Position numbers and translations under genes: made by a program | Assembly: GCF_021172165.1 (NCBI RefSeq) | Contig: NZ_CP089096.1 | Location: 434,001-498,000 of the forward strand | DNA length: 64,000 nt | Direction of reading: 5' to 3' | Origin: Flavobacterium channae | GTDB taxonomy: Bacteria > Bacteroidota > Bacteroidia > Flavobacteriales > Flavobacteriaceae | Notes under the pieces: generated by a model | Database searches by the model: none | What the model saw: only the letters and a program-made list of their open reading frames with translations | Told to the model about the DNA's origin: nothing | Shown here: positions 1 to 64,000 of the stretch, piece by piece | Numbering within the stretch: the stretch's first letter is position 1 | Layout of the letters: every line of letters begins with the position of its first letter

Positions 1-788
1 GTGATTTTGGTAATCGTGTTGATCGAAAGCTGTCTCGCTTAAAATATACAGTTGATCGTTTAACAGTAGAAGGATTTAAAAAGGAGTTAGAAAGCCGAAT
101 AGGATTCGAATTGTTACCAGCGAAGCCTTTTACATTTACCGAAAGAAGTGACAGGTATGGTTGGGAGCAAAATCATTTAGGAAAATGGTTTTATACTTTA
201 TTTGTAGAACACGGGGTGATAAAGCCTTATCAGAAGCAATTTCTATTTGAATTGGCACAACTTGGAATTTCTAATTTTATTTTTTCAGGAAATCAAAACT
301 TGATTTTAGGAGAAATAAGTGAAGCTGATAAAGCGAAAGTAGAAGTGTTATTAAAAGCGCATGATATTGAACAAAAAGTGAGTGCCTTGCGAAAAAACTC
401 GATGGCTTGTGTGGCCTTGCCTACCTGTCCATTAGCATTGGCTGAAGCACAACGTTATTTGCCAGAATTGGTTACCAAAATAGAGCCGATTTTAGAAAAA
501 TACCAACTTTCAGATGATGAAATTTCAATTCGTATGACGGGTTGTCCAAATGGATGTGGTCGTCCTTATGTTGCAGAATTAGGGTTTATTGGTACAGGTC
601 CGGAACATTACAATTTTATGTTGGGAGGTGATCGTTTTGGTGAAAGATTGAATGTTTTGTACAAGGAAAAATTAAATGAAAGCCAAATTTTAGAAGAAGT
701 AGATCGCTTGTTTTCGGATTATGTAACCAATAGAAATTTGCATGAAACATTTGGAGATTTTGCTTTTAGAACTCTTTTTGCAAATTAA
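1..788 (+). CDS. cysI: Assimilatory sulfite reductase hemoprotein (5' truncated by window)
   Basis: This is the C-terminal part of a siroheme/4Fe-4S sulfite reductase, which reduces sulfite to sulfide in the cytoplasm. The frame is open from base 3, so the start lies outside the window. The end of a nitrite/sulfite reductase ferredoxin-like half (LKYTVDR) is followed by the cluster-binding cysteines as CVALPTC (C-x5-C) and GCPNGCGRP (C-x3-C), the pattern that ligates the cluster and bridges to siroheme. The context of a siroheme synthase domain two genes downstream and methionine genes beyond supports sulfite over nitrite as substrate, but the motif alone does not separate the two. The stop overlaps the following gene, so the two are probably co-transcribed. 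Confidence 0.9.
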   Translation, partial: DFGNRVDRKLSRLKYTVDRLTVEGFKKELESRIGFELLPAKPFTFTERSDRYGWEQNHLGKWFYTLFVEHGVIKPYQKQFLFELAQLGISNFIFSGNQNLILGEISEADKAKVEVLLKAHDIEQKVSALRKNSMACVALPTCPLALAEAQRYLPELVTKIEPILEKYQLSDDEISIRMTGCPNGCGRPYVAELGFIGTGPEHYNFMLGGDRFGERLNVLYKEKLNESQILEEVDRLFSDYVTNRNLHETFGDFAFRTLFAN

Positions 789-1521
789 AAATCATCTAGT
801 AAAAGTAGTTTGCTTTTTCTTGGTGTTGTTTTTTCAAAATGGTTTTGGACAAAAAAATGTCGAGCATCAAAAATTAATTTGGTATGGCTATTATATTAAC
901 TTGAAATTGAATCCAAATTGGAAGTTAAATGCGGAAATACAAGAACGTCATTTTATAAGTCCAGTAAAACAACATCAATTGGTTGTACGAACAAATATTG
1001 AAAGAAAGATAATTAACAATTGGTCGGCTTTGGCTGGGATGGCATTGTTTTTACAAAGTCCAAATGATCCTTATTCATCATCAAATTTGATGGTGCCAGA
1101 GCTTCGACCAAGTGTTGGTTTTGCGAATTTTGAACATTTTGGAAAGTTAAAAATGAATCATAAATATCAATTAGAAGCTCGATTTTTTCAAAATCAAGTT
1201 GATGGAGAATTGGTTTCTGGCTATTCGTTTTTAAATTTTCGTTTTCGATACCAATTAGGATTTGATTATCCCTTGTTGAAAGTAGATGATTCTGATAAAA
1301 TAATTATAAAATTAAAAGATGAAATAATGTTGAATGTGGGTAATCAAATCGTTAAAAATACATTTGATCAAAATCGAGTTTACTTAGTTTTGAATTTTGT
1401 TGTAACGCCAAAACTTGCATTTGAAGTTGGTTATTTGAATTGGTTTCAACAGCAAAAATCAGGAGGCAATTATTATAATAGAGATATATTACGTTTTTCA
1501 ATTTTTCACACTATTTCATAA
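742..1521 (+). CDS. DUF2490-type outer-membrane/periplasmic protein
   Basis: The protein starts with a hydrophobic signal-like segment (KVVCFFLVLFF, then NGFGQ). The rest is rich in alternating aromatic and polar strands (WYGYYINLKLNPNWKLNAEIQERHF), as in small beta-barrels of the DUF2490 family. Its function is unknown. The ATG used here gives a 47-nt overlap with the sulfite reductase gene. A TTG at 778 in the same frame would give a conventional 25-residue signal peptide and only an 11-nt overlap, so the true start is uncertain. The gene sits between sulfite reductase and the siroheme/TSUP fusion, implying membership of the sulfur operon. Confidence 0.7.
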   Translation: MKHLEILLLELFLQIKNHLVKVVCFFLVLFFQNGFGQKNVEHQKLIWYGYYINLKLNPNWKLNAEIQERHFISPVKQHQLVVRTNIERKIINNWSALAGMALFLQSPNDPYSSSNLMVPELRPSVGFANFEHFGKLKMNHKYQLEARFFQNQVDGELVSGYSFLNFRFRYQLGFDYPLLKVDDSDKIIIKLKDEIMLNVGNQIVKNTFDQNRVYLVLNFVVTPKLAFEVGYLNWFQQQKSGGNYYNRDILRFSIFHTIS

Positions 1522-1531
1522 AAAATAAAAT

Positions 1532-2974
1532 ATGAAGAATACACTTTTTCCAGTTTTTTTAAAAACCGATTCGGCTCATTTTTTAATTGTAGGCGGAGGA
1601 AATGTTGGTTTAGAAAAAACAGAAACTTTGTTGAGGCAAAATCCGGATATTAAAATTAGAATTGTAGCTACTTATTTTCATGCTAATTTAACCGAAATTG
1701 GAAAGAAACATTCTAATATAACTTTTCTTGAACGTCCTTTTGAGGAGCAAGATTTAATTGGTGTAGATTATGTAATTATAGCAACGGATAAACCAGAAGT
1801 TAATTTAGCAATTCGAGAATTAGCCAAATCAAAAGGAATTAAAGTTAATGCAGCGGATCAGCCTGCGTTATGTGATTTTTATTTGGGTTCTATTGTGAAT
1901 AAAGGAAGTTTAAAAATTGCTATTTCAACCAATGGAAAGTCGCCAGTTTTAGCCCGTCGATTACGCGAATATTTTACAGAAGTTATTCCGGATAATATCG
2001 AAGAAAGTATTGAGGTTTTGAATACTTTCCGAAGTCAACACAAAGGAGATTTTCAAGAAAAATTGAGTGATTTGAATAAAGCTACAGCGAGTTTTCAAAA
2101 AAACAACGAACCAAAGAAATACAAGCGATTGGCTTTTACATTGGCATCATCTTTTTTGATGTTCTTTATTGGTTATGGTTGTTCAACTTTAGTGACTTTT
2201 TCTGATATTCAAAATGGGTTGAGCTTAATTCCTAATGAGTTTTATTACATGCTTTTAATAGGTTTTGTAGCACAATTAATTGATGGCGCAGTTGGTTTAG
2301 GATATGGTGTTACGTGTGCAACAAGTATGATGATTTTAGGAGTAAAATTACCAGCTATAAGCGGAAGTATTCACACGGCTGAAATGTTTTCAAGTGCTAT
2401 AAGTGGTTTTTCGCATTATAAATTTGGTAATGTAAACAAGCGATTGCTTTTTTGGTTGGCTTCTTTTGGAGTTGTTGGAGCTGTTTTAGGGGCTTTTTTC
2501 TTGGTTTATTTAGGTAATGAGTATGAGAATTTTGCTTATTTGGTTTTGTCTTCCTATACTTTTGTTATTGGTGTTCGATTGCTTGTTATTGCTTTTAAAA
2601 AGATTCAAATGAAAAAGAAGATAAAATTTTTAGGAGTATTAGGATTTACTGGAGGTTTTATGGATGCCTTTGGTGGTGGTGGTTGGGGACCAATTGTAAC
2701 TTCAACGTTGTTGGCAAAAGGAAGAAAATCAAAATACGTTGTTGGTACAGTTAGTTTAGCTGAATTTTTTATAACCTTGGCGGCTTCAATAGTGTTTTTT
2801 ACTTCGTTAGGAGTAAGTCATTGGTACATTGTGTTAGGATTGATTTTAGGTGGAGTTATTGCTTCGCCAATTGCGGCAAAATTAGCAGGAAGACTTCCGC
2901 AAAAAGCAGCACTTTTATTTGTTTCTTTCCTAGTTATAGTGTTTAGTGTCAGAGTGTTTTTAAAGATAATTTAA
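1532..2974 (+). CDS. Siroheme synthase (precorrin-2 dehydrogenase) domain fused to a TSUP/TauE-SafE transporter
   Basis: Residues about 1-190 form a CysG/Met8-type precorrin-2 dehydrogenase/ferrochelatase with the NAD-binding motif LIVGGGNVG, AADQPALCDFY and the SPVLARRLRE segment. They would make siroheme, the cofactor of the sulfite reductase encoded just upstream. Residues about 200-480 form a multi-spanning TSUP (sulfite exporter TauE/SafE) domain with two homologous halves (QLIDGAVGLGYG and FMDAFGGGGWGP). The cytoplasmic enzyme is thus tethered to a membrane carrier for a sulfur oxyanion. The gene starts 10 nt after the DUF2490 gene. Domain calls are from motifs. The transported ion is inferred from family and context. 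Confidence 0.88.
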   Translation: MKNTLFPVFLKTDSAHFLIVGGGNVGLEKTETLLRQNPDIKIRIVATYFHANLTEIGKKHSNITFLERPFEEQDLIGVDYVIIATDKPEVNLAIRELAKSKGIKVNAADQPALCDFYLGSIVNKGSLKIAISTNGKSPVLARRLREYFTEVIPDNIEESIEVLNTFRSQHKGDFQEKLSDLNKATASFQKNNEPKKYKRLAFTLASSFLMFFIGYGCSTLVTFSDIQNGLSLIPNEFYYMLLIGFVAQLIDGAVGLGYGVTCATSMMILGVKLPAISGSIHTAEMFSSAISGFSHYKFGNVNKRLLFWLASFGVVGAVLGAFFLVYLGNEYENFAYLVLSSYTFVIGVRLLVIAFKKIQMKKKIKFLGVLGFTGGFMDAFGGGGWGPIVTSTLLAKGRKSKYVVGTVSLAEFFITLAASIVFFTSLGVSHWYIVLGLILGGVIASPIAAKLAGRLPQKAALLFVSFLVIVFSVRVFLKII

Positions 2975-3017
2975 AATGTTTGTGTTAAATAGAATAATTA
3001 ACTTTCTAATTAAATTA

Positions 3018-3105
3018 ATTTAGATTATTTTTCTAAATATTGAAAATAAAATAACAAAATTTAGATTTTTATTCTAAATATTTTTTGTGATAGATTTTTA
3101 TTCTA
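3018..3105 (+). promoter_or_regulatory. Three TAGA-N7-TCTA palindromes upstream of the metX leader (putative operator)
   Basis: Two perfect palindromes ATTTAGA-N7-TCTAAAT lie at 3018-3038 and 3059-3079. A degenerate copy TAGA-N7-TCTA at 3091-3105 overlaps the -7 box. The centres are 41 and 29 bp apart, roughly whole helical turns. The same spacing class recurs upstream of metH. The arrangement looks like an array for a dimeric repressor or activator. The cognate protein is not identified in the window. Confidence 0.6.
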
Positions 3106-3111
3106 ATTTTG
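3085..3111 (+). promoter_or_regulatory. Promoter of the metX leader transcript
   Basis: TTG at 3085-3087 and TAATTTTG at 3104-3111 match the Bacteroidetes -33/-7 consensus (TTG, TAnnTTTG) with a 16-nt spacer. Transcription would begin near 3118, about 16 nt before the leader peptide ATG. Confidence 0.6.
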
Positions 3112-3133
3112 CCCTGTAAAACAAAAGTAAAAA

Positions 3134-3202
3134 ATGATTTATACGATTTGCAATATGTGTATGATGATGTGGAATTTTCCGCAGAGGTCGACTATTGTAT
3201 AA
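3134..3202 (+). CDS. Methionine-rich leader peptide of the metX attenuator
   Basis: This is a 22-codon ORF too short for routine gene calling. Codons 8-13 read Met-Cys-Met-Met-Met-Trp, so four of six codons are for the product amino acid of the downstream operon. It begins about 16 nt after a predicted transcription start. Its 3' half contains CAGAGGT (3182-3188), the same sequence as the 3' arm of the terminator that follows. This is the layout of a ribosome-mediated transcription attenuator. The peptide itself probably has no function beyond being translated. Confidence 0.75.
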   Translation: MIYTICNMCMMMWNFPQRSTIV

Positions 3203-3256
3203 TTTTAAATCAAAAAAATATTCAATGCTACCTCTGTTTTAAACAGAGGTTTTTTT
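3149..3256 (+). promoter_or_regulatory. Methionine attenuator: antiterminator and terminator
   Basis: The terminator is ACCTCTG (3230-3236) pairing with CAGAGGT (3244-3250), followed by seven T. The competing antiterminator is the earlier CAGAGGT at 3182-3188 pairing with the same ACCTCTG. A possible protector stem is TGCAATA (3149-3155) with TATTGTA (3193-3199), enclosing the Met codons. A ribosome stalled at the Met codons would break the protector stem and leave 3182-3188 free to block termination. A ribosome reaching the stop at 3200 would cover it and allow the terminator to form. Pairings were found by eye. Confidence 0.72.
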
Positions 3257-3274
3257 ATTGTAAAAATTAAAGAT

Positions 3275-3325
3275 ATGGAAGTGAGAATTTATATTCCAAG
3301 AAGATATTGCCGAATGTGTTCATGA
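3275..3325 (+). CDS. Possible second short leader ORF (16 codons)
   Basis: An ATG-initiated ORF of 16 codons lies between the first terminator and a second terminator in front of metX. Its last residues are Tyr-Cys-Arg-Met-Cys-Ser, again with sulfur amino acids, plus several Arg and Tyr codons. Whether it is translated is unknown. It ends 34 nt before the second terminator stem, too far for simple coupling to it. Confidence 0.3.
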   Translation: MEVRIYIPRRYCRMCS

Positions 3326-3358
3326 TTATTTAATGAAGTTTAGATTTTTGTTTGTTTG

Positions 3359-3400
3359 AAGACTGCCGATAGAAAACCTACCTAAAGGCAGTCTTTTTTA
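3359..3400 (+). terminator. Second terminator-like hairpin directly before metX
   Basis: AAGACTGCC (3359-3367) pairs with GGCAGTCTT (3388-3396) around a 20-nt loop and is followed by a T run. It ends 10 nt before the metX start, so metX needs read-through or regulated antitermination here. No obvious competing copy of either arm was found upstream. Confidence 0.65.
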
Positions 3401-3409
3401 AAAAGTAAG

Positions 3410-4375
3410 ATGAGTTATATTCAAAAAATAGTGTTCGAGAATTTCCCATTGCAAAATGGAGTGTTGCAATCAAAGGTTATTCTTTCTTATCAATTGTTCG
3501 GGCAGTCTATTGGAACAGCGCCTTTAGTTTTGGTAAATCATGCGTTAACAGGCAATTCGCATGTTATTGGAGAAAATGGTTGGTGGGAATCTTTAATTGG
3601 AGAACAAAAAACGATTGATACAAATAAGTATACAGTTTTAGTTTTCAATATTCCAGGAAATGGTTATCAAGATGAAAATAATCTAATTGAAAACTATCAA
3701 GATTTTACCACAAAAGATATTGCTAATCTATTTTGGAAAGGAATAGATTCATTTAAAATTGAAAGTGTTTTTGCAATTATAGGCGGAAGTTTAGGTGGAG
3801 CAATTGCTTGGGAAATGAATGCACTTCGTCCAAATGCAGTTCAGAATTTAATTCCAGTAGCTACAAGTTGGAAATCTTCTGATTGGTTAATTGGAAACGT
3901 CTTAATTCAAGATTTGATTTTGAAAAATTCTAAAAATCCTATTCACGATGCTAGAATTCACGCCATGTTGTTGTATCGAACTCCCGAATCATTGCAAGAA
4001 AAATTTCAGACCAAATTGCAAAATTCGGAAGGATTGTTTCAAGTGGAAAGTTGGTTGTTCCATCACGGAGAAAAATTGCAAAACAGATTTCAACTTTCAG
4101 CTTATAAACTGATGAATCATTTGTTGAAAACTACCGATATTTTTAGAAATAACAACCAATCTGAAATTATAAAAAGCATTACAGCAAACATTCATTTGGT
4201 AAGCGTGGATACCGATTATTTTTTTACTGCAAACGAAATCAAAACAGCTTTTCAGGAAATCAAAAACTACAAAAACAATGTGTTTTATCACGAAATCAAA
4301 TCCATTCACGGACACGATGCTTTCTTGATTGAATTTGAACAACTAAACAACATACTAAAACCTATATTTAATTAG
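3410..4375 (+). CDS. metX: Homoserine O-acetyltransferase
   Basis: This alpha/beta-hydrolase-fold acyltransferase converts homoserine and acetyl-CoA to O-acetylhomoserine, the first committed step to methionine. The N-terminal HALTGNSH oxyanion region, the nucleophile elbow GGSLGG (Ser near residue 128) and the C-terminal SIHGHDAFL with the catalytic His are all present. At 321 residues it is somewhat shorter than classical MetX (350-380), as in other Flavobacteria. It lies downstream of a methionine leader-peptide attenuator and 7 nt before thrA, with which it forms an operon. Acetyl rather than succinyl specificity is inferred from family. Confidence 0.87.
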   Translation: MSYIQKIVFENFPLQNGVLQSKVILSYQLFGQSIGTAPLVLVNHALTGNSHVIGENGWWESLIGEQKTIDTNKYTVLVFNIPGNGYQDENNLIENYQDFTTKDIANLFWKGIDSFKIESVFAIIGGSLGGAIAWEMNALRPNAVQNLIPVATSWKSSDWLIGNVLIQDLILKNSKNPIHDARIHAMLLYRTPESLQEKFQTKLQNSEGLFQVESWLFHHGEKLQNRFQLSAYKLMNHLLKTTDIFRNNNQSEIIKSITANIHLVSVDTDYFFTANEIKTAFQEIKNYKNNVFYHEIKSIHGHDAFLIEFEQLNNILKPIFN

Positions 4376-4382
4376 AAATCAA

Positions 4383-6797
4383 ATGAAAATATTAAAATTT
4401 GGAGGAAAATCATTAGCAAACGGAGAAGGATTGCAAAAAGTAATTCAAACCATTGCTCAAAAATATTTTAATAATGAACCTATAGCAGTGGTCGTTTCAG
4501 CAAGAGGAAACGCTACTGATGAATTGGTAATTCTACTAAAAAAAGCACAAGCCAACATTAGTTTTCAAGCAGATTTTGAGCAATTCAAAAAATACCAATT
4601 GGAAGGTTTGAAAGAAAACATCTTCGAAGAAGAATTCTCAGTTTTGCAGAAATTATTAGAAGGTGTTTCGCTTTTAGGAGATTATAGCGAAAAAATTAAA
4701 GATCAAGTTATTGCTTATGGCGAAATTTTATCAGCAAAATATGTTGCTTATGTTTTAAATGAAAACAGTATTAAAGCACAATTTGTCGATTCACGCCAAC
4801 TAATTAAAACCGATGCAAATTTTGGAAATGCGCAACCAATAGAAGCTACTTCAAAGCAAAATATATTGGAATATTTCGTTAAAAACGGCGATAAAGTAAA
4901 TATTATTACAGGTTTTATCGGTTCAACTGTGCTTAACGAAACAACAACTTTAGGAAGAAACGGGAGTAATTACACTGCTTCGTTAATTGCAAATTATCTT
5001 AATGCGGAAGAATTTCAAAATTACACACACGTAGACGGAATTTTTACCGCTAACCCAGATTTAGTAGCTGATGCAAAAAAAATTGAGCATTTGTCTTTTA
5101 ATGAAGCAAATGAGTTGGCAAACTTCGGGGCGCAAATTTTACATGCCAAAACCATTATTCCTTTGGTGGAAAAAAACATTCCATTACGCATTTTAAATAC
5201 TTTCAATCCGGAAAATAACGGAACGTTAATTACTTCGGAACAAACTAATGAAGGCATCAAATCGCTTTCGGTTTTAACCAATGTGTCGCTGATTAATTTA
5301 GAAGGAAGAGGTTTGTTAGGGAAAACAGGGGTTGATGCAAGAATTTTCCGTGTGATGGCTGAAAATGATATTAGTGTTAGCATTATTTCGCAAGGTTCTT
5401 CAGAAAGGGGAATTGGTTTAGTTGTGAGTTCTGATAAGGCTTCGAAAGCTTTAGTGGGTTTGGAAAAAGAATTTGAAACCGATTTTTACACGAAAGATGT
5501 CAATAAAATTTCGGTAAACGATAACATTGCGGTGATTTCAATTATTGGACAAGATTTGACGAATTTCCACAAACCTTATACGGCTTTAATCCGAAATAAA
5601 ATCACACCTATTTTATTAAACAATACGGTTACGGGTAGAAATATCAGTTTGGTAATCAGTAAAGAGGAATTCAAACGCGCATTAAACGTAATTCATGGTG
5701 AAGTTTTTGGTGTGGCAAAAAAAATCAACATTGCTATTTTTGGTCATGGAACTGTTGGTGGAACTTTAATTAACCAAATTTTAGAATCAGCAAAAAATAT
5801 CGAAAAGCGAAAAGGAATTAAGCTAAATGTGTTTGCGATTGCAAATTCTAAAGAAGTATTGTTGAATAAATTTGGAATAGGCGAAAACTGGAAAGCGGTA
5901 TTAGAAGATAAAGGTCAAGAATATAAAGTAGAAGATATTATTGCTTACGCAAAAGAGCATCATTTAGAAAATTTAATCGCAATTGATAATACGGCAAGTG
6001 ATACTTTTATTGAGAATTATATTGCTTTGGCAGAAAATAGTTTCGATTTAATTTCGTCTAATAAAGTAGCCAATACGGTAAGTTATGATTTTTATAAAAA
6101 ACTTCGAAAAGTATTAGCTGAAAATCAAAAGGAATATTTGTATGAAACTAATGTTGGCGCAGGTTTGCCATTAATTGACACGATTAAATTACTGCATTTA
6201 TCAGGAGAAAATATCACTAAAATAAAAGGTGTTTTTTCAGGAACATTGAGTTATTTGTTCAATAATTTCTCAGTTCAAGACAAGAAATTTAGCGAAGTTT
6301 TGCAAGAAGCAATCGATAAAGGATTTACAGAACCAGATCCGCGTGAAGATTTAAACGGAAATGACGTTGGTAGAAAGTTATTAATCTTGGCTCGTGAATT
6401 GGATTTGCAAAATGAGTTTGAAGAAATAAAAATTCAAAACTTAATTCCAGAAAATTTAAGAGAAGGAAGTGCTGCAAGTTTCTTAGAGAAATTAACTGAA
6501 TTAGACGGAATTTACGATGAAGTAAAAGCATCTAAAAAAGCTGATGAAGTTTTGCGTTATATTGGTGAATTGTCTGGAGATTTACAACAAGATAAAGGGA
6601 ATTTAGAAGTAAAATTAATTTCAGTTCCAGCTAATTCTGCTTTAGGATCATTAAAAGGTTCAGATTCTATTTTCGAAATTTATACTGAATCGTATGGTGA
6701 ACAACCAATTGTAATTCAAGGAGCAGGAGCAGGAGCTTCTGTAACTGCAAGAGGTGTTTTTGGAGATATTTTGCGTTTATCAGAGAAAAAATTATAA
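4383..6797 (+). CDS. thrA: Bifunctional aspartate kinase / homoserine dehydrogenase
   Basis: This 804-residue fusion catalyses the first and third steps from aspartate to homoserine. The N-terminal kinase starts with KFGGKSLANGEG and contains GRNGSNYTAS. Two ACT-like regulatory segments follow (about residues 310-450). The homoserine dehydrogenase begins at about residue 450 with the NADP loop GHGTVGG and includes FSGTLSYLFN near residue 617. Both active halves look intact. Feeding homoserine directly to MetX explains the metX-thrA operon. The ACT region suggests end-product feedback, but the effector cannot be told from sequence alone. Confidence 0.93.
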   Translation: MKILKFGGKSLANGEGLQKVIQTIAQKYFNNEPIAVVVSARGNATDELVILLKKAQANISFQADFEQFKKYQLEGLKENIFEEEFSVLQKLLEGVSLLGDYSEKIKDQVIAYGEILSAKYVAYVLNENSIKAQFVDSRQLIKTDANFGNAQPIEATSKQNILEYFVKNGDKVNIITGFIGSTVLNETTTLGRNGSNYTASLIANYLNAEEFQNYTHVDGIFTANPDLVADAKKIEHLSFNEANELANFGAQILHAKTIIPLVEKNIPLRILNTFNPENNGTLITSEQTNEGIKSLSVLTNVSLINLEGRGLLGKTGVDARIFRVMAENDISVSIISQGSSERGIGLVVSSDKASKALVGLEKEFETDFYTKDVNKISVNDNIAVISIIGQDLTNFHKPYTALIRNKITPILLNNTVTGRNISLVISKEEFKRALNVIHGEVFGVAKKINIAIFGHGTVGGTLINQILESAKNIEKRKGIKLNVFAIANSKEVLLNKFGIGENWKAVLEDKGQEYKVEDIIAYAKEHHLENLIAIDNTASDTFIENYIALAENSFDLISSNKVANTVSYDFYKKLRKVLAENQKEYLYETNVGAGLPLIDTIKLLHLSGENITKIKGVFSGTLSYLFNNFSVQDKKFSEVLQEAIDKGFTEPDPREDLNGNDVGRKLLILARELDLQNEFEEIKIQNLIPENLREGSAASFLEKLTELDGIYDEVKASKKADEVLRYIGELSGDLQQDKGNLEVKLISVPANSALGSLKGSDSIFEIYTESYGEQPIVIQGAGAGASVTARGVFGDILRLSEKKL

Positions 6798-6811
6798 CCA
6801 CCCAAATTCAA

Positions 6812-6853
6812 AACCTGCAAGATTTTTTAGTTCTTGTGGGTTTTACACTTTAA
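6812..6853 (+). terminator. Hairpin between thrA and the sulfhydrylase gene
   Basis: AAACCTGCAAG and CTTGTGGGTTT can form an 11-bp stem with two G-U pairs. The T tract after it is weak, so it may be an attenuating spacer structure or a decayed dispersed repeat rather than a full terminator. Confidence 0.4.
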
Positions 6854-6878
6854 AAGTTAAACAATACAACAAAAAATC

Positions 6879-8051
6879 ATGGATAATCAAGAATTAGGAT
6901 TAGAAACCCAGCTAATAAGAACACAATTAGAACGTACGCAATATTTAGAGCATTCGGTTCCATTATATTTAACATCAAGTTTTGTTTTTGAAGATGCAGA
7001 AGACATGCGTTCTTCTTTTGCAGAAGAAAAACAACGTAATATTTATAGCCGTTTTTCAAATCCAAACACATCAGAATTTGTAGACAAGATTTGTAAATTA
7101 GAAGGAGCCGAAGATGGATTTGCTTTTGCAACAGGAATGGCAGCAGTGTATTCAACTTTTGCAGCTTTACTTAATGCTGGTGACCATATCGTTTCGGCAA
7201 GTAGTGTTTTTGGTTCAACACATACGTTGTTTACCAAGTATTTTCCAAAATGGAATATTACAACGAGTTATTTTGATGTAAACAAACCAGAAACGATTGA
7301 AGATTTCATTCAACCGAATACCAAAATCTTATATGCTGAATCGCCAACAAATCCTGCGGTTGATATATTAGATTTAGAATTATTAGGACAAATTGCTAAA
7401 AAACACAATTTAATTTTAGTTATTGATAATTGTTTTGCAACACCTTACATTCAAAATCCAATTCAATTTGGTGCCGATTTAGTAATTCATTCTGCTACGA
7501 AATTAATTGATGGTCAAGGTCGTGTTTTAGGTGGAGTTACTGTTGGTCGTGCCGATTTAATCAGAGAAATCTATTTGTTTTCAAGAAATACAGGTCCGGC
7601 ATTATCACCATTTAATGCTTGGGTGTTGTCTAAGAGCTTGGAAACGTTGCCAGTTCGAATAGAAAAACATTGTGAAAATGCTCAAAAAGTAGCTGAATTT
7701 TTAGAAAGTCATCCTAATGTTGCTGCTGTGAAATACCCATTTTTGAAATCGCATCCACAATATGAAGTAGCAAAACGACAAATGAAGTTGGGTGGAAATA
7801 TTGTAGCGTTTGAAATCAAAGGAGGAATCGAAGCTGGAAGACAATTTTTAGATAAAATCAAGTTGTGTTCGTTGTCCGCGAATTTAGGTGACACACGTTC
7901 GATTGTTACGCATCCAGCTTCCACAACTCATAGTAAGTTGACTGAAGAAGAACGATTAGCAGTAAGTATTACTGATGGTTTGGTACGCGTTTCTGTGGGT
8001 TTGGAAACAGTTCAAGATGTAATTAACGACTTAAAACAAGCGTTAGAATAA
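6879..8051 (+). CDS. metZ: O-acylhomoserine sulfhydrylase (Cys/Met metabolism PLP enzyme)
   Basis: This PLP-dependent gamma-family enzyme of 390 residues most likely condenses O-acetylhomoserine with sulfide to give homocysteine, joining the sulfate and aspartate branches present in this window. The PLP lysine lies in HSATKLIDGQG near residue 207. The active-site tyrosines and RNIYSRFSNPNTSEF fit the family, as does SLGDTRS-like text (SANLGDTRSIVTHPAST). The absence of a metB/metC pair nearby and the presence of metX favour direct sulfhydrylation. The family also contains cystathionine enzymes, so substrate choice is an inference. Confidence 0.82.
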   Translation: MDNQELGLETQLIRTQLERTQYLEHSVPLYLTSSFVFEDAEDMRSSFAEEKQRNIYSRFSNPNTSEFVDKICKLEGAEDGFAFATGMAAVYSTFAALLNAGDHIVSASSVFGSTHTLFTKYFPKWNITTSYFDVNKPETIEDFIQPNTKILYAESPTNPAVDILDLELLGQIAKKHNLILVIDNCFATPYIQNPIQFGADLVIHSATKLIDGQGRVLGGVTVGRADLIREIYLFSRNTGPALSPFNAWVLSKSLETLPVRIEKHCENAQKVAEFLESHPNVAAVKYPFLKSHPQYEVAKRQMKLGGNIVAFEIKGGIEAGRQFLDKIKLCSLSANLGDTRSIVTHPASTTHSKLTEEERLAVSITDGLVRVSVGLETVQDVINDLKQALE

Positions 8052-8069
8052 AAGTTTTTAAGATATTTT

Positions 8070-8159
8070 ACAGATTTATATTCTGTTTAAAATTATTAAT
8101 TTAGAATGTAAATCTATAAATAATCTTTTTTTAATGAAATTTTAGAAAATATTTCATAA
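8070..8159 (+). promoter_or_regulatory. Palindromes related to the metX operator, upstream of metH
   Basis: ACAGA-N7-TCTGT occurs at 8070-8086 and TAGA-N7-TCTA at 8102-8116. A weak copy TTTAGA-N7-TCATAA lies at 8141-8159. Centres are 31 and 41 bp apart, close to the 41 and 29 bp spacings seen before metX. The first two copies also form a larger inverted repeat (8072-8084 with 8103-8115), so a terminator-like hairpin at the end of the previous gene is an alternative reading. Confidence 0.45.
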
Positions 8160-8174
8160 TTTCAATTTTGTCAC

Positions 8175-8182
8175 TACATTTG
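8175..8182 (+). promoter_or_regulatory. -7 box of the metH riboswitch transcript
   Basis: TACATTTG matches TAnnTTTG exactly. Transcription would start near 8189, about 17 nt before the riboswitch. No clear TTG is seen at the ideal upstream distance. Confidence 0.5.
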
Positions 8183-8205
8183 CAGTGTTCATAATTATAG
8201 TGTTT

Positions 8206-8309
8206 GTTATCACGAAAGCTGGAGGGAATAGACCCTGTGAAAGCTTAGCAACCTCCCGCGCCAGTGGAAAGGTGCTACATTCTATTCCGATTTATCGGAA
8301 GCAGATAAC
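8206..8309 (+). ncRNA. SAM-I (S-box) riboswitch
   Basis: The closing stem P1 is GTTATC (8206-8211) with GATAAC (8304-8309). The conserved core has GGAGGGA, CCCTGTGAAAGC, TTAGCAACC and AAGGTGCTA in S-box order. It lies directly upstream of metH, a standard S-box target. No terminator follows. Instead ATTGCTCTC (about 8316-8324) can pair with GAGAGAAT (8382-8389) just before the start codon with one bulged base, which suggests control of translation initiation. That expression platform is inferred, but the aptamer call is firm. Confidence 0.9.
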
Positions 8310-8392
8310 GTTAGAATTGCTCTCCAACTTTCTACGGTAACAAATTAAGTTAATAAAGAAAATTAGGTAATTAGCCTTTGCGAGAGAATACA

Positions 8393-9385
8393 ATGTCAAA
8401 AATTCAAGAAGAAATCAAAAAACGAATTCTCGTGCTCGATGGAGCTATGGGAACGATGTTGCAACGTTATAAATTTGAAGAAGAAGATTTTAGAGGAGAA
8501 CGTTTCAAAGATTTTCCACATCCTTTAAAAGGAAATAACGATTTACTTTCCATTACTCAACCCGAAGCTGTAAAATCGGTACATCGCGCTTATTTTGAAG
8601 CAGGTGCCGATATTGTAGAAACCAATACTTTTTCGGGAACTACTATCGGAATGGCGGATTATCACATGGAAGATTTAGTCTATGAGTTGAATTTTCAATC
8701 AGCAAAAATCGCTCGTGAAGTTGCTGATGAATTTACAGATAAACCAAGATTTGTTGCGGGTTCAATTGGTCCAACAAATAGAACCGCTTCTATGAGTCCA
8801 GATGTGAATGACCCAGGATTTCGCGCGGTGAATTTTGACGACTTAAAAATTGCTTACAAACAGCAAGTCGAAGCTTTAATTGATGGTGGTTGCGATTTAC
8901 TTTTGGTAGAAACCATTTTCGATACTTTAAATGCAAAAGCCGCTTTGTTTGCGATTGAGGAAGTGAAAGAGGAACGCAATATCGATATTCCAGTAATGGT
9001 TTCAGGAACAATTACCGATGCTTCTGGAAGAACACTTTCAGGACAAACCGTGGAAGCTTTTTTGATTTCGATTTCACATATTCCGTTGTTAAGTGTTGGA
9101 TTTAATTGCGCTTTAGGAGCTGATCAATTGAAACCGTATTTGAAGCGACTAGGAAATAGTACCTCGTTAAATATTTCAGCGCATCCCAATGCAGGTTTAC
9201 CCAATGCCTTCGGACAATATGACCAAACGCCTGAAGAAATGCAACAATTAATTCGCGAGTATTTACAAGAAAATCTAGTGAATATCATCGGTGGATGTTG
9301 CGGAACAACTCCCGAACACATCAAATTAATTGCTGAAGTAGCAAATGAATTTCAACCTAGGACACAACAATTGAAATCCGTTTAG
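8393..9385 (+). CDS. metH: Methionine synthase, homocysteine-binding (N-terminal) subunit
   Basis: This 330-residue protein is only the zinc-dependent homocysteine S-methyltransferase domain of cobalamin-dependent methionine synthase. It begins with LVLDGAMGTMLQ. The zinc ligands are the Cys in GFNCALGA (about residue 240) and the Cys pair in GGCCGTTPEH (about 300). The remaining MetH domains are encoded by the separate gene at 9546, so the enzyme is split and presumably assembles. ATG at 8393 is chosen over an in-frame TTG 15 nt upstream, because the former follows the GAGAGAA segment targeted by the riboswitch platform. Expression should be repressed by S-adenosylmethionine. Confidence 0.9.
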   Translation: MSKIQEEIKKRILVLDGAMGTMLQRYKFEEEDFRGERFKDFPHPLKGNNDLLSITQPEAVKSVHRAYFEAGADIVETNTFSGTTIGMADYHMEDLVYELNFQSAKIAREVADEFTDKPRFVAGSIGPTNRTASMSPDVNDPGFRAVNFDDLKIAYKQQVEALIDGGCDLLLVETIFDTLNAKAALFAIEEVKEERNIDIPVMVSGTITDASGRTLSGQTVEAFLISISHIPLLSVGFNCALGADQLKPYLKRLGNSTSLNISAHPNAGLPNAFGQYDQTPEEMQQLIREYLQENLVNIIGGCCGTTPEHIKLIAEVANEFQPRTQQLKSV

Positions 9386-9415
9386 TCGGTGAAATCCGTG
9401 GCAAAAAATAGAACA

Positions 9416-9556
9416 ATGAAAAACAATACCATAAAAATACAATTCGAAACATTTTTACAGTCGCAACGATGTTGGGTTTGCCAATACGTGAGCAACAGTA
9501 AATCTTTTTGGAAGGATGTTGCGAAACATTATAAAAGAATAAGTAATGAGTTATAA
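9416..9556 (+). CDS. Possible small protein between the two metH genes
   Basis: A 46-codon ORF with an ATG start fills the gap between the two metH genes and overlaps the start of the second by 11 nt. The product is basic and aromatic, with a CWVC pair near residues 19-22 and a C-terminal half rich in Lys, Trp and Tyr. No family is recognised. It may be a real coupling ORF, or a chance reading through the linker. The overlap with the next start and the full use of the gap favour the former, but codon evidence is too thin to decide. Confidence 0.35.
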
Positions 9557-12221
9557 TTCCGATAAATATTTAAAATTATCAGGTTTAGAACCTTTGATTG
9601 TAACTCCAGAAACCAATTTTGTAAACGTTGGAGAACGAACAAACGTAACCGGTTCTAGAAAATTTCTTCGATTAATTAAAGAAGAAAAATACGATGAAGC
9701 GCTTGAAATTGCACGTGCTCAAGTTGAAGGTGGCGCGCAAATCATCGATGTTAATATGGATGAAGGAATGTTAGATGGCGTTTATGCGATGACTAAATTT
9801 CTAAATCTAATAGCAGCCGAACCCGATATTGCCCGAGTTCCAGTAATGATTGATTCTTCGAAATGGGAAATCATTGAAGCTGGGTTGAAAGTTATTCAAG
9901 GAAAAGGCGTGGTGAATTCGATTTCGTTAAAAGAAGGAGAAGCTACTTTCATTCATCATGCCAAATTAATCAAACGCTACGGAGCCGCTGTAATCGTTAT
10001 GGCTTTTGATGAAAAAGGTCAAGCTGATACTTACGAAAGACGTATCGAAATCTGTAAAAGAAGTTATGATATTTTGGTGAACCAAGTGGGTTTTCCAGCA
10101 GAAGATATCATTTTTGATCCCAATATTTTTCCAGTTGCAACCGGAATGGAAGAGCATAAATTAAATGCATTAGATTTCTTCCAAGCGACCAAATGGATTC
10201 GCGAAAATCTTCCTTATGCTCATGTTTCGGGTGGAGTGAGTAATGTGTCTTTTTCTTTCCGTGGTAACGATAAAGTGCGAGAAGCAATGCATTCCGCATT
10301 CTTATATCATGCCATTCAAAACGGAATGACGATGGGAATTGTGAATCCTGAAATGTTAGAGATTTACGATGAAATTGATAAAAATCTTTTAGAACATGTT
10401 GAAGATGTTTTATTAAATAGAAGAGAAGATGCCACAGAACGTTTATTAGATTTAGCCGAAAGTTTTAAAGGTGATGTAAAATCAAATGAAAAAGCTGTGG
10501 CCGAATGGCGAAATGGTTCAGTTCAAGAACGATTAACGCATTCGTTAGTTAAAGGAATTGATGAGTTTATCGAAATCGATATCGAAGAAGCACGTTTGCT
10601 GGCTTCAAAACCTATCGAAGTTATCGAAATCAATTTAATGGCTGGAATGAACGTGGTGGGTGATTTGTTTGGTTCGGGAAAAATGTTTTTGCCGCAAGTA
10701 GTAAAATCAGCACGGGTGATGAAAAAAGCAGTTGCTTATCTGCTTCCTTATATCGAAGCTTCAAAAGATGGTTCTACTTCGTCAAGTGCTGGGAAAGTAT
10801 TGATGGCAACTGTAAAAGGCGATGTTCACGATATTGGTAAAAATATTGTTTCGGTAGTTTTAGCGTGTAATAATTTCGAAATCATCGATTTAGGTGTGAT
10901 GGTTCCGCCAGAAAAAATTATTGAAACTGCTGTAAAAGAAAATGTTGATATTATTGGTTTAAGCGGATTGATTACGCCTTCTCTTGATGAAATGGTGTAT
11001 TTAGCCAAAGAAATGGATAAATTAAATATCAAAATCCCCGTAATGATTGGTGGTGCGACAACTTCACGTGCACATACGGCTGTGAAAATTGCTCCAGAAT
11101 ATAAAGAAACCGTGGTTCATGTGAACGATGCGTCTCGAGCAGTAACAGTTGCAACCAATTTATTACAACCCGATACTAAATTTACCTATGCAAAATCGCT
11201 TCGAGAAGAATATGATTTGCTTCGAGAAGGATATTTAAATAGAAGTCGTGAGAAAAATTTCTTATCAATTGATGAAGCGCGTAAAAATAAATTCAAAATC
11301 GAATGGGATAATTACGAACCTGTAAAACCAAATTTCACTGGAACAAAAACAGTTGAAGTTGAACTTTCAGAATTAGTAGATTTTATCGATTGGACTCCGT
11401 TTTTTCAGTCATGGGAATTGTATGGGAAATTTCCAGCGATTTTAACCGATGAAATTGTAGGCGAACAAGCGACTCATTTGTTTGAAGATGCACAAAAAAT
11501 GCTTTCTCAAATTGTTGCTGAGAAATGGTTTGAAGCAAAAGGTGTTTTAGGGATTTTCCCTGCGAATACAATAAATCACGATGATGTAGAGCTTGTCACT
11601 TCGAGCGGAGTCGAGAAGTTCCTGAGTTTAAGACAACAATCTCAAAAAACGGTTGGAGCTCCAAACATCGCTTTAGCAGATTTTATTGCTCCGAAAGAAA
11701 TTGGTAAACAAGATTATATTGGGTGTTTCTGTGTGTCAACAGGTTTTGGAGTTGATGAAAAAGCTTTAGAATTTGAAAAGCAATTAGACGATTATAATTC
11801 CATTTTGGTAAAAGCATTAGGAGATAGATTAGCAGAAGCTTTTGCGGAATATTTGCATTTAAAAGTCCGAAAAGAAATTTGGGGTTATGCTTCTGAAGAA
11901 TGTTTGTCAAACGATGAATTAATAAAAGAAAAATATCAAGGTATTCGCCCGGCACCAGGTTATCCGGCTTGTCCAGATCATTTAGAAAAACCAACCATTT
12001 GGAAATTATTAAATGTTGAAGAAAATATAGGTGTTAAGCTAACCGAAAGTATGGCGATGTGGCCTGCTTCATCAGTATCGGGTTATTATTTTGCCAATCC
12101 ACAAAGTAAATATTTTGGATTAGGAAAAATAAAAAAAGATCAAATAGAAGATTATGCCAAAAGAAGAAATATTAGTATTGAGCAAGCCGAAAAATGGCTA
12201 TCACCAAATTTAGCAGATTAA
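9546..12221 (+). CDS. metH: Methionine synthase, folate/cobalamin/activation subunit
   Basis: This 891-residue protein carries the methyltetrahydrofolate-binding barrel ([14 protein letters not shown] near residue 27), the cobalamin cap and Rossmann domains with the base-off cobalt ligand in [10 protein letters not shown] (about residue 425), and a C-terminal AdoMet reactivation domain ([12 protein letters not shown] near residue 800). Together with the upstream gene it forms complete MetH, transferring methyl from methyl-THF through cobalamin to homocysteine. Between the cobalamin and activation domains, codons from 11591-11620 ([10 protein letters not shown]) match a dispersed palindromic repeat read in frame. 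metF follows one base after the stop. Confidence 0.93.
11591..11620 (+). repeat. Palindromic dispersed repeat inside metH coding sequence
   Basis: The segment CTTGTCACTTCGAGCGGAG plus TCGAGAAGTT resembles a repeat common between genes in Bacteroidetes genomes (ACTTC...GAAGT arms). Here it is translated in frame in a loop of the MetH activation region. The repeat identity is from memory of such genomes, not from a search. Confidence 0.5.
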
Positions 12222-12222
12222 G

Positions 12223-13179
12223 ATGAAAGTAACTGAACATATACAAAACGCTAACGGAAAAACATTGTTTTCGTTTGAAATATTACCACCATTAAAAGGA
12301 CAAAACATTCAATCTATTTTTGATAGTATTGATCCACTTATGGAGTTCAATCCGCCTTTTATTGATGTAACTTATCATCGTGAGGAATATGAGTTTAAAG
12401 AATTAGCTAACGGATTGCTTCAGAAAAAGGTGGTGAAGAAACGTCCTGGAACTGTTGGTATTTGTGCGGGAATTCAAAACAAATATGATGTAGATGCTAT
12501 TCCGCATATTTTATGTGGTGGATTTACAAAAGAAGATACTGAAAATCTTTTAATTGATTTAGATTTCTTAGGAATTGATAATGTTGTAGCGCTTCGTGGT
12601 GATGCCGTTAAAAGTGAAATTTACTTCAAGCCAGAAAAAGAGGGGCATGCTTATGCTTCAGAATTAGTAACTCAAATCAGTAATTTAAATAACGGAATTT
12701 ATTTGGACGAAGATTTGCAAAATTCTACCAAAACCGATTTTTGCATTGGAGTAGCTGGTTATCCTGAGAAACACATGGAAGCACCAAGTATGGATAGCGA
12801 TTTGCATTTTATGAAACAAAAAATAAAAAATGGGGCAGATTACATTATAACGCAAATGTTTTTTGATAACCAAAAGTTTTTTGATTTTGTAGCAAAATGC
12901 AGAGCAGCTGGAATTACGGTTCCAATTATTCCAGGATTGAAACCAATTGCAACAAAGAAGCAATTGAATTTAATTCCACACCGTTTTAAGGTTGATTTAC
13001 CGGATGATTTGATAATGGAAGTGGTTAAGGCAAAAGATAACGATGCTGTGAAACAAATTGGTATTGAGTGGTGTACGCATCAAAGTAAAGAATTAGTTGC
13101 GGCAGGAATTCCGGTTTTACATTATTATTCGATGGGAAAAGCGGAAAATGTTAAGGCTATCGCAAAGGAGATTTTTTAA
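12223..13179 (+). CDS. metF: 5,10-methylenetetrahydrofolate reductase
   Basis: This FAD-dependent TIM-barrel enzyme of 318 residues reduces methylene-THF to the methyl-THF used by MetH. FSFEILPPLKG at the N-terminus contains the catalytic Glu, and DNVVALRGD, FCIGVAGYPEKH and PIIPGLKPI are family motifs. It starts 1 nt after the metH stop and so shares the SAM-I controlled transcript. Length fits bacterial MetF. After the stop comes a 230-base T-rich gap with no further gene. Confidence 0.94.
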   Translation: MKVTEHIQNANGKTLFSFEILPPLKGQNIQSIFDSIDPLMEFNPPFIDVTYHREEYEFKELANGLLQKKVVKKRPGTVGICAGIQNKYDVDAIPHILCGGFTKEDTENLLIDLDFLGIDNVVALRGDAVKSEIYFKPEKEGHAYASELVTQISNLNNGIYLDEDLQNSTKTDFCIGVAGYPEKHMEAPSMDSDLHFMKQKIKNGADYIITQMFFDNQKFFDFVAKCRAAGITVPIIPGLKPIATKKQLNLIPHRFKVDLPDDLIMEVVKAKDNDAVKQIGIEWCTHQSKELVAAGIPVLHYYSMGKAENVKAIAKEIF

Positions 13180-13413
13180 AGTGTCTTTATTTTTAGTTTA
13201 AAAAAGATAAACTTTTATTAATATTGGTTAATTTTGATTAAAACAGTTCTCTTTTTTGGGTTTTTATTTGTTTTTGTCTTTTTTTGATAAAAAATATTTA
13301 TTGTTTTTGTTAATTTTTTATTTCAATTATTGTTGATTTTAAAATTTATTGCGAATTAAATTTGTTGGTATAGTTTTTTTATTGTAATTTCATGGAAATA
13401 AATCTCGGTTATT

Positions 13414-13803
13414 ATGAACAAAACAGTACTTACTTTCGTGGTTTTATTCGTAGCTCAATTAAGTTTTGCAGGCGAATTAGATTCTATCTTAGCTAAATCT
13501 AGATTATTAACAGAGAAAAAAGATTACACAGAGGCTATCAAGACATATGAAAACTATATCAAGTTGGCTCAAGGTGAAAATTTGAAAGATGTTTATATAG
13601 AAGTTGCAAATTGTTATTTCTATCAAAATAAAAAAGATGCTGTTGTAAAATATATCAAAGACGCCATTTCAAAATATGGCTTTACCGAAGAAGATTTTAT
13701 TTACAGTTCTATTTTAGATGAAAAATTGTCATCATATGCGCTTTCTGTAGTTTATGACGATTATTTCAAGCTTAGAAAAAAGTACTTGGCAACATTGGAT
13801 TAG
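13414..13803 (+). CDS. Small secreted TPR-like protein
   Basis: The 129-residue product has a signal peptide (VLTFVVLFVAQLSFAG). The rest is helical and resembles one or two tetratricopeptide units (KKDYTEAIKTYENYIKLA, then VYIEVANCYFYQNKKDAVVKYIKDAISKYG). It probably acts in the periplasm as a binding scaffold. No partner is evident. It is monocistronic, ending at a strong terminator shared with the convergent gldA. Confidence 0.65.
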   Translation: MNKTVLTFVVLFVAQLSFAGELDSILAKSRLLTEKKDYTEAIKTYENYIKLAQGENLKDVYIEVANCYFYQNKKDAVVKYIKDAISKYGFTEEDFIYSSILDEKLSSYALSVVYDDYFKLRKKYLATLD

Positions 13804-13825
13804 TTTTTTAGCCAATACTTTTTTG

Positions 13826-13863
13826 AAATCTCCTTACAAGGTTTATTGTAAGGAGATTTTTTT
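13826..13863. terminator. Bidirectional terminator between the TPR gene and gldA
   Basis: AATCTCCTTACAA and TTGTAAGGAGATT form a long perfect stem, followed by T on the + strand and preceded by A/T on the other side. It lies between convergent genes. Confidence 0.85.
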
Positions 13864-13881
13864 ATGTAGTAAGTTTTATAT

Positions 13882-14784
13882 TTATTTCTTTGATGTTTTT
13901 TCTCTGAAAATTTGTTCTAAGTTTTTGCTTTTTAAAACAATCTGTAATGTTTTTAAGTTGTTGTTTTGAGCAAAATCAAATATTTCAGAACGCATGTCTT
14001 TTTCGGTTGAAAAAGTAAGTTCCCAAACTAAATCGTGGGTATTTTTTGCAGTTTTCAAATTAGATAAAGCAGTTAAAATAGATTCCTCGATTTTTTTATC
14101 AAATTCTACTTCTATAACTTGTTCAGCTTCTTCAGTAACTAAGTTGTCTAGTTTTTTATCCGTAACAATCTTGCCATTATTTATAATGATAATTCGATCA
14201 CAAATAGCTTCTACTTCTTGCATAATGTGTGTAGATAAAAACACTGTTTTGTTTTTTCCAATGTTCTTAATCAAATCACGAATTTCTACCAATTGATTCG
14301 GATCTAAACCTGTTGTTGGTTCGTCTAAGATCATAACATCAGGATTATGTAAAAGAGCCGTGGCTAATCCAACACGTTGACGATAACCTTTAGAAAGTTC
14401 GCCAATTTTTTTATTAGATTCTGGTGTTAATCCAGTTAAAGTTATTACTTCTTCAATTCTCGATTTGGCTATTTTATGAAGATCGGCATTAAAAGCTAAA
14501 TATTCTTTTACGTATAAATCCAAATACAACGGATTGTGTTCTGGCAAATACCCAACCGATTTTTGAACTTCTTTTTGAGAATTAGTCACATCAAATTCAT
14601 TAACAGTTGCTGTTCCGCTATCGGCATTTAAATAGGTTGTCAAAATTTTCATTAAAGTCGATTTTCCTGCTCCATTTGGACCCAAGAAACCTACAATTTC
14701 TCCTTTTTTTACAGAAAAGCTCACGTTGTCTAGCGCTTTTTGTTCTCCGTAATTTTTTGAAATATTTTGAACCTCTATTGACAT
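13882..14784 (-). CDS. gldA: Gliding-motility ABC transporter ATPase GldA
   Basis: This 300-residue ATP-binding subunit has Walker A GPNGAGKST (about residues 34-42), signature LSKGYRQ (about 134) and Walker B VMILDEPTTG (about 154). The overall text, including YLPEHNPLYLDLYVKEYLAFNAD and the Flavobacterium-type C-terminus, fits GldA, which works with GldF/GldG in gliding of F. johnsoniae. gldF and gldG are not in the window. A generic ABC-2 exporter ATPase is the alternative. A -7 box TATTTTTG on the minus strand (14811-14818) precedes it. Confidence 0.8.
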   Translation of the reverse strand: MSIEVQNISKNYGEQKALDNVSFSVKKGEIVGFLGPNGAGKSTLMKILTTYLNADSGTATVNEFDVTNSQKEVQKSVGYLPEHNPLYLDLYVKEYLAFNADLHKIAKSRIEEVITLTGLTPESNKKIGELSKGYRQRVGLATALLHNPDVMILDEPTTGLDPNQLVEIRDLIKNIGKNKTVFLSTHIMQEVEAICDRIIIINNGKIVTDKKLDNLVTEEAEQVIEVEFDKKIEESILTALSNLKTAKNTHDLVWELTFSTEKDMRSEIFDFAQNNNLKTLQIVLKSKNLEQIFREKTSKK

Positions 14785-14897
14785 GTTAGATAAATTTTAG
14801 CAAAAATAACTTTTTTTAAAAGAACTCAAATTTATTTAAAAAAGTATTTTGCATTCTTTTTTTTATTACTTTAGCCAAAAATAACAACAAAAGCATT

Positions 14898-14981
14898 ATG
14901 CTAACAAATAGCACATTTTTTTATAACAATTCTTTTTATTTCTTCTGGAGACAGATGAGGGATTGTTGTGCTATTATATAA
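14898..14981 (+). CDS. Phe/Tyr-rich leader peptide of the pheA attenuator
   Basis: The ORF has 27 codons. Residues 7-17 read FFYNNSFYFFW, so the ribosome must decode five Phe, two Tyr and one Trp in eleven codons. It precedes genes of phenylalanine and aromatic synthesis. It overlaps two RNA segments that form mutually exclusive pairings with each other and with the terminator downstream. The role of the peptide is to be translated, not to function as a protein. Confidence 0.82.
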   Translation: MLTNSTFFYNNSFYFFWRQMRDCCAII

Positions 14982-15037
14982 ATCAAAAAAAATATTTTAT
15001 AAACATACAATCCCGATGCAAATCGGGATTTTTTTTT
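14907..15037 (+). promoter_or_regulatory. Aromatic amino-acid attenuator (1:2, antiterminator, terminator)
   Basis: Segment 1, AATAGCACA (14907-14915), pairs with TGTGCTATT (14967-14975). Inside that loop, GGGATTGT (14959-14966) can instead pair perfectly with ACAATCCC (15007-15014), blocking the terminator ATCCCGAT (15010-15017) with ATCGGGAT (15022-15029), which is followed by nine T. A ribosome stalled on the Phe/Tyr codons (14916-14945) disrupts segment 1 and favours the antiterminator. This has all elements of a classical attenuator. Confidence 0.82.
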
Positions 15038-15047
15038 GTTCAAACTT

Positions 15048-15875
15048 ATGGGATTAAAAGTAGCAATTCAAGGAATTCAAGGATCGTTTCATCATCAAGT
15101 AGTCAGTCGCTATTTTGATGAAGAAATCCATTTGGAAGAATGTCTCACATTTAGGGATGTAGTTTTAAGTTTGAAAAATCAGCAAGCAGATAAAGCAATA
15201 ATGGCAATTGAGAATTCTATAGCAGGTGCCATTTTACCAAATTATGCGCTTATCGATTCGAACAATTTGCATATTATAGGAGAATATTTTTTGGATATTC
15301 ATATGAATTTAATGGGTTTGTACGGTCAAAAAATTGAAGATATAAAAGAAGTGCATTCGCATCCAATTGCGTTGTTGCAGTGTGCTAATTTTTTCAGTCA
15401 ATATCCAAATATTAAATTGGTAGAAAGTTCTGATACTGCTATAACAGCTAAACGAATTCAGGAAAATCAATTAAAAGGAATTGGTGCTTTAGCAGGACCT
15501 GATGCTGCATCGATTTATAATTTAGAAATTTTAGCCGATGGAATTCATACAGTAAAAAGTAACAAAACTCGATTTGTGGTTTTGAAAGCTACTAATAAAG
15601 AAATTCCAAAAGAATTAATTAACAAAGCATCTGTCAAATTTGAGTTAGATGATACGCCTGGTTCATTGGCAACGGTTTTAAATGTTTTGAATAATTGTAA
15701 GCTGAATTTAACTAAAATTCAATCGTTGCCAATTATTGAAACTCCATTCACATATGCCTTTTTTGTTGATGTAGTATTTGAAAAATACAAACACTTTGAA
15801 AAAGCTAAAAAAGTGATGGAAATTATGACGACCCATTTTAAGGTTTTAGGTGAATATGAGAGAAGTAAACAATGA
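15048..15875 (+). CDS. pheA: Prephenate dehydratase
   Basis: The enzyme converts prephenate to phenylpyruvate for phenylalanine. The catalytic domain runs to about residue 180 and contains IENSIAGAI and the TRF motif in NKTRFVVL near residue 174. A C-terminal ACT domain (VKFELDDTPGSLATVLNVL) provides likely Phe feedback. At 275 residues it is a monofunctional dehydratase without fused chorismate mutase; the mutase is in the next gene. ATG at 15048 is chosen over the TTG at 15036 because the latter overlaps the T tract of the attenuator terminator. Confidence 0.92.
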   Translation: MGLKVAIQGIQGSFHHQVVSRYFDEEIHLEECLTFRDVVLSLKNQQADKAIMAIENSIAGAILPNYALIDSNNLHIIGEYFLDIHMNLMGLYGQKIEDIKEVHSHPIALLQCANFFSQYPNIKLVESSDTAITAKRIQENQLKGIGALAGPDAASIYNLEILADGIHTVKSNKTRFVVLKATNKEIPKELINKASVKFELDDTPGSLATVLNVLNNCKLNLTKIQSLPIIETPFTYAFFVDVVFEKYKHFEKAKKVMEIMTTHFKVLGEYERSKQ

Positions 15876-15918
15876 ATAATTTAAGAATAAATAGTAATTT
15901 TACATTGAAATAATGGTT

Positions 15919-17001
15919 ATGGAAAATAAAAAAGAATTGCGCACTTGGTTAGATGATTTTCAGTTAAATCATCCTTTAGTAATTGCAGGACCATGTAGTG
16001 CTGAAACAGAAGATCAAGTTTTAAAAATAGCACACGAATTAAAGAATTCAGATGTGTCCATTTTTCGTGCTGGAATTTGGAAACCTCGTACACGTCCGGG
16101 AGGTTTTGAAGGTGTTGGTGAAATTGGATTAAAATGGTTGCAAAAAGCAAAAGCAGAAACAGGATTGTTGATGGCAACTGAAGTAGCAACAGCAGCGCAT
16201 GTAAAATTAGCTTTGGAACACGATATTGATGTTTTGTGGATAGGAGCACGAACAACTGTAAACCCTTTTGCGGTTCAAGAACTAGCTGACGCACTTAAAG
16301 GAACTGATAAGATAGTTTTGTTGAAAAACCCAGTAAATCCAGATTTGTCTTTGTGGATTGGTGGATTAGAGCGTTTGTATAATGCCGATATTAAGAAATT
16401 GGGTGTAATTCACAGAGGTTTTTCTACTTATGATAAAACCAAATATCGTAATAATCCAGAATGGCAAATTGCTATTGATTTACAAAATCGCTTTCCAGAT
16501 TTACCATTAATCTGCGATCCTTCACACATAACAGGAAAAAGAGATATGATTCAAGAAGTTTCACAACAAGCTCTTGATTTAAATTACGATGGATTAATTG
16601 TTGAAACTCATATTGATCCTGATAACGCATGGAGTGATGCGGCACAACAGGTAACGCCAACAACTTTAAAAAAAATGTTTGTTGATTTACGTGTTAGAAA
16701 AGTTACAGATGATGAAAGCGAATACAGTCAAAAAATGGCCAAACTTCGTATGCAAATCGATGAATTTGATGGGAAGTTGTTGGAAATTTTAGGTAACCGA
16801 ATGAAAGTTGCTGATAAAATTGGTTTATTGAAAAAAGAGAAAAACGTCGCGATTTTACAAAACAAACGTTGGAATGAAATATTAGGCAAAATGATTTTGG
16901 AAGGTGAAGAAAAGGGACTTAGTAGTGAATTTGTAATGTTGTTATTTAAAGCAATTCACCAAGAAAGTATTAGCCATCAGGAAAAAGTGATAAATAAATA
17001 A
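15919..17001 (+). CDS. aroG: Bifunctional DAHP synthase / chorismate mutase
   Basis: Residues about 1-255 form a type I-beta (KDO8P-like) 3-deoxy-D-arabino-heptulosonate-7-phosphate synthase (VIAGPCSAE, IFRAGIWKPRTRPGGFEG, KNPVNPDLSLWIG, CDPSHITGKRD), the entry step of the shikimate pathway. Residues about 265-355 form an AroQ chorismate mutase (LRMQIDEFDGKLLEILGNRMKVADKIG). The fusion supplies prephenate for PheA. An ATG at 15913 is an alternative start two codons upstream. tyrA and the aromatic aminotransferase often found in this flavobacterial operon are absent here. Expression should follow the pheA attenuator. Confidence 0.9.
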   Translation: MENKKELRTWLDDFQLNHPLVIAGPCSAETEDQVLKIAHELKNSDVSIFRAGIWKPRTRPGGFEGVGEIGLKWLQKAKAETGLLMATEVATAAHVKLALEHDIDVLWIGARTTVNPFAVQELADALKGTDKIVLLKNPVNPDLSLWIGGLERLYNADIKKLGVIHRGFSTYDKTKYRNNPEWQIAIDLQNRFPDLPLICDPSHITGKRDMIQEVSQQALDLNYDGLIVETHIDPDNAWSDAAQQVTPTTLKKMFVDLRVRKVTDDESEYSQKMAKLRMQIDEFDGKLLEILGNRMKVADKIGLLKKEKNVAILQNKRWNEILGKMILEGEEKGLSSEFVMLLFKAIHQESISHQEKVINK

Positions 17002-17041
17002 CGAAAAACACATATAAAAATACTTTTATGTTAAATCTTTT

Positions 17042-17049
17042 TATATTTT
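17042..17049 (+). promoter_or_regulatory. -7-like box for the 17081 gene
   Basis: TATATTTT is one base from TAnnTTTG and lies 32 nt before the start. The upstream -33 element is weak. Confidence 0.35.
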
Positions 17050-17080
17050 CGCATCATTCAAACAATTAAAATTTAAACGA

Positions 17081-17602
17081 ATGAAAAAATTTTTAGTATT
17101 AGCTCTTTTCTTTGTTGGAATGGCTATTAATGCTCAGGTTGACAAAATTTACAAGCACAATGGTGAAGTTGTAGAAGGTAAAGTAGTTAAATTAGAAGAG
17201 TATACTGTAATCTTCAAATATGATGGAGAAGATGCAGAAAATACAATTAGTAAATATGCAATTGAAAAAATTGTTTATGGAAAATCAGGAAGAGTAGAAG
17301 AAGTAACTGAAAAAATCGTTATTAATGGTGAGGCTGATTGGGAAAAAGTTGTAATTTTAGAAGATAAAGCTTATATCGCAGGATTAAAGAAAGATGGTGA
17401 ATTAAGAGGTAAAACAGGTTTAGTAAACTTTCACACTGGAAACACTGGAGATAAAAAAGCAGAGAAAAAATTAAAAATGGAGGCTGCTAAAATGGGATGT
17501 CCTTTCATTTTACAAACTGCTGACAAAACTACAGTTGGAGCAAACTCTAACTCTTTAGGTGGTTCTCAAGCTATCAAAAAAGGTATTGGATACAAATATT
17601 AA
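17081..17602 (+). CDS. Secreted hypothetical protein
   Basis: The 173-residue product starts with a clear signal peptide (FLVLALFFVGMAINAQ). Residues about 20-75 form short beta strands (YKHNGEVVEGKVVKLEEYTVIFKY, then ISKYAIEKIVYG) that look like a small barrel repeated in flavobacterial envelope proteins. The C-terminal half has a single Cys and a Gly/Asn/Ser-rich tail. The function is unknown. It is flanked by its own promoter-like box and a terminator, so probably monocistronic. Confidence 0.6.
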   Translation: MKKFLVLALFFVGMAINAQVDKIYKHNGEVVEGKVVKLEEYTVIFKYDGEDAENTISKYAIEKIVYGKSGRVEEVTEKIVINGEADWEKVVILEDKAYIAGLKKDGELRGKTGLVNFHTGNTGDKKAEKKLKMEAAKMGCPFILQTADKTTVGANSNSLGGSQAIKKGIGYKY

Positions 17603-17623
17603 TATCTAATATAAAAATTATTG

Positions 17624-17648
17624 AAGGCTGCATTTGCAGCCTTTTTTA
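17624..17648 (+). terminator. Terminator of the 17081 gene
   Basis: AAGGCTGCA and TGCAGCCTT form a stem with a two-base apparent loop followed by T6. Confidence 0.85.
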
Positions 17649-17673
17649 TTTCTCTAATTTTAACTAGAAACAC

Positions 17674-17681
17674 TATCTTTG
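17674..17681 (+). promoter_or_regulatory. -7 box of the rsgA operon
   Basis: TATCTTTG matches TAnnTTTG exactly and lies 61 nt before rsgA. The 5' leader then carries a 9-bp hairpin. Confidence 0.5.
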
Positions 17682-17692
17682 TTGCAATTAAT

Positions 17693-17719
17693 GAAGTAGA
17701 TTTAGAAAACATCTACTTC
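17693..17719 (+). other. Hairpin in the rsgA 5' leader
   Basis: GAAGTAGAT (17693-17701) pairs perfectly with ATCTACTTC (17711-17719). No T tract follows, so it is a leader structure, perhaps affecting RNA stability or translation. Confidence 0.45.
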
Positions 17720-17742
17720 TAACTTATAATTTCAAACATTGA

Positions 17743-18720
17743 ATGACAGGAATCGTTTATAAATCTACCGGAAGTTGGTACACCATCAAAACTGAAAATG
17801 GTGATTTTTTGGAGTGCCGTATAAAAGGTAAATTTAGAATGAAAGGTATTAAAAGTACCAATCCAATTGCTGTTGGTGATATTGTAGATTATGATATCGA
17901 AAATACAACCGACGAAACGACTGGTGTTATCACCAACATTCATGATAGAAAAAATTATATTGTTAGAAAATCAGTAAATTTATCGCATCAAATGCACATA
18001 ATTGCAGCTAATATTGATGTGGTTTTTTTGCTAATTACGATAAATAATCCCCCTACTACTACAAGCTTTATTGATCGATTTTTGGTAACTGCAGAGGCTT
18101 ACGGTATCGAAGCTGTGTTGGTTTTTAATAAAATTGACACTTTTGATGATGCCACTTTAGACGAACAATTATATCTACAACATGTGTATTCAACTATTGG
18201 ATATAAGTGTTTGCGTGTTTCAGCAAAAGATGGGAAAGGAATTGAAGAATTGAAAGCTTTAATGAAAGATAAAGTTTCAATGTTTTCTGGACATTCTGGT
18301 GTTGGAAAATCTACATTAGTCAATACTTTAGAACCTTCTTTAAACTTAAAAACCAAACAAATATCAGAATCACATTCTCAAGGAAAACACACTACTACAT
18401 TTGCTGAAATGTTTGACTTGTCTTTCGGAGCTAAAATTATCGACACTCCTGGAATTCGTGGTTTTGGAATTGTTGATATGGAAAAACAAGAAATTGGAGA
18501 TTATTTTCCAGAATTTTTTGCTTTAAAAGATCAATGCAAATTCAACAATTGTTTGCATAAAGATGAGCCACATTGTGCCATAAAAAATGCTCTAGAAAAA
18601 GATGAAATTTCATGGTCTCGTTACAAAAGTTATACGCAAATTTTAGAAGGTGATGAAGAGCAGTATCGTGCTGATATTTATGATGCTGAGCGTAGAGCGA
18701 GCGATGATACGAGAAAGTAA
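17743..18720 (+). CDS. rsgA: Ribosome small-subunit GTPase RsgA
   Basis: This circularly permuted GTPase assists late 30S maturation. An N-terminal OB fold is followed by G4 (NKID near residue 127) before G1 (GHSGVGKSTL near residue 182) and G3 (DTPGIRGFG), the permuted order that defines the family. A C-terminal zinc knuckle has Cys/His in CKFNNCLHKDEPHC. At 325 residues it is full length. It heads a short run of housekeeping genes (dtd, MazG-like, SMR, aroA). Confidence 0.94.
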   Translation: MTGIVYKSTGSWYTIKTENGDFLECRIKGKFRMKGIKSTNPIAVGDIVDYDIENTTDETTGVITNIHDRKNYIVRKSVNLSHQMHIIAANIDVVFLLITINNPPTTTSFIDRFLVTAEAYGIEAVLVFNKIDTFDDATLDEQLYLQHVYSTIGYKCLRVSAKDGKGIEELKALMKDKVSMFSGHSGVGKSTLVNTLEPSLNLKTKQISESHSQGKHTTTFAEMFDLSFGAKIIDTPGIRGFGIVDMEKQEIGDYFPEFFALKDQCKFNNCLHKDEPHCAIKNALEKDEISWSRYKSYTQILEGDEEQYRADIYDAERRASDDTRK

Positions 18721-18743
18721 AAAATAAAAAAATCAAGTAAGAA

Positions 18744-19196
18744 GTGAAAGCAGTTGTTCAAAGAGTTTCTCAATCTTCAGTTACTATTAACAACGAAACT
18801 GTTGCTCAAATTCAACAAGGCTTATTAGTTTTGGTTGGAATTGAAGACGCCGATAATCAAGAAGATGTCGTTTGGTTAACATCTAAAATAGCCAATTTAA
18901 GAATTTTTGGAGATGAAAATAATGTCATGAATTTGTCGTTAAAAGATATAAATGGAGAAATGATTGTTGTTAGTCAATTCACTTTGCATGCCTTAACAAA
19001 GAAAGGAAATAGACCAAGTTATATTAAAGCATCAAAACCAGATATTGCGATTCCGCTCTATGAAGCTTTTGTAAAACAAATCGAATTAGAGTTAGGTAAA
19101 AAAATACAAACGGGTCAGTTTGGAGCTGATATGAAAGTAGCCTTGATAAATGATGGACCGGTTACTATAATTATTGATACAAAAAATAAAGAATAA
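18744..19196 (+). CDS. dtd: D-aminoacyl-tRNA deacylase
   Basis: Dtd hydrolyses D-amino acids from mischarged tRNA. The 150-residue protein has VVQRVSQSSVTIN at the N-terminus, the SQFTLHA active-site segment and the C-terminal NDGPVTIIIDT (family text NxGPxT), both typical. It starts with GTG, 23 nt after rsgA, and its stop is adjacent to the next ATG. Confidence 0.93.
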   Translation: MKAVVQRVSQSSVTINNETVAQIQQGLLVLVGIEDADNQEDVVWLTSKIANLRIFGDENNVMNLSLKDINGEMIVVSQFTLHALTKKGNRPSYIKASKPDIAIPLYEAFVKQIELELGKKIQTGQFGADMKVALINDGPVTIIIDTKNKE

Positions 19197-19523
19197 ATGA
19201 ACATCAAAAACGCACAATTAGACGTAGATAATTGGATTAAAGAACACGGCGTTCGTTACTTTAACGAATTAACAAATATGGCACAACTAACTGAAGAAGT
19301 TGGAGAAGTTGCCCGAATTATTGCGCGTCGTTATGGCGAACAATCGGAAAAAGAAAGTGATAAAAACAAAGACTTAGGCGAAGAACTAGCTGATGTAGTT
19401 TTTGTGGTATTGTGTTTGGCAAATCAAACAGGAGTTGACTTACAAGCGGCTTTCGATAAGAAAATGGATTTGAAAACAAAACGCGATCACGATCGTCATC
19501 ACAATAATAATAAACTTAAATAG
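19197..19523 (+). CDS. MazG-like nucleotide pyrophosphohydrolase
   Basis: The 108-residue all-helical protein has the acidic metal-binding pattern of the MazG/dUTPase-like family: QLTEEVGEVARIIARR followed by DLGEELADVVFVVLCLA. It probably hydrolyses non-canonical NTPs to NMP and pyrophosphate as a house-cleaning enzyme. It starts immediately after the dtd stop, so the two are translationally coupled. The preferred nucleotide is unknown. Confidence 0.82.
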   Translation: MNIKNAQLDVDNWIKEHGVRYFNELTNMAQLTEEVGEVARIIARRYGEQSEKESDKNKDLGEELADVVFVVLCLANQTGVDLQAAFDKKMDLKTKRDHDRHHNNNKLK

Positions 19524-19578
19524 GGTTAATGGAAAAGGGTTATAGGTATAAGTTCACTTGTTGATGTTGAGGATTTTT

Positions 19579-19617
19579 TACCATTAACCTTTTACCCATC
19601 AACTTTTACCCATAAAA
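19579..19617 (+). repeat. Low-complexity ACC/TTT-rich dispersed repeat
   Basis: The gap before the SMR gene contains TAACCTTTTACC (19585-19596) and related ACCCAT units. CCATTAACC (19581-19589) is inverted against GGTTAATGG (19524-19532). The 12-mer recurs exactly inside aroA at 20799-20810. Confidence 0.45.
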
Positions 19618-19618
19618 T

Positions 19619-19945
19619 ATGAACTGGATTTTACTAATCATAGCCGGATTATTTGAAGTCGGTTTTGCTAGTTGTTTAGGTAAAGCTAAAGAAACTTCAG
19701 GGCAAACCATGTGGTTGTGGTATTTAGGCTTTTTAATTTGTCTTACCATCAGCATGGTGCTATTAGTAAAAGTAACCAAAGATATTCCAATAGGGACAGC
19801 GTATGCCGTTTGGACAGGAATTGGAGCCGTAGGAAGCGTTTTAGTCGGGATTTTTATTTTCAAAGAACCGGCAACGTTCTGGCGAATTTTCTTTCTAATG
19901 ACATTAATTGTCTCTATCGTTGGATTAAAATACGTTTCTGAATAA
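19619..19945 (+). CDS. SMR-family small multidrug/guanidinium exporter
   Basis: The 108-residue protein has four transmembrane helices. The first carries the essential membrane glutamate in IIAGLFEVGFA (Glu near residue 13). TAYAVWTGIGAVGSVLVGI and the short loops fit the SugE/Gdx branch more than EmrE. It would form an antiparallel dimer exchanging protons for guanidinium or quaternary ammonium compounds. The gene's stop overlaps the aroA start by one base. Confidence 0.8.
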   Translation: MNWILLIIAGLFEVGFASCLGKAKETSGQTMWLWYLGFLICLTISMVLLVKVTKDIPIGTAYAVWTGIGAVGSVLVGIFIFKEPATFWRIFFLMTLIVSIVGLKYVSE

Positions 19946-21189
19946 TGAATTTACATTTACAAAAGTCAAAAGTCAAAAATCAAGAGTTACAAGTTACAAT
20001 AACGGGAAGTAAATCTGAAACCAATAGATTATTGCTTCTACAAGCGTTGTATCCTAATTTGACTATAGATAATATTTCCAATTCAGATGATTCAGAAGTG
20101 ATGCAAAAAGCATTAGCTTTCACCCATTACCCATCACCCATCACCCAAACGATAGACGTACATCACGCAGGAACCGCTATGCGTTTTCTTACTGCTTTTT
20201 TTGCTATCCAAGAAGAAAAGGAAATTGTTTTAACAGGTTCTTCTAGAATGAAAGAAAGACCAATTAAAATTTTAGTTGAAGCATTACAACAACTGGGAGC
20301 TGAGATTTCGTATGTCGAAAACGACGGCTATCCTCCAATTCAAATTAAAGGGAAAAAACTAACGCAAAATAAAGTTTCTCTACCTGCGAATGTAAGTAGC
20401 CAATATATTTCGGCTTTGTTGTTGATTGCGCCAAAATTAGAAAATGGTTTGGAATTGACATTAGAAGGTGAAATCACGTCGGTTCCTTATATCAAAATGA
20501 CGTTAGCATTGTTAAATGAAATTGGGATAGAAACCTCTTTCGAAAATAACAAAATTACAGTTTGTCATGCTAAATATGTCGGAGCAACAAGATTAACTGT
20601 TGAATCAGACTGGAGTTCAGTTTCATACTGGTATTCTATAGTTGCTTTATCTGAAATTGGAACTCAAATAACGTTGTCAAGTTATAAGAAAAACAGTTTG
20701 CAAGGCGATGCTGCTTTGGCTGAAATTTATAAAGATTTTGGAGTTGAAACTTTATTCAATGAAAATAATACAATCACAATTTCAAAAGAAAAAGCTCATA
20801 ACCTTTTACCTTTGACCCAAAACCTAAAAGATTGTCCCGACATCGCTCAAACTATTTCGGTTACATGTTTTGGGTTAGGAATTGGATGTGATTTATTTGG
20901 ATTACACACGTTAAAAATTAAAGAAACTGATCGTTTAGAAGCATTGAAAGCTGAGTTGACGAAATTAGGTGCCGAGATTTCAGTAACCAATGATTCGTTG
21001 CATTTACAACCTTCGAATTCAATCAATGAAAATATTGCAATTAAAACGTATCAAGACCATAGAATGGCAATGGCTTTTGCACCTTTAGCACTTCGTGTTC
21101 CAATAATTATTGAAGAAGCTGAAGTGGTTTCGAAATCGTATCCTGATTTTTGGAACGATTTAAAAGCAGTAGGTTTTCAAATAGAATAA
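19945..21189 (+). CDS. aroA: 3-phosphoshikimate 1-carboxyvinyltransferase (EPSP synthase)
   Basis: This catalyses the sixth shikimate step, joining PEP to shikimate-3-phosphate. Motifs in order are GSKSETNR, HHAGTAMRFLTAF, MKERPI, NVSSQYISALL, DWSSVSYWY, DCPDIAQT, KETDRLEALKAEL and YQDHRMAMAFA, so the enzyme looks complete at 414 residues. Three stretches (19960-19998, 20121-20146, 20797-20825) encode low-complexity text (KSKVKNQ, THYPSPITQ, HNLLPLTQN) whose DNA resembles intergenic repeats. They fall between conserved motifs and seem tolerated. Its neighbour on the right is convergent. Confidence 0.93.
   Translation: MNLHLQKSKVKNQELQVTITGSKSETNRLLLLQALYPNLTIDNISNSDDSEVMQKALAFTHYPSPITQTIDVHHAGTAMRFLTAFFAIQEEKEIVLTGSSRMKERPIKILVEALQQLGAEISYVENDGYPPIQIKGKKLTQNKVSLPANVSSQYISALLLIAPKLENGLELTLEGEITSVPYIKMTLALLNEIGIETSFENNKITVCHAKYVGATRLTVESDWSSVSYWYSIVALSEIGTQITLSSYKKNSLQGDAALAEIYKDFGVETLFNENNTITISKEKAHNLLPLTQNLKDCPDIAQTISVTCFGLGIGCDLFGLHTLKIKETDRLEALKAELTKLGAEISVTNDSLHLQPSNSINENIAIKTYQDHRMAMAFAPLALRVPIIIEEAEVVSKSYPDFWNDLKAVGFQIE
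20121..20146 (+). repeat. CCCAT tandem repeat within aroA
   Basis: Tandem ACCCAT/TACCCAT units are translated as THYPSPIT. Related units occur in the intergenic stretch at 19579-19617. Confidence 0.5.
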
Positions 21190-21190
21190 A

Positions 21191-21937
21191 TTATCTTTTG
21201 ATCAATTGAATACTATCTAAAATGGTTTGTACTTTATCTGACGAAATAGGTAATTGCAAACCATTTTTTAATACCAAATTTCCACCATCCGATTTGTTAT
21301 AAGCCGAAACAAAGTTCACGTTAACAATATACGATTTGTGAATACGAACGAAATTTGGGTTACTACATAAAATGTCTTCGAAGTTTTTCAAATTTCTACT
21401 TACCACATGTTTTACATCATTGACACATTTAATTTCTGAATAAGCGCCGTCTCCTTTAATGAATTGAATATCTTCGGTTTCCAAAAACAAAATGCTGTTA
21501 CCACTTGGCACCGCAATACGTTGCAATACATCTTGCTTCATGGTTTCCTTTAAAAGCGAATAATTAGTTTCTGTTGATTTTTGTTTTTCAATTCTAGCAA
21601 TGGCATTCGATAATTCTTCTGGATTGATTGGTTTTAATAAATAATCAACCGCCGAAAATTTGAACGCTTGTAGCGCATATTCATGATAAGCCGTAGTGAA
21701 AATAATTTTAAACTTCACTTCATTTTCATCAAAAAAATCTAATAATTCCAAGCCACTATGACCAGGCATTTCAATATCTAATAAAACTAAATCAGGTTGG
21801 TGTTTACGAATTGCTTTCACACCTTCTGGTAAATTTTCACATTCTGCAACGACTTCCACATTTTTGCAGTATTCGTCAACGAGTAGCGATAGGTTTAAAC
21901 GCGCTCTTTTTTCATCATCTATAATTATAGCTTTCAT
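21191..21937 (-). CDS. LytTR-family response regulator
   Basis: The receiver domain (residues 1-120) has the acidic start IIDDEKRAR, phosphoacceptor Asp in LVLLDIEMPG (about 54) and Lys in LLKPI (about 104). A LytTR DNA-binding domain follows (about 145-245: VPSGNSILFLETEDIQFIKGDG through NFVRIHKSYIVN). It overlaps its kinase gene by 4 nt, so they form one operon. LytTR proteins bind paired 9-10-bp direct repeats about 21 bp apart; exactly such pairs lie in the intergenic region upstream of this operon at 24840-24928. Confidence 0.92.
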   Translation of the reverse strand: MKAIIIDDEKRARLNLSLLVDEYCKNVEVVAECENLPEGVKAIRKHQPDLVLLDIEMPGHSGLELLDFFDENEVKFKIIFTTAYHEYALQAFKFSAVDYLLKPINPEELSNAIARIEKQKSTETNYSLLKETMKQDVLQRIAVPSGNSILFLETEDIQFIKGDGAYSEIKCVNDVKHVVSRNLKNFEDILCSNPNFVRIHKSYIVNVNFVSAYNKSDGGNLVLKNGLQLPISSDKVQTILDSIQLIKR

Positions 21938-24792
21938 GTAGTTTCTAATGGTATTATTATGGCTACCAATGTTCCGGTAGACTGATTTTGTAAATTGTGT
22001 TTGTCAATAATTTGCAACGAAATGTTTTTATGGTTGTATTCGTTCAGCAAAGCAATTCGGTTTTGCAACGCTTCAGTAGCAAACGATTGATGATTTTTGT
22101 TTTTAATTTGATTCAATTCGCTGCTTTTTTGTCGACCAATGCCATTATCATCAATGCCTATATGCAATTCGTTATTCTGTATTTCGAACGAAATCGTAAC
22201 TTTTTTATCGCCTTGTTTGTGAAGCAATCCGTGTTTTACCGCATTTTCTAGATAAGGTTGCAATAACATCGTTGGAATTTTAATACTTTCTTGGTCTATA
22301 TTTTTCCCTATTTGTATCTCGTAACTAAAATCTTCATCAAAACGACCTTTTTCAATATCCAAATACAGTTGTAGTGTTTTAACTTCCTCGGCAATTGAAA
22401 TAAAATCTTTCTCCGTCATTTCTAAAATGGTTCGCGTTAGGTTTGAAAATTTCGACAAATAATCAATAGCCAAACGCTTTTCGTTCGACAAAATAAATGA
22501 CTGTAACGTGTTTAACGCATTGTAAAAGAAATGCGGATTCATTTGCGATTTTATGGCTTTTAACTTCGATTGATTCACGTTTTTTTCCAAGTTGATTTTA
22601 TCCAAAACCATTTGATTACGCTTTTGAATTTTCTTGATGTTATTTTGGTACAACCAATAAATGCAACCCAAAATAAAAAGCGTTACTCCAAAAATGAAAG
22701 GAAATTGCAACCAAAACGGACGATTGATTTTAAAATGAATTTTGGTTGTATTTTTAAAATCGGAATTTAGTACAAACTCAATCGTATAACTTCCATGATT
22801 TAATGAGTTTAAAACTAATTCCGGATTTAAAATATCAACTTTTTGCCATTGTGATTCGTTAATGCGATATAACAATTCGTGTTCTTCAAAAGGTGTTGGC
22901 GATAAAAAACGATACTTAATAGTAATGTTATTTTCGTTATAAGACAAATCATTCAATTTCAATTTTGTTACAACTTCATTATTTATTTTTATGTTTTCAA
23001 TACTAAAAATAGGATTGGAACGATTGTAAACTTCTTGTTTTTTGATAATTAAACCTCTATTGGTCGAAATGAAATAGCTGTTGTTTTTCAAGATTATGTC
23101 ATTCACTTCAATATTGCTATTAATGTGAATAATTTGCTTTAGCTTTTTGGTAACCAAATCGTGCTCAAAAATGTATTTATTGGTAATGATAAAAAGAAGT
23201 CTGTCTTTAAGAATTGTTTTTTCAACATTGTCCTTTTGAATAATCGTAGGAAAATTAATTTCTGAAATGATATTTTTATTAATTTGATATACATTCAAAT
23301 CACCATTACAAGCATAAATTATACCTTTTTCATATGAAAGTTTGGTAATGTTTAATGAGGTGTTTTTATGTTTTAATTCGGAAAGTAAACCATTTTGACC
23401 AACATAAAACAAACCATTGTTTGTAGCAAAATAAATCGTTTTATGGATACTGTCGTAAGCTGTAGATTTTCCTTTAGCATTGATGACAATATTGTTGTAG
23501 TTGTGGTTTTTTAATTGGATAAAACTTTCGTAAACAAAATCCCAATCGCTTTTGCTGTTGTCATTTGTTTTAATCAATCCGGAAGAACTACTAGCAGCAA
23601 ACGCGATATATTTATGGTCGACAGCGCAAACACTTTTAACAGCAATGGGTAATTCTTTGGTTAGTTTTAGCGCAGAATTTAAAACACCAAATTTGGAAGA
23701 AGTAAAATACAATTGGTTAGAGATTTTATCATGAAAAACTTGCCCCATTTGGTGGTTGTCTTTTCCAGTAAAAATAGTTTTAAACTGTTTTTTTTCTAAA
23801 GCGAGAATCTTATCATTTTTGGTTCCAATAACCAATTGGTCGTTTTTAAAACACAAAGAAGTTAAACTTTCGTGAGAACTAATTAGTTGTGTGTCAAAAT
23901 CTTCAATGTAAAATAAACCTTCGGTTAAAGTAGAAATCCAATAATTATTGTTTTTGGTTTTGTAGATATAAGAAATATTAGTTCCGTTGAAAAATTCACG
24001 TTTTGTTCCCAATTTACAATCCATTTCTATGATTCCAGTTGTAGTGCAAAGCCAATTTTTGTTGTTGCACCAACTTAAATTTTGAACAATTGTATTTTCT
24101 AGATTCAATTCTTTTCTAGCGAATTGGTTGTTAGAGAAAAGATAACAATAGTTTGAAAATTTGGAACCAATTAATAATCCGTTTTTAGTTTTTTCAACCA
24201 AAATGGAGTTGAAATTTTCTAAGAAACCGTCTGGGAATTCGACTTTTTTCTGAATTACATCATTTTTAATAATTATCAACTGATTAGCAAAAACATAAAT
24301 CGTTTCATCACTAAAAAAAATATATTTCGAATCTTTTGTGTTGAGTTTTATTTCTTTTTTTAATAGTAATGTTTTCAAATCGTAAACATCAATCATATTT
24401 TCATTAATGATATACAATTGGTCTTTGATAATCCCGAATTTGAAGTAACCAATTGATTTGTTTTGGTTCAACTTTTTCAACTGATTGTTTTCTACATAAT
24501 ATAAATAACCATCAAAGTTCTCGTACCAAACTCTTCCGAAAGCATCTTGTTGAATACAAGAACCGGCTTTAGAAGTCATATCGCTTGTGCTAAAATATTG
24601 AAAAGTGTAACCATTAAATTGACACAGACCTTTTTCAGTGGCAAACCACATAAAGTTGTCTTTATCCTGAAAAATATCGTAAACACTATTGGTTAGTAAT
24701 CCTTGCGATTTATCTATGGTGTTGAAATACGGATTTTGCCCAAAAGTAATTTGGGTTAATAATAGTATGGATATGCTATAAAGGTATTTCAA
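21934..24792 (-). CDS. LytS-like sensor histidine kinase with periplasmic propeller
   Basis: The 952-residue protein has a signal peptide (ISILLLTQITFGQ), a large periplasmic region of two-component-regulator propeller repeats (SVYDIFQDKDNFMWFATEKGLCQFNG and others), a Y_Y_Y-like domain, one transmembrane helix near residue 700 (FPFIFGVTLFILGCIYWLY) and a His_kinase domain with the phosphoacceptor in NPHFFYNALN (about 753). An ATPase N/G box follows (LENAVKHGL, DDNGIG). The propeller resembles sensors of glycans in Bacteroidetes, but here the kinase is of LytS type and paired with LytTR. The ligand is unknown. Confidence 0.9.
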   Translation of the reverse strand: MKYLYSISILLLTQITFGQNPYFNTIDKSQGLLTNSVYDIFQDKDNFMWFATEKGLCQFNGYTFQYFSTSDMTSKAGSCIQQDAFGRVWYENFDGYLYYVENNQLKKLNQNKSIGYFKFGIIKDQLYIINENMIDVYDLKTLLLKKEIKLNTKDSKYIFFSDETIYVFANQLIIIKNDVIQKKVEFPDGFLENFNSILVEKTKNGLLIGSKFSNYCYLFSNNQFARKELNLENTIVQNLSWCNNKNWLCTTTGIIEMDCKLGTKREFFNGTNISYIYKTKNNNYWISTLTEGLFYIEDFDTQLISSHESLTSLCFKNDQLVIGTKNDKILALEKKQFKTIFTGKDNHQMGQVFHDKISNQLYFTSSKFGVLNSALKLTKELPIAVKSVCAVDHKYIAFAASSSSGLIKTNDNSKSDWDFVYESFIQLKNHNYNNIVINAKGKSTAYDSIHKTIYFATNNGLFYVGQNGLLSELKHKNTSLNITKLSYEKGIIYACNGDLNVYQINKNIISEINFPTIIQKDNVEKTILKDRLLFIITNKYIFEHDLVTKKLKQIIHINSNIEVNDIILKNNSYFISTNRGLIIKKQEVYNRSNPIFSIENIKINNEVVTKLKLNDLSYNENNITIKYRFLSPTPFEEHELLYRINESQWQKVDILNPELVLNSLNHGSYTIEFVLNSDFKNTTKIHFKINRPFWLQFPFIFGVTLFILGCIYWLYQNNIKKIQKRNQMVLDKINLEKNVNQSKLKAIKSQMNPHFFYNALNTLQSFILSNEKRLAIDYLSKFSNLTRTILEMTEKDFISIAEEVKTLQLYLDIEKGRFDEDFSYEIQIGKNIDQESIKIPTMLLQPYLENAVKHGLLHKQGDKKVTISFEIQNNELHIGIDDNGIGRQKSSELNQIKNKNHQSFATEALQNRIALLNEYNHKNISLQIIDKHNLQNQSTGTLVAIIIPLETT

Positions 24793-24839
24793 TTCTAGAT
24801 TTTGTTCAAATGTAAAAATATAATTAATTCTGTTATTAT

Positions 24840-24869
24840 TCAGTTAATGAAATTCCTATTTCAGTTAAT
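24840..24869. promoter_or_regulatory. LytTR-type binding site pair 1
   Basis: TCAGTTAAT occurs at 24840-24848 and again at 24861-24869, start to start 21 bp (12-bp spacer). It matches the published LytTR half-site pattern in sequence and spacing. It lies 48 bp from the kinase start codon. Confidence 0.6.
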
Positions 24870-24898
24870 GAAGAAGTGGTTTTTATTTTGTTTTTGTT

Positions 24899-24928
24899 TT
24901 CGTTAACTCAAAATGCAGTTTCGTTAAC
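24899..24928. promoter_or_regulatory. LytTR-type binding site pair 2
   Basis: TTCGTTAAC occurs at 24899-24907 and 24920-24928, again exactly 21 bp start to start. It lies 60-90 bp upstream of the T9SS LamG gene start. Confidence 0.58.
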
Positions 24929-24987
24929 TCATTCATTTTATGATGAATCCGACTACTAATTTTACCAAAATTTTTAATGAGACAATT

Positions 24988-26919
24988 ATGAAAACAAAAT
25001 TATTTTCTTTTTTATTCTTTTTAATTTGTGCTTTTTCTTTTTCACAAATTACTTTAAATGAAAGTTTTGAATCAGGTTTACCAGCAGGTTGGAGTAATTC
25101 TAATTATTCACTAACGACAGCTGCCAGTTGCTCGGGTTCTCAATCATTAACGGCTTCGTTATTTACAAGTGGCAGTAATGCCAATCTTCAAACAACAAGT
25201 TACATTTCGAATGGAAATGCAATCACATTTTCTTATGGATATAAAGCACAAAGCTCAAGTACTGGTTATTTGATTGCAAGACTATATTATGAAGTTAACA
25301 ATACAAATACTTGGACTCAAGTAAATACAAGTGATGTTTTTTCTACAAATTGTCAAACTCTTTCTGCAACTTTGGCTGCAGGTGTTGTTCCAGCAGGAAC
25401 TCCAATTCGTTTTAGAGCACAAATTAATTTTATTGTAAGTGGTGGTGTTGTTTATATTGATAATGTTCAGGCAACTCAAGCTATTTTAGCTAACTCTTCA
25501 ACAGAATACAATTTCGACGGAACTTATGTTAATACATCAGGTTCTAATCCTTTTATTCCAACTGTTTATACTTCTTTTACATCAGATAGAAATGGAAACG
25601 CAAACAGAGCATTAAATATAACCAGCAATTCTGGAGTTTCGGCAACCATTCCAGGATTACCTTATGGGAATTCAGCAAGAACAATTTCATTTTGGGCTAA
25701 ATTGAACATGATTCAAACACCTTATAATATGACTTTTTCATATGGGCAAGGTAGTATGAATAATGCAATAGGAGGGTCTTTCAATTCAACTACGGTTGAT
25801 TATTTTGGCTATGCTAATAATTTAAGTGCTAGTAGTAGTAGTAATGCTTCTACATGGTATCATTTTGCTTATGTTTATGATGGTACTACAGCTAAAATTT
25901 ACAAAAACGGAATACTTTTAAGTTCTCAAGCAAAATCTTGGAATACTTTGAATAATAATGATTTGTTTAAACTTGGTGTTGGAGTAGGTGGTGAATTAAA
26001 TTTTGTTGGTGCGATAGATGATTTAAAGATTTATAATTATGCATTAAATGATAGTCAAATTTCAAGTTTATATGCAAATAATTCGTTGATGGGTAATTCT
26101 TTAGTGTATCAATTTAATTTTGATAATAGCTATTCAGATGTAACAGGAAATAAAAACTTTGCAACAGCAGGTACTTTCGCCCTAGATAGAAATGGAAATC
26201 CAAATTCTGCCCTAAAGTTTACAAATACGGGTACAACTGTAAATTTAGAAAATTTACCTGTAGGTAATTCTTCTCGCTCAATTTCTATTTGGTTAAAAAT
26301 GCAATCTTATTGGAGTGATAATTATTTATTTGGTTATGGGACTCAATCAGCTAATCAGTATTATGGTTTTTCGTTAACATCTAGTCAAATAAACAATTAT
26401 GCATGGGCTAATGACTTAACGAGTCCTACAAGTATTCCATTAAATACATGGAAGCATTTAGTAGTTACTTTTAATAGTGTAACTGATGTAGCATCGATAT
26501 ATCTTGATGGGGTATTGATTACAAGTGCTGTTAAATCTGCTTGGAATACTGCAAATAATACAACGTTTAATTTATCTTCAGGTTCATTTGAAGGAACTGT
26601 AGACGATTTGAAAATTTATAATTACGAATTGTCTCCAACAGAAATTTCAAATTTGTATAACTATAACGTGTTATCATCTTCAGACTTTAATCAAAATGAT
26701 TTAGAAGTTACTTTGTATCCAAATCCTGTTCGCGATATTTTAAATATTGAAACAGCTTTAGAAATTAAATCAGTTGAAATTTACAACATTCAAGGGCAAA
26801 AAGTAATGCAATCAAATCAAAAACAAGTAAACGTTTCTGATTTAGCTGCTGGGATTTATTTAGTAAGAATTGAAGATACTGATAACAATATAGCTACAAA
26901 GAAAATTGTAATTAAGTAG
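24988..26919 (+). CDS. T9SS-secreted protein with two LamG-like domains
   Basis: The start is set at ATG 24988, where a signal peptide begins (KLFSFLFFLICAFSFSQ); the longer frame from 24940 adds an unlikely hydrophilic N-terminus. After an N-terminal beta-sandwich (about residues 20-160), two related concanavalin/LamG-like domains follow, each ending in DDLKIYNY (about 175-375 and 380-570). The last 75 residues are a type A T9SS sorting domain (LYPNPVRDILNIET ... GIYLVRIE ... KKIVIK). The protein should be exported to the surface and may bind glycans or act as an adhesin. The LytTR sites upstream suggest control by the neighbouring two-component system. Confidence 0.85.
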   Translation: MKTKLFSFLFFLICAFSFSQITLNESFESGLPAGWSNSNYSLTTAASCSGSQSLTASLFTSGSNANLQTTSYISNGNAITFSYGYKAQSSSTGYLIARLYYEVNNTNTWTQVNTSDVFSTNCQTLSATLAAGVVPAGTPIRFRAQINFIVSGGVVYIDNVQATQAILANSSTEYNFDGTYVNTSGSNPFIPTVYTSFTSDRNGNANRALNITSNSGVSATIPGLPYGNSARTISFWAKLNMIQTPYNMTFSYGQGSMNNAIGGSFNSTTVDYFGYANNLSASSSSNASTWYHFAYVYDGTTAKIYKNGILLSSQAKSWNTLNNNDLFKLGVGVGGELNFVGAIDDLKIYNYALNDSQISSLYANNSLMGNSLVYQFNFDNSYSDVTGNKNFATAGTFALDRNGNPNSALKFTNTGTTVNLENLPVGNSSRSISIWLKMQSYWSDNYLFGYGTQSANQYYGFSLTSSQINNYAWANDLTSPTSIPLNTWKHLVVTFNSVTDVASIYLDGVLITSAVKSAWNTANNTTFNLSSGSFEGTVDDLKIYNYELSPTEISNLYNYNVLSSSDFNQNDLEVTLYPNPVRDILNIETALEIKSVEIYNIQGQKVMQSNQKQVNVSDLAAGIYLVRIEDTDNNIATKKIVIK

Positions 26920-26943
26920 TAAGTTTTTTGGTTTTAGTTTTCT

Positions 26944-27002
26944 GGCGTTGTCAAGTAAATAAAGGGTTTTGAAAAATAAACTGCTTTTTACTTGACAACG
27001 CC
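26944..27002. repeat. 16-bp perfect inverted repeat before queA
   Basis: The arms at 26944-26959 and 26987-27002 are perfectly complementary (GGCGTTGTCAAGTAAA on the left), with a 27-nt loop. No T tract follows. The right arm contains the TTG of the queA promoter, so the structure may be a terminator of the preceding gene, an operator, or a small decayed mobile repeat. Confidence 0.7.
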
Positions 27003-27023
27003 TATTTCATAATCGTATATTTG
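26992..27023 (+). promoter_or_regulatory. queA promoter
   Basis: TTG at 26992-26994, a 21-nt spacer, then TATATTTG at 27016-27023 (exact TAnnTTTG). The queA start follows at 27095. Confidence 0.6.
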
Positions 27024-27094
27024 CGGACTGAATTTTAGTGTTTTATGAAATAAACTCTTAAACATTCAACATTTAAACTCTTAAACATTTTTTA

Positions 27095-28144
27095 ATGAAA
27101 TTATCTCATTTCAATTTCAATTTACCAGATGAATTATTAGCTGAGTTTCCTGCTGAAAATCGCGATGAATCTCGTTTAATGGTAGTTAATAGAAAAACGA
27201 ACACTATTGAACACAAATTGTTTAAAGACGTTATCGATTATTTTGATGATGGCGATGTAATGGTTTTAAATAATACTAAAGTTTTTCCTGCTCGTTTATA
27301 TGGAAATAAAGAAAAAACAGGAGCTCGTATAGAAGTTTTCTTGTTAAGAGAATTAAACGCAGAACAACGTTTGTGGGATGTTTTAGTAGATCCAGCAAGA
27401 AAAATTCGTATTGGAAATAAATTATACTTTGGAGATGACGATTCTTTAGTTGCTGAAGTTATTGATAATACTACATCTCGTGGAAGAACATTACGTTTCT
27501 TATACGATGGTTCGTATGAAGAGTTCAGAGAAAAATTAGTAGAATTAGGAGAAACTCCAATTCCTAAATATATCAATCGTGAAGTAACTCCAGAAGATGC
27601 AGAGCGTTACCAAACTATTTATGCTAAAGAAGAAGGTGCAGTTGCTGCTCCTACTGCTGGTTTACACTTTTCTAAACACTTATTAAAACGTTTAGAAATT
27701 AAAGGTGTAGATTTTGCTGAAGTAACATTACACGTTGGTTTAGGGACTTTTAATCCAGTAGAAGTAGAAGATTTATCAAAGCACAAAATGGATTCTGAGG
27801 AAATGATTATTACTCAAGAAGCTTGTGATATTGTAAATGCTGCTAAAGCGAAAAAGAAAAAAGTTTGTTGTGTAGGAACTACTTCAATGAGAGCGATGGA
27901 AAGTTCGGTTTCTTCTCAAAAAACATTAAATCCTTACACAGGTTGGACTAATAAATTTATTTATCCTCCTTATGATTTTAGTATTGCAGATTGCATGATT
28001 ACTAATTTTCATACTCCAAAATCAACTTTATTAATGATGATTTCCGCATTTTGTGGTCATGATTTAATGAAGAAAGCTTATGAAGAAGCAATCAAAGAAA
28101 AATATCGTTTTTACTCTTATGGAGATGCGATGTTAATCATATAA
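27095..28144 (+). CDS. queA: S-adenosylmethionine:tRNA ribosyltransferase-isomerase
   Basis: QueA transfers ribose from SAM to 7-aminomethyl-7-deazaguanine in tRNA, making epoxyqueuosine. Family motifs are [19 protein letters not shown] at the N-terminus, [16 protein letters not shown] text ([13 protein letters not shown]), [10 protein letters not shown], and [15 protein letters not shown] near the C-terminus. At 349 residues it is full length. queE of the same pathway is 16 kb away at 43872. It is a single-gene unit with its own promoter and terminator. Confidence 0.95.
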
Positions 28145-28148
28145 TTTT

Positions 28149-28179
28149 AAAACCCTAATCGAAAGATTAGGGTTTTTTT
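28149..28179 (+). terminator. queA terminator
   Basis: AAAACCCTAATC and GATTAGGGTTTT pair around a GAAA loop, followed by more T. Confidence 0.9.
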
Positions 28180-28247
28180 ATTTGTAAAACAAAACAAAGC
28201 AAGTTTGTGTAAATATTACGAATGTCAATTTTGAGTATTTTACAACT

Positions 28248-28277
28248 TTGACACTTTCTAACTTTTAACTACTTTTG
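28248..28277 (+). promoter_or_regulatory. kynU promoter
   Basis: TTG at 28248-28250, exactly 19 nt, then TACTTTTG at 28270-28277. This is a textbook match to the flavobacterial consensus. Confidence 0.7.
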
Positions 28278-28298
28278 CCACAACAAACAACCTAACAG

Positions 28299-29576
28299 AT
28301 GATTTTTGAAAATACCCGCGAATTCGCACAAAGTTTAGACGCTCAAGATGAATTAAGAAAATATAGAGATGAGTTTTATTTTCCTCAAGTAAATGGAAAA
28401 CAGGTAATTTATTTTACTGGAAATTCATTAGGATTACAGCCAAAAAGAACTAAATCTTATGTAGATGAAGTAATGTCTGATTGGGCAAATTTAGCTGTTG
28501 AAGGTCATTTTTATGCAGATAAACCTTGGTGGGATTATCAAGAACGTTTCGCCGGACCTTTGAGCGAAATTGTTGGTGCAAAACCTGCTGAAGTAGGAGT
28601 TATGAACACATTAACGGTGAACTTACATTTGTTAATGGTTTCATTTTATAATCCTACACCTCAAAAATATAAAATCATTTGTGAAGAAAAAGCATTTCCA
28701 AGTGATCAGTACATGTTTCAAAGTCAAGTGAAGTTTCATGGTTATGATCCAAAAGATGCAATTGTTGAAATTAAGCGTAGAGAAGGAGAAGTAAATATTC
28801 GTTTAGAAGATATTTTGGCAAAAATTGATGAGGTTGGAAATGAATTGGCTTTGGTTTTAATAGGTGGTGTAAATTACTATACTGGTCAAGTTTTCGATAT
28901 GAAAACCATTACTGCTGCTGGACAAAAACACGGAGCTTATGTAGGTTGGGATTTAGCACACGCTGCTGGAAATATTAAATTAGAACTTCACGATTGGAAT
29001 GTAGATTTCGCTGCTTGGTGTAGTTATAAATATATGAATTCAGGACCAGGAAATGCATCCGGATTCTTTGTTCATGAAAAGCACCATAATGATAAAGAAT
29101 TAAATCGTTTTGCAGGTTGGTACGGGCATAACAAAGAGCGTCGTTTTAAGATGGAACCTGATTTTGACCCGGTTCATGGAGCGGATGGTTGGCAAGTAAG
29201 TAATTTACCAATATTGTCTTTAGCGCCATATTTAGCTTCTGTTGAAATGTTTGCTGAGGTTGGTATGGATAAATTAATTGCTAAAAGAAATCATATTACC
29301 GCTTATTTAGAATTTGTGCTACACGAAATTGATAAAGAACTTGAAGGTGCTGAATTCGAAATTCTTACTCCAGCGAATCAAGAAGAAAGAGGTTGTCAAT
29401 TATCTGTTTATCTACACGGACAAGGAAGAGATTTGTTTGAAAAATTGATGAAAAATGGTGTAATTACAGATTGGAGAGAGCCAAATGTAATTCGATTAGC
29501 ACCAGCTCCTTTTTATTGTTCGTTTGAAGATATGTATGATTTTGGTCAAATTTTAAAAAATCTTATCGTTAATTAA
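28299..29576 (+). CDS. kynU: Kynureninase
   Basis: This PLP enzyme cleaves kynurenine or 3-hydroxykynurenine to (3-hydroxy)anthranilate and alanine. The 425-residue protein has YFTGNSLGLQPK near the N-terminus, GWDLAHAAGN for PLP binding and the PLP lysine in CSYKYMNSGPG. WYGHNKERRFKM and the small C-terminal domain also fit. kmo (36715), which makes 3-hydroxykynurenine, is on the same strand 7 kb away, so tryptophan catabolism or NAD synthesis via the kynurenine route is likely in this organism. Confidence 0.94.
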   Translation: MIFENTREFAQSLDAQDELRKYRDEFYFPQVNGKQVIYFTGNSLGLQPKRTKSYVDEVMSDWANLAVEGHFYADKPWWDYQERFAGPLSEIVGAKPAEVGVMNTLTVNLHLLMVSFYNPTPQKYKIICEEKAFPSDQYMFQSQVKFHGYDPKDAIVEIKRREGEVNIRLEDILAKIDEVGNELALVLIGGVNYYTGQVFDMKTITAAGQKHGAYVGWDLAHAAGNIKLELHDWNVDFAAWCSYKYMNSGPGNASGFFVHEKHHNDKELNRFAGWYGHNKERRFKMEPDFDPVHGADGWQVSNLPILSLAPYLASVEMFAEVGMDKLIAKRNHITAYLEFVLHEIDKELEGAEFEILTPANQEERGCQLSVYLHGQGRDLFEKLMKNGVITDWREPNVIRLAPAPFYCSFEDMYDFGQILKNLIVN

Positions 29577-29655
29577 TAAATATTTTTAACATTTTTTTGT
29601 TTTTTGTGATTTTTTTAAGTTTATTTGTTATAACCTAAATCAAAAATTACAAAAA

Positions 29656-31752
29656 ATGAAAAAAACTTTACTTACTATTTTGTTTTGCACTTTTGGTGCT
29701 TGGCAATTTGTAACGGCTCAAGTTTCTGAAAAGGAAGCTATGGCTAGACAATGGATAAAATCCAATTTTAAAGAACTTAAAATCAATTCTGATTCTGATA
29801 TTAATTTACGTTTTGTACGTAAAAGTATTTCAGGAGAAACATTGCGTTTTCAACAAATGGTAAACAATATTCCTGTTTTTGATACGGAAATTGTTATTCA
29901 TTTCGATTTAAATGGTCAGGTTTCCTATACAGATCACAATGTTACAAAAGATGTAGTTCAAATTAATACTACACCACAAATTACAAGAGAGAGTGCTATT
30001 GCCATTGCCGATAAAGAAATTGGTGTTTCTGGAATGGTTTCTGTGCAAGAAGCAAAACTCTTTGTTTATAACAAATTTGAAGAAACAAAACTGGTTTATA
30101 GAACGGTTACTAATTTTGAGGAAAAACCAGGTTCATGGGAAGTGATAATTGATGCAATGAATGGTGCAATTTTAAGTGTAAAAGATATTGCAATTAATTG
30201 TGGAACAGAATGCGGTTCAAATCATCAACATTTAGCTAAAACATCAGGTAAATCAAAATTTTTCATGCCAATTGAATCAAATTCGACTCTAGCATTTGAA
30301 TCAGGTACTGCAATGGTATTTTTATCAGATCCTTTATCTTCAGCGAGAGTTGCTTATGGTGGAAATTATTCTGATGGTAATGGACAAGGTGATGTTGATA
30401 CACCTGAATTAAATGCGCAACGTGTTTTAGTTAATCTTCCTGAAGTTGAAAATACAGCTGGGACTTATCTGTTAAAGAGTTCTTATGTAGAGATTAAGAA
30501 TATTGAAAATCCAAATAAAGGTTTGTTTACGCAATCTTCTCCCAACTTTTTATTTACAAGAAATGAAGATGGTTTTGAGGCTGCCAATGTGTTTTATCAT
30601 TTGGATAATAATATGAGATATATTAATGAAACATTAGGAGTAAATTGTCGTCCATTTAGAAATTCAGGAATTCTTTGGTTTGATCCATCTGGATATAATG
30701 GATCTGATAATTCTCGCTATTCTTCTGCGGGTAATGATTTATCTTTTGGAGAAGGATGTGTTGATGATGGAGAAGATGGTGATGTTATTTGGCATGAACT
30801 AGGTCATGGTTTGCATGATTGGGTAACTGGAGGTTCGTTATCTCAAGTAAATGGATTGAGTGAAGGTTGTGGTGATTATTGGGCACAATCAAATAGTAGA
30901 TCTTTAGCTAATCAATGGACTTCTGCTGATGCTGCGTATCATTGGATGTTCAATTGGGATGGTCATAATACTTGTTGGGGAGGAAGAACTACAAATTATG
31001 CTGCAATTTATCCAGGTGGCTTAGTAAATCAAGTTCACACAGATGGTCAAATATGGTCAACGGTTAATATGAAAATTTGGGATGTTTTAGGAAGAACAAA
31101 AACAGATAAAGCGTTTTTAGAAGGATTAGCTTTAACGAATAGTTCAACTAATCAACAAAATGCAGCTATTGCAGTTAGACAAGCGGCTATCAATATGAAT
31201 TATAGTTGCGCAGATATTAAAGTAATGACTGAAAAATATACTGCGGCAGGTTACACAATGCCAGCAATTGCTTTAAGAATCAATTGTCCTGGTACACAAA
31301 CTGTAACTGCAGATGGTTCTGGAAATTATACTGTTCCAAGTTTTGCAAGTTTAGCCAATGCAATCAATTCTAATTGTGATGCAGTCGTAACTCAAAACCC
31401 TCCTGTAGGTTCAGTTGTTGGAGTAGGAACACATGTGATTACTATGACAGCTACAAGCGGAACTTCAGTAAATTGTAATTTTAATTTAGTTGTAGAAGCT
31501 AGTTTAGGAGTTGAAGATGTTATCAAAAACACATTTAGTATTTATCCAAATCCTGCTTCAACATCAATAACTATCAAAGGAGATAACTTTGAAAATGAAG
31601 AAATCGAAATTTATAATATGTTAGGTCAAAAAGTAATGGGTAAAAACTTAATTACAAATGAATATACTGTTGATATATCTAATTTAGCAAATGGCGTTTA
31701 CGTTGTTTACTTTATAAATGCAAAAGCTTCTCATAAATTTGTGAAGCAATAA
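29656..31752 (+). CDS. T9SS-secreted M36/M4-like metalloprotease
   Basis: A signal peptide (LLTILFCTFGAWQFVTAQ) is followed by a propeptide with FTP and PepSY-like parts (about 25-180). The zinc protease domain has HELGH (about residue 379) and the glutamate ligand in LSEGCGDYWA about 25 residues on, the M4/M36 gluzincin pattern. A HYR-like beta domain (about 535-610) and a T9SS type A sorting domain (IYPNPASTSITI to KFVKQ) complete the 698 residues. It should be secreted and attached to or released from the cell surface for protein degradation. Confidence 0.88.
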   Translation: MKKTLLTILFCTFGAWQFVTAQVSEKEAMARQWIKSNFKELKINSDSDINLRFVRKSISGETLRFQQMVNNIPVFDTEIVIHFDLNGQVSYTDHNVTKDVVQINTTPQITRESAIAIADKEIGVSGMVSVQEAKLFVYNKFEETKLVYRTVTNFEEKPGSWEVIIDAMNGAILSVKDIAINCGTECGSNHQHLAKTSGKSKFFMPIESNSTLAFESGTAMVFLSDPLSSARVAYGGNYSDGNGQGDVDTPELNAQRVLVNLPEVENTAGTYLLKSSYVEIKNIENPNKGLFTQSSPNFLFTRNEDGFEAANVFYHLDNNMRYINETLGVNCRPFRNSGILWFDPSGYNGSDNSRYSSAGNDLSFGEGCVDDGEDGDVIWHELGHGLHDWVTGGSLSQVNGLSEGCGDYWAQSNSRSLANQWTSADAAYHWMFNWDGHNTCWGGRTTNYAAIYPGGLVNQVHTDGQIWSTVNMKIWDVLGRTKTDKAFLEGLALTNSSTNQQNAAIAVRQAAINMNYSCADIKVMTEKYTAAGYTMPAIALRINCPGTQTVTADGSGNYTVPSFASLANAINSNCDAVVTQNPPVGSVVGVGTHVITMTATSGTSVNCNFNLVVEASLGVEDVIKNTFSIYPNPASTSITIKGDNFENEEIEIYNMLGQKVMGKNLITNEYTVDISNLANGVYVVYFINAKASHKFVKQ

Positions 31753-31776
31753 ATAGGTTTGATTATATAGCAGAGA

Positions 31777-31807
31777 AAGCCGGACAATTTTGTTCGGCTT
31801 TTTTTTG
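31777..31807 (+). terminator. Terminator of the protease gene
   Basis: AAGCCG and CGGCTT arms with an inner ACAA/TTGT extension are followed by a run of T. Confidence 0.8.
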
Positions 31808-31818
31808 TTAAAATGAAC

Positions 31819-31826
31819 TATCTTTG
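31819..31826 (+). promoter_or_regulatory. -7 box of the ureohydrolase gene
   Basis: TATCTTTG matches TAnnTTTG exactly, 27 nt before the ATG. Confidence 0.5.
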
Positions 31827-31852
31827 TAATTACAAACAGAATTACATAAATC

Positions 31853-32929
31853 ATGACTAAAGAACAAATTTTAGAAAGTTTTGATCCATCTCAACCTGGG
31901 TTGGCAGATGCAACTATTTTTGGTTTGCCTTTTTCGGCAGAACAAAGTGAAATTATTGTAATTCCAGTTCCTTGGGAAGTTACAGTAAGTTATGGAGCAG
32001 GCGCTTCAAAAGGCCCAGATGCTGTTTTAGATGCATCGTTTCAAGTAGATTTAAATCATCAAGAGTTTCCAGAATTATGGAAATTAGGAATATATTTAGA
32101 TAAACCAGCGAAAGAATTAAAAAAGAAATCAAAAAAATATAAGAAACAAGCTGCTCCAATTATTAAGGCTTTGGAAAGCGGAATGATTTTAGAACATCAT
32201 CCATCGTTAACTAAAGATTTAGAAGAAATAAATTATGCTTGTTCAGATATGGTTGAAGCTGTTCGCGAGCAAACATTAAGTTGGATGGAAAGAGGTAAAA
32301 AAGTAGCACTTTTAGGTGGTGATCACTCAACACCTCTGGGTTATTACCAAGCTCTGTCAACTAAATACGATAATTTCGGAATCTTGCATTTAGATGCACA
32401 CATGGATTTACGTATTGCGTATGAAGGATTCACATATTCACATGCTTCTATTATGTACAATGCGTTACAAATTCCTCAAATTTCTAAGATTGTTCAAGTA
32501 GGAATTCGCGATTTCTGCGAACAAGAAGTTGAAGTTGCTTTAAACGATAGAGTATTAGTTCATACTGACAGTGATTTGAAAAAAGAAACTTTCGAAGGTA
32601 AAACATGGGAACAACAATGTGATCAAATTATAGTATCTTTACCTGATAAAGTATGTGTTTCATTTGATATTGACGGAATGTATCCATGGTATTGTCCAAA
32701 TACAGGAACTCCAGTTCCAGGTGGGTTTTCGTTTGAGCAAGCGGCTTATTTGTTAAGTCGATTAGCAGATACCAATAAAGAAATTATCGGTTTTGATTTA
32801 GTAGAAGTTGCTCCTGGAGATGACGATTGGGATGGTAATGTAGGTGCAAGAATGTTATTTCATATGTGTGGAGTTTTTGCCAAATCTCAAAAAATGAATG
32901 TGGGTAATAAGATTAAGTTTAATAAGTAA
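31853..32929 (+). CDS. Ureohydrolase (agmatinase/arginase family)
   Basis: The 358-residue protein has the dimanganese motifs of the ureohydrolase superfamily: GGDHS (about residue 154), LHLDAHMDL (about 180) and SFDIDG (about 269), plus SYGAGASKGPDAVL. Family members hydrolyse guanidino or formimino groups (arginine, agmatine, formiminoglutamate, guanidinobutyrate). The third motif reads SFDIDGMYPW where classical enzymes have SxDxDxxDP, so the last Asp of the usual motif is replaced. An inserted Lys-rich segment occurs near residues 85-105. The substrate cannot be assigned. Confidence 0.82.
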   Translation: MTKEQILESFDPSQPGLADATIFGLPFSAEQSEIIVIPVPWEVTVSYGAGASKGPDAVLDASFQVDLNHQEFPELWKLGIYLDKPAKELKKKSKKYKKQAAPIIKALESGMILEHHPSLTKDLEEINYACSDMVEAVREQTLSWMERGKKVALLGGDHSTPLGYYQALSTKYDNFGILHLDAHMDLRIAYEGFTYSHASIMYNALQIPQISKIVQVGIRDFCEQEVEVALNDRVLVHTDSDLKKETFEGKTWEQQCDQIIVSLPDKVCVSFDIDGMYPWYCPNTGTPVPGGFSFEQAAYLLSRLADTNKEIIGFDLVEVAPGDDDWDGNVGARMLFHMCGVFAKSQKMNVGNKIKFNK

Positions 32930-32934
32930 ATTAT

Positions 32935-32967
32935 AAAACCGAAGATCAAATGCTTCGGTTTTTTTTA
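32935..32967. terminator. Terminator between ureohydrolase and photolyase genes
   Basis: AAAACCGAAG and CTTCGGTTTT form a stem followed by T. It lies at the junction of convergent genes and overlaps the photolyase stop. Confidence 0.85.
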
Positions 32968-34497
32968 TATGTTTTCCATATCTTCCAAAATCGAAATCGC
33001 TTTTTCTTTCGTTGCGGCTAGTTCTTCTGGTTTCATTTTTTTGAGTAATGCTAACATCATGCTCATTCTTTGATTATTAGCAAAATGCTGCTTTTTCTCA
33101 TCTAAAAAATGCCAATACAAACTGTTAAACGGACACGCTTTTTCGCCCAATTTCTCTTTTACTTCGTATTGACAACTGCCACAATAATTGCTCATTTTAT
33201 TAATGTAACTTCCCGAAGAAACATACGGTTTTGTTGCCACAATGCCACCATCCGAATATTGACTCATACCACGCGTATTCGGCATCTCAACCCATTCTAT
33301 AGCATCGATGTAGACACCTAAATACCAAGCATCAACTTCATCCGGATGCAATTGGGCTAATAGAGAAAAATTTCCAATCACCATCAAACGCTGAATATGA
33401 TGGGCATACGCTTCCGATAAACTTTGAGAAATCGAATGTTGCATGCATTTCATTTTGGTTTTTCCGGTCCAAAAGAAATCAGGTAGCGGATTGTAGTTTT
33501 CCAATGCGTTGATTTGGGAATAATTGGGCATCTCTTTCCAATAAATCCCTCTAACATATTCGCGCCAACCAATAATTTGTCGCACAAAACCTTCTACTTG
33601 CGCCAATTCAATGGTCTCTTGGTTTTGATAATAATAGGAAATCACAGCATCCACCACTTCTTTCGGACTTATCATTTTGGAATTCATTGCAAAAGACAAA
33701 CGCGAGTGAAATAGAAATTTATGTCCGCTAAATAGCGAATCTTGATACGTTCCAAAATGCGCCAACAAATACTCACAGAAATAGTCAATCAATTGCAAAC
33801 TTTCCTTTCTTGAAGTCGGCCAGTTGAAATTTTCTCTATCAATACTTCCAAAAGTGGTGATGTTTTGGCTTTCAATTTCAGTAACAATTTCGCTTACATT
33901 TTTATTGAATTCCAATGGGAACGGAATCGGAACTTCATTTTTATATTGATTGCGGTTGTTGTGGTCAAAATTCCATTTTCCGTCAAGTGGTTGATCACCA
34001 ACCATCAATACATCATGTTTTTTTCGCATCATGCGATAGAAACTTTCCATCAAAAGTTGCTTTTTCCCTTTGAAAAAATCATCTAATTCATTTCTAGACG
34101 TGTAAAAATGTTCAGAATCTACTGATTTTGTAGGAATGGAAAGTTTTTTACAGATGGCTTTCAATTGCTCGTCCAAGCGATATTCATCAGGAAATTGGTA
34201 TTCAAATTGGTCGATTTTATTCTTTTCAACCAAAACCAAAATCAATTTTTCTAAATCATGAGGATTATTGGCATCCGAAATTTTATAATAAATAACTTGA
34301 TGACCTTTATTCATCAGTTCTTCTGAGAAATTTCGCATAGAAAGAAAAAACGCTACTACTTTTTGAATATGATGTTTTACATAATCCGTTTCCTGACGCA
34401 TTTCTACCATCACATAAACCACATCAGAGTTGACTTCATCAAACCAAGAATGTTTCGAATTGAGTTGGTCACCCAAAATTAATCGAAGTGTTTTCAT
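32965..34497 (-). CDS. FeS-type bacterial (6-4) photolyase / cryptochrome (FeS-BCP, PhrB-like)
   Basis: LRLILGDQLNSKHSWF at the N-terminus and the overall 510-residue length fit the deoxyribodipyrimidine photolyase-related (PhrB) family. The four cluster cysteines appear as the Cys in MKCMQHS (about 350) and CGSCQYEVKEKLGEKAC (C-x2-C-x12-C) near residue 440. The family binds FAD, a lumazine antenna and a 4Fe-4S cluster and repairs 6-4 photoproducts with light. It is the last gene of the light-repair operon, 1 nt after the DASH gene. Confidence 0.9.
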   Translation of the reverse strand: MKTLRLILGDQLNSKHSWFDEVNSDVVYVMVEMRQETDYVKHHIQKVVAFFLSMRNFSEELMNKGHQVIYYKISDANNPHDLEKLILVLVEKNKIDQFEYQFPDEYRLDEQLKAICKKLSIPTKSVDSEHFYTSRNELDDFFKGKKQLLMESFYRMMRKKHDVLMVGDQPLDGKWNFDHNNRNQYKNEVPIPFPLEFNKNVSEIVTEIESQNITTFGSIDRENFNWPTSRKESLQLIDYFCEYLLAHFGTYQDSLFSGHKFLFHSRLSFAMNSKMISPKEVVDAVISYYYQNQETIELAQVEGFVRQIIGWREYVRGIYWKEMPNYSQINALENYNPLPDFFWTGKTKMKCMQHSISQSLSEAYAHHIQRLMVIGNFSLLAQLHPDEVDAWYLGVYIDAIEWVEMPNTRGMSQYSDGGIVATKPYVSSGSYINKMSNYCGSCQYEVKEKLGEKACPFNSLYWHFLDEKKQHFANNQRMSMMLALLKKMKPEELAATKEKAISILEDMENI

Positions 34498-35790
34498 CTA
34501 AAATAATTCAGGAATTAACCACATTTTTTGAAATTTTCCATCACCATCATACATTTCCGCTTGGCGTTTAATGTTGAATTTTCTGTCTCTTGGATCGTTT
34601 CCAACACCTGCATTGTACATCCAATTGCCATAATTGCTATGCACATCATAATCGATTAGTATACTTTCGAAATATGCTGCACCAATTCGCCAATCTTGTT
34701 CCCATTCTTTTGCCCAATAACTCGCTACATTTTGACGACCGCGATTGCTCATCCAACCCGTTTTTTGTAGTTCTATCATGTTGGCATTAACGAAATGTTC
34801 AGGTGTGGTTCCATTTGTCCATTGGTTGAAGGCTTTTGTGTTTTGATTCCAATGGTATTCTTTTTGTAAAATACCATTCAATTGAAAAATTTTGTTGCCG
34901 TGTTTTAGCGAAATGTATTTGAAATAGTCGCGCCAAATTAACTCGAATATTAACCAATACGTATCTTCGTTTTTGACCACTTTTTTCTCAAATTGTTGCA
35001 CTTCCCAATAAATGATTCTTGCAGAAATACTACCATTTGCCAACCAAGCCGAAAGTTTCGAACTATAATCTTTTCCAACCAAACCATTTCGAGTTTTCTT
35101 ATAAACCGAAAGTTTTTTGGTATCCCAAAAGTAGTCTTTGATTCTTTTTTTAGCTTGATTTTCGCCACCTTTAAAAGGGAATGCAGTTTTATTCGGTTGT
35201 TTAAACTCTTCAAATCCTAAATCTTCTAGAGTTGGAATACTTGTTTTTTCTTCAATTAGATTTGAAGTGGGTTTTGCCGCATTTGAAACTGTTGGTCGTA
35301 TTCGAATTTTCTTTTCCAATTGCTTTCTAAATTCGGTAAAAACTTCAGGAATTTTCTCCCAATCTTCATACGGAACATCATCAGGATGAAATAAAAATTG
35401 ATCATAATACGTTTTCCAATTCACAGCTGGAATTTGATTTCGCACTTCAGTTTCTACATCTACTTCTTCTTGTGTCCATTCCTTTTGAATGTAAATCGTG
35501 TCAATTTGATATTTTGCAGCAATTTCTGGAATCAATTGTTCAGGATATCCATAATAAACTAGTAACGTAATCTTTTTCTCTTCTAAATTTTGTTGTAATT
35601 CACCTAGGCTTTCTAAAAGAAATTGGGTTCTGAATTTTTCTGTTTTCTTGAAACCATATTGTGTAGTTTCGAAATGTCTCGGATCTAGACAATAAATACC
35701 AATTACCTTTTCATTTTCTCGACATGCATTGTACAACGAATGATTGTCAATCGTGCGCAAATCGTTTCTAAACCATACTAATCCGTTCAT
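34498..35790 (-). CDS. DASH-family cryptochrome
   Basis: The 430-residue protein begins LVWFRNDLRTIDNHSLYNAC, the photolyase antenna domain. The FAD-binding domain includes WLANGSISARIIYWEVQQFE, RDYFKY and MSNRGRQNVASYWAKEWEQDWRIGA, the DASH signature. DASH proteins repair cyclobutane dimers in single-stranded or looped DNA and may signal blue light. The gene lies between the DUF2256 gene (1-nt gap) and the FeS photolyase gene, so the cell would repair both major UV lesions from one transcript. Confidence 0.92.
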   Translation of the reverse strand: MNGLVWFRNDLRTIDNHSLYNACRENEKVIGIYCLDPRHFETTQYGFKKTEKFRTQFLLESLGELQQNLEEKKITLLVYYGYPEQLIPEIAAKYQIDTIYIQKEWTQEEVDVETEVRNQIPAVNWKTYYDQFLFHPDDVPYEDWEKIPEVFTEFRKQLEKKIRIRPTVSNAAKPTSNLIEEKTSIPTLEDLGFEEFKQPNKTAFPFKGGENQAKKRIKDYFWDTKKLSVYKKTRNGLVGKDYSSKLSAWLANGSISARIIYWEVQQFEKKVVKNEDTYWLIFELIWRDYFKYISLKHGNKIFQLNGILQKEYHWNQNTKAFNQWTNGTTPEHFVNANMIELQKTGWMSNRGRQNVASYWAKEWEQDWRIGAAYFESILIDYDVHSNYGNWMYNAGVGNDPRDRKFNIKRQAEMYDGDGKFQKMWLIPELF

Positions 35791-35791
35791 G

Positions 35792-35932
35792 TTATTTGAT
35801 TTTATTCATCCTACATTTGTCACTACAATACATTACTTCTTCCCAGTTTTTCTCCCATTTTTTGCGCCATGAAAAAGGCCGACTACAGGTTTTACAGATT
35901 TTTTCGGGAAGGTTTACTTTTTTATGCGCCAT
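35792..35932 (-). CDS. DUF2256 small zinc-ribbon-like protein
   Basis: A 46-residue protein is encoded on the minus strand in the gap between flavin reductase and the DASH gene. It contains two Cys pairs, [13 protein letters not shown] and YCSDKCR, and the [10 protein letters not shown] core typical of DUF2256, a family found next to cryptochromes and photolyases. Its ATG overlaps the stop of the flavin reductase gene (TAATG) and its stop is 1 nt from the DASH start, so all three are translationally coupled. Its role is unknown; it may bind zinc. It is below usual length cut-offs for ORF calling. Confidence 0.88.
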
Positions 35933-36567
35933 TACAACATTGATAAAGTTGTTTTATCTGGTCGCGCATAATGAAATCTATCCACCAATTTTGGCAATGC
36001 GTAACCATCTAATCCGTTAATAGCAATAACATTTCCTCTGTCTAATTGCAGCCAATTATCATCATAAAACAGATGTTCATTAGCATATATGGTTTCTATT
36101 GAAGCAATAATATGTATACAATCATTTTCTTCAATTTTGTATTCATTTACATATTTACAAAGCAATTGAACAGGGCTATTTTTTACAAAAGGGACTTTAT
36201 GATTTTCAATGAATTCTGGTTCTAAATTTGTTTTGTCAAATTCTGAAATATGTTCGTCATAACTTGAAGATGTATGATGCGCATCGGCAATCATTTCTTC
36301 AGTAATATGATTTACAGTAAAATAGCCTGTTTCTTTTAGGTTTTTATAAGTATCTCTTGGAACAGTCGTTGGTCTTAAAATGAATCCTAATAATGGTGGT
36401 TCGCTTCCTAAATGCGTCACACTGCTAAAAATAGCTAAATTTAAAACTCCTTCATTTGAAACGGTTCCGATTAAATTAGCCGATTTATAACCAGTAACAC
36501 AATTAATTAAATTTAGTCTAGGAACTTTTGACATAGTAAATAATTCCTCTCTAGTAATTTTTCTCAT
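35932..36567 (-). CDS. Flavin reductase-like (FMN-binding split barrel) protein
   Basis: The protein has a flavin-reductase-like fold with [21 protein letters not shown] and [23 protein letters not shown], which bind FMN. The start is placed at ATG 36567 because a -7 box (TATATTTG on the minus strand, 36580-36587) overlaps the longer ATG at 36582. It heads the operon of DUF2256, DASH cryptochrome and FeS photolyase. A role in flavin supply or redox maintenance of photolyase is an inference from position. Confidence 0.85.
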
Positions 36568-36579
36568 AGCATTTTTATT

Positions 36580-36587
36580 CAAATATA
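36580..36587 (-). promoter_or_regulatory. -7 box of the light-repair operon
   Basis: CAAATATA on the + strand reads TATATTTG on the minus strand, an exact TAnnTTTG, 13 nt before the chosen start. Confidence 0.5.
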
Positions 36588-36681
36588 CATTTTGTTTAAC
36601 AAATAATAAAAAATATTAAACAAAAAAATATTTCACAAACAAAAATCTGATAAAAGTCAGGTATTAAAATTTATTATTATG

Positions 36682-36689
36682 TATTTTTG
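36682..36689 (+). promoter_or_regulatory. -7 box of kmo
   Basis: TATTTTTG matches TAnnTTTG. It lies inside the longest possible kmo frame and therefore supports ATG 36715 as the start. Confidence 0.5.
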
Positions 36690-36714
36690 TAGTCCGAATT
36701 TTTACAAAAACTTC

Positions 36715-38055
36715 ATGCAAACGCCACAAAAAATTGCCGTTGTAGGTTCTGGATTAGTTGGAACTTTATTGGCAATCTATTTAAAAAGAGCCGGACATAC
36801 CGTTCATGTTTATGACAGAAGTCCAGATATAAGAACAATTCAATTTTCAGGACGTTCTATAAATTTGGTAATGTCAGATCGTGGTTGGAAAGCTCTGGAA
36901 GATGTAGGCTTAGATACAGCAATTCGAAATATTGGAATCCCTGTTGATAAAAGAGCAATTCATTTACAAGATGGAAAACTTAATTATCAATACTACGGGA
37001 AAGAAGGTGAAGCTATTTTTTCGTTATCGAGAGGCGTTTTGAATCGAAAAATGGTGGATTTGGCTGAAGCGGAAGGAGTGGAGTTTTTCTTTGAACATAA
37101 AATTTGGGATGTAAGTTTGGCAACCGCTACACTTTTTGAAGGAGAAACCGAACAAGGAGAATGGACAGAATTAAAATACGATAAAGTATTTGGTGCTGAT
37201 GGTGCTTTTTCGAGAATAAGACATAGAATGCAACGTCAATCCATGTTTGATTATTCGCAAGAGTTCATGAAAATTGGTTATAAAGAATTGCATATTCCTG
37301 CAAATTCAGATGGTACTCATAAAGTAGATAAAAATTCATTGCACATTTGGCCAAGAGGTAATTTCATGTTAATGGCGTTGGCAAACTTAGATGGTTCGTT
37401 TACTTGTACTTTATTCATGCCGTTTGAAGGTGAAAATTCGTTTGAATCATTAAAAGATGAAACATCATTAGTTGATTTTTTTGCTAAATACTTTCCTGAT
37501 ACTAAAGAAGTAATACCAGATTTAGTTCGTGATTTCTTTAAAAATCCAACGAGTTATTTGGCAATTATGAAGTGTTTTCCTTGGACTTTCGAGGATAAAG
37601 TAGCTTTAATTGGAGATTCAGCTCATGCAATAGTTCCTTTTTATGGTCACGGAATGAATGCCGGTTTTGAAGATATTACCATTTTGAGCGAGTTGATGAA
37701 TGAATATGGTGATGATTGGGGTAAAATATTTTCAGAATATGAAGTTTCAAGAAAGCCTAATGCCGATGCAATTGCAGAACTTTCTCGCAGAAATTTCGAA
37801 GAAATGAGTAATAAAACTGCCGATGAGAAGTTTTTATTGCAAAAGAAAATCGAAAAATGGTTTTCAGATAAACATCCAGATAAATGGATGCCTTTATACA
37901 GCAGAGTAACTTTTAGTTTGCAACCTTATTCTGAAGCATTAGCCATTGGTGATTTTCAGAATGAAATTATGCAAGATGTACTAAAAATTGATAATATAGA
38001 AGAGATTTGGAATTCAGAACAAGTTGAAAATCGAATTTTAGAGTTACTACAATAA
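36715..38055 (+). CDS. kmo: Kynurenine 3-monooxygenase
   Basis: This FAD-dependent hydroxylase makes 3-hydroxykynurenine with NADPH and oxygen. The dinucleotide motif IAVVGSGLVGTLLAIYLKRAGH is at the N-terminus, GRSINLVMSDRGW and the second FAD motif ALIGDSAHAIVPFYGHGMNAGFED are diagnostic, and a C-terminal helix region follows (446 residues). The upstream frame from 36679 would start before the promoter box. With kynU at 28299 it forms two consecutive steps of the kynurenine pathway in separate transcription units. Confidence 0.94.
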   Translation: MQTPQKIAVVGSGLVGTLLAIYLKRAGHTVHVYDRSPDIRTIQFSGRSINLVMSDRGWKALEDVGLDTAIRNIGIPVDKRAIHLQDGKLNYQYYGKEGEAIFSLSRGVLNRKMVDLAEAEGVEFFFEHKIWDVSLATATLFEGETEQGEWTELKYDKVFGADGAFSRIRHRMQRQSMFDYSQEFMKIGYKELHIPANSDGTHKVDKNSLHIWPRGNFMLMALANLDGSFTCTLFMPFEGENSFESLKDETSLVDFFAKYFPDTKEVIPDLVRDFFKNPTSYLAIMKCFPWTFEDKVALIGDSAHAIVPFYGHGMNAGFEDITILSELMNEYGDDWGKIFSEYEVSRKPNADAIAELSRRNFEEMSNKTADEKFLLQKKIEKWFSDKHPDKWMPLYSRVTFSLQPYSEALAIGDFQNEIMQDVLKIDNIEEIWNSEQVENRILELLQ

Positions 38056-38061
38056 ATCAAA

Positions 38062-38098
38062 ATCCAAGTTTCATTAATTTGAAATTTGGATTTTTTTC
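38062..38098 (+). terminator. kmo terminator
   Basis: AATCCAA and TTGGATT arms with an inner TTTCA/TGAAA extension are followed by T7. Confidence 0.8.
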
Positions 38099-38111
38099 TT
38101 ACAAAATAGTT

Positions 38112-38119
38112 TATCTTTG
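38112..38119 (+). promoter_or_regulatory. -7 box of the DUF2339 gene
   Basis: TATCTTTG matches TAnnTTTG exactly, 23 nt before the ATG. Confidence 0.5.
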
Positions 38120-38141
38120 AGATTGCTAATTATTCGCTCTT

Positions 38142-40649
38142 ATGGAAACTATTCTTCTAATTGCCATTTTAATAATTGTTATTGTTATTCTAACAAGTAT
38201 CAATTCAAAGTTTCAAAATCTTCAAGAAACCGTTTATAGTCTTCACGAAAAAATAAATGATTTACGAGATGAATTGTATTCGAAAACAATTCAAGAAACG
38301 CCTAAGATTACAACTGAAATTCAAAAAGAAACAGTTTCTGTTGTTGAACCTGTAATAGAAGAAAAAGTAGTTGAAAAACCTATTGAGGTTATTGAGAAAG
38401 CTCCTGAAATTGTTCCTGTTGTAGAATCGGTTAAAGAGGAGATAAGAGAAGAAATAATTCCACAAGTAGAAAAAATTGAACCAGTTCTTCCAAGAGAACC
38501 TGAAAAATCATGGTTTGAAACATTTAAAGAAAACAATCCAGATTTAGAGAAGTTTATAGGTGAAAACTTAATCAATAAAATCGGTATTTTAATTTTGGTT
38601 TTAGGGATTAGTTTCTTTGTAAAATATGCAATTGATAAAGATTGGATAAACGAAACAGCTCGTGTTGGAATTGGAATTTTAGCAGGTTCTTTGGTTATGG
38701 GTGTAGCTCACAAATTAAAGAAAAACTACCAAGCGTTTAGTTCGGTAATGGTTGCTGGAGCAATAAGTATATTCTATTTTACAATTGCAATTGCTTTTCA
38801 CGATTATCATTTGTTTTCTCAAACAGTTGCATTTGCAATAATGGTTGTAATTACTGCTTTTAGCACTTTTGTTTCGGTAGTTTATAATCGACAAGAATTG
38901 GCAGTTTTATCATCAATTGGAGGTTTTGCAGTTCCGTTTATGGTAAGTACAGGTGAAGGAAATTACGTTGTGCTGTTTACATACATCGCTATTTTAAATA
39001 TTGGAATACTTGGAATTGCTTATTTCAAAAAATGGAATATCGTAACAATACTATCTTTTGTGTTTACAAACCTGTTATTATTTTCTTGGTACAATAAAGA
39101 ATTGTATGCGGATAAATTACCACATCAAGGCGCTTTAGTATTTGCAACCTTGTTTTATTTTATCTTCAGTATTGTTGCTGTTTTAAATAATGTAAGACGA
39201 AAAGGCGAATTTTCAACGATAGATTATTTCATAGTTGTAGCCAATACATTCCTTTATTTTGGAATAGGAATGGGAATTTTACATAATTGGGGAATCAATT
39301 ATAAAGGATTATTTACACTTTCATTAGCTGTTTACAACCTTATTTACGTTGCCATTTTGTTTAAGAAATTCGGATTGGACAAAAATGCAGTGTATTTGTT
39401 AATTGGTTTGGTTCTGACATTTTTAACGTTAACTATTCCAATTCAGTTTGAAGGCAATCAAATTACATTGTTCTGGGCAATTGAAGCGGTGTTGTTATTT
39501 TGGTTATCCCAAAAATCTAAAATTAGTTTGTTTAAACTAAGTGCCATGTTAGTTCAGTTTTTGGCTATTATTAGTTTAATTATTGATTGGGAAAAACAAT
39601 ATCGCTTTTCAAATACAGAATTGTCTATTTTAATAAATCCGATATTCATCACCGGAATTGTAGTGTTAGCTTCTTTAATTGGAACATACTTCTTGTTTAA
39701 GAAAGAAAACGAAGTAGCAACTATTTTTAAATTCGAATTTGATCCTGTAATGTATCGCAATGGGATTTTATGGATTGCATTAATTATAGGATATTTTGTT
39801 GGAATTCTTGAAATCATACATCAAGCCGGTCAAAATTTTGAAAACGAGTCAACCGCTTTTTCGCTATCGGTTTGCTATCATTTTATTTTCAGTACCGTTT
39901 TCATTTTCTTAGGATTGAAATCGAAAGAAGAATTACTTCAAAAAATTGCAACCGTTTTAGCAATGGCAAACATAGTATTATATGTTGTTTGGTGGTACAA
40001 TATTCCATCAAAAGAAGTTCTTTGGAATATAACCAAAAATTGGAATTCATCAATAGCTTTCAATTTGCATTACATTATTTTGGGATGTTTAATTTATTAC
40101 ATAGTAATTTTAGCTAATCAAATTTTAGATAAAACGCATGTTGCATTTTTGAAATCTAAAATAGCGATTTGGTTATTGGTTTTTTGTGGAGTTTACATTT
40201 TAAGTAACGAATTAATAGTTCATCATTTATTTAGTGTTGACAGAGCTATAATTCTAAAACAAATTGATGAGGATTATAAAGGATCAAATTTACCAATGGA
40301 AACATTTTATTTGGACGAATATGTTGTTCAAGGAAAATTAGACATAATAAAAACTCAAGTAGTTAAGATTGGTTATCCAATTTTATGGGGAATTTTATCG
40401 TTTGCTTTGTTGATTTATGGTATAAAAAGACAATGGAAACAATTGCGAATTATCGCACTTTCGTTATTAGGATTAACCATTTTGAAATTGTTTGCATACG
40501 ATATTAATAACGTTTCAGAAACTGGAAAAATAATTGCCTTCATATTATTAGGAGTGCTTATTTTGATAATCTCATTTGTATATCAAAAAATCAAGAAATT
40601 AGTGGTAGATGAAACTCAAAATGTTAGTTCAAATGAAGAGAGTAATTAG
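38142..40649 (+). CDS. DUF2339 multi-spanning membrane protein
   Basis: An N-terminal helix is followed by a cytoplasmic stretch rich in Glu, Val and Pro (about residues 30-125, EKVVEKPIEVIEK-type repeats). More than 20 hydrophobic segments follow over 700 residues, starting LINKIGILILVLGISFFVKYAIDKDWI, which is the DUF2339 signature. The function is unknown. The charged repeat region may bind the cell wall or a partner. The next gene (DUF3999) overlaps its end, a pairing seen in other Bacteroidetes and Proteobacteria. Confidence 0.85.
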   Translation: METILLIAILIIVIVILTSINSKFQNLQETVYSLHEKINDLRDELYSKTIQETPKITTEIQKETVSVVEPVIEEKVVEKPIEVIEKAPEIVPVVESVKEEIREEIIPQVEKIEPVLPREPEKSWFETFKENNPDLEKFIGENLINKIGILILVLGISFFVKYAIDKDWINETARVGIGILAGSLVMGVAHKLKKNYQAFSSVMVAGAISIFYFTIAIAFHDYHLFSQTVAFAIMVVITAFSTFVSVVYNRQELAVLSSIGGFAVPFMVSTGEGNYVVLFTYIAILNIGILGIAYFKKWNIVTILSFVFTNLLLFSWYNKELYADKLPHQGALVFATLFYFIFSIVAVLNNVRRKGEFSTIDYFIVVANTFLYFGIGMGILHNWGINYKGLFTLSLAVYNLIYVAILFKKFGLDKNAVYLLIGLVLTFLTLTIPIQFEGNQITLFWAIEAVLLFWLSQKSKISLFKLSAMLVQFLAIISLIIDWEKQYRFSNTELSILINPIFITGIVVLASLIGTYFLFKKENEVATIFKFEFDPVMYRNGILWIALIIGYFVGILEIIHQAGQNFENESTAFSLSVCYHFIFSTVFIFLGLKSKEELLQKIATVLAMANIVLYVVWWYNIPSKEVLWNITKNWNSSIAFNLHYIILGCLIYYIVILANQILDKTHVAFLKSKIAIWLLVFCGVYILSNELIVHHLFSVDRAIILKQIDEDYKGSNLPMETFYLDEYVVQGKLDIIKTQVVKIGYPILWGILSFALLIYGIKRQWKQLRIIALSLLGLTILKLFAYDINNVSETGKIIAFILLGVLILIISFVYQKIKKLVVDETQNVSSNEESN

Positions 40650-41853
40650 TATAGTATGTCTTTTTTTGATACAAATTTTGTTTGGCCAAGAAGCTAAAAT
40701 TGGCGAAATCAAGAATGTACAAAAAACAGGTTTGCAATTGGTTTTGTTATCGCCACAAGTGATTTCAGAAGCAGAAAACAATGTTGATTTTATTAGAATT
40801 AATGAAACAAAAAGTAAAAAAGAAGTTCCATATGCGGTATATTCAAAACCAGAAACTACAAAGAAATCTTTTTTAAGTTTTCCAATAGCTTCAAAAACAA
40901 AAACCGATTCGTTAACATCATTTGTAATTTCAAATGAGAAACAAATACAATTGAACGAATTGTTTGTTGTGATTTCTAATTCTTCGGTTTCAAAATCGGT
41001 AAACATTTCTGGAAGTAATGACGGAAAAGAATGGTTTGGATTGGTTCAGAATCATTTGTTGTCGAATTTAGAAGATACGAAATTGCAACATGTAGAAAAA
41101 TCGATTGTATTACCATTAAACAATTACAAGTTTCTGAAATTGGATTTTAATGATAAAATTAGTTTGCCAATAGAATGCAAAGATTTTGGAGTTTATCAAT
41201 CTAAAATAAATTACGTTGAGCAATTAGAATTAACAGATTTTGTTCAAAAGGCAATCGTAGATAATTCAAGAAAAAAATCAGTGATTTTGGTTTCTTTTGA
41301 AAAGCCGCAATTAATTTCAAGGTTGGATTTCGATATACGTTCTGACATGTATTTTAGAACCGCTCGAATTTTGGTAAATAGAGAAAGAAAAATAAAGAAT
41401 AAAACCGAAAAGTATCAAGACGAAATTTTCACTTTTGTGCTAAATTCAAAAATGAATGCAAGTTTTGCCTTTCCAGAGTTTTTTGAAAAAGAGTTTATAA
41501 TTGAAATTGACAATCAAGACAATCCAACTTTAGAAATTGAAAAAATACAGTTATTTCAAACGCCAAAATATGTGTTAGCTAATTTAAATGAAGGCGAAAA
41601 TTATGAAATAATAGTTTCTAAAGACTTTACAAAACCGAATTATGATATCGTGAATTTTATTCCAAATTCGGATGAAATGTTAGATGTGATTGCAATTGAT
41701 AATTTTAAACCAATTGAAACTGTTTCTAAACAAGAAAAACCAAAACCTTTTTGGCAAACACAATGGTTTTTGTGGACGGCAATTGTTATAGCAGGAATTA
41801 TTATCGGATATTTTGCTTTAGGTTTATTAAAAGATGTAGAGAAGAAAAATTAA
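40633..41853 (+). CDS. DUF3999-like periplasmic protein with C-terminal anchor
   Basis: ATG 40633 is chosen because it starts a good signal peptide (RVISIVCLFLIQILFGQ) and cuts the overlap with the DUF2339 gene to 17 nt. The body is beta-rich and contains discoidin-like text (NISGSNDGKEWFGL). A C-terminal transmembrane helix (WFLWTAIVIAGIIIGYFALGLL) anchors it. DUF3999 members partner DUF2339 proteins. The biochemical role is not known. The end overlaps the convergent cupin gene by 4 nt. Confidence 0.75.
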   Translation: MKRVISIVCLFLIQILFGQEAKIGEIKNVQKTGLQLVLLSPQVISEAENNVDFIRINETKSKKEVPYAVYSKPETTKKSFLSFPIASKTKTDSLTSFVISNEKQIQLNELFVVISNSSVSKSVNISGSNDGKEWFGLVQNHLLSNLEDTKLQHVEKSIVLPLNNYKFLKLDFNDKISLPIECKDFGVYQSKINYVEQLELTDFVQKAIVDNSRKKSVILVSFEKPQLISRLDFDIRSDMYFRTARILVNRERKIKNKTEKYQDEIFTFVLNSKMNASFAFPEFFEKEFIIEIDNQDNPTLEIEKIQLFQTPKYVLANLNEGENYEIIVSKDFTKPNYDIVNFIPNSDEMLDVIAIDNFKPIETVSKQEKPKPFWQTQWFLWTAIVIAGIIIGYFALGLLKDVEKKN

Positions 41854-42215
41854 TTTTCTTCTCTATGAACTTTATTAAAATCAAAAGCTGGTGTACAAAT
41901 CGCAATATATTCGCAAGGTTCATCAAAAGGATTTGAATATTGAACTCTTGTATTTCTTTCTATTTTTATCGATTGGCCTGTTTCTAAAATCACCACTTCG
42001 TCTTCAATGGTAAATTGTTTTTTCCCTTTAATGATATACGTGTATTCATCAAATTCAGGTGTTTGAAAAGGTTCGCTCCATCCAGGAGGCGCAATCATAT
42101 GTGCAATTGAAATTTCTGAATTACTTGTAGTTGCTAATCCGTGGTGTTCTTCTATTAATTTGCCATCGGTTGTTGGAACTACGAATGGCGATTTTTGTAT
42201 AAAATATTTTTTCAT
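41850..42215 (-). CDS. Cupin-domain protein
   Basis: The 121-residue single cupin barrel has motif 1-like GWSEPFQTPEFDEYTYIIKGKKQF and motif 2-like LETGQSIKIERNTRVQYSNPFDEPCEYIAI. Only some metal-ligand positions are His or Glu, so metal binding is uncertain. Its ATG overlaps the stop of the HerA-like gene (TAATG), which suggests co-expression. The substrate is unknown. Confidence 0.8.
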   Translation of the reverse strand: MKKYFIQKSPFVVPTTDGKLIEEHHGLATTSNSEISIAHMIAPPGWSEPFQTPEFDEYTYIIKGKKQFTIEDEVVILETGQSIKIERNTRVQYSNPFDEPCEYIAICTPAFDFNKVHREEN

Positions 42216-43732
42216 TATTTCTTAAACATTTTCATTAGCAAACCAAAAGCACCACGAATAAAACTTGCACTTGTAACTACTTTAGTAACTGATTTACCAA
42301 TAACTTCTGCTGTACTTGGTTCTTGTTTTGTTTTTCTGGTTGGTTTTTCAACTTCTTGTTCGGCAGCTACTTCTTGTGCTTCAGCAATTTTTTTGTTCAA
42401 TAATTCGTAAGCACTTTCTCTGTCAACAACTTCATTGTATTTCTTAGCCAATTTCGATTTTGCAATACTCGCTTCAATTTCGGCTTCTGTTAAAACATCC
42501 ATTCTACTCATTGGTGCACGCATCATAGTTGCAACTAAAGGTGTTGGTGTTCCTTTTTCGCTTAATGCAGTTACAAAAGCTTCTCCAATTCCTAAAGCCG
42601 TTAACACTTCGTCAGTTTTGTAAAATTTAGTTTCTGGATAGTTTTCCGCTGTCATTTTTATTGCTTTTCTATCATTTGCAGTAAAAGCTCTTAAAGCATG
42701 TTGAATTTTTAAACCCAATTGCGCCAAAACACCAGTTGGAACATCCATTGGGTTTTGCGTAATGAAATAAACTCCAATTCCTTTCGAACGGATTAATTTC
42801 ACAATCGTTTCAATTTGATTTAGTAACGCTTTACTTGCTTCATCAAAAATCAAATGCGCTTCGTCAATGAAAATAACCAATTCTGGTCGGCCAGCATCAC
42901 CTTGCTCTGGCATAGTGTTGTAGATTTCGGCTAATAAACTCAACATAAAAGTCGAGAATAATTTCGGTTTATCTTGAATATCCGTTAATCGCATGATATT
43001 AACGTAACCGTTTCCGTTTTCGTCAATTCGCATTAAATCTTGAATATCAAATGATTTTTCACCAAAAAATAAGGCAGCACCTTGCTGTTCTAATTCGATA
43101 ATCTTTCTTAATATAGAACCAGTTGAACTTGTAGAAATTCTTCCGTATTCGGCTTCAAATTCTGATTTTCCTTCTTCTGTTGCGTATTGCAATACTTTTT
43201 TGAAATCTTTTAAATCCAATAATGGTAAACTATGATCGTCGCAATATTTAAAAATTACCGAGACAACTCCTGATTGCGTGTCGTTCAAATCTAAAATTCT
43301 TGAAAATAAAACAGGTCCAAATTCTGAAACAGTTGCGCGTAGTCGAACACCGTTTTGTTCAGAAATCGTCATTAATTCAACAGGGAAGCCCTTTGTTTCG
43401 TATGGAATTGAAATTTTAGCATGACGTTCTGTAATAAATGATTTTTCTTCTCCTGGAGTTGCAATCCCAGAAAAATCTCCTTTAATATCCATCATCAAAA
43501 CAGGAATTCCATTTTGCGACAACTGTTCCGAAAGCACTTGAATGGTTTTGGTTTTTCCTGTTCCAGTTGCTCCAGCAATTAATCCATGACGGTTTAAAGT
43601 TTTTAAAGGAATGTTTACATGCGTATTTGGAATTGCTTCACCATCTAAAATCCCACCTCCTAGTGTTATAAATTCTCCTTTACAAGTATATCCTTCGTTT
43701 ATATGTTTGCTAAAATCTTCAGTATTGCTCAT
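42215..43732 (-). CDS. HerA-like (DUF853) ATPase
   Basis: A RecA/FtsK-type ATPase of about 505 residues, with Walker A GATGTGKTKT (about residue 45-54) and Walker B LVIFIDEAH (about 285). RSKGIGVYFITQNPMDVP is characteristic of the DUF853/HerA-HP class. The C-terminal 80 residues are Glu/Lys-rich and end in a short hydrophobic segment. ATG 43732 (MSNTEDF) is preferred over 43753. The family is linked to DNA translocation or chromosome maintenance, but no nuclease partner is adjacent. Confidence 0.87.
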   Translation of the reverse strand: MSNTEDFSKHINEGYTCKGEFITLGGGILDGEAIPNTHVNIPLKTLNRHGLIAGATGTGKTKTIQVLSEQLSQNGIPVLMMDIKGDFSGIATPGEEKSFITERHAKISIPYETKGFPVELMTISEQNGVRLRATVSEFGPVLFSRILDLNDTQSGVVSVIFKYCDDHSLPLLDLKDFKKVLQYATEEGKSEFEAEYGRISTSSTGSILRKIIELEQQGAALFFGEKSFDIQDLMRIDENGNGYVNIMRLTDIQDKPKLFSTFMLSLLAEIYNTMPEQGDAGRPELVIFIDEAHLIFDEASKALLNQIETIVKLIRSKGIGVYFITQNPMDVPTGVLAQLGLKIQHALRAFTANDRKAIKMTAENYPETKFYKTDEVLTALGIGEAFVTALSEKGTPTPLVATMMRAPMSRMDVLTEAEIEASIAKSKLAKKYNEVVDRESAYELLNKKIAEAQEVAAEQEVEKPTRKTKQEPSTAEVIGKSVTKVVTSASFIRGAFGLLMKMFKK

Positions 43733-43844
43733 TTTTATGTATTTTAATTTCAAATGTAATTAAAATTGAAGGAAATTTCAAGAGTAAGTCAAAGTAGAAA
43801 AATAATTTCTGACTTCTTATTTCTAAATTCTAACTTCCAAGTTG

Positions 43845-43852
43845 TATCTTTG
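43845..43852 (+). promoter_or_regulatory. -7 box of queE
   Basis: TATCTTTG matches TAnnTTTG exactly and lies downstream of the ATG at 43842, so queE more likely starts at 43872. Confidence 0.55.
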
Positions 43853-43871
43853 CCCACTATTTTTATTTGAA

Positions 43872-44504
43872 ATGTTAAAGAAAGAAATACAATTGGCAGT
43901 TGAAAAAGGTGAAATGTTACCTTTAATGGAGGAGTTTTATACCATTCAAGGTGAAGGTTATCATACTGGAACGGCTGCTTATTTTATAAGAATTGGTGGT
44001 TGCGACGTAGGTTGCCATTGGTGTGATGTAAAAGAAAGTTGGAATGCAGAATTGCATCCGCCAACAAATACTGATATTATTGTTGCCAATGCAAAAAAAT
44101 ATGCCGATACAGTTGTAGTTACTGGTGGAGAGCCTTTAACTTGGGATATGAAATTGCTTACTTCAAAATTAAAAGAGCAAAATTTAAAAGTTCATATCGA
44201 AACATCGGGTGCTTATGAAGTAACCGGAACTTGGGATTGGTTTTGTTTGTCGCCAAAGAAAAATAAATTACCAGTTCAAAGCGCTTACGATATGGCTCAC
44301 GAATTAAAAGTTATCATCTACAACAAACACGATTTTATTTTTGCAGAAGAGCAAGCAGCTAAAGTAAATCCAAACGCGATTTTATTCTTACAACCAGAAT
44401 GGAGCAAAAAAGAAGAAATGACGCCTTTGATTGTTGATTACGTTATGAATAATCCAAAATGGCGAGTATCATTACAAACACATAAATATTTGAATATCCC
44501 ATAA
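43872..44504 (+). CDS. queE: 7-carboxy-7-deazaguanine synthase (radical SAM)
   Basis: QueE converts carboxy-tetrahydropterin to 7-carboxy-7-deazaguanine in queuosine synthesis. FYTIQGEGYHTGTAAYFIRIGGCDVGCHWCD holds the substrate loop and the CxxxCxxC 4Fe-4S site (Cys near residues 43, 47, 50). VVTGGEPL is the SAM-binding motif. The C-terminus (FLQPEWSKKE, WRVSLQTHKYLNIP) is also typical. At 210 residues it is full length. Confidence 0.94.
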   Translation: MLKKEIQLAVEKGEMLPLMEEFYTIQGEGYHTGTAAYFIRIGGCDVGCHWCDVKESWNAELHPPTNTDIIVANAKKYADTVVVTGGEPLTWDMKLLTSKLKEQNLKVHIETSGAYEVTGTWDWFCLSPKKNKLPVQSAYDMAHELKVIIYNKHDFIFAEEQAAKVNPNAILFLQPEWSKKEEMTPLIVDYVMNNPKWRVSLQTHKYLNIP

Positions 44505-44532
44505 CGGAAATCTCAAATTCATTTTTTTTCGG

Positions 44533-44584
44533 AACACAGATTTAAGAAATTAGATTAATCTTTAAAATTTTTTGAATCTGTGTT
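44533..44584. repeat. Intergenic inverted repeat after queE
   Basis: AACACAGATT (44533-44542) is inverted as AATCTGTGTT (44575-44584). The following 80 bases (to about 44665) carry CTATGTG/TTATGTG echoes. Such AACACAGATT stretches look like dispersed flavobacterial intergenic repeats. No T tract of terminator quality is seen. Confidence 0.5.
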
Positions 44585-44671
44585 TCTGTTTTAAGTTTCT
44601 CTATTGAATGCTATGTAAAGTGAAACGCCTTTTCTACATAAAGAAAATCTTATGTGTCTATGTGTTTATAA

Positions 44672-45379
44672 TTAAAGATTACTAAGCTTCGCTAAGTAAT
44701 CAAAATGGTTGCCTTCTATAACCAACTCGCATTCTAAACCGTTTGCAAATGCTGCATTTTGCAAGGTGTTGTAATCTAAATACAACCAATCAAAAGTATC
44801 TTCGGTTTCTCCTTTATATTGAATGGTAAACGTTAATTCACCATAATAACCATTCGCTGGAACTTCGTAAGCACCATCTTCGTCTTGATCATACATATAA
44901 ATCAAGTCCGAACTATCAATTAAAATTTGGCCACCTTCGTTTAATAACGATTTTATTTTTTGTAAAAACTTCGAAATCTGATTCATTTTGCCAAAAATTC
45001 CAGTTCCATTCATTAAAAGTAGAATGGTGTCAAATTTTTCTGAAGCGTCCAAATCCAAAACATCTGAAACTTTACAATTTTTCAAACCTCTTAATTTACA
45101 AGCTTTGATCGCGTTTTCCGAAATATCTATTGCAGTAATTTCAAAACCTTTTTCTTGCAAATACAAAGCGTGACTTCCCGCGCCACATCCAACGTCTAAT
45201 ACTTTTCCTTTGGCTAATTGTAATGCTTTTTTTTCCAATTTTGGCATTTCTTTAAAATCGCGAAACAAATAAGCAACGCTCATTTCATCCGCTTCTGAAA
45301 TAGAAGTTTCTGTAATTAAATCTTCTGGAGAGTTATTTGTTTGGTAATCTAAAATGGCTTTTCCGAAAAGGTCTTTCAT
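44672..45379 (-). CDS. Class I SAM-dependent methyltransferase
   Basis: The 235-residue protein has the Rossmann SAM-binding motif VLDVGCGAGSHALYLQEKG (about residue 62) and acidic motif II (ITAIDIS). The closest family text is the small-molecule methyltransferase group with FDTILLLMNGTGIFG. The substrate is unknown. The gene is divergent from the YkgJ gene and is likely monocistronic. Confidence 0.82.
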   Translation of the reverse strand: MKDLFGKAILDYQTNNSPEDLITETSISEADEMSVAYLFRDFKEMPKLEKKALQLAKGKVLDVGCGAGSHALYLQEKGFEITAIDISENAIKACKLRGLKNCKVSDVLDLDASEKFDTILLLMNGTGIFGKMNQISKFLQKIKSLLNEGGQILIDSSDLIYMYDQDEDGAYEVPANGYYGELTFTIQYKGETEDTFDWLYLDYNTLQNAAFANGLECELVIEGNHFDYLAKLSNL

Positions 45380-45433
45380 GCTTTATATTTCAAAATTCAA
45401 CATTCGTTATTCTAAATTCGGAATTCAAAATCG

Positions 45434-45441
45434 TAACTTTG
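45434..45441 (+). promoter_or_regulatory. -7 box of the YkgJ gene
   Basis: TAACTTTG matches TAnnTTTG exactly, 19 nt before the ATG. Confidence 0.5.
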
Positions 45442-45459
45442 CAGTAGAAAATTCATAAA

Positions 45460-45957
45460 ATGCTAAAGCCAAATTTAAACGAACTCGGAAAACTTGCCAA
45501 AGATACGCATAACGAAACCAAAAAGTATTTTGACAAGCTAAAAAAGAAAACACCAAAGAATTTGGATTATGTAATGCAAGATTTACACGATGCCGAATTT
45601 AAAAAAACGGATTGTTTAGAGTGTGCCAATTGTTGCAAAACAACTGGGCCGTTATTTACTTCGGCCGATATTGAACGAATTTCGAAAAGTTTCAGACAAA
45701 AGCCACAGCAATTTATTGATCAATATCTTCGTATTGATGAAGATAATGATTATGTGTTGAAAAGTGTTCCGTGCACGTTTTTAGATAGCGACAACAAATG
45801 TTTCATCTACGATGTTCGCCCAAAAGCCTGCCGTGAATTTCCACACACAGATAGAAAGAAATTCCAACAAATCTCTGATTTAACGTTGAAGAACGTTGCT
45901 ATTTGTCCAGCCGCTTATAATATTGTGGAGAAAATGAAGGAGAAGTTGCCGCTTTAA
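45460..45957 (+). CDS. YkgJ-family Cys-cluster protein
   Basis: The 165-residue cytoplasmic protein has the Zn/Fe-chelating cluster pattern of the CxxCxxxC family: DCLECANCCKTTGP, then PCTFLDSDNKCFIYDVRPKACREFP. A later CPAAYN holds another Cys. These domains bind zinc or an iron-sulfur cluster. No enzymatic role is established for this subgroup. Confidence 0.83.
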   Translation: MLKPNLNELGKLAKDTHNETKKYFDKLKKKTPKNLDYVMQDLHDAEFKKTDCLECANCCKTTGPLFTSADIERISKSFRQKPQQFIDQYLRIDEDNDYVLKSVPCTFLDSDNKCFIYDVRPKACREFPHTDRKKFQQISDLTLKNVAICPAAYNIVEKMKEKLPL

Positions 45958-46001
45958 AAGTGGTCAGTGTTCAGTTGAAAGTGTTCAGTTTTATTCGCAA
46001 T

Positions 46002-46025
46002 CTTGTCATTCCGCTAGGAATCTCA
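46002..46025. repeat. Dispersed repeat, TTGTCATTCC type
   Basis: CTTGTCATTCCGCTAGGAA followed by TCTCA resembles a repeat scattered in Bacteroidetes intergenic regions. GTGTTCAGTT is also repeated just upstream (45967-45990). The family assignment is from memory. Confidence 0.4.
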
Positions 46026-46030
46026 AAAGC

Positions 46031-46603
46031 TTAGTTTAATCTTGTTGAGATAACTTCTGTTTTTAAATCATTTCCATTACAAGTAATTTTTGAAGTAACG
46101 GAAAAATCATTCAAAAGATATTTTGTCTTTTTAATTCCAATATTTTCAAGGTCTAAAAATTGAATATAGTCTTCTTTATTATAGATATAGGTTTTAATAA
46201 TATTAAAGTTTTTACCTTCTGAAAACCCTTTCAATTCGTATAAATAATTTTCGTTATTAGAAACAATTAATATGTTATAATAAAACTTGTTTTTGGTAAA
46301 TGGTATATCGGTTTGTAAAGTGTCTTTTGGATTAAACTCACAATTATAATTTTCGTAAAAAACAAATTCAGAAAACTTTTCTTTAGATTTTAATTTGTCT
46401 ATCTCTTTAATAATATCTTTTCTGAATTCTAAAAGAAAATCAATATTATTCTTTAATTCTTCTTGTTTATAGATTGAAGAATCAGTTTTATTCAATTGAC
46501 TAACTATTTGATTATTCCAATTATTAATAGAAATTGTTCTGTTTTCTTTTGAACACCCTAAAGATATTAATAGAAGTAAAATTAGTAGTCTTTTCTCTTT
46601 CAT
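46031..46603 (-). CDS. Hypothetical lipoprotein
   Basis: The 190-residue product has a short lipoprotein signal peptide ending in the lipobox LISLGC (Cys 17). The rest is Lys/Asn/Ile-rich with predicted beta strands (KNKFYYNILIVSNNENYLYELKG). No family is recognised. It starts 17 nt after the NamZ-like gene and is probably co-transcribed with it. It is markedly A/T-rich, even for this genome. Confidence 0.6.
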   Translation of the reverse strand: MKEKRLLILLLLISLGCSKENRTISINNWNNQIVSQLNKTDSSIYKQEELKNNIDFLLEFRKDIIKEIDKLKSKEKFSEFVFYENYNCEFNPKDTLQTDIPFTKNKFYYNILIVSNNENYLYELKGFSEGKNFNIIKTYIYNKEDYIQFLDLENIGIKKTKYLLNDFSVTSKITCNGNDLKTEVISTRLN

Positions 46604-46620
46604 CTTTTCTCTATTTTCTT

Positions 46621-47871
46621 TTACTCATAAATCAAATACTTCGCTCTAACTTTTTTAAACTGTTCTAAACCTTCTTGCCAGGTTTTTCTAATTTCTTTTT
46701 CGGTCATTCCGCCTTCAATTTGTTCGCGGAGTTTTTTGGTTCCGGCTAATTTGGTAAAGAAATCATTGAAGAAAATGGTTTTGTCTGACGTGTTTTCGTA
46801 AGCTTTCAATAACCATTTTAATTCCAATCGGTGAACTTTTCTGATTTCAGTTAAATCTTCTCCAAAACATACTTTTCCATTATGAACTGGATCTTTTGCA
46901 CCAAAGTTTGGTTTTGGTGTAAAACTAAAATCAAATTCACTTTCGGGTAAAAAGGGTGAACCGTAAATTTGGAATTGCTTTTCTGTTCCACGACCTAAAC
47001 TTACATTTGTACCTTCAAAAAAGCACAAACTCGCATATAAATTTATCGATTGATCGTTTGGTAAGTTTGGTGATGGTTTTATAGGTAAACTATATTTCAT
47101 ATCATGCGAGTAATTCAAACAAGGCGCTATTTTCAAATCACATTGCAAAGCTTGTCCTGAGCTTGTCGAAGGATTTAACCAATTTTCGCCATTAATCATT
47201 TTAGCATATTCACCAATTGTCATGCCATGCAAAACCGGAATTTCATGCATTCCTACAAAACTTTTGTGTTCCTTTTCTAAAATTGGTCCATCAATAATAG
47301 TTCCATTCGGATTTGGTCGGTCTAAAACCAAAAGTGGAATATTGTTTTCAGCACAAGCTTCCATCACATAATGTAAAGAAGATATATAGGTGTAAAATCG
47401 CGCTCCTACATCTTGCAAATCAAAAACCAAAATATCTATTCCTTCTAATTGTTCAGGTTTTGGCTTTTTGTTGTTTCCGTAAAGGGAAATAATCGGCAAA
47501 TTTGTTTTGGTGTCTTTTCCGTCTACGATTAATTCGCCAGCATCAGCCGTTCCTCTAAAACCATGTTCAGGAGCATATATTTTTTGAAGATTAATATTTT
47601 GCTCTATTAGGAAGTCAACCAAATGTTTTTCCTTTGAAAGAATTCCCGTTTGATTTGTAACAATTCCAACACGTTTATCTTTTAATAATGGTAAATAACT
47701 TTCAAAATTTTCGGCTCCAGTTTTAAAAGTAGCATCAGTAGGAATTACATTCAAAGTTACATTATCGGTAGTTACTTTTTTAGATGCTATTGCCTTTTTA
47801 CTACTTCCGCACGAAACGATTAGTAAAGAAAAAAATAAAAATGTACTTTTGAAGAATAATTTAGATGTCAT
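46621..47871 (-). CDS. DUF1343 lipoprotein, NamZ-like exo-beta-N-acetylmuramidase
   Basis: Starting at ATG 47871 gives a lipoprotein signal peptide with lipobox LIVSC. The mature protein has the DUF1343 text DKRVGIVTNQTGIL, IYAPEHGFRGTADAGE, VFDLQDVGARFYTYISSLHYVMEAC, LDRPNPNG and EGTNVSLGRGTE. Characterised members (NamZ) release MurNAc from peptidoglycan fragments. anmK at 56929 acts on anhydroMurNAc, so cell-wall recycling is plausible. Codons from 47151-47172 encode NPSTSSGQA, a known translation of a palindromic dispersed repeat, inserted without frame shift. Confidence 0.85.
   Translation of the reverse strand: MTSKLFFKSTFLFFSLLIVSCGSSKKAIASKKVTTDNVTLNVIPTDATFKTGAENFESYLPLLKDKRVGIVTNQTGILSKEKHLVDFLIEQNINLQKIYAPEHGFRGTADAGELIVDGKDTKTNLPIISLYGNNKKPKPEQLEGIDILVFDLQDVGARFYTYISSLHYVMEACAENNIPLLVLDRPNPNGTIIDGPILEKEHKSFVGMHEIPVLHGMTIGEYAKMINGENWLNPSTSSGQALQCDLKIAPCLNYSHDMKYSLPIKPSPNLPNDQSINLYASLCFFEGTNVSLGRGTEKQFQIYGSPFLPESEFDFSFTPKPNFGAKDPVHNGKVCFGEDLTEIRKVHRLELKWLLKAYENTSDKTIFFNDFFTKLAGTKKLREQIEGGMTEKEIRKTWQEGLEQFKKVRAKYLIYE
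47151..47172. repeat. Palindromic dispersed repeat inside the NamZ-like gene
   Basis: CTTGTCCTGAGCTTGTCGAAG is translated on the minus strand as PSTSSGQA. This oligomer recurs in many Bacteroidetes genomes. Here it enlarges a loop between conserved NamZ motifs. Confidence 0.55.
47844..47851 (+). promoter_or_regulatory. -7 box of the FtsX-type permease gene
   Basis: TACTTTTG matches TAnnTTTG. It lies inside the 5' coding end of the divergent NamZ-like gene and 28 nt before the TTG start chosen for the permease. Confidence 0.45.
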
Positions 47872-47878
47872 AAAAACC

Positions 47879-49111
47879 TTGAATTTAGAATATTTCATAG
47901 CCAAAAGACTAATTGCTGCTAAAAGTTATAAAAGTAGTATTTCTTCACCAATTATAAAAATTGCGATTACTGCTATAGCTATCGGAATTATAATGATGAT
48001 AATGGCTGTAGCAACTGGTGTAGGGTTGCAAGATAAGATTAGAGAGAAAGTTTCGGCATTCAACGGACATATAATTATTTCAAATTTTGATGATAACCAA
48101 TCTCAGGTTACTTCAGAACCTATTTCTATCAATCAAAGTTTTTATCCAAAATTTAAAAATGTTTCAGGGATAAGTCATGTACAAGCGGTAGCAAGTAAGG
48201 CAGGAATCATTCGTACAGAAAAAGCTTTTGAAGGTATTATATATAAAGGAGTAGGAAAAGATTATAATTTCTCCAATTTGGAAGAATATTTGGTCGAAGG
48301 GAAAATCCCAAATTTAAAATCCGAATTAAATACCGAGGTTTTGATTTCGGAATATTTAGCAAAACGATTAGAATTAAAAGTTGGCGATAAATTTTTGGCG
48401 TTCTTTATGAAGGAGAATGGGAAAATGCCTAACAAAAGAAACTTTCTAATCACTGGAATATTCAATTCGGGTTTTCAAGAATTTGATGCTACCTATATAA
48501 TAGGAGATATTCGACATATTCAACTTATCAATAAATGGCAACCAACAGAAGTTGGAGCATTCGAGGTTTTTGTAGACGACTTTACAAAAATCAAAGAAAA
48601 AGGAGAGGAAGTGTACAGCGAAATTCCCCCTACATATAATAGTATAACTATAGAAGATAAGTATTATAGTATTTTCGAATGGTTAAAACTTTTCGATTTT
48701 AATATTTTGGTCATATTAATTGTAATGATAATTGTTGCTACTATAAATATGGTTGTAGCATTGTTAGTTCTTATTTTAGAAAGAACTCAAATGATAGGAA
48801 TCTTAAAGGCGATGGGAGCGAATAATTGGAATGTTAGAAAAATTTTTCTTTACAATGCTTTTTATTTAATAGCTCGAGGATTATTTTGGGGTAATGCAAT
48901 AGCACTTTCATTATTGTTTATTCAAAAAATATTTGGTGTAATAAAACTTAATCCTGAAAATTATTATGTAAACGAAGCTCCAGTTAGTATTAATTTGCTA
49001 CATATATTACTTTTAAATGTAGGAACAGTTGCTGTTTGTTTATTAGTTTTATTAATTCCATCCTATATAATCACTAAAATTTCACCTGTAAAAGCAATTC
49101 GTTTCGATTAA
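47879..49111 (+). CDS. FtsX/LolE-type ABC permease
   Basis: A MacB-like/LolC-LolE permease of about 410 residues: an N-terminal transmembrane helix (IAITAIAIGIIMMIMAVATGVGLQ), a large periplasmic domain (about 50-270), then three C-terminal helices. TTG 47879 is chosen as start because family proteins begin x-N-x-EYFIAKRL and a promoter box overlaps the earlier TTG at 47849. The ATPase partner is not adjacent. Lipoprotein release or outer-membrane transport is the usual role. Confidence 0.8.
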   Translation: MNLEYFIAKRLIAAKSYKSSISSPIIKIAITAIAIGIIMMIMAVATGVGLQDKIREKVSAFNGHIIISNFDDNQSQVTSEPISINQSFYPKFKNVSGISHVQAVASKAGIIRTEKAFEGIIYKGVGKDYNFSNLEEYLVEGKIPNLKSELNTEVLISEYLAKRLELKVGDKFLAFFMKENGKMPNKRNFLITGIFNSGFQEFDATYIIGDIRHIQLINKWQPTEVGAFEVFVDDFTKIKEKGEEVYSEIPPTYNSITIEDKYYSIFEWLKLFDFNILVILIVMIIVATINMVVALLVLILERTQMIGILKAMGANNWNVRKIFLYNAFYLIARGLFWGNAIALSLLFIQKIFGVIKLNPENYYVNEAPVSINLLHILLLNVGTVAVCLLVLLIPSYIITKISPVKAIRFD

Positions 49112-49170
49112 TTTGTTTTTTCTAAAAGTCCAAAACAATAGCTTTTCTCTTATTTAGTGAATAAAACCTT

Positions 49171-49207
49171 ATAACCATTCTATAATATTTAGGGTGGTTA
49201 TTTTTTT
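49171..49207 (+). terminator. Terminator of the permease gene
   Basis: ATAACCA and TGGTTAT arms are followed by T7. Confidence 0.75.
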
Positions 49208-49307
49208 ATGCCATTTTTTAAGAAAAAAACTTTCCTGTATTAAGTTCTTGTTATCAGCGAGTTAAGAAAAGAAGTAAAAAAAAGACAAAAAAAGTTTGGT
49301 AAAAGGC

Positions 49308-49337
49308 TTGTGGTTATGAAAAAGATTTCTACTTTTG
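49308..49337 (+). promoter_or_regulatory. rRNA promoter P1
   Basis: TTG (49308-49310), 19-nt spacer, TACTTTTG (49330-49337), then the GC-rich discriminator CACCCGC. Confidence 0.75.
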
Positions 49338-49419
49338 CACCCGCATTAAAGCAGAAGTTCATACACAAACTGAGAAATTGACCGAGTCAAAAAAACTTTA
49401 AAAAAAGTTGAAAAAAGAT

Positions 49420-49451
49420 TTGGATAATAGAAAGTATAGGTAGTATCTTTG
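49420..49451 (+). promoter_or_regulatory. rRNA promoter P2
   Basis: TTG (49420-49422), 21-nt spacer, TATCTTTG (49444-49451), then CCGACCCG. Confidence 0.7.
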
Positions 49452-49545
49452 CCGACCCGAAACGAAAGAATTGGGGAGTGCAGGTTCTTAAAAATAGTGG
49501 AAAAGTGGTCATGAAAAAATAATCAAAAAATTTTTTCAAAAAAGC

Positions 49546-49575
49546 TTGCCAGATTAAAAAAGAGTTGTACTTTTG
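49546..49575 (+). promoter_or_regulatory. rRNA promoter P3
   Basis: TTG (49546-49548), 19-nt spacer, TACTTTTG (49568-49575), then CACCCGC, nearly identical to P1. Confidence 0.75.
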
Positions 49576-49766
49576 CACCCGCTAATCGAATGAGAGGCGA
49601 GATTAAAAAAAAGAATGACACGTTCATAGACATATTGAATTGACAGCACAAAATTACAGTGATGTAATTTTGAAAATAAGAGAGAGTAAGATTTTTCGAG
49701 TAAATTGAAAACAACCTAGCGACTTGAATCGAATAAAACAAGATAGAGTAATCTATCAAACAATAT

Positions 49767-51282
<1,516 letters not shown>

Positions 51283-51371
51283 AGAGAAGATTAGAGCCGC
51301 AAGGTTTTGGTTGAAAGGAAGATATTACTCTCGCTGTTAATTTAAAAAATAAGAATAAGCAAAGAAAACAG

Positions 51372-51445
51372 AGTCTCGTAGCTCAGCTGGTTAGAGTACT
51401 ACACTGATAATGTAGGGGTCGGCAGTTCGAGTCTGCCCGGGACTA
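51372..51445 (+). tRNA. tRNA-Ile (GAT anticodon)
   Basis: The acceptor AGTCTCG pairs with CGGGACT. The anticodon stem CTACA/TGTAG encloses CTGATAA with anticodon GAT. The T arm is GGCAG-TTCGAGT-CTGCC. CCA is not encoded. It sits in the 16S-23S spacer as usual. Confidence 0.95.
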
Positions 51446-51538
51446 CTTTTTTAAGCTTGTTTGAAGGAAATTTTAGAGGTTGAGTAACCGTTTGAAGTAG
51501 TGTTAACTTAGAACTGTTAACGAAAACACTAAAACAAC

Positions 51539-51612
51539 GGGGGATTAGCTCAGCTGGCTAGAGCGCCTGCCTTGCACGCAGGAGGTCATCGGTTCGACTC
51601 CGATATTCTCCA
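51539..51612 (+). tRNA. tRNA-Ala (TGC anticodon)
   Basis: The acceptor GGGGGAT pairs with ATTCTCC using two G-U pairs. The anticodon stem CCTGC/GCAGG encloses CTTGCAC with anticodon TGC. The T arm is ATCGG-TTCGACT-CCGAT. CCA is not encoded. Confidence 0.95.
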
Positions 51613-51780
51613 CAACGGCTATAGAGTCAAAGCTGATAATTTTTGTCAGTGGCGACGCGCCACAAGTTCATTGACATATTGAGATAAAATACATTTAAAA
51701 AGTAGAAAGTACAGTAGATGCGCGATTTATCGCGTATTTATAAAGAAAGCCCTGTTTTTATGAAAATAGAAATAGGCGGC

Positions 51781-54658
<2,878 letters not shown>

Positions 54659-54662
54659 TAAG

Positions 54663-54682
54663 ACTCCCCCTTCGGGGGGAGT
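54663..54682 (+). other. UUCG tetraloop hairpin in the 23S-5S spacer
   Basis: ACTCCCCC and GGGGGAGT pair around TTCG directly after 23S. There is no T tract, so it is probably a processing or stability element, not a terminator. Confidence 0.6.
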
Positions 54683-54783
54683 GAAACTTTCTTTAAATTA
54701 ATTTATCTCAGTATGTTAAGATATTGTTCAATGGATAATTAGTAATTAACTATTGAAAAATTGCTCAAAGCAATTTAACCTCT

Positions 54784-54893
54784 TAAGGTGGTTATTGCGT
54801 CGGGGCTCACCTCTTCCCTTTCCGAACAGAGAAGTTAAGCCCGACTGCGCAGATGGTACTGCAGTTATGTGGGAGAGTATGTCGCCGCCTTTC
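54784..54893 (+). rRNA. rrf: 5S ribosomal RNA
   Basis: The terminal stem is AAGGTGG (54785-54791) with CCGCCTT (54885-54891). The core has CACCTCTTCCC, TTCCGAACAGAGAAGTTAAGC and GGGAGAGTA, conserved in Bacteroidetes 5S. Confidence 0.95.
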
Positions 54894-54897
54894 TTTT

Positions 54898-54931
54898 GAA
54901 AAGCCTGTCTAGTTTTAGACAGGCTTTTTTG
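54898..54931 (+). terminator. rRNA operon terminator
   Basis: AAAGCCTGTCTA and TAGACAGGCTTT pair, followed by T6. Confidence 0.9.
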
Positions 54932-54980
54932 TTTTTATATGGTTTTGGAAATAATACTTCGTGTAAAATGATATTTATAA

Positions 54981-55619
54981 CTACGTATTTGAACTATTGT
55001 TGTAATTACAGTTAGTATTTATAGGACAAATATCACATTTTGGATTTGTTGGACGACAAATTTCACGTCCTAAAAAAGAGAGTGACATTCCTATTTCACT
55101 CCAAATTTCTTTAGGAAGCACCTGTATTAATTGTTTTTCTACTTTATTTCCGTCTTTTGACTCAGATATTAAGCCAATTCTGGGTGCTACTCTTATTACA
55201 TGTAAATCTGCTATTATGCCTTCGGCAGGTAATTTCATTTCTCTCATAATAACATTAGCAGATTTTCTACCAATTCCTTTAAGAGCAACTAAATGTTCCA
55301 TGATTGATGGAATATTTTTATCTTCTTTTAAATGTTGTGCAATTTTAATTATCCAATTTGCTTTTGTACTAAAATTTCTAACTTTTGAAATGTGTGGTAT
55401 TAATGCTTCGGTATTAGAAACAGCCAAACTTTCTAAATTTGGATAAATAGCAAAAAGATTAGGTGCTATTTTATTAATATTTGCATCTGAATCTTGAGTA
55501 GATAAAATTACCATTATTAGTAATTGATAATGATTTTCGTAATTTAAAGGATGTTTTCTTCCTTTATACAAATTTAAAATCGGTAAGAGTTTTATATCCC
55601 ATTCTTCGTTAAAAAGCAT
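54981..55619 (-). CDS. nth: Endonuclease III-type DNA glycosylase/AP lyase
   Basis: The 212-residue HhH-GPD protein has LKGIGRKSANVI with the nucleophile at Lys119 and the catalytic Asp138 in IADLHVIRV, corresponding to K120/D138 of E. coli Nth. The C-terminal 4Fe-4S site is CRPTNPKCDICPINTNC (C-x6-C-x2-C-x5-C). E. coli has Asp-Thr-His where this protein has Asp-Leu-His, and the N-terminus is divergent, so it may be a paralogue with altered base preference. It would remove oxidised pyrimidines in base excision repair. Confidence 0.85.
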   Translation of the reverse strand: MLFNEEWDIKLLPILNLYKGRKHPLNYENHYQLLIMVILSTQDSDANINKIAPNLFAIYPNLESLAVSNTEALIPHISKVRNFSTKANWIIKIAQHLKEDKNIPSIMEHLVALKGIGRKSANVIMREMKLPAEGIIADLHVIRVAPRIGLISESKDGNKVEKQLIQVLPKEIWSEIGMSLSFLGREICRPTNPKCDICPINTNCNYNNSSNT

Positions 55620-55637
55620 TTTTTATTTTAAAGATAT

Positions 55638-55671
55638 AAAAAAAGAGCCTAACTTTTAGTTTAGGCTCTTT
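55638..55671 (-). terminator. Terminator of the acyl-CoA dehydrogenase gene
   Basis: On the minus strand AAAGAGCCTAAACT and AGTTAGGCTCTTT form a stem followed by T. Confidence 0.85.
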
Positions 55672-55692
55672 AGGTATTTGTTTTAGATATGA

Positions 55693-56832
55693 TTATTTTA
55701 CTAATCCTCTAGATATTACAATTCGTTGAATTTCAGATGTTCCTTCGTAAATTTGAGTAATTTTTGAATCACGCATCATTCTTTCAACATGGTATTCGCT
55801 TACGTAACCATTACCACCATGAATTTGTACAGCTTCGTTTGCTACTTCTAATGCAATTTCAGAAGCGTATAATTTTGCCATAGCTCCAGAGTGTGCGATA
55901 TCTTCGCCTAAATCTTTTTCAGTTGCAGCTTTGTGAATTAATAATCTAGCACATGTAATTTTTACATGCATATCAGCTAATTTGAAAGCAATAGCTTGGT
56001 GATTAAAAATTGGTTTTCCAAAAGCAACACGCTCTTGAGAATATTTTAACGCTAATTCGTAAGCTCCTTGTGCAATACCTAACGCTTGAGATGCAATTCC
56101 AATTCTTCCTCCGTTTAAAGTTGACATTGCGAAAGCAAATCCAAATCCGTCAGCACCGATTCTATTTTCTTTTGGAACTTTTACATCGTTAAATAATAAA
56201 GTATGAGTGTCTGAACCACGGATTCCCATTTTTTTCTCTTTTGGACCTACTTCAAAACCTGGCATTCCTTTTTCCACGATAAGAACGTTGATTCCTTTGT
56301 GGCCTTTTGATGCGTCAGTTTGCGCAATTACTAAATATGTAGAAGCTGTTCCTCCATTAGTAATCCAGTTTTTTGTCCCGTTTACTAAATAATGATCACC
56401 CATATCGATTGCTGTTGTTCTTTGTGAAGTTGCATCCGAACCTGCTTCAGGCTCAGATAAACAGAAAGCTCCAATAACTTCACCTTTAGCAAGTGGAGTT
56501 AAGTATTTTACTTTTTGCTCTTCAGAACCATATTTTTCTAATCCTGCACAAACTAAAGAGTTGTTTACCGACATGATTACTGCAGCTGATGCATCAACTT
56601 TAGCAATCTCTTCCATAGCTAAAACATAAGAAACGCTATCTAAACCAGCTCCACCATATTTTGGATCAACCATCATTCCTAAGAACCCAAGTTCTCCCAT
56701 CATTTTTACTTGCTCTGTTGGGAATTTTGAATGCTCATCTCGTTCTATAACTCCAGGTAATAATTCTGTTTGAGCAAAATCTCTAGCAGCTTGCTGAATC
56801 ATTAAATGCTCTTCGGTTAATTTAAAATCCAT
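55693..56832 (-). CDS. Short-chain acyl-CoA dehydrogenase
   Basis: ATG 56832 gives MDFKLTEEHLMIQQAARDFAQ, the normal family N-terminus; the longer frame from 56898 crosses a promoter box. The 379-residue flavoenzyme has GAFCLSEPEAGSD (FAD/substrate), WITNGG, the catalytic Glu in QIYEGTSEIQR near the end, and QIHGGNGYV. It oxidises short-chain acyl-CoA to enoyl-CoA with ETF as acceptor, as in butyryl-CoA dehydrogenase. Chain-length preference is inferred. The -7 box TACATTTG lies on the minus strand at 56876-56883. Confidence 0.92.
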   Translation of the reverse strand: MDFKLTEEHLMIQQAARDFAQTELLPGVIERDEHSKFPTEQVKMMGELGFLGMMVDPKYGGAGLDSVSYVLAMEEIAKVDASAAVIMSVNNSLVCAGLEKYGSEEQKVKYLTPLAKGEVIGAFCLSEPEAGSDATSQRTTAIDMGDHYLVNGTKNWITNGGTASTYLVIAQTDASKGHKGINVLIVEKGMPGFEVGPKEKKMGIRGSDTHTLLFNDVKVPKENRIGADGFGFAFAMSTLNGGRIGIASQALGIAQGAYELALKYSQERVAFGKPIFNHQAIAFKLADMHVKITCARLLIHKAATEKDLGEDIAHSGAMAKLYASEIALEVANEAVQIHGGNGYVSEYHVERMMRDSKITQIYEGTSEIQRIVISRGLVK

Positions 56833-56875
56833 ATTATTTAGATGTAATGTTTGATAATTTTTTAATTTCAGGAAC

Positions 56876-56907
56876 CAAATGTAAATATTTATTACCAAAT
56901 TTTCAAT
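56876..56907 (-). promoter_or_regulatory. Promoter of the acyl-CoA dehydrogenase gene
   Basis: On the minus strand TTG, about 20 nt, then TACATTTG (56876-56883). It excludes starts upstream of 56876. Confidence 0.55.
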
Positions 56908-56928
56908 AACAATTTGTAATTTTAACCC

Positions 56929-57990
56929 ATGTTTAAAGAAAACTATAACGTTATAGGAGTTATGTCGGGCACATCGTTAGATGGAGTCGATTTAGCTTGC
57001 ATAAAATTCAATTATTCAGGACATTGGGTATTCGAAATTGGACATTCCGAAACCGTTTCGTATTCTGATATGTGGCTAAATATTTTAAAAGAAGCAATTC
57101 ATTATAATGAAAAGGAATTACAGGATTTGAATGTGGCTTATACAAAATTATTGGCCTCAGTAATTTCAGATTTTATTTCCAGAAATGACATTACAGAAAT
57201 TGATGCAGTTTGTAGTCATGGTCATACCATTTTACATCAACCACAAAATGGTTTCACGCTTCAAATAGGAAATCTTCCAATCATTAAAGATTTGGTTAAT
57301 CAAACTATTGTTTGTGATTTTAGAGTGCAAGATGTAATGTTTGGAGGTCAAGGGGCTCCTTTAGTGCCAATTGGAGATGAATTACTTTTTTCTGATTATG
57401 AATATTGTTTGAATTTAGGAGGGTTTTCAAATGTATCATTTAATGAAAAAGGCAATCGTATAGCATTTGATATTTCTCCCGTAAACACTGTTTTAAATTT
57501 TTATGCTAATCAATTAGGTTTTGATTACGATGACAAAGGAAATTTGGCAAAATTAGGAAACCTTAATGAAGATTTATTGCAAAAATTAAACAGTTTAGAT
57601 TTCTATAAAGCGTCCTATCCAAAATCTTTAGGAATGGAGTTTGTTAATCAGGAAATCTTTCCAATTATGAATTCATTTTCAATAGATGTTAAAGATAAAC
57701 TTAGAACTTTTGTAGAGCATGTCGCTTTTCAAATCGCTGAAATTTGTTCAAAATCTAATGCAAAGTTATTGATAACTGGTGGAGGAGCTTATAATCAATT
57801 TTTAATCGAAAGATTATGTAATTATTTACCTACAGCACAGATTGTTATTCCAGATGATAAGACAATTCAATTTAAAGAAGCTTTGATTTTTGGATTTTTA
57901 GGAGTTTTAAAATTACGAAATGAAATTAATGTACTGTCCTCAGTAACAGGTGCAAATAAAGATCATTCGTCAGGAGTAGTGTTTATGTAA
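56929..57990 (+). CDS. anmK: Anhydro-N-acetylmuramic acid kinase
   Basis: AnmK opens and phosphorylates 1,6-anhydroMurNAc in cell-wall recycling. GVMSGTSLDGVDLA (residues 10-23), DFRVQDVMFGGQGAPLVPIGDELLF, NLGGFSNVSF and LLITGGGAYN are family motifs of the ASKHA fold. At 353 residues it is near full length. It is divergent from the acyl-CoA dehydrogenase gene. A NamZ-like muramidase at 46621 could supply related substrates. Confidence 0.93.
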   Translation: MFKENYNVIGVMSGTSLDGVDLACIKFNYSGHWVFEIGHSETVSYSDMWLNILKEAIHYNEKELQDLNVAYTKLLASVISDFISRNDITEIDAVCSHGHTILHQPQNGFTLQIGNLPIIKDLVNQTIVCDFRVQDVMFGGQGAPLVPIGDELLFSDYEYCLNLGGFSNVSFNEKGNRIAFDISPVNTVLNFYANQLGFDYDDKGNLAKLGNLNEDLLQKLNSLDFYKASYPKSLGMEFVNQEIFPIMNSFSIDVKDKLRTFVEHVAFQIAEICSKSNAKLLITGGGAYNQFLIERLCNYLPTAQIVIPDDKTIQFKEALIFGFLGVLKLRNEINVLSSVTGANKDHSSGVVFM

Positions 57991-58045
57991 TTGTTATAAA
58001 AAACCAAAAAAAAACGTTTAGGTTTTAAGGCTTAAACAGAATATG

Positions 58046-58053
58046 TATATTTG
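58046..58053 (+). promoter_or_regulatory. -7 box of the amino-acid dehydrogenase gene
   Basis: TATATTTG matches TAnnTTTG and overlaps the longest reading frame, so ATG 58079 is the likely start. Confidence 0.5.
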
Positions 58054-58078
58054 TAAAACAGAAAATTTAACCAACACA

Positions 58079-59305
58079 ATGAAAGATTTATTAAAAAAAT
58101 TTGAGAATAAAGAACCAGAAATAGTATTTAATTGGAAAGACCCTGAAACAGATGCAGAAGGATGGACAGTAATCAATTCGTTAAGAGGTGGTGCTGCAGG
58201 TGGTGGAACTAGAATGCGTAAAGGATTAGATATGAATGAAGTACTTTCATTAGCAAAAACAATGGAAGTAAAGTTTTCAGTTTCTGGACCAGCAATTGGT
58301 GGAGCTAAGTCTGGTATTAATTTCGATCCAAATGACCCAAGAAAAAAAGGCGTTTTAGAAAGATGGTATAAAGCCGTTTCTCCATTATTAAAAAATTATT
58401 ACGGAACAGGTGGTGACTTAAATGTTGATGAAATTCACGAAGTTATTCCAATGACAGAAGATTGTGGTGTTTGGCATCCGCAAGAAGGTGTTTTTAACGG
58501 ACATTTTAAGCCAACTGAAGCAGATAAAATTAATAGAATTGGACAATTACGTCAAGGTGTAATTAAGGTAATTGAAAATCCAAACTTTTCTCCAGATGTA
58601 AATAGAAAATATACAGTTGCCGACATGATTACAGGTTATGGTGTGGCTGAAGCAGCGCGTCATTATTATGATATTTATGGTGGTAGTATCGTAGGTAAAA
58701 AAGCAATTGTTCAAGGATTTGGAAATGTAGGTTCAGCAGCTGCTTTTTATTTAGCTCAAATGGGTGCTAAAGTAGTTGGTATTATCGATAGAGATGGAGG
58801 TTTAATTAATGAAAATGGTTATTCGTTTGAAGAGATTAAAACTTTATTCTTGAATAAAGATGGTAATAAATTGGTGGCCGATAACATGATTCCTTTTGCT
58901 GAAATTAATGAGAAGATTTGGTCTATGGGTGCACAAGTATTTGCTCCATGTGCTGCTTCTAGATTGGTTACAAAAGAGCAAGTAGATAGTATGGTGGCTT
59001 CAGGTTTAGAAGTTATTTCAAGTGGTGCTAACGTTCCTTTTGCAGATAAAGAAATTTTCTTTGGTCCAATTATGGAAGAAACTGATAAAAAAGTTAGTTT
59101 AATTCCAGATTTTATCGCAAATTGTGGAATGGCAAGAGTATTTGCTTATTTCATGGAGAAAAAAGTACAAATGACAGATGAAGCTATTTTTTCAGATACT
59201 TCAAACACAATAAAAAATGCAATTCAAAAAGCCTACGAATTAAATTCTGATAAAAAGAATATTAGTGCTACTGCTTTTGAAATTGCTTTAAAACAACTTG
59301 TTTAA
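58079..59305 (+). CDS. Glu/Leu/Phe/Val dehydrogenase
   Basis: The 408-residue NAD(P)-linked amino-acid dehydrogenase has the catalytic Lys in GPAIGGAKSGINFDP (about residue 74), the second Lys/Asp region YYGTGGDLNVDEI and the dinucleotide motif VQGFGNVGSAAA (about 212). It interconverts an amino acid with its 2-oxo acid and ammonia. The family includes glutamate and leucine dehydrogenases, and the substrate is unresolved. A start at 58043 is excluded by a promoter box. nhaD follows 10 nt later. Confidence 0.9.
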   Translation: MKDLLKKFENKEPEIVFNWKDPETDAEGWTVINSLRGGAAGGGTRMRKGLDMNEVLSLAKTMEVKFSVSGPAIGGAKSGINFDPNDPRKKGVLERWYKAVSPLLKNYYGTGGDLNVDEIHEVIPMTEDCGVWHPQEGVFNGHFKPTEADKINRIGQLRQGVIKVIENPNFSPDVNRKYTVADMITGYGVAEAARHYYDIYGGSIVGKKAIVQGFGNVGSAAAFYLAQMGAKVVGIIDRDGGLINENGYSFEEIKTLFLNKDGNKLVADNMIPFAEINEKIWSMGAQVFAPCAASRLVTKEQVDSMVASGLEVISSGANVPFADKEIFFGPIMEETDKKVSLIPDFIANCGMARVFAYFMEKKVQMTDEAIFSDTSNTIKNAIQKAYELNSDKKNISATAFEIALKQLV

Positions 59306-59315
59306 TTATATATAA

Positions 59316-60674
59316 ATGGAACTATTATTAGTGTCAGTTTTTGTTCTGGGTTATGTGGCCATAGCTATGGAACATACGTTTAAAATAGATAAACTAATTC
59401 CCGCATTAGCTATGATGGCTATTTTGTGGGCATTAATCGCTGTAAATCATTTGGATGTTTTTGAAATCATCCCAGGTGTAGGAAAAGAAAGTCATCATTT
59501 AGAAGGAGTTTTGCTTCATCATTTAGGTAAAACAGCAGAGATTCTATTTTTCTTAATGGGAGCAATGACAATTGTTGAAATCATTGATTATTTTGATGGA
59601 TTTTCTACAATCAAATCTTTCATTAGAACAAAGAGTAAAATAAAATTACTATGGTTGTTTTCTACTTTAGCCTTTGTATTGTCTGCAATCATTGACAATT
59701 TAACAGCTACTATAGTTTTAATCACTATTTTACAAAAAATTATTAGTGATAAAGAAATAAGATTGTGGTTTGCAGGATTAATTGTAATTGCTGCAAATGC
59801 TGGTGGTGCTTGGTCTCCAATAGGTGATGTTACAACAACAATGCTTTGGATTGCAAATAAAGTATCTGCAAATCAATTAATAATTCATGTTTTATTACCA
59901 TCTATTGTGTGTTATGCTTTACCAACATTAATTGCTTCTCGTCTTTCAATTTTTAAAGGAAAGATTGAAGAAATTCCAATGGATGATAAGCCAGAAAACA
60001 CGAGTAGCGCATTAATGTTTTATTTAGGATTAGGTGGAATTCTTTTTGTTCCTATTTTTAAAACAATTACGCATTTACCTCCATATGTTGGTATGATGTT
60101 AGCATTGGCAGTTGTAGCTGCAGTTGCAGAATATTTAAGTAATAGAAAATTTAGAGTGGGACATGCAATGGGTGAGGATACGCATTCACATCAAAGTCCA
60201 GTTCATAAATCATTATCTAAAATTGAAATGCCTAGTTTACTATTCTTTTTAGGGATTTTAATGGCTGTTGCTGCTTTAGAATCATTAGGAATGTTATTTG
60301 ATTTTGCAGGAGCTTTAGAAGCAAATGTTCCTTATTTAGGTACAGAACATGCGTCAACTAAAATTTCTGATTTAGTAGTACTTTTACTAGGTGCTGGTTC
60401 TGCAGTAATTGATAATGTACCTTTAGTTGCCGCAAGTATCGGAATGTTTCAAATTGGTATGGATGAGCCTGCTTGGCATTTTATTGCTTATGCAGCTGGA
60501 ACAGGAGGAAGTATTTTAATCATTGGATCTGCTGCAGGTGTTGTAGCAATGGGAATGGAAAAAATCGACTTCTTCTGGTATTTGAAAAAAATTGGAGGAT
60601 TAGCTTTAATTGGATTTTTAGCAGGTAGTGCAGTGTTTGTAATTTTAAGAGATTTTCTTCTTAATGCACATTAA
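59316..60674 (+). CDS. nhaD: NhaD-type Na+/H+ antiporter
   Basis: The protein of 452 residues has about 12 transmembrane segments of the ion-transporter superfamily. SAIIDNLTATIVLITIL, ANAGGAWSPIGDVTTTMLW and SAVIDNVPLVAASIGMF are the inverted-repeat motifs of NhaD. It exports sodium in exchange for protons and is common in marine and freshwater Bacteroidetes. It lies between the amino-acid dehydrogenase and the exbB/exbD/tonB set. Confidence 0.9.
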   Translation: MELLLVSVFVLGYVAIAMEHTFKIDKLIPALAMMAILWALIAVNHLDVFEIIPGVGKESHHLEGVLLHHLGKTAEILFFLMGAMTIVEIIDYFDGFSTIKSFIRTKSKIKLLWLFSTLAFVLSAIIDNLTATIVLITILQKIISDKEIRLWFAGLIVIAANAGGAWSPIGDVTTTMLWIANKVSANQLIIHVLLPSIVCYALPTLIASRLSIFKGKIEEIPMDDKPENTSSALMFYLGLGGILFVPIFKTITHLPPYVGMMLALAVVAAVAEYLSNRKFRVGHAMGEDTHSHQSPVHKSLSKIEMPSLLFFLGILMAVAALESLGMLFDFAGALEANVPYLGTEHASTKISDLVVLLLGAGSAVIDNVPLVAASIGMFQIGMDEPAWHFIAYAAGTGGSILIIGSAAGVVAMGMEKIDFFWYLKKIGGLALIGFLAGSAVFVILRDFLLNAH

Positions 60675-60721
60675 AACAATAATTGAAATTTATATACGTT
60701 TTTAATACAAAATAGTAATTT

Positions 60722-61426
60722 ATGAGTTTATTTCTTCAAGCCGATAGTTTGGCTGTAGCAAGTCAAGTAGCAACAGAAGCACAACCAACTGAAAAAACAT
60801 TGTCTATTTGGAGTTTGTTAACCAGTGGAGGAATTGGAGGTCAAATGATAATGATAGTTTTATTTACACTATTATTTGCTGCCCTTTTTCTATATTTTGA
60901 GCGTTTAATGGCAATCAATAAAGCATCTAAAATTGATGCTAGTTTTATGAATAATATTAAAATGAATATTATGTCTGGAAAAATTGATGCTGCCAAAATG
61001 TTATGTGCTCAAACAAATTCTCCTGTTGCACGATTAATCGAGAAAGGAATTTCGAGAATCGGAAAACCGCTTGAAGATATAAACACTGCTATTGAAAACG
61101 CAGGTAATTTAGAATTGTATAAATTAGAGAAAAATACAAGTATGTTAGCTACTATCTCAGGAGCTGGTCCAATGGTTGGATTCTTAGGAACAGTACTTGG
61201 TATGATTCTTGCTTTCCATAAAATGGCAAGTGGTGGTGGTCAAATTGAAGTAGGCGCTTTAGCTGAAGGTATTTATACTGCTATGACAACTACAGTTGTT
61301 GGTTTAATTGTTGGTATTATTGCTTACGTTGGATACAATCACTTGGTTGTAAAAACAAATAAAGTAGTAAATCAAATGGAAGCTAATGCAGTAGACTTTT
61401 TAGATTTATTAAACGAGCCAGTATAA
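60722..61426 (+). CDS. exbB: ExbB/TolQ/MotA-family proton channel subunit
   Basis: The 234-residue protein has three transmembrane helices and the conserved core GAGPMVGFLGTVLGMILAFHKMA plus GIYTAMTTTVVGLIVGIIAY. With ExbD it forms the proton-driven motor that energises TonB. Its stop overlaps the exbD start (TAATG), so the two are translationally coupled. Confidence 0.92.
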   Translation: MSLFLQADSLAVASQVATEAQPTEKTLSIWSLLTSGGIGGQMIMIVLFTLLFAALFLYFERLMAINKASKIDASFMNNIKMNIMSGKIDAAKMLCAQTNSPVARLIEKGISRIGKPLEDINTAIENAGNLELYKLEKNTSMLATISGAGPMVGFLGTVLGMILAFHKMASGGGQIEVGALAEGIYTAMTTTVVGLIVGIIAYVGYNHLVVKTNKVVNQMEANAVDFLDLLNEPV

Positions 61427-61821
61427 TGAAGTTAGGTAAAACAAGAAATAAAGTTTCAACAGAATTTAATATGTCGTCTATGACCGACATTGTATTCTTG
61501 TTGTTAATCTTTTTCATGCTAACTTCTACAATGGTTACAACAAATGCTTTAGATTTGGTTTTGCCAAAAGCAAAAGGAAAAACAGATAGTAATAAAAGTA
61601 CGTCTGTTAGTATTGATAAAGATTTGAATTTTTTCATTGATAAAGATAAAATCAATGAAGCAGATTTAGAAAGTCAATTAATGGCTTTAATGGCAAATTC
61701 CGAAAATAAAGCGATTGTTTTAAGAGCTGAAAAATCGGTTCCACATGAAAAAGTGGTAAAGGTTATGGAAATTGCTTATAGAAATCAGATTAAAATGGTT
61801 ATTGCGGTTAATCCTAAATAG
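61426..61821 (+). CDS. exbD: ExbD/TolR biopolymer transport protein
   Basis: The 131-residue protein has a single N-terminal helix with the proton-carrying Asp in SSMTDIVFLLLIFFMLTST (Asp near residue 20) and a periplasmic domain with VLRAEKSVPHEKVVKVMEIA. This is the standard ExbD partner. Confidence 0.92.
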   Translation: MKLGKTRNKVSTEFNMSSMTDIVFLLLIFFMLTSTMVTTNALDLVLPKAKGKTDSNKSTSVSIDKDLNFFIDKDKINEADLESQLMALMANSENKAIVLRAEKSVPHEKVVKVMEIAYRNQIKMVIAVNPK

Positions 61822-61827
61822 TGTAAA

Positions 61828-62634
61828 ATGAATTTTCTAGAAACTCCAGAAGAAAAAAAATCTTTCACAATAACATCAGTTATTTTTGTGATACTTTTTC
61901 TATTGTTTGCAGTTCTAGGATTAACATATATGGATCCGCCACCTGAAAATGGTATTGCTGTTAATTTTGGAACAAGTGATACCGGAAGTGGTGAAATACA
62001 ACCTACAGAACCTGTGCAAACATCTCCTGATCAAGCGCAGTCGCAACCAACTCCTGCAGAGGAAGATGATGTTTTAACGCAAGATGAAGAAGCACCAATA
62101 ACTTTGCCTAAAAAAGAGAAAACAAAGCCAGTAACGAAACCTTCTGAAACAAAACCTGTTACTAAACCAGTTGAAACAAAACCAACAAAGCCAAATAACA
62201 GTGCTTTAAATAGTATTTTGAAAGGACCTAAACAAGATGGAACTTCTCAAAGTGGTCATGGTGATGATGATGAAGGAGGCGATAAAGGCAATCCTAACGG
62301 AAGTTTGTACGCGAATAGTTTCTATGGAAACGGTTCTGGTGATGGAATTGGAACAGGAAAAGGAACAGGTTGGGGATTAGCTGGAAGAAAATTATCTGGA
62401 AATAGTAAAAAGATTCAAGATTGTAATGAATCTGGAAAAGTAGTTGTTAAAATTTGGGTAAACCGTCAAGGAAATGTTATTAAGGCCGAGCGTTCTCAAG
62501 GTACTACAAATACGAATCCATGTTTAGTTAACCCTGCACTTGAAACTGCTAAAACTTTCAAATGGCAACCCGATGCCAATGCTCCAGAAACTCAAATTGG
62601 GTTTGTGGTTGTTAACTTTCAAGTGGGTGAGTAA
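61828..62634 (+). CDS. tonB: TonB-family energy transducer
   Basis: The transmembrane anchor VIFVILFLLFAVLGLTYM is followed by a Pro/Glu/Lys-rich spacer (about 55-125, repeats of KPVTKP and ETKP) and a Gly-rich segment. The C-terminal TonB-like domain (about 185-265) contains the Cys pair NSKKIQDCNESGKVV and TNTNPCLV. It would transmit energy from ExbBD to outer-membrane receptors. SLYANSFYGNG just before the domain is also present in the next gene. Confidence 0.88.
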   Translation: MNFLETPEEKKSFTITSVIFVILFLLFAVLGLTYMDPPPENGIAVNFGTSDTGSGEIQPTEPVQTSPDQAQSQPTPAEEDDVLTQDEEAPITLPKKEKTKPVTKPSETKPVTKPVETKPTKPNNSALNSILKGPKQDGTSQSGHGDDDEGGDKGNPNGSLYANSFYGNGSGDGIGTGKGTGWGLAGRKLSGNSKKIQDCNESGKVVVKIWVNRQGNVIKAERSQGTTNTNPCLVNPALETAKTFKWQPDANAPETQIGFVVVNFQVGE

Positions 62635-62636
62635 AT

Positions 62637-63050
62637 ATGAAATCATTTTACTTCTTCATTTTGTTTTCTATAATGACTTTTGGGCAAAATTCTGATGGTG
62701 ATGGTTATGGAAAAGGTGAGCCCGAAAAATCAACCTATGCTAATAGTTTTTATGGAAATAACAATGTTCAAACAAATCTTCATTTAAACGGTAGAATTAC
62801 AGAGAAATCAGATTTTAATTTTACGGATTTAAAATGTGAAGAGATAGGTAAAGTTGTAATACAAGTTAAAGTAAATAAAGAAGGAAAAGTTATTACGGCT
62901 CAAGTATCACGTGGTACAACAAATAGTTCTTCTTGTTTGATTAAGGCAAGTATTGATAAAGCTAAGATGTTTAAGTGGAAAGAAGACAAAAATGCTCCTG
63001 ATGTTCAAATTGGTTATGTTGTTTTTGTTTTTAGACAAGAAATCCCATAA
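62637..63050 (+). CDS. Secreted paralogue of the TonB C-terminal domain
   Basis: The 137-residue protein has a signal peptide (FYFFILFSIMTFGQ) instead of the long anchor and lacks the Pro-rich spacer. Residues 30 onward align with the end of the tonB product just upstream: STYANSFYGNN, then CEEIGKVVIQVKVNKEGKVITAQVSRGTTNSSSCL versus the TonB text, then FKWKEDKNAPDVQIGYVV. Both Cys are conserved and could form a disulfide. It starts 2 nt after tonB. It is probably a partial tandem duplicate acting freely in the periplasm, perhaps on the same receptors. Confidence 0.82.
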   Translation: MKSFYFFILFSIMTFGQNSDGDGYGKGEPEKSTYANSFYGNNNVQTNLHLNGRITEKSDFNFTDLKCEEIGKVVIQVKVNKEGKVITAQVSRGTTNSSSCLIKASIDKAKMFKWKEDKNAPDVQIGYVVFVFRQEIP

Positions 63051-63063
63051 TTTTACCAACTAA

Positions 63064-63119
63064 CCCCGATAGTAATGAAAATCCAATGCATTAGCATGGC
63101 TTGTAATGTATAGCGGGAA
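63064..63119. repeat. Structured intergenic repeat before folC
   Basis: CCCCGATAG (63064-63072) faces TAGCGGGAA (63111-63119), and TGCATTA pairs with TAATGTA inside. The CCCCGAT...AGCGGG frame is familiar from flavobacterial intergenic regions. Function is unknown. Confidence 0.45.
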
Positions 63120-63164
63120 TATGGACCACAAGAATGCCCAAACCATTCGTTTCAAATAATAAAA

Positions 63165-64000
63165 ATGACTTATATAGAAACTACAACGTGGTTGTTTAAC
63201 CAGTTACCTATGTTTCAAATGCAAGGTGCTTCTGCTTATAAGAAGGACTTAACAAATACATTGCTGTTAGTTGAACACCTTAATCATCCTGAAACTAAAT
63301 TCAAATCGGTTCATATTGCGGGAACTAATGGAAAAGGTTCAACGTCTTCAATGATTGCTTCTATACTTCAAGAATCAGGATATAAAGTTGGATTGTATAC
63401 TTCTCCTCATTTAAAAGATTTTCGTGAACGTATCCGAATTAATGGTGAAATGATTTCTGAAGATTATGTGGTCAATTTTGTAGCTCAAAACAAGTCTTTT
63501 TTTGAATCAAATCAACTTAGCTTTTTTGAGATGACTGTAGGTTTAGCCTTTGATTATTTTGCAACTGAAAAAGTAGATGTGGCTATTATTGAAGTTGGAA
63601 TGGGAGGAAGACTGGATTCAACCAACGTTATAACACCATTAGTTTCTGTAATAACAAACATTGGATTTGATCACACACAATTTTTAGGAGATACATTAGA
63701 TAAAATTGCTGGTGAAAAAGCTGGGATTATTAAACCAGATGTTCCTGTTGTTGTTGGAGAATTTACAGAAGAAACAAAACCAGTGTTTATTTCAAAATCA
63801 AAATCTGAAAACGCACCTATTTATTTCGCATCTGAAAATTCGGAAGTACTGTATGAGTGTGGTTTGTTAGGAGATTATCAGTTTCATAACAAGAAAACTG
63901 TTATACAAACGATTCAACTTCTTCAAACACATTTTAAAATAGAAGAACAACATATTAAACTTGGGTTTAAGCATGTTGTTGAGAATACGGGATTATTAGG
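63165..64000 (+). CDS. folC: Folylpolyglutamate synthase/dihydrofolate synthase (3' truncated by window)
   Basis: The frame from ATG 63165 stays open to the window end. It has FNQLPMFQMQGASAYK at the N-terminus, the P-loop in HIAGTNGKGSTSSMIA (about residues 50-65), YTSPHLKDFRERIRING and VGMGGRLDSTN, all of FolC. It adds glutamates to folates and may also make dihydrofolate. Mur-ligase-like C-terminal domain is outside the window. A 12-codon upstream ORF (63121-63159) is not considered a gene. Confidence 0.92.
   Translation, partial: MTYIETTTWLFNQLPMFQMQGASAYKKDLTNTLLLVEHLNHPETKFKSVHIAGTNGKGSTSSMIASILQESGYKVGLYTSPHLKDFRERIRINGEMISEDYVVNFVAQNKSFFESNQLSFFEMTVGLAFDYFATEKVDVAIIEVGMGGRLDSTNVITPLVSVITNIGFDHTQFLGDTLDKIAGEKAGIIKPDVPVVVGEFTEETKPVFISKSKSENAPIYFASENSEVLYECGLLGDYQFHNKKTVIQTIQLLQTHFKIEEQHIKLGFKHVVENTGLL

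Follow-up and report, generated by a model that had tools for sequence, protein, structure and literature searches.

Genes and features at the locus

The window (the whole 64,000-nucleotide stretch of Flavobacterium channae DNA that we analyzed) contains a cluster of methionine genes (Table 1). A short leader is followed by a metX-like gene, thrA, and a metZ-like gene, and then by a SAM-I riboswitch in front of metH. (MetH lies in two ORFs: 8378-9385 encodes the homocysteine-binding N-terminal part and 9546-12221 encodes the remainder.) The ORF at 1532-2974 fuses the N-terminal domain of siroheme synthase with a TauE/SafE sulfite-exporter domain. Elsewhere in the window, positions 63058-63124 match the Flavo-1 RNA (43.5 bits; the gathering score is 42).

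Upstream of the leader's promoter are two palindromes, TTTAGA-N7-TCTAAA (3019-3037 and 3060-3078), which are the only exact copies in the window. A relaxed copy lies at about 3089-3107, and a copy with one mismatch lies at 8100-8118, before the metH riboswitch. These are possible transcription-factor sites. At two mismatches, the window has 17 copies versus a chance mean of 14.7, a count that is not above chance and so does not favor an operator.

Table 1. Features of the leader and of the genes that follow it, in window coordinates
Feature	Position	Strand	Basis
Putative -7 promoter box TAATTTTG	3104..3111	+	Sequence
Leader ORF1 MIYTICNMCMMMWNFPQRSTIV	3134..3202	+	Sequence; leader family conserved
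Control codons Cys-Asn-Met-Cys-Met-Met-Met in ORF1	3149-3169	+	Sequence
Outer protector stem, 5' strand TGCAATA (partner 3193-3199)	3149..3155	+	Sequence, folding
Inner protector hairpin TGTGGA/TCCGCA	3168..3183	+	Folding; local hairpins in relatives' leaders
Arm 2 GCAGAGGT, antiterminator 5' strand	3181..3188	+	Folding; concerted arm change
Outer protector stem, 3' strand TATTGTA	3193..3199	+	Folding
Arm 3 ACCTCTGTT, shared by terminator (5' strand) and antiterminator (3' strand)	3230..3238	+	Folding; concerted arm change
Arm 4 of terminator T1, and T-run	3242..3256	+	Folding
Second small ORF (type B; ORF2) MEVRIYIPRRYCRMCS-stop; nearest clade MKIAIYNPRRCCRMCS-stop	3275..3325	+	Sequence, motif search, clade comparison
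Second terminator-like hairpin, then T-run	3358..3396	+	Folding, -17.3 kcal/mol, z = -5.9
metX-like homoserine O-acyltransferase, first gene after the leader	3410..4375	+	TIGR01392 best match, 181 bits, under the curated cut-off of 500
thrA, bifunctional aspartate kinase/homoserine dehydrogenase	4383..6797	+	NF006959, 760 bits (cut-off 726)
metZ-like O-succinylhomoserine sulfhydrylase	6879..8051	+	NF006003, 513 bits, just below the cut-off of 522
SAM-I riboswitch before metH, the other sensor of the gene cluster	8204..8311	+	RF00162, 76.1 bits

The leader and its alternative pairings

The sequence-only reading had described a small ORF with clustered Met codons, a terminator, a second copy of one terminator arm, and a protecting stem. 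Re-reading the sequence bore this out. The ORF runs from the ATG at 3134 to the TAA at 3200-3202 (22 codons), the Met-Cys-Met-Met-Met codons are at 3155-3169, and the stop codon is 30 nt past the last control codon. The terminator comprises ACCTCTG (3230-3236), CAGAGGT (3244-3250), and a T-run (3250-3256), all exactly as described, and the extra CAGAGGT is at 3182-3188. The protector stem is possible too: TGCAATA (3149-3155) can pair with TATTGTA (3193-3199), with one G-U pair. Given the Bacteroidota -7 consensus, the box at 3104..3111 is presumably the -7 element, and we infer that transcription starts at about 3117-3120.

We then folded the leader. The RNA from 3120 to 3259 has a folding energy of -33.2 kcal/mol (z = -4.3; none of 200 shuffled sequences equaled it), with the protector and the terminator both present. 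The terminator fold has -11.4 kcal/mol (z = -5.2) and is followed by seven T's. The RNA from 3172 to 3243, the part that a stalled ribosome would leave exposed, by itself forms the antiterminator (-14.1 kcal/mol, z = -3.6). This antiterminator is longer than had been described: 3181-3188 pair with 3230-3237, and farther in, 3194-3197 of the outer protector stem find an alternative partner in 3223-3226. Two folds without the last terminator arm were unremarkable compared to shuffled sequences (z = -1.35 and -1.19).

The first bases of the inner protector hairpin belong to the last Met codon, and its far end overlaps the beginning of arm 2. Of 74 leaders, 70 have a local hairpin of -3 kcal/mol or lower at this place; the 5' strand of the outer stem, in our alignment, is not preserved in several relatives. 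The hairpin at 3168-3183 also explains why a Trp codon follows the Met run (TGTGG pairs with CCGCA). Sensing of Trp through this TGG codon need not be invoked, as 12 of the 16 leaders that lack Trp retain a local hairpin of -3 kcal/mol or lower (the others are L150, L154, L158, and L193).

To see how unusual such a leader is in the window, we filtered both strands of the 64 kb for a small Met/Cys-rich ORF followed by a terminator-like hairpin and a T-run. Two places passed: this leader and a minus-strand site near 16.2 kb.

The attenuator model does not account for the hairpin and T-run at 3358-3396, between the attenuator and metX. This hairpin is homologous to the one between metY and metX in F. 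cheniae, and next to it, the last codon of metY and its stop codon match as well. So metY was seemingly lost in the window's lineage, and the hairpin, by this comparison, seems to be a relic of the metY-metX intergenic region. We found no close metY in the window's genome (the best matches have 38-43% identity). We also considered ORF2 and this hairpin as a second attenuator. By eye, ORF2 contains no arm complementary to AGACTGCC, and since the hairpin is the old intergenic one, this reading is unsupported.

Distribution of the leader

We searched for the pattern CCGCAGAGG-N20..50-CCTCTG-N2..14-GAGGTTTT. We scanned 398 genomes of the genus and found it 45 times, in 43 genomes; the reversed pattern has no match. 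All 45 matches have a Met/Cys-rich leader ORF that reaches into or beyond the arm, and the peptide usually has the form CNMC-x-MMW-xx-PQR. This conservation among relatives excludes a chance small ORF.

Among 84,980 named genomes, the exact pattern found 61 stretches. Of these, 59 have the leader ORF, and their records are named Flavobacterium, Flavobacteria, Flavobacteriaceae, Flavobacteriales, or Bacteroidetes. (The named carriers include F. cheniae, F. cucumis, F. aquaticum, F. sasangense, and F. davisii.) The other two are omitted from our leader counts: L126 (Flavobacterium) is an incomplete stretch without a leader, and L097, from a Hungatella bin, is a chance match within an apparent coding region. 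In a sample of 149 genomes from the family, the sole match was the window's own; the pattern is absent from all 147 genomes of other genera and from one further member of the genus.

We also built a covariance model, R1, from 40 leaders. Among the matches listed, R1 has strong matches (E < 1e-6) in 14 of the 147 from other genera of the family, and the leader ORF was recovered for 13 of these 14. (L148 is a strong match in which no leader passed our filter.) At E <= 0.05, R1 matches 122 of the 149 genomes; we used only E < 1e-6 and treated the remainder as mostly noise. Some of the weaker matches are real, because L162 (E = 2.3e-5) has a leader of the second type that is Met-rich. In an order-wide sample of 119 genomes, R1 has 8 matches at E <= 1e-4. 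Seven of these are from the window's genus, including its own genome, and the eighth (G059) is from another family: its leader is MIQIQKNMCCMCMCRNYTEAYYAL, and a PAPS-reductase gene follows after a small gene. The leader filter found no ORF1 in L191 and L192, and nothing in L196 and L197.

The arms change together

We then examined the arms in 70 leaders. In the 45 that were selected by the pattern, the pairing of the arms was partly imposed by the search, and the independent evidence comes from the other 25. In 9 of the 70, the terminator arm lacks CCTCTG and arm 2 has changed to match, so all three arms changed together. The altered pairs are GCAGCGG with CCGCTGC in L151 (one pair shorter in L155, L156, and L159), GCAAGGGC with GCCCTTGC in L153, AGGGCTT with AAGCCCTTGC in L068, GGGCTT with AAAAGCCC in L069, GCAGGG with CCCCTGC in L152, and TAAAGGC with GCCTTTGC in L161. 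These nine have a mean score of 17.7 with their own arm 3, versus 11.5 with CCTCTG-type arms. When the arms were permuted over all 70 leaders, the observed mean was reached in none of 5000 trials, by a statistic that ignores kinship. The co-variation is not clean in every case, because the best helix of L157 sits elsewhere (31 nt from the stop codon).

We also compared reading frames. Of the 45 leaders selected by the pattern, 7 read CCGCAGAGG in a different frame, in which SAE replaces PQR (SAED in L031, L032, L044, L055, and L071; SAEG in L050; SAEA in L056). In the remaining 38, the distance from the start codon to the arm is a multiple of three. Because the arm is kept across frames, it is the RNA that is conserved at arm 2 and not the peptide, which we can exclude as the conserved entity there.

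The sequence-only reading had said in advance that it should be given up if close relatives did not conserve the Met codons or the duplicated arm. The Met/Cys leader is conserved in 45 of 45 matches, and in distant relatives the duplicated arm covaries with the terminator, so the reading withstood this test.

A model for attenuation

We simulated a ribosome stalled with the cluster's last Met/Cys codon in its A site and with its edge 12 nt downstream (12 nt corresponds to the footprint of the ribosome). In this stalled state, 73 of 74 leaders form the antiterminator. Its start lies 2-3 nt past the ribosome's edge in 61 of the 74, 1 nt past it in 6, and 4-6 nt past it in 7 (the covered bases were masked, so no distance below 1 could arise). 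When the ribosome is placed at the stop codon instead, the antiterminator remains in 16 of 74. The results for these two simulated positions fit attenuation. Without a ribosome, the minimum-energy fold retains the antiterminator in 37 of 74 leaders, so the protector is not dominant in every relative, although it is in the window.

Overall, sequence and comparison identify a leader ORF, Met and Cys codons, mutually exclusive arm pairings, a terminator, the spacing of these parts, and a place before genes for sulfur amino acids. From these features, we consider it highly probable that the element is a ribosome-mediated transcription attenuator that senses the charging of tRNA-Met and tRNA-Cys. 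Most likely, it would switch on sulfur amino-acid genes when Met or Cys runs short.

We propose that it would work as follows. RNA polymerase would begin roughly 15 nt upstream of ORF1, with a ribosome behind it. If Met and Cys are plentiful, the ribosome would reach the stop codon and cover arm 2 (3181-3188), arms 3 and 4 would pair, and transcription would end near 3256. When too little tRNA-Met or tRNA-Cys is charged, the ribosome would stall at 3149-3169 with its leading edge just short of arm 2. The stall would break the protector, arm 2 would pair with arm 3, the terminator would not form, and metX-thrA (and probably metZ) would be transcribed. With no ribosome, the protector would favor termination in the window's leader. 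A complication is that translation itself begins with Met, so a severe shortage of Met could reduce initiation on the leader and weaken the response.

Genes behind the leader and the balance of Met and Cys codons

The sequence-only reading had presented the element as the leader of a metX-thrA operon. It does head metX, but this is not its sole site: copies also lie before metY, cysH, serine acetyltransferase, and a cystathionine-synthase-like gene. Specifically, a metX-like gene directly follows the leader in the window and in L037, L043, L051, L072, L104, L134, and L160 (in L051, as in the window, the profile score is under the cut-off). Elsewhere metY (O-acetylhomoserine sulfhydrylase) follows; in L106 and L068, its TIGR01326 score exceeds the cut-off. 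L031 and L032 precede a gene of the cystathionine-synthase/lyase group that reaches no curated cut-off, and so, by resemblance, does L055. cysH follows L041 and L071 (above the cut-off) and L102 and L145 (by resemblance), and serine acetyltransferase (cysE) follows L044 and L188, above the EpsC cut-off. L056 and L190 precede not a biosynthetic gene but a TonB-dependent receptor (identified by its Plug domain in L056 and by resemblance in L190), so the uptake of some sulfur compound may share this control.

The window's genome has a second copy about 8.3 kb ahead of the window, and its leader reads MILNVCNMCCIMWKFLQRTPIA. This copy heads cysH, and the genes after cysH are for sulfate assimilation and cysteine synthesis. 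It has 3 Cys codons and 2 internal Met codons, versus 2 Cys and 4 internal Met in the metX copy. Because the cysH copy is richer in Cys and poorer in Met, the leader family is probably tuned via codon choice. Across the family, the share of Cys is higher before cysH or cysE (7 leaders, mean 0.52) than before Met genes (54 distinct leaders, mean 0.32; p = 0.016). This comparison leaves out L056, L069, L159, L190, and L193 as "other" (L069 actually precedes a metY-like gene, and L193 has a PAPS-reductase gene after a small gene). Once copies are counted, the tuning by gene is modest, because two of the cysH copies bear a Met-rich leader; without those two, p = 0.001, but p = 0.016 is the figure to use.

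The Met codons are conserved, as expected of the Met-sensing leader that had been proposed, but a sensor of Met only does not hold up: Cys codons join it, with at least one in 64 of 74 leaders. Could ORF1 sense Cys and not Met, with the Met codons kept by chance or for RNA pairing? This prevalence of Cys would suit such a sensor, as would the excess or parity of Cys over Met in 4 of the 7 leaders before cysH or cysE, and TGCAATATG does overlap the protector stem. But 10 of the 74 leaders have no Cys, including three before a cystathionine-synthase-like gene that have 5-6 Met codons. Also, 65 of the 74 leaders end their control codons with Met, and the metX and cysH copies in the window's genome differ in Met as well as in Cys. 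We therefore consider a Cys-only sensor improbable, and the charging of both tRNAs remains our preferred signal.

Exchange with the SAM-I riboswitch

We compared 27 metX loci from the genus. In 12 of these, the attenuator lies before metX or a metY-metX operon (its arms have diverged in five, L065-L069). The other 15 have a SAM-I riboswitch whose end lies 84-102 bp upstream of metX, as judged by comparing coordinates by hand. The exact attenuator pattern is in none of the 15 genomes with these SAM-I loci, and no SAM-I match lies within 2.5 kb of the attenuator in any of the 43 genomes that carry it. Instead, 32 of the 43 have SAM-I on the same contig at 2.6-23 kb (the nearest, at 2.6 kb, is in G381), 8 have it on another contig, and 3 have none. 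The same-contig riboswitch is before metH in the window, and in G205 it scores under the family cut-off. One genome (G030) has both arrangements: one metX is behind an attenuator and metY, and another is about 100 bp past a SAM-I riboswitch.

That sister species have riboswitches at the same place, and that the leader folds into a stable structured state, might suggest that an RNA that senses a metabolite or a protein (a riboswitch or the site of an RNA-binding protein) drives the terminator and that the small ORF is incidental. But Rfam yielded no match better than E = 0.75 at 2975-3480, with every match far under its gathering score, and no covariance model for SAM-I, another known riboswitch, or a T-box matched this region. 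Moreover, conservation tracks the ORF, its Met/Cys codons, and the spacing from codons to arm, none of which a ligand-binding RNA needs. This explanation is very unlikely.

Tandem leaders and the second ORF

The attenuator is often followed by another small ORF. Sorting the 45 leaders by eye, we found 28 with a second Met/Cys-rich ORF (such as MNVIAKNMMMSCMMMCTMCCISSSYYQKRKT), 11 with a type-B ORF (the window's clade), and 6 with neither. The second Met/Cys-rich ORF is followed by a second terminator, such as AGTCCTTTTGG...CCAAAAGGACT. We scored the arms of the second switch at 32 loci, leaving out L161, and shuffled arms did as well as the leaders' own arms in 3 of 5000 trials. In six leaders (L034, L066, L069, L083, L150, and L155), the own arm was no better than the arms of others. 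From these scores, the second switch in tandem leaders is likely real, although the first has the better support.

The motif of the type-B ORF, RR[CY]CRMCS-stop, occurs in 11 of the 398 genomes of the genus, and all 11 are behind this leader. Between the window and its clade, Arg, Cys, and Ser codons (AGC to TCA) change synonymously. We saw no terminator of the second type before metY in the type-B clade, and no terminator lies directly behind ORF2.

A missing terminator behind ORF2 is what one might expect if the leader controlled translation, for example through coupling of metX to the small ORFs or re-initiation after them, with the hairpins as pause or decay elements only. Re-initiation from leader ORFs has been proposed to be general (PMC4833913). 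But T1 is a canonical hairpin with a T-run in the aligned copies, and the first gene follows T1 at anything from 26 to 343 nt, a spacing too variable for coupling. We give control of translation scarcely any weight compared to attenuation of transcription.

Building on attenuation, we can imagine two-stage sensors. ORF1 and T1 would read the charging of tRNA-Met and tRNA-Cys, and the second small ORF would read the same or a related signal in another way. In the window's clade, ORF2 would be a nascent-chain sensor (IYxPRRxCRMCS-stop) that is kept at the peptide level while its codons change. This idea is speculative, and we think it rather unlikely. If it is true, the first methionine gene would be preceded by two sensors in a row, one of tRNA charging and one of the arrest type.

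Relation to known systems

The attenuators of the trp, his, thr, leu, and phe operons have a leader ORF rich in codons for the product, alternative arms, an intrinsic terminator, and a stop codon at which the ribosome masks arm 2. The Flavobacterium leader shares this layout of ORF, arms, terminator, and stop codon. It differs from them in its Met and Cys codons, its phylum (Bacteroidota), its RNA sequence, and the tandem ORF in 28 of 45 copies. Attenuation was reportedly surveyed by Lopatovskaya et al. in 2010. SAM-I (RF00162), found ahead of metX in sister species and of metH in the window, senses SAM directly, unlike this leader, and its aptamer is absent from 2975-3480. We take RF01692, the Bacteroid-trp motif, to be a Trp leader; in a covariance search, it had no match in the window's leader. 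In the accessible text of its description, this motif is a candidate cis-regulatory RNA of Bacteroidetes (Weinberg et al. 2010, PMC2864571).

Other comparisons draw on the accessible portions of several papers. Short Cys leader ORFs precede cys genes in Mycobacterium, P. acnes, and B. longum; in these, the Cys codons cluster close to the stop, and no terminator hairpin is conserved (Seliverstov et al. 2005, PMC1262725). As far as that account goes, ORF1 of the window is not of this type, as it has a terminator, a duplicated arm, and control codons 30 nt from the stop. ORF2 of the window (CRMCS-stop) seems closer to that layout than ORF1 is. The transcriptome of F. psychrophilum, from the same genus, gave strong clues for leader-peptide attenuation before amino-acid operons, and its conserved 5' elements include those of pheA and hisG (PMC9723704). 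In the accessible portion, the genes named are pheA and hisG, versus Met/Cys genes here, and the word methionine does not appear in the main text. Leader-peptide systems were described as known from Proteobacteria and Actinobacteria, with Firmicutes added (Naville and Gautheret 2010, PMC2965389, in part). In the available sections of the B. thetaiotaomicron map (PMC7366714), there is nothing on a Met leader-peptide attenuator. More broadly, in the accessible open-licence literature, we did not find a Met/Cys leader-peptide attenuator in Bacteroidota, and an earlier mention may exist.

This kind of regulator is known. This version of it appears new in the amino acids that it would sense, in its phylum, in its tandem ORFs, and in its exchange with a SAM-I riboswitch.

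Implications

Methionine genes are standard examples of control by riboswitches, T-boxes, and repressors. A leader peptide that counts Met codons is an odd addition, as Met also begins every protein. With it, a phylum with few described attenuators would gain such a system, and one genus would use either a SAM-sensing riboswitch or a sensor of tRNA charging at the same gene. The natural variants of the leader, from Met-only to Cys-rich, make the specificity of the sensor directly testable.
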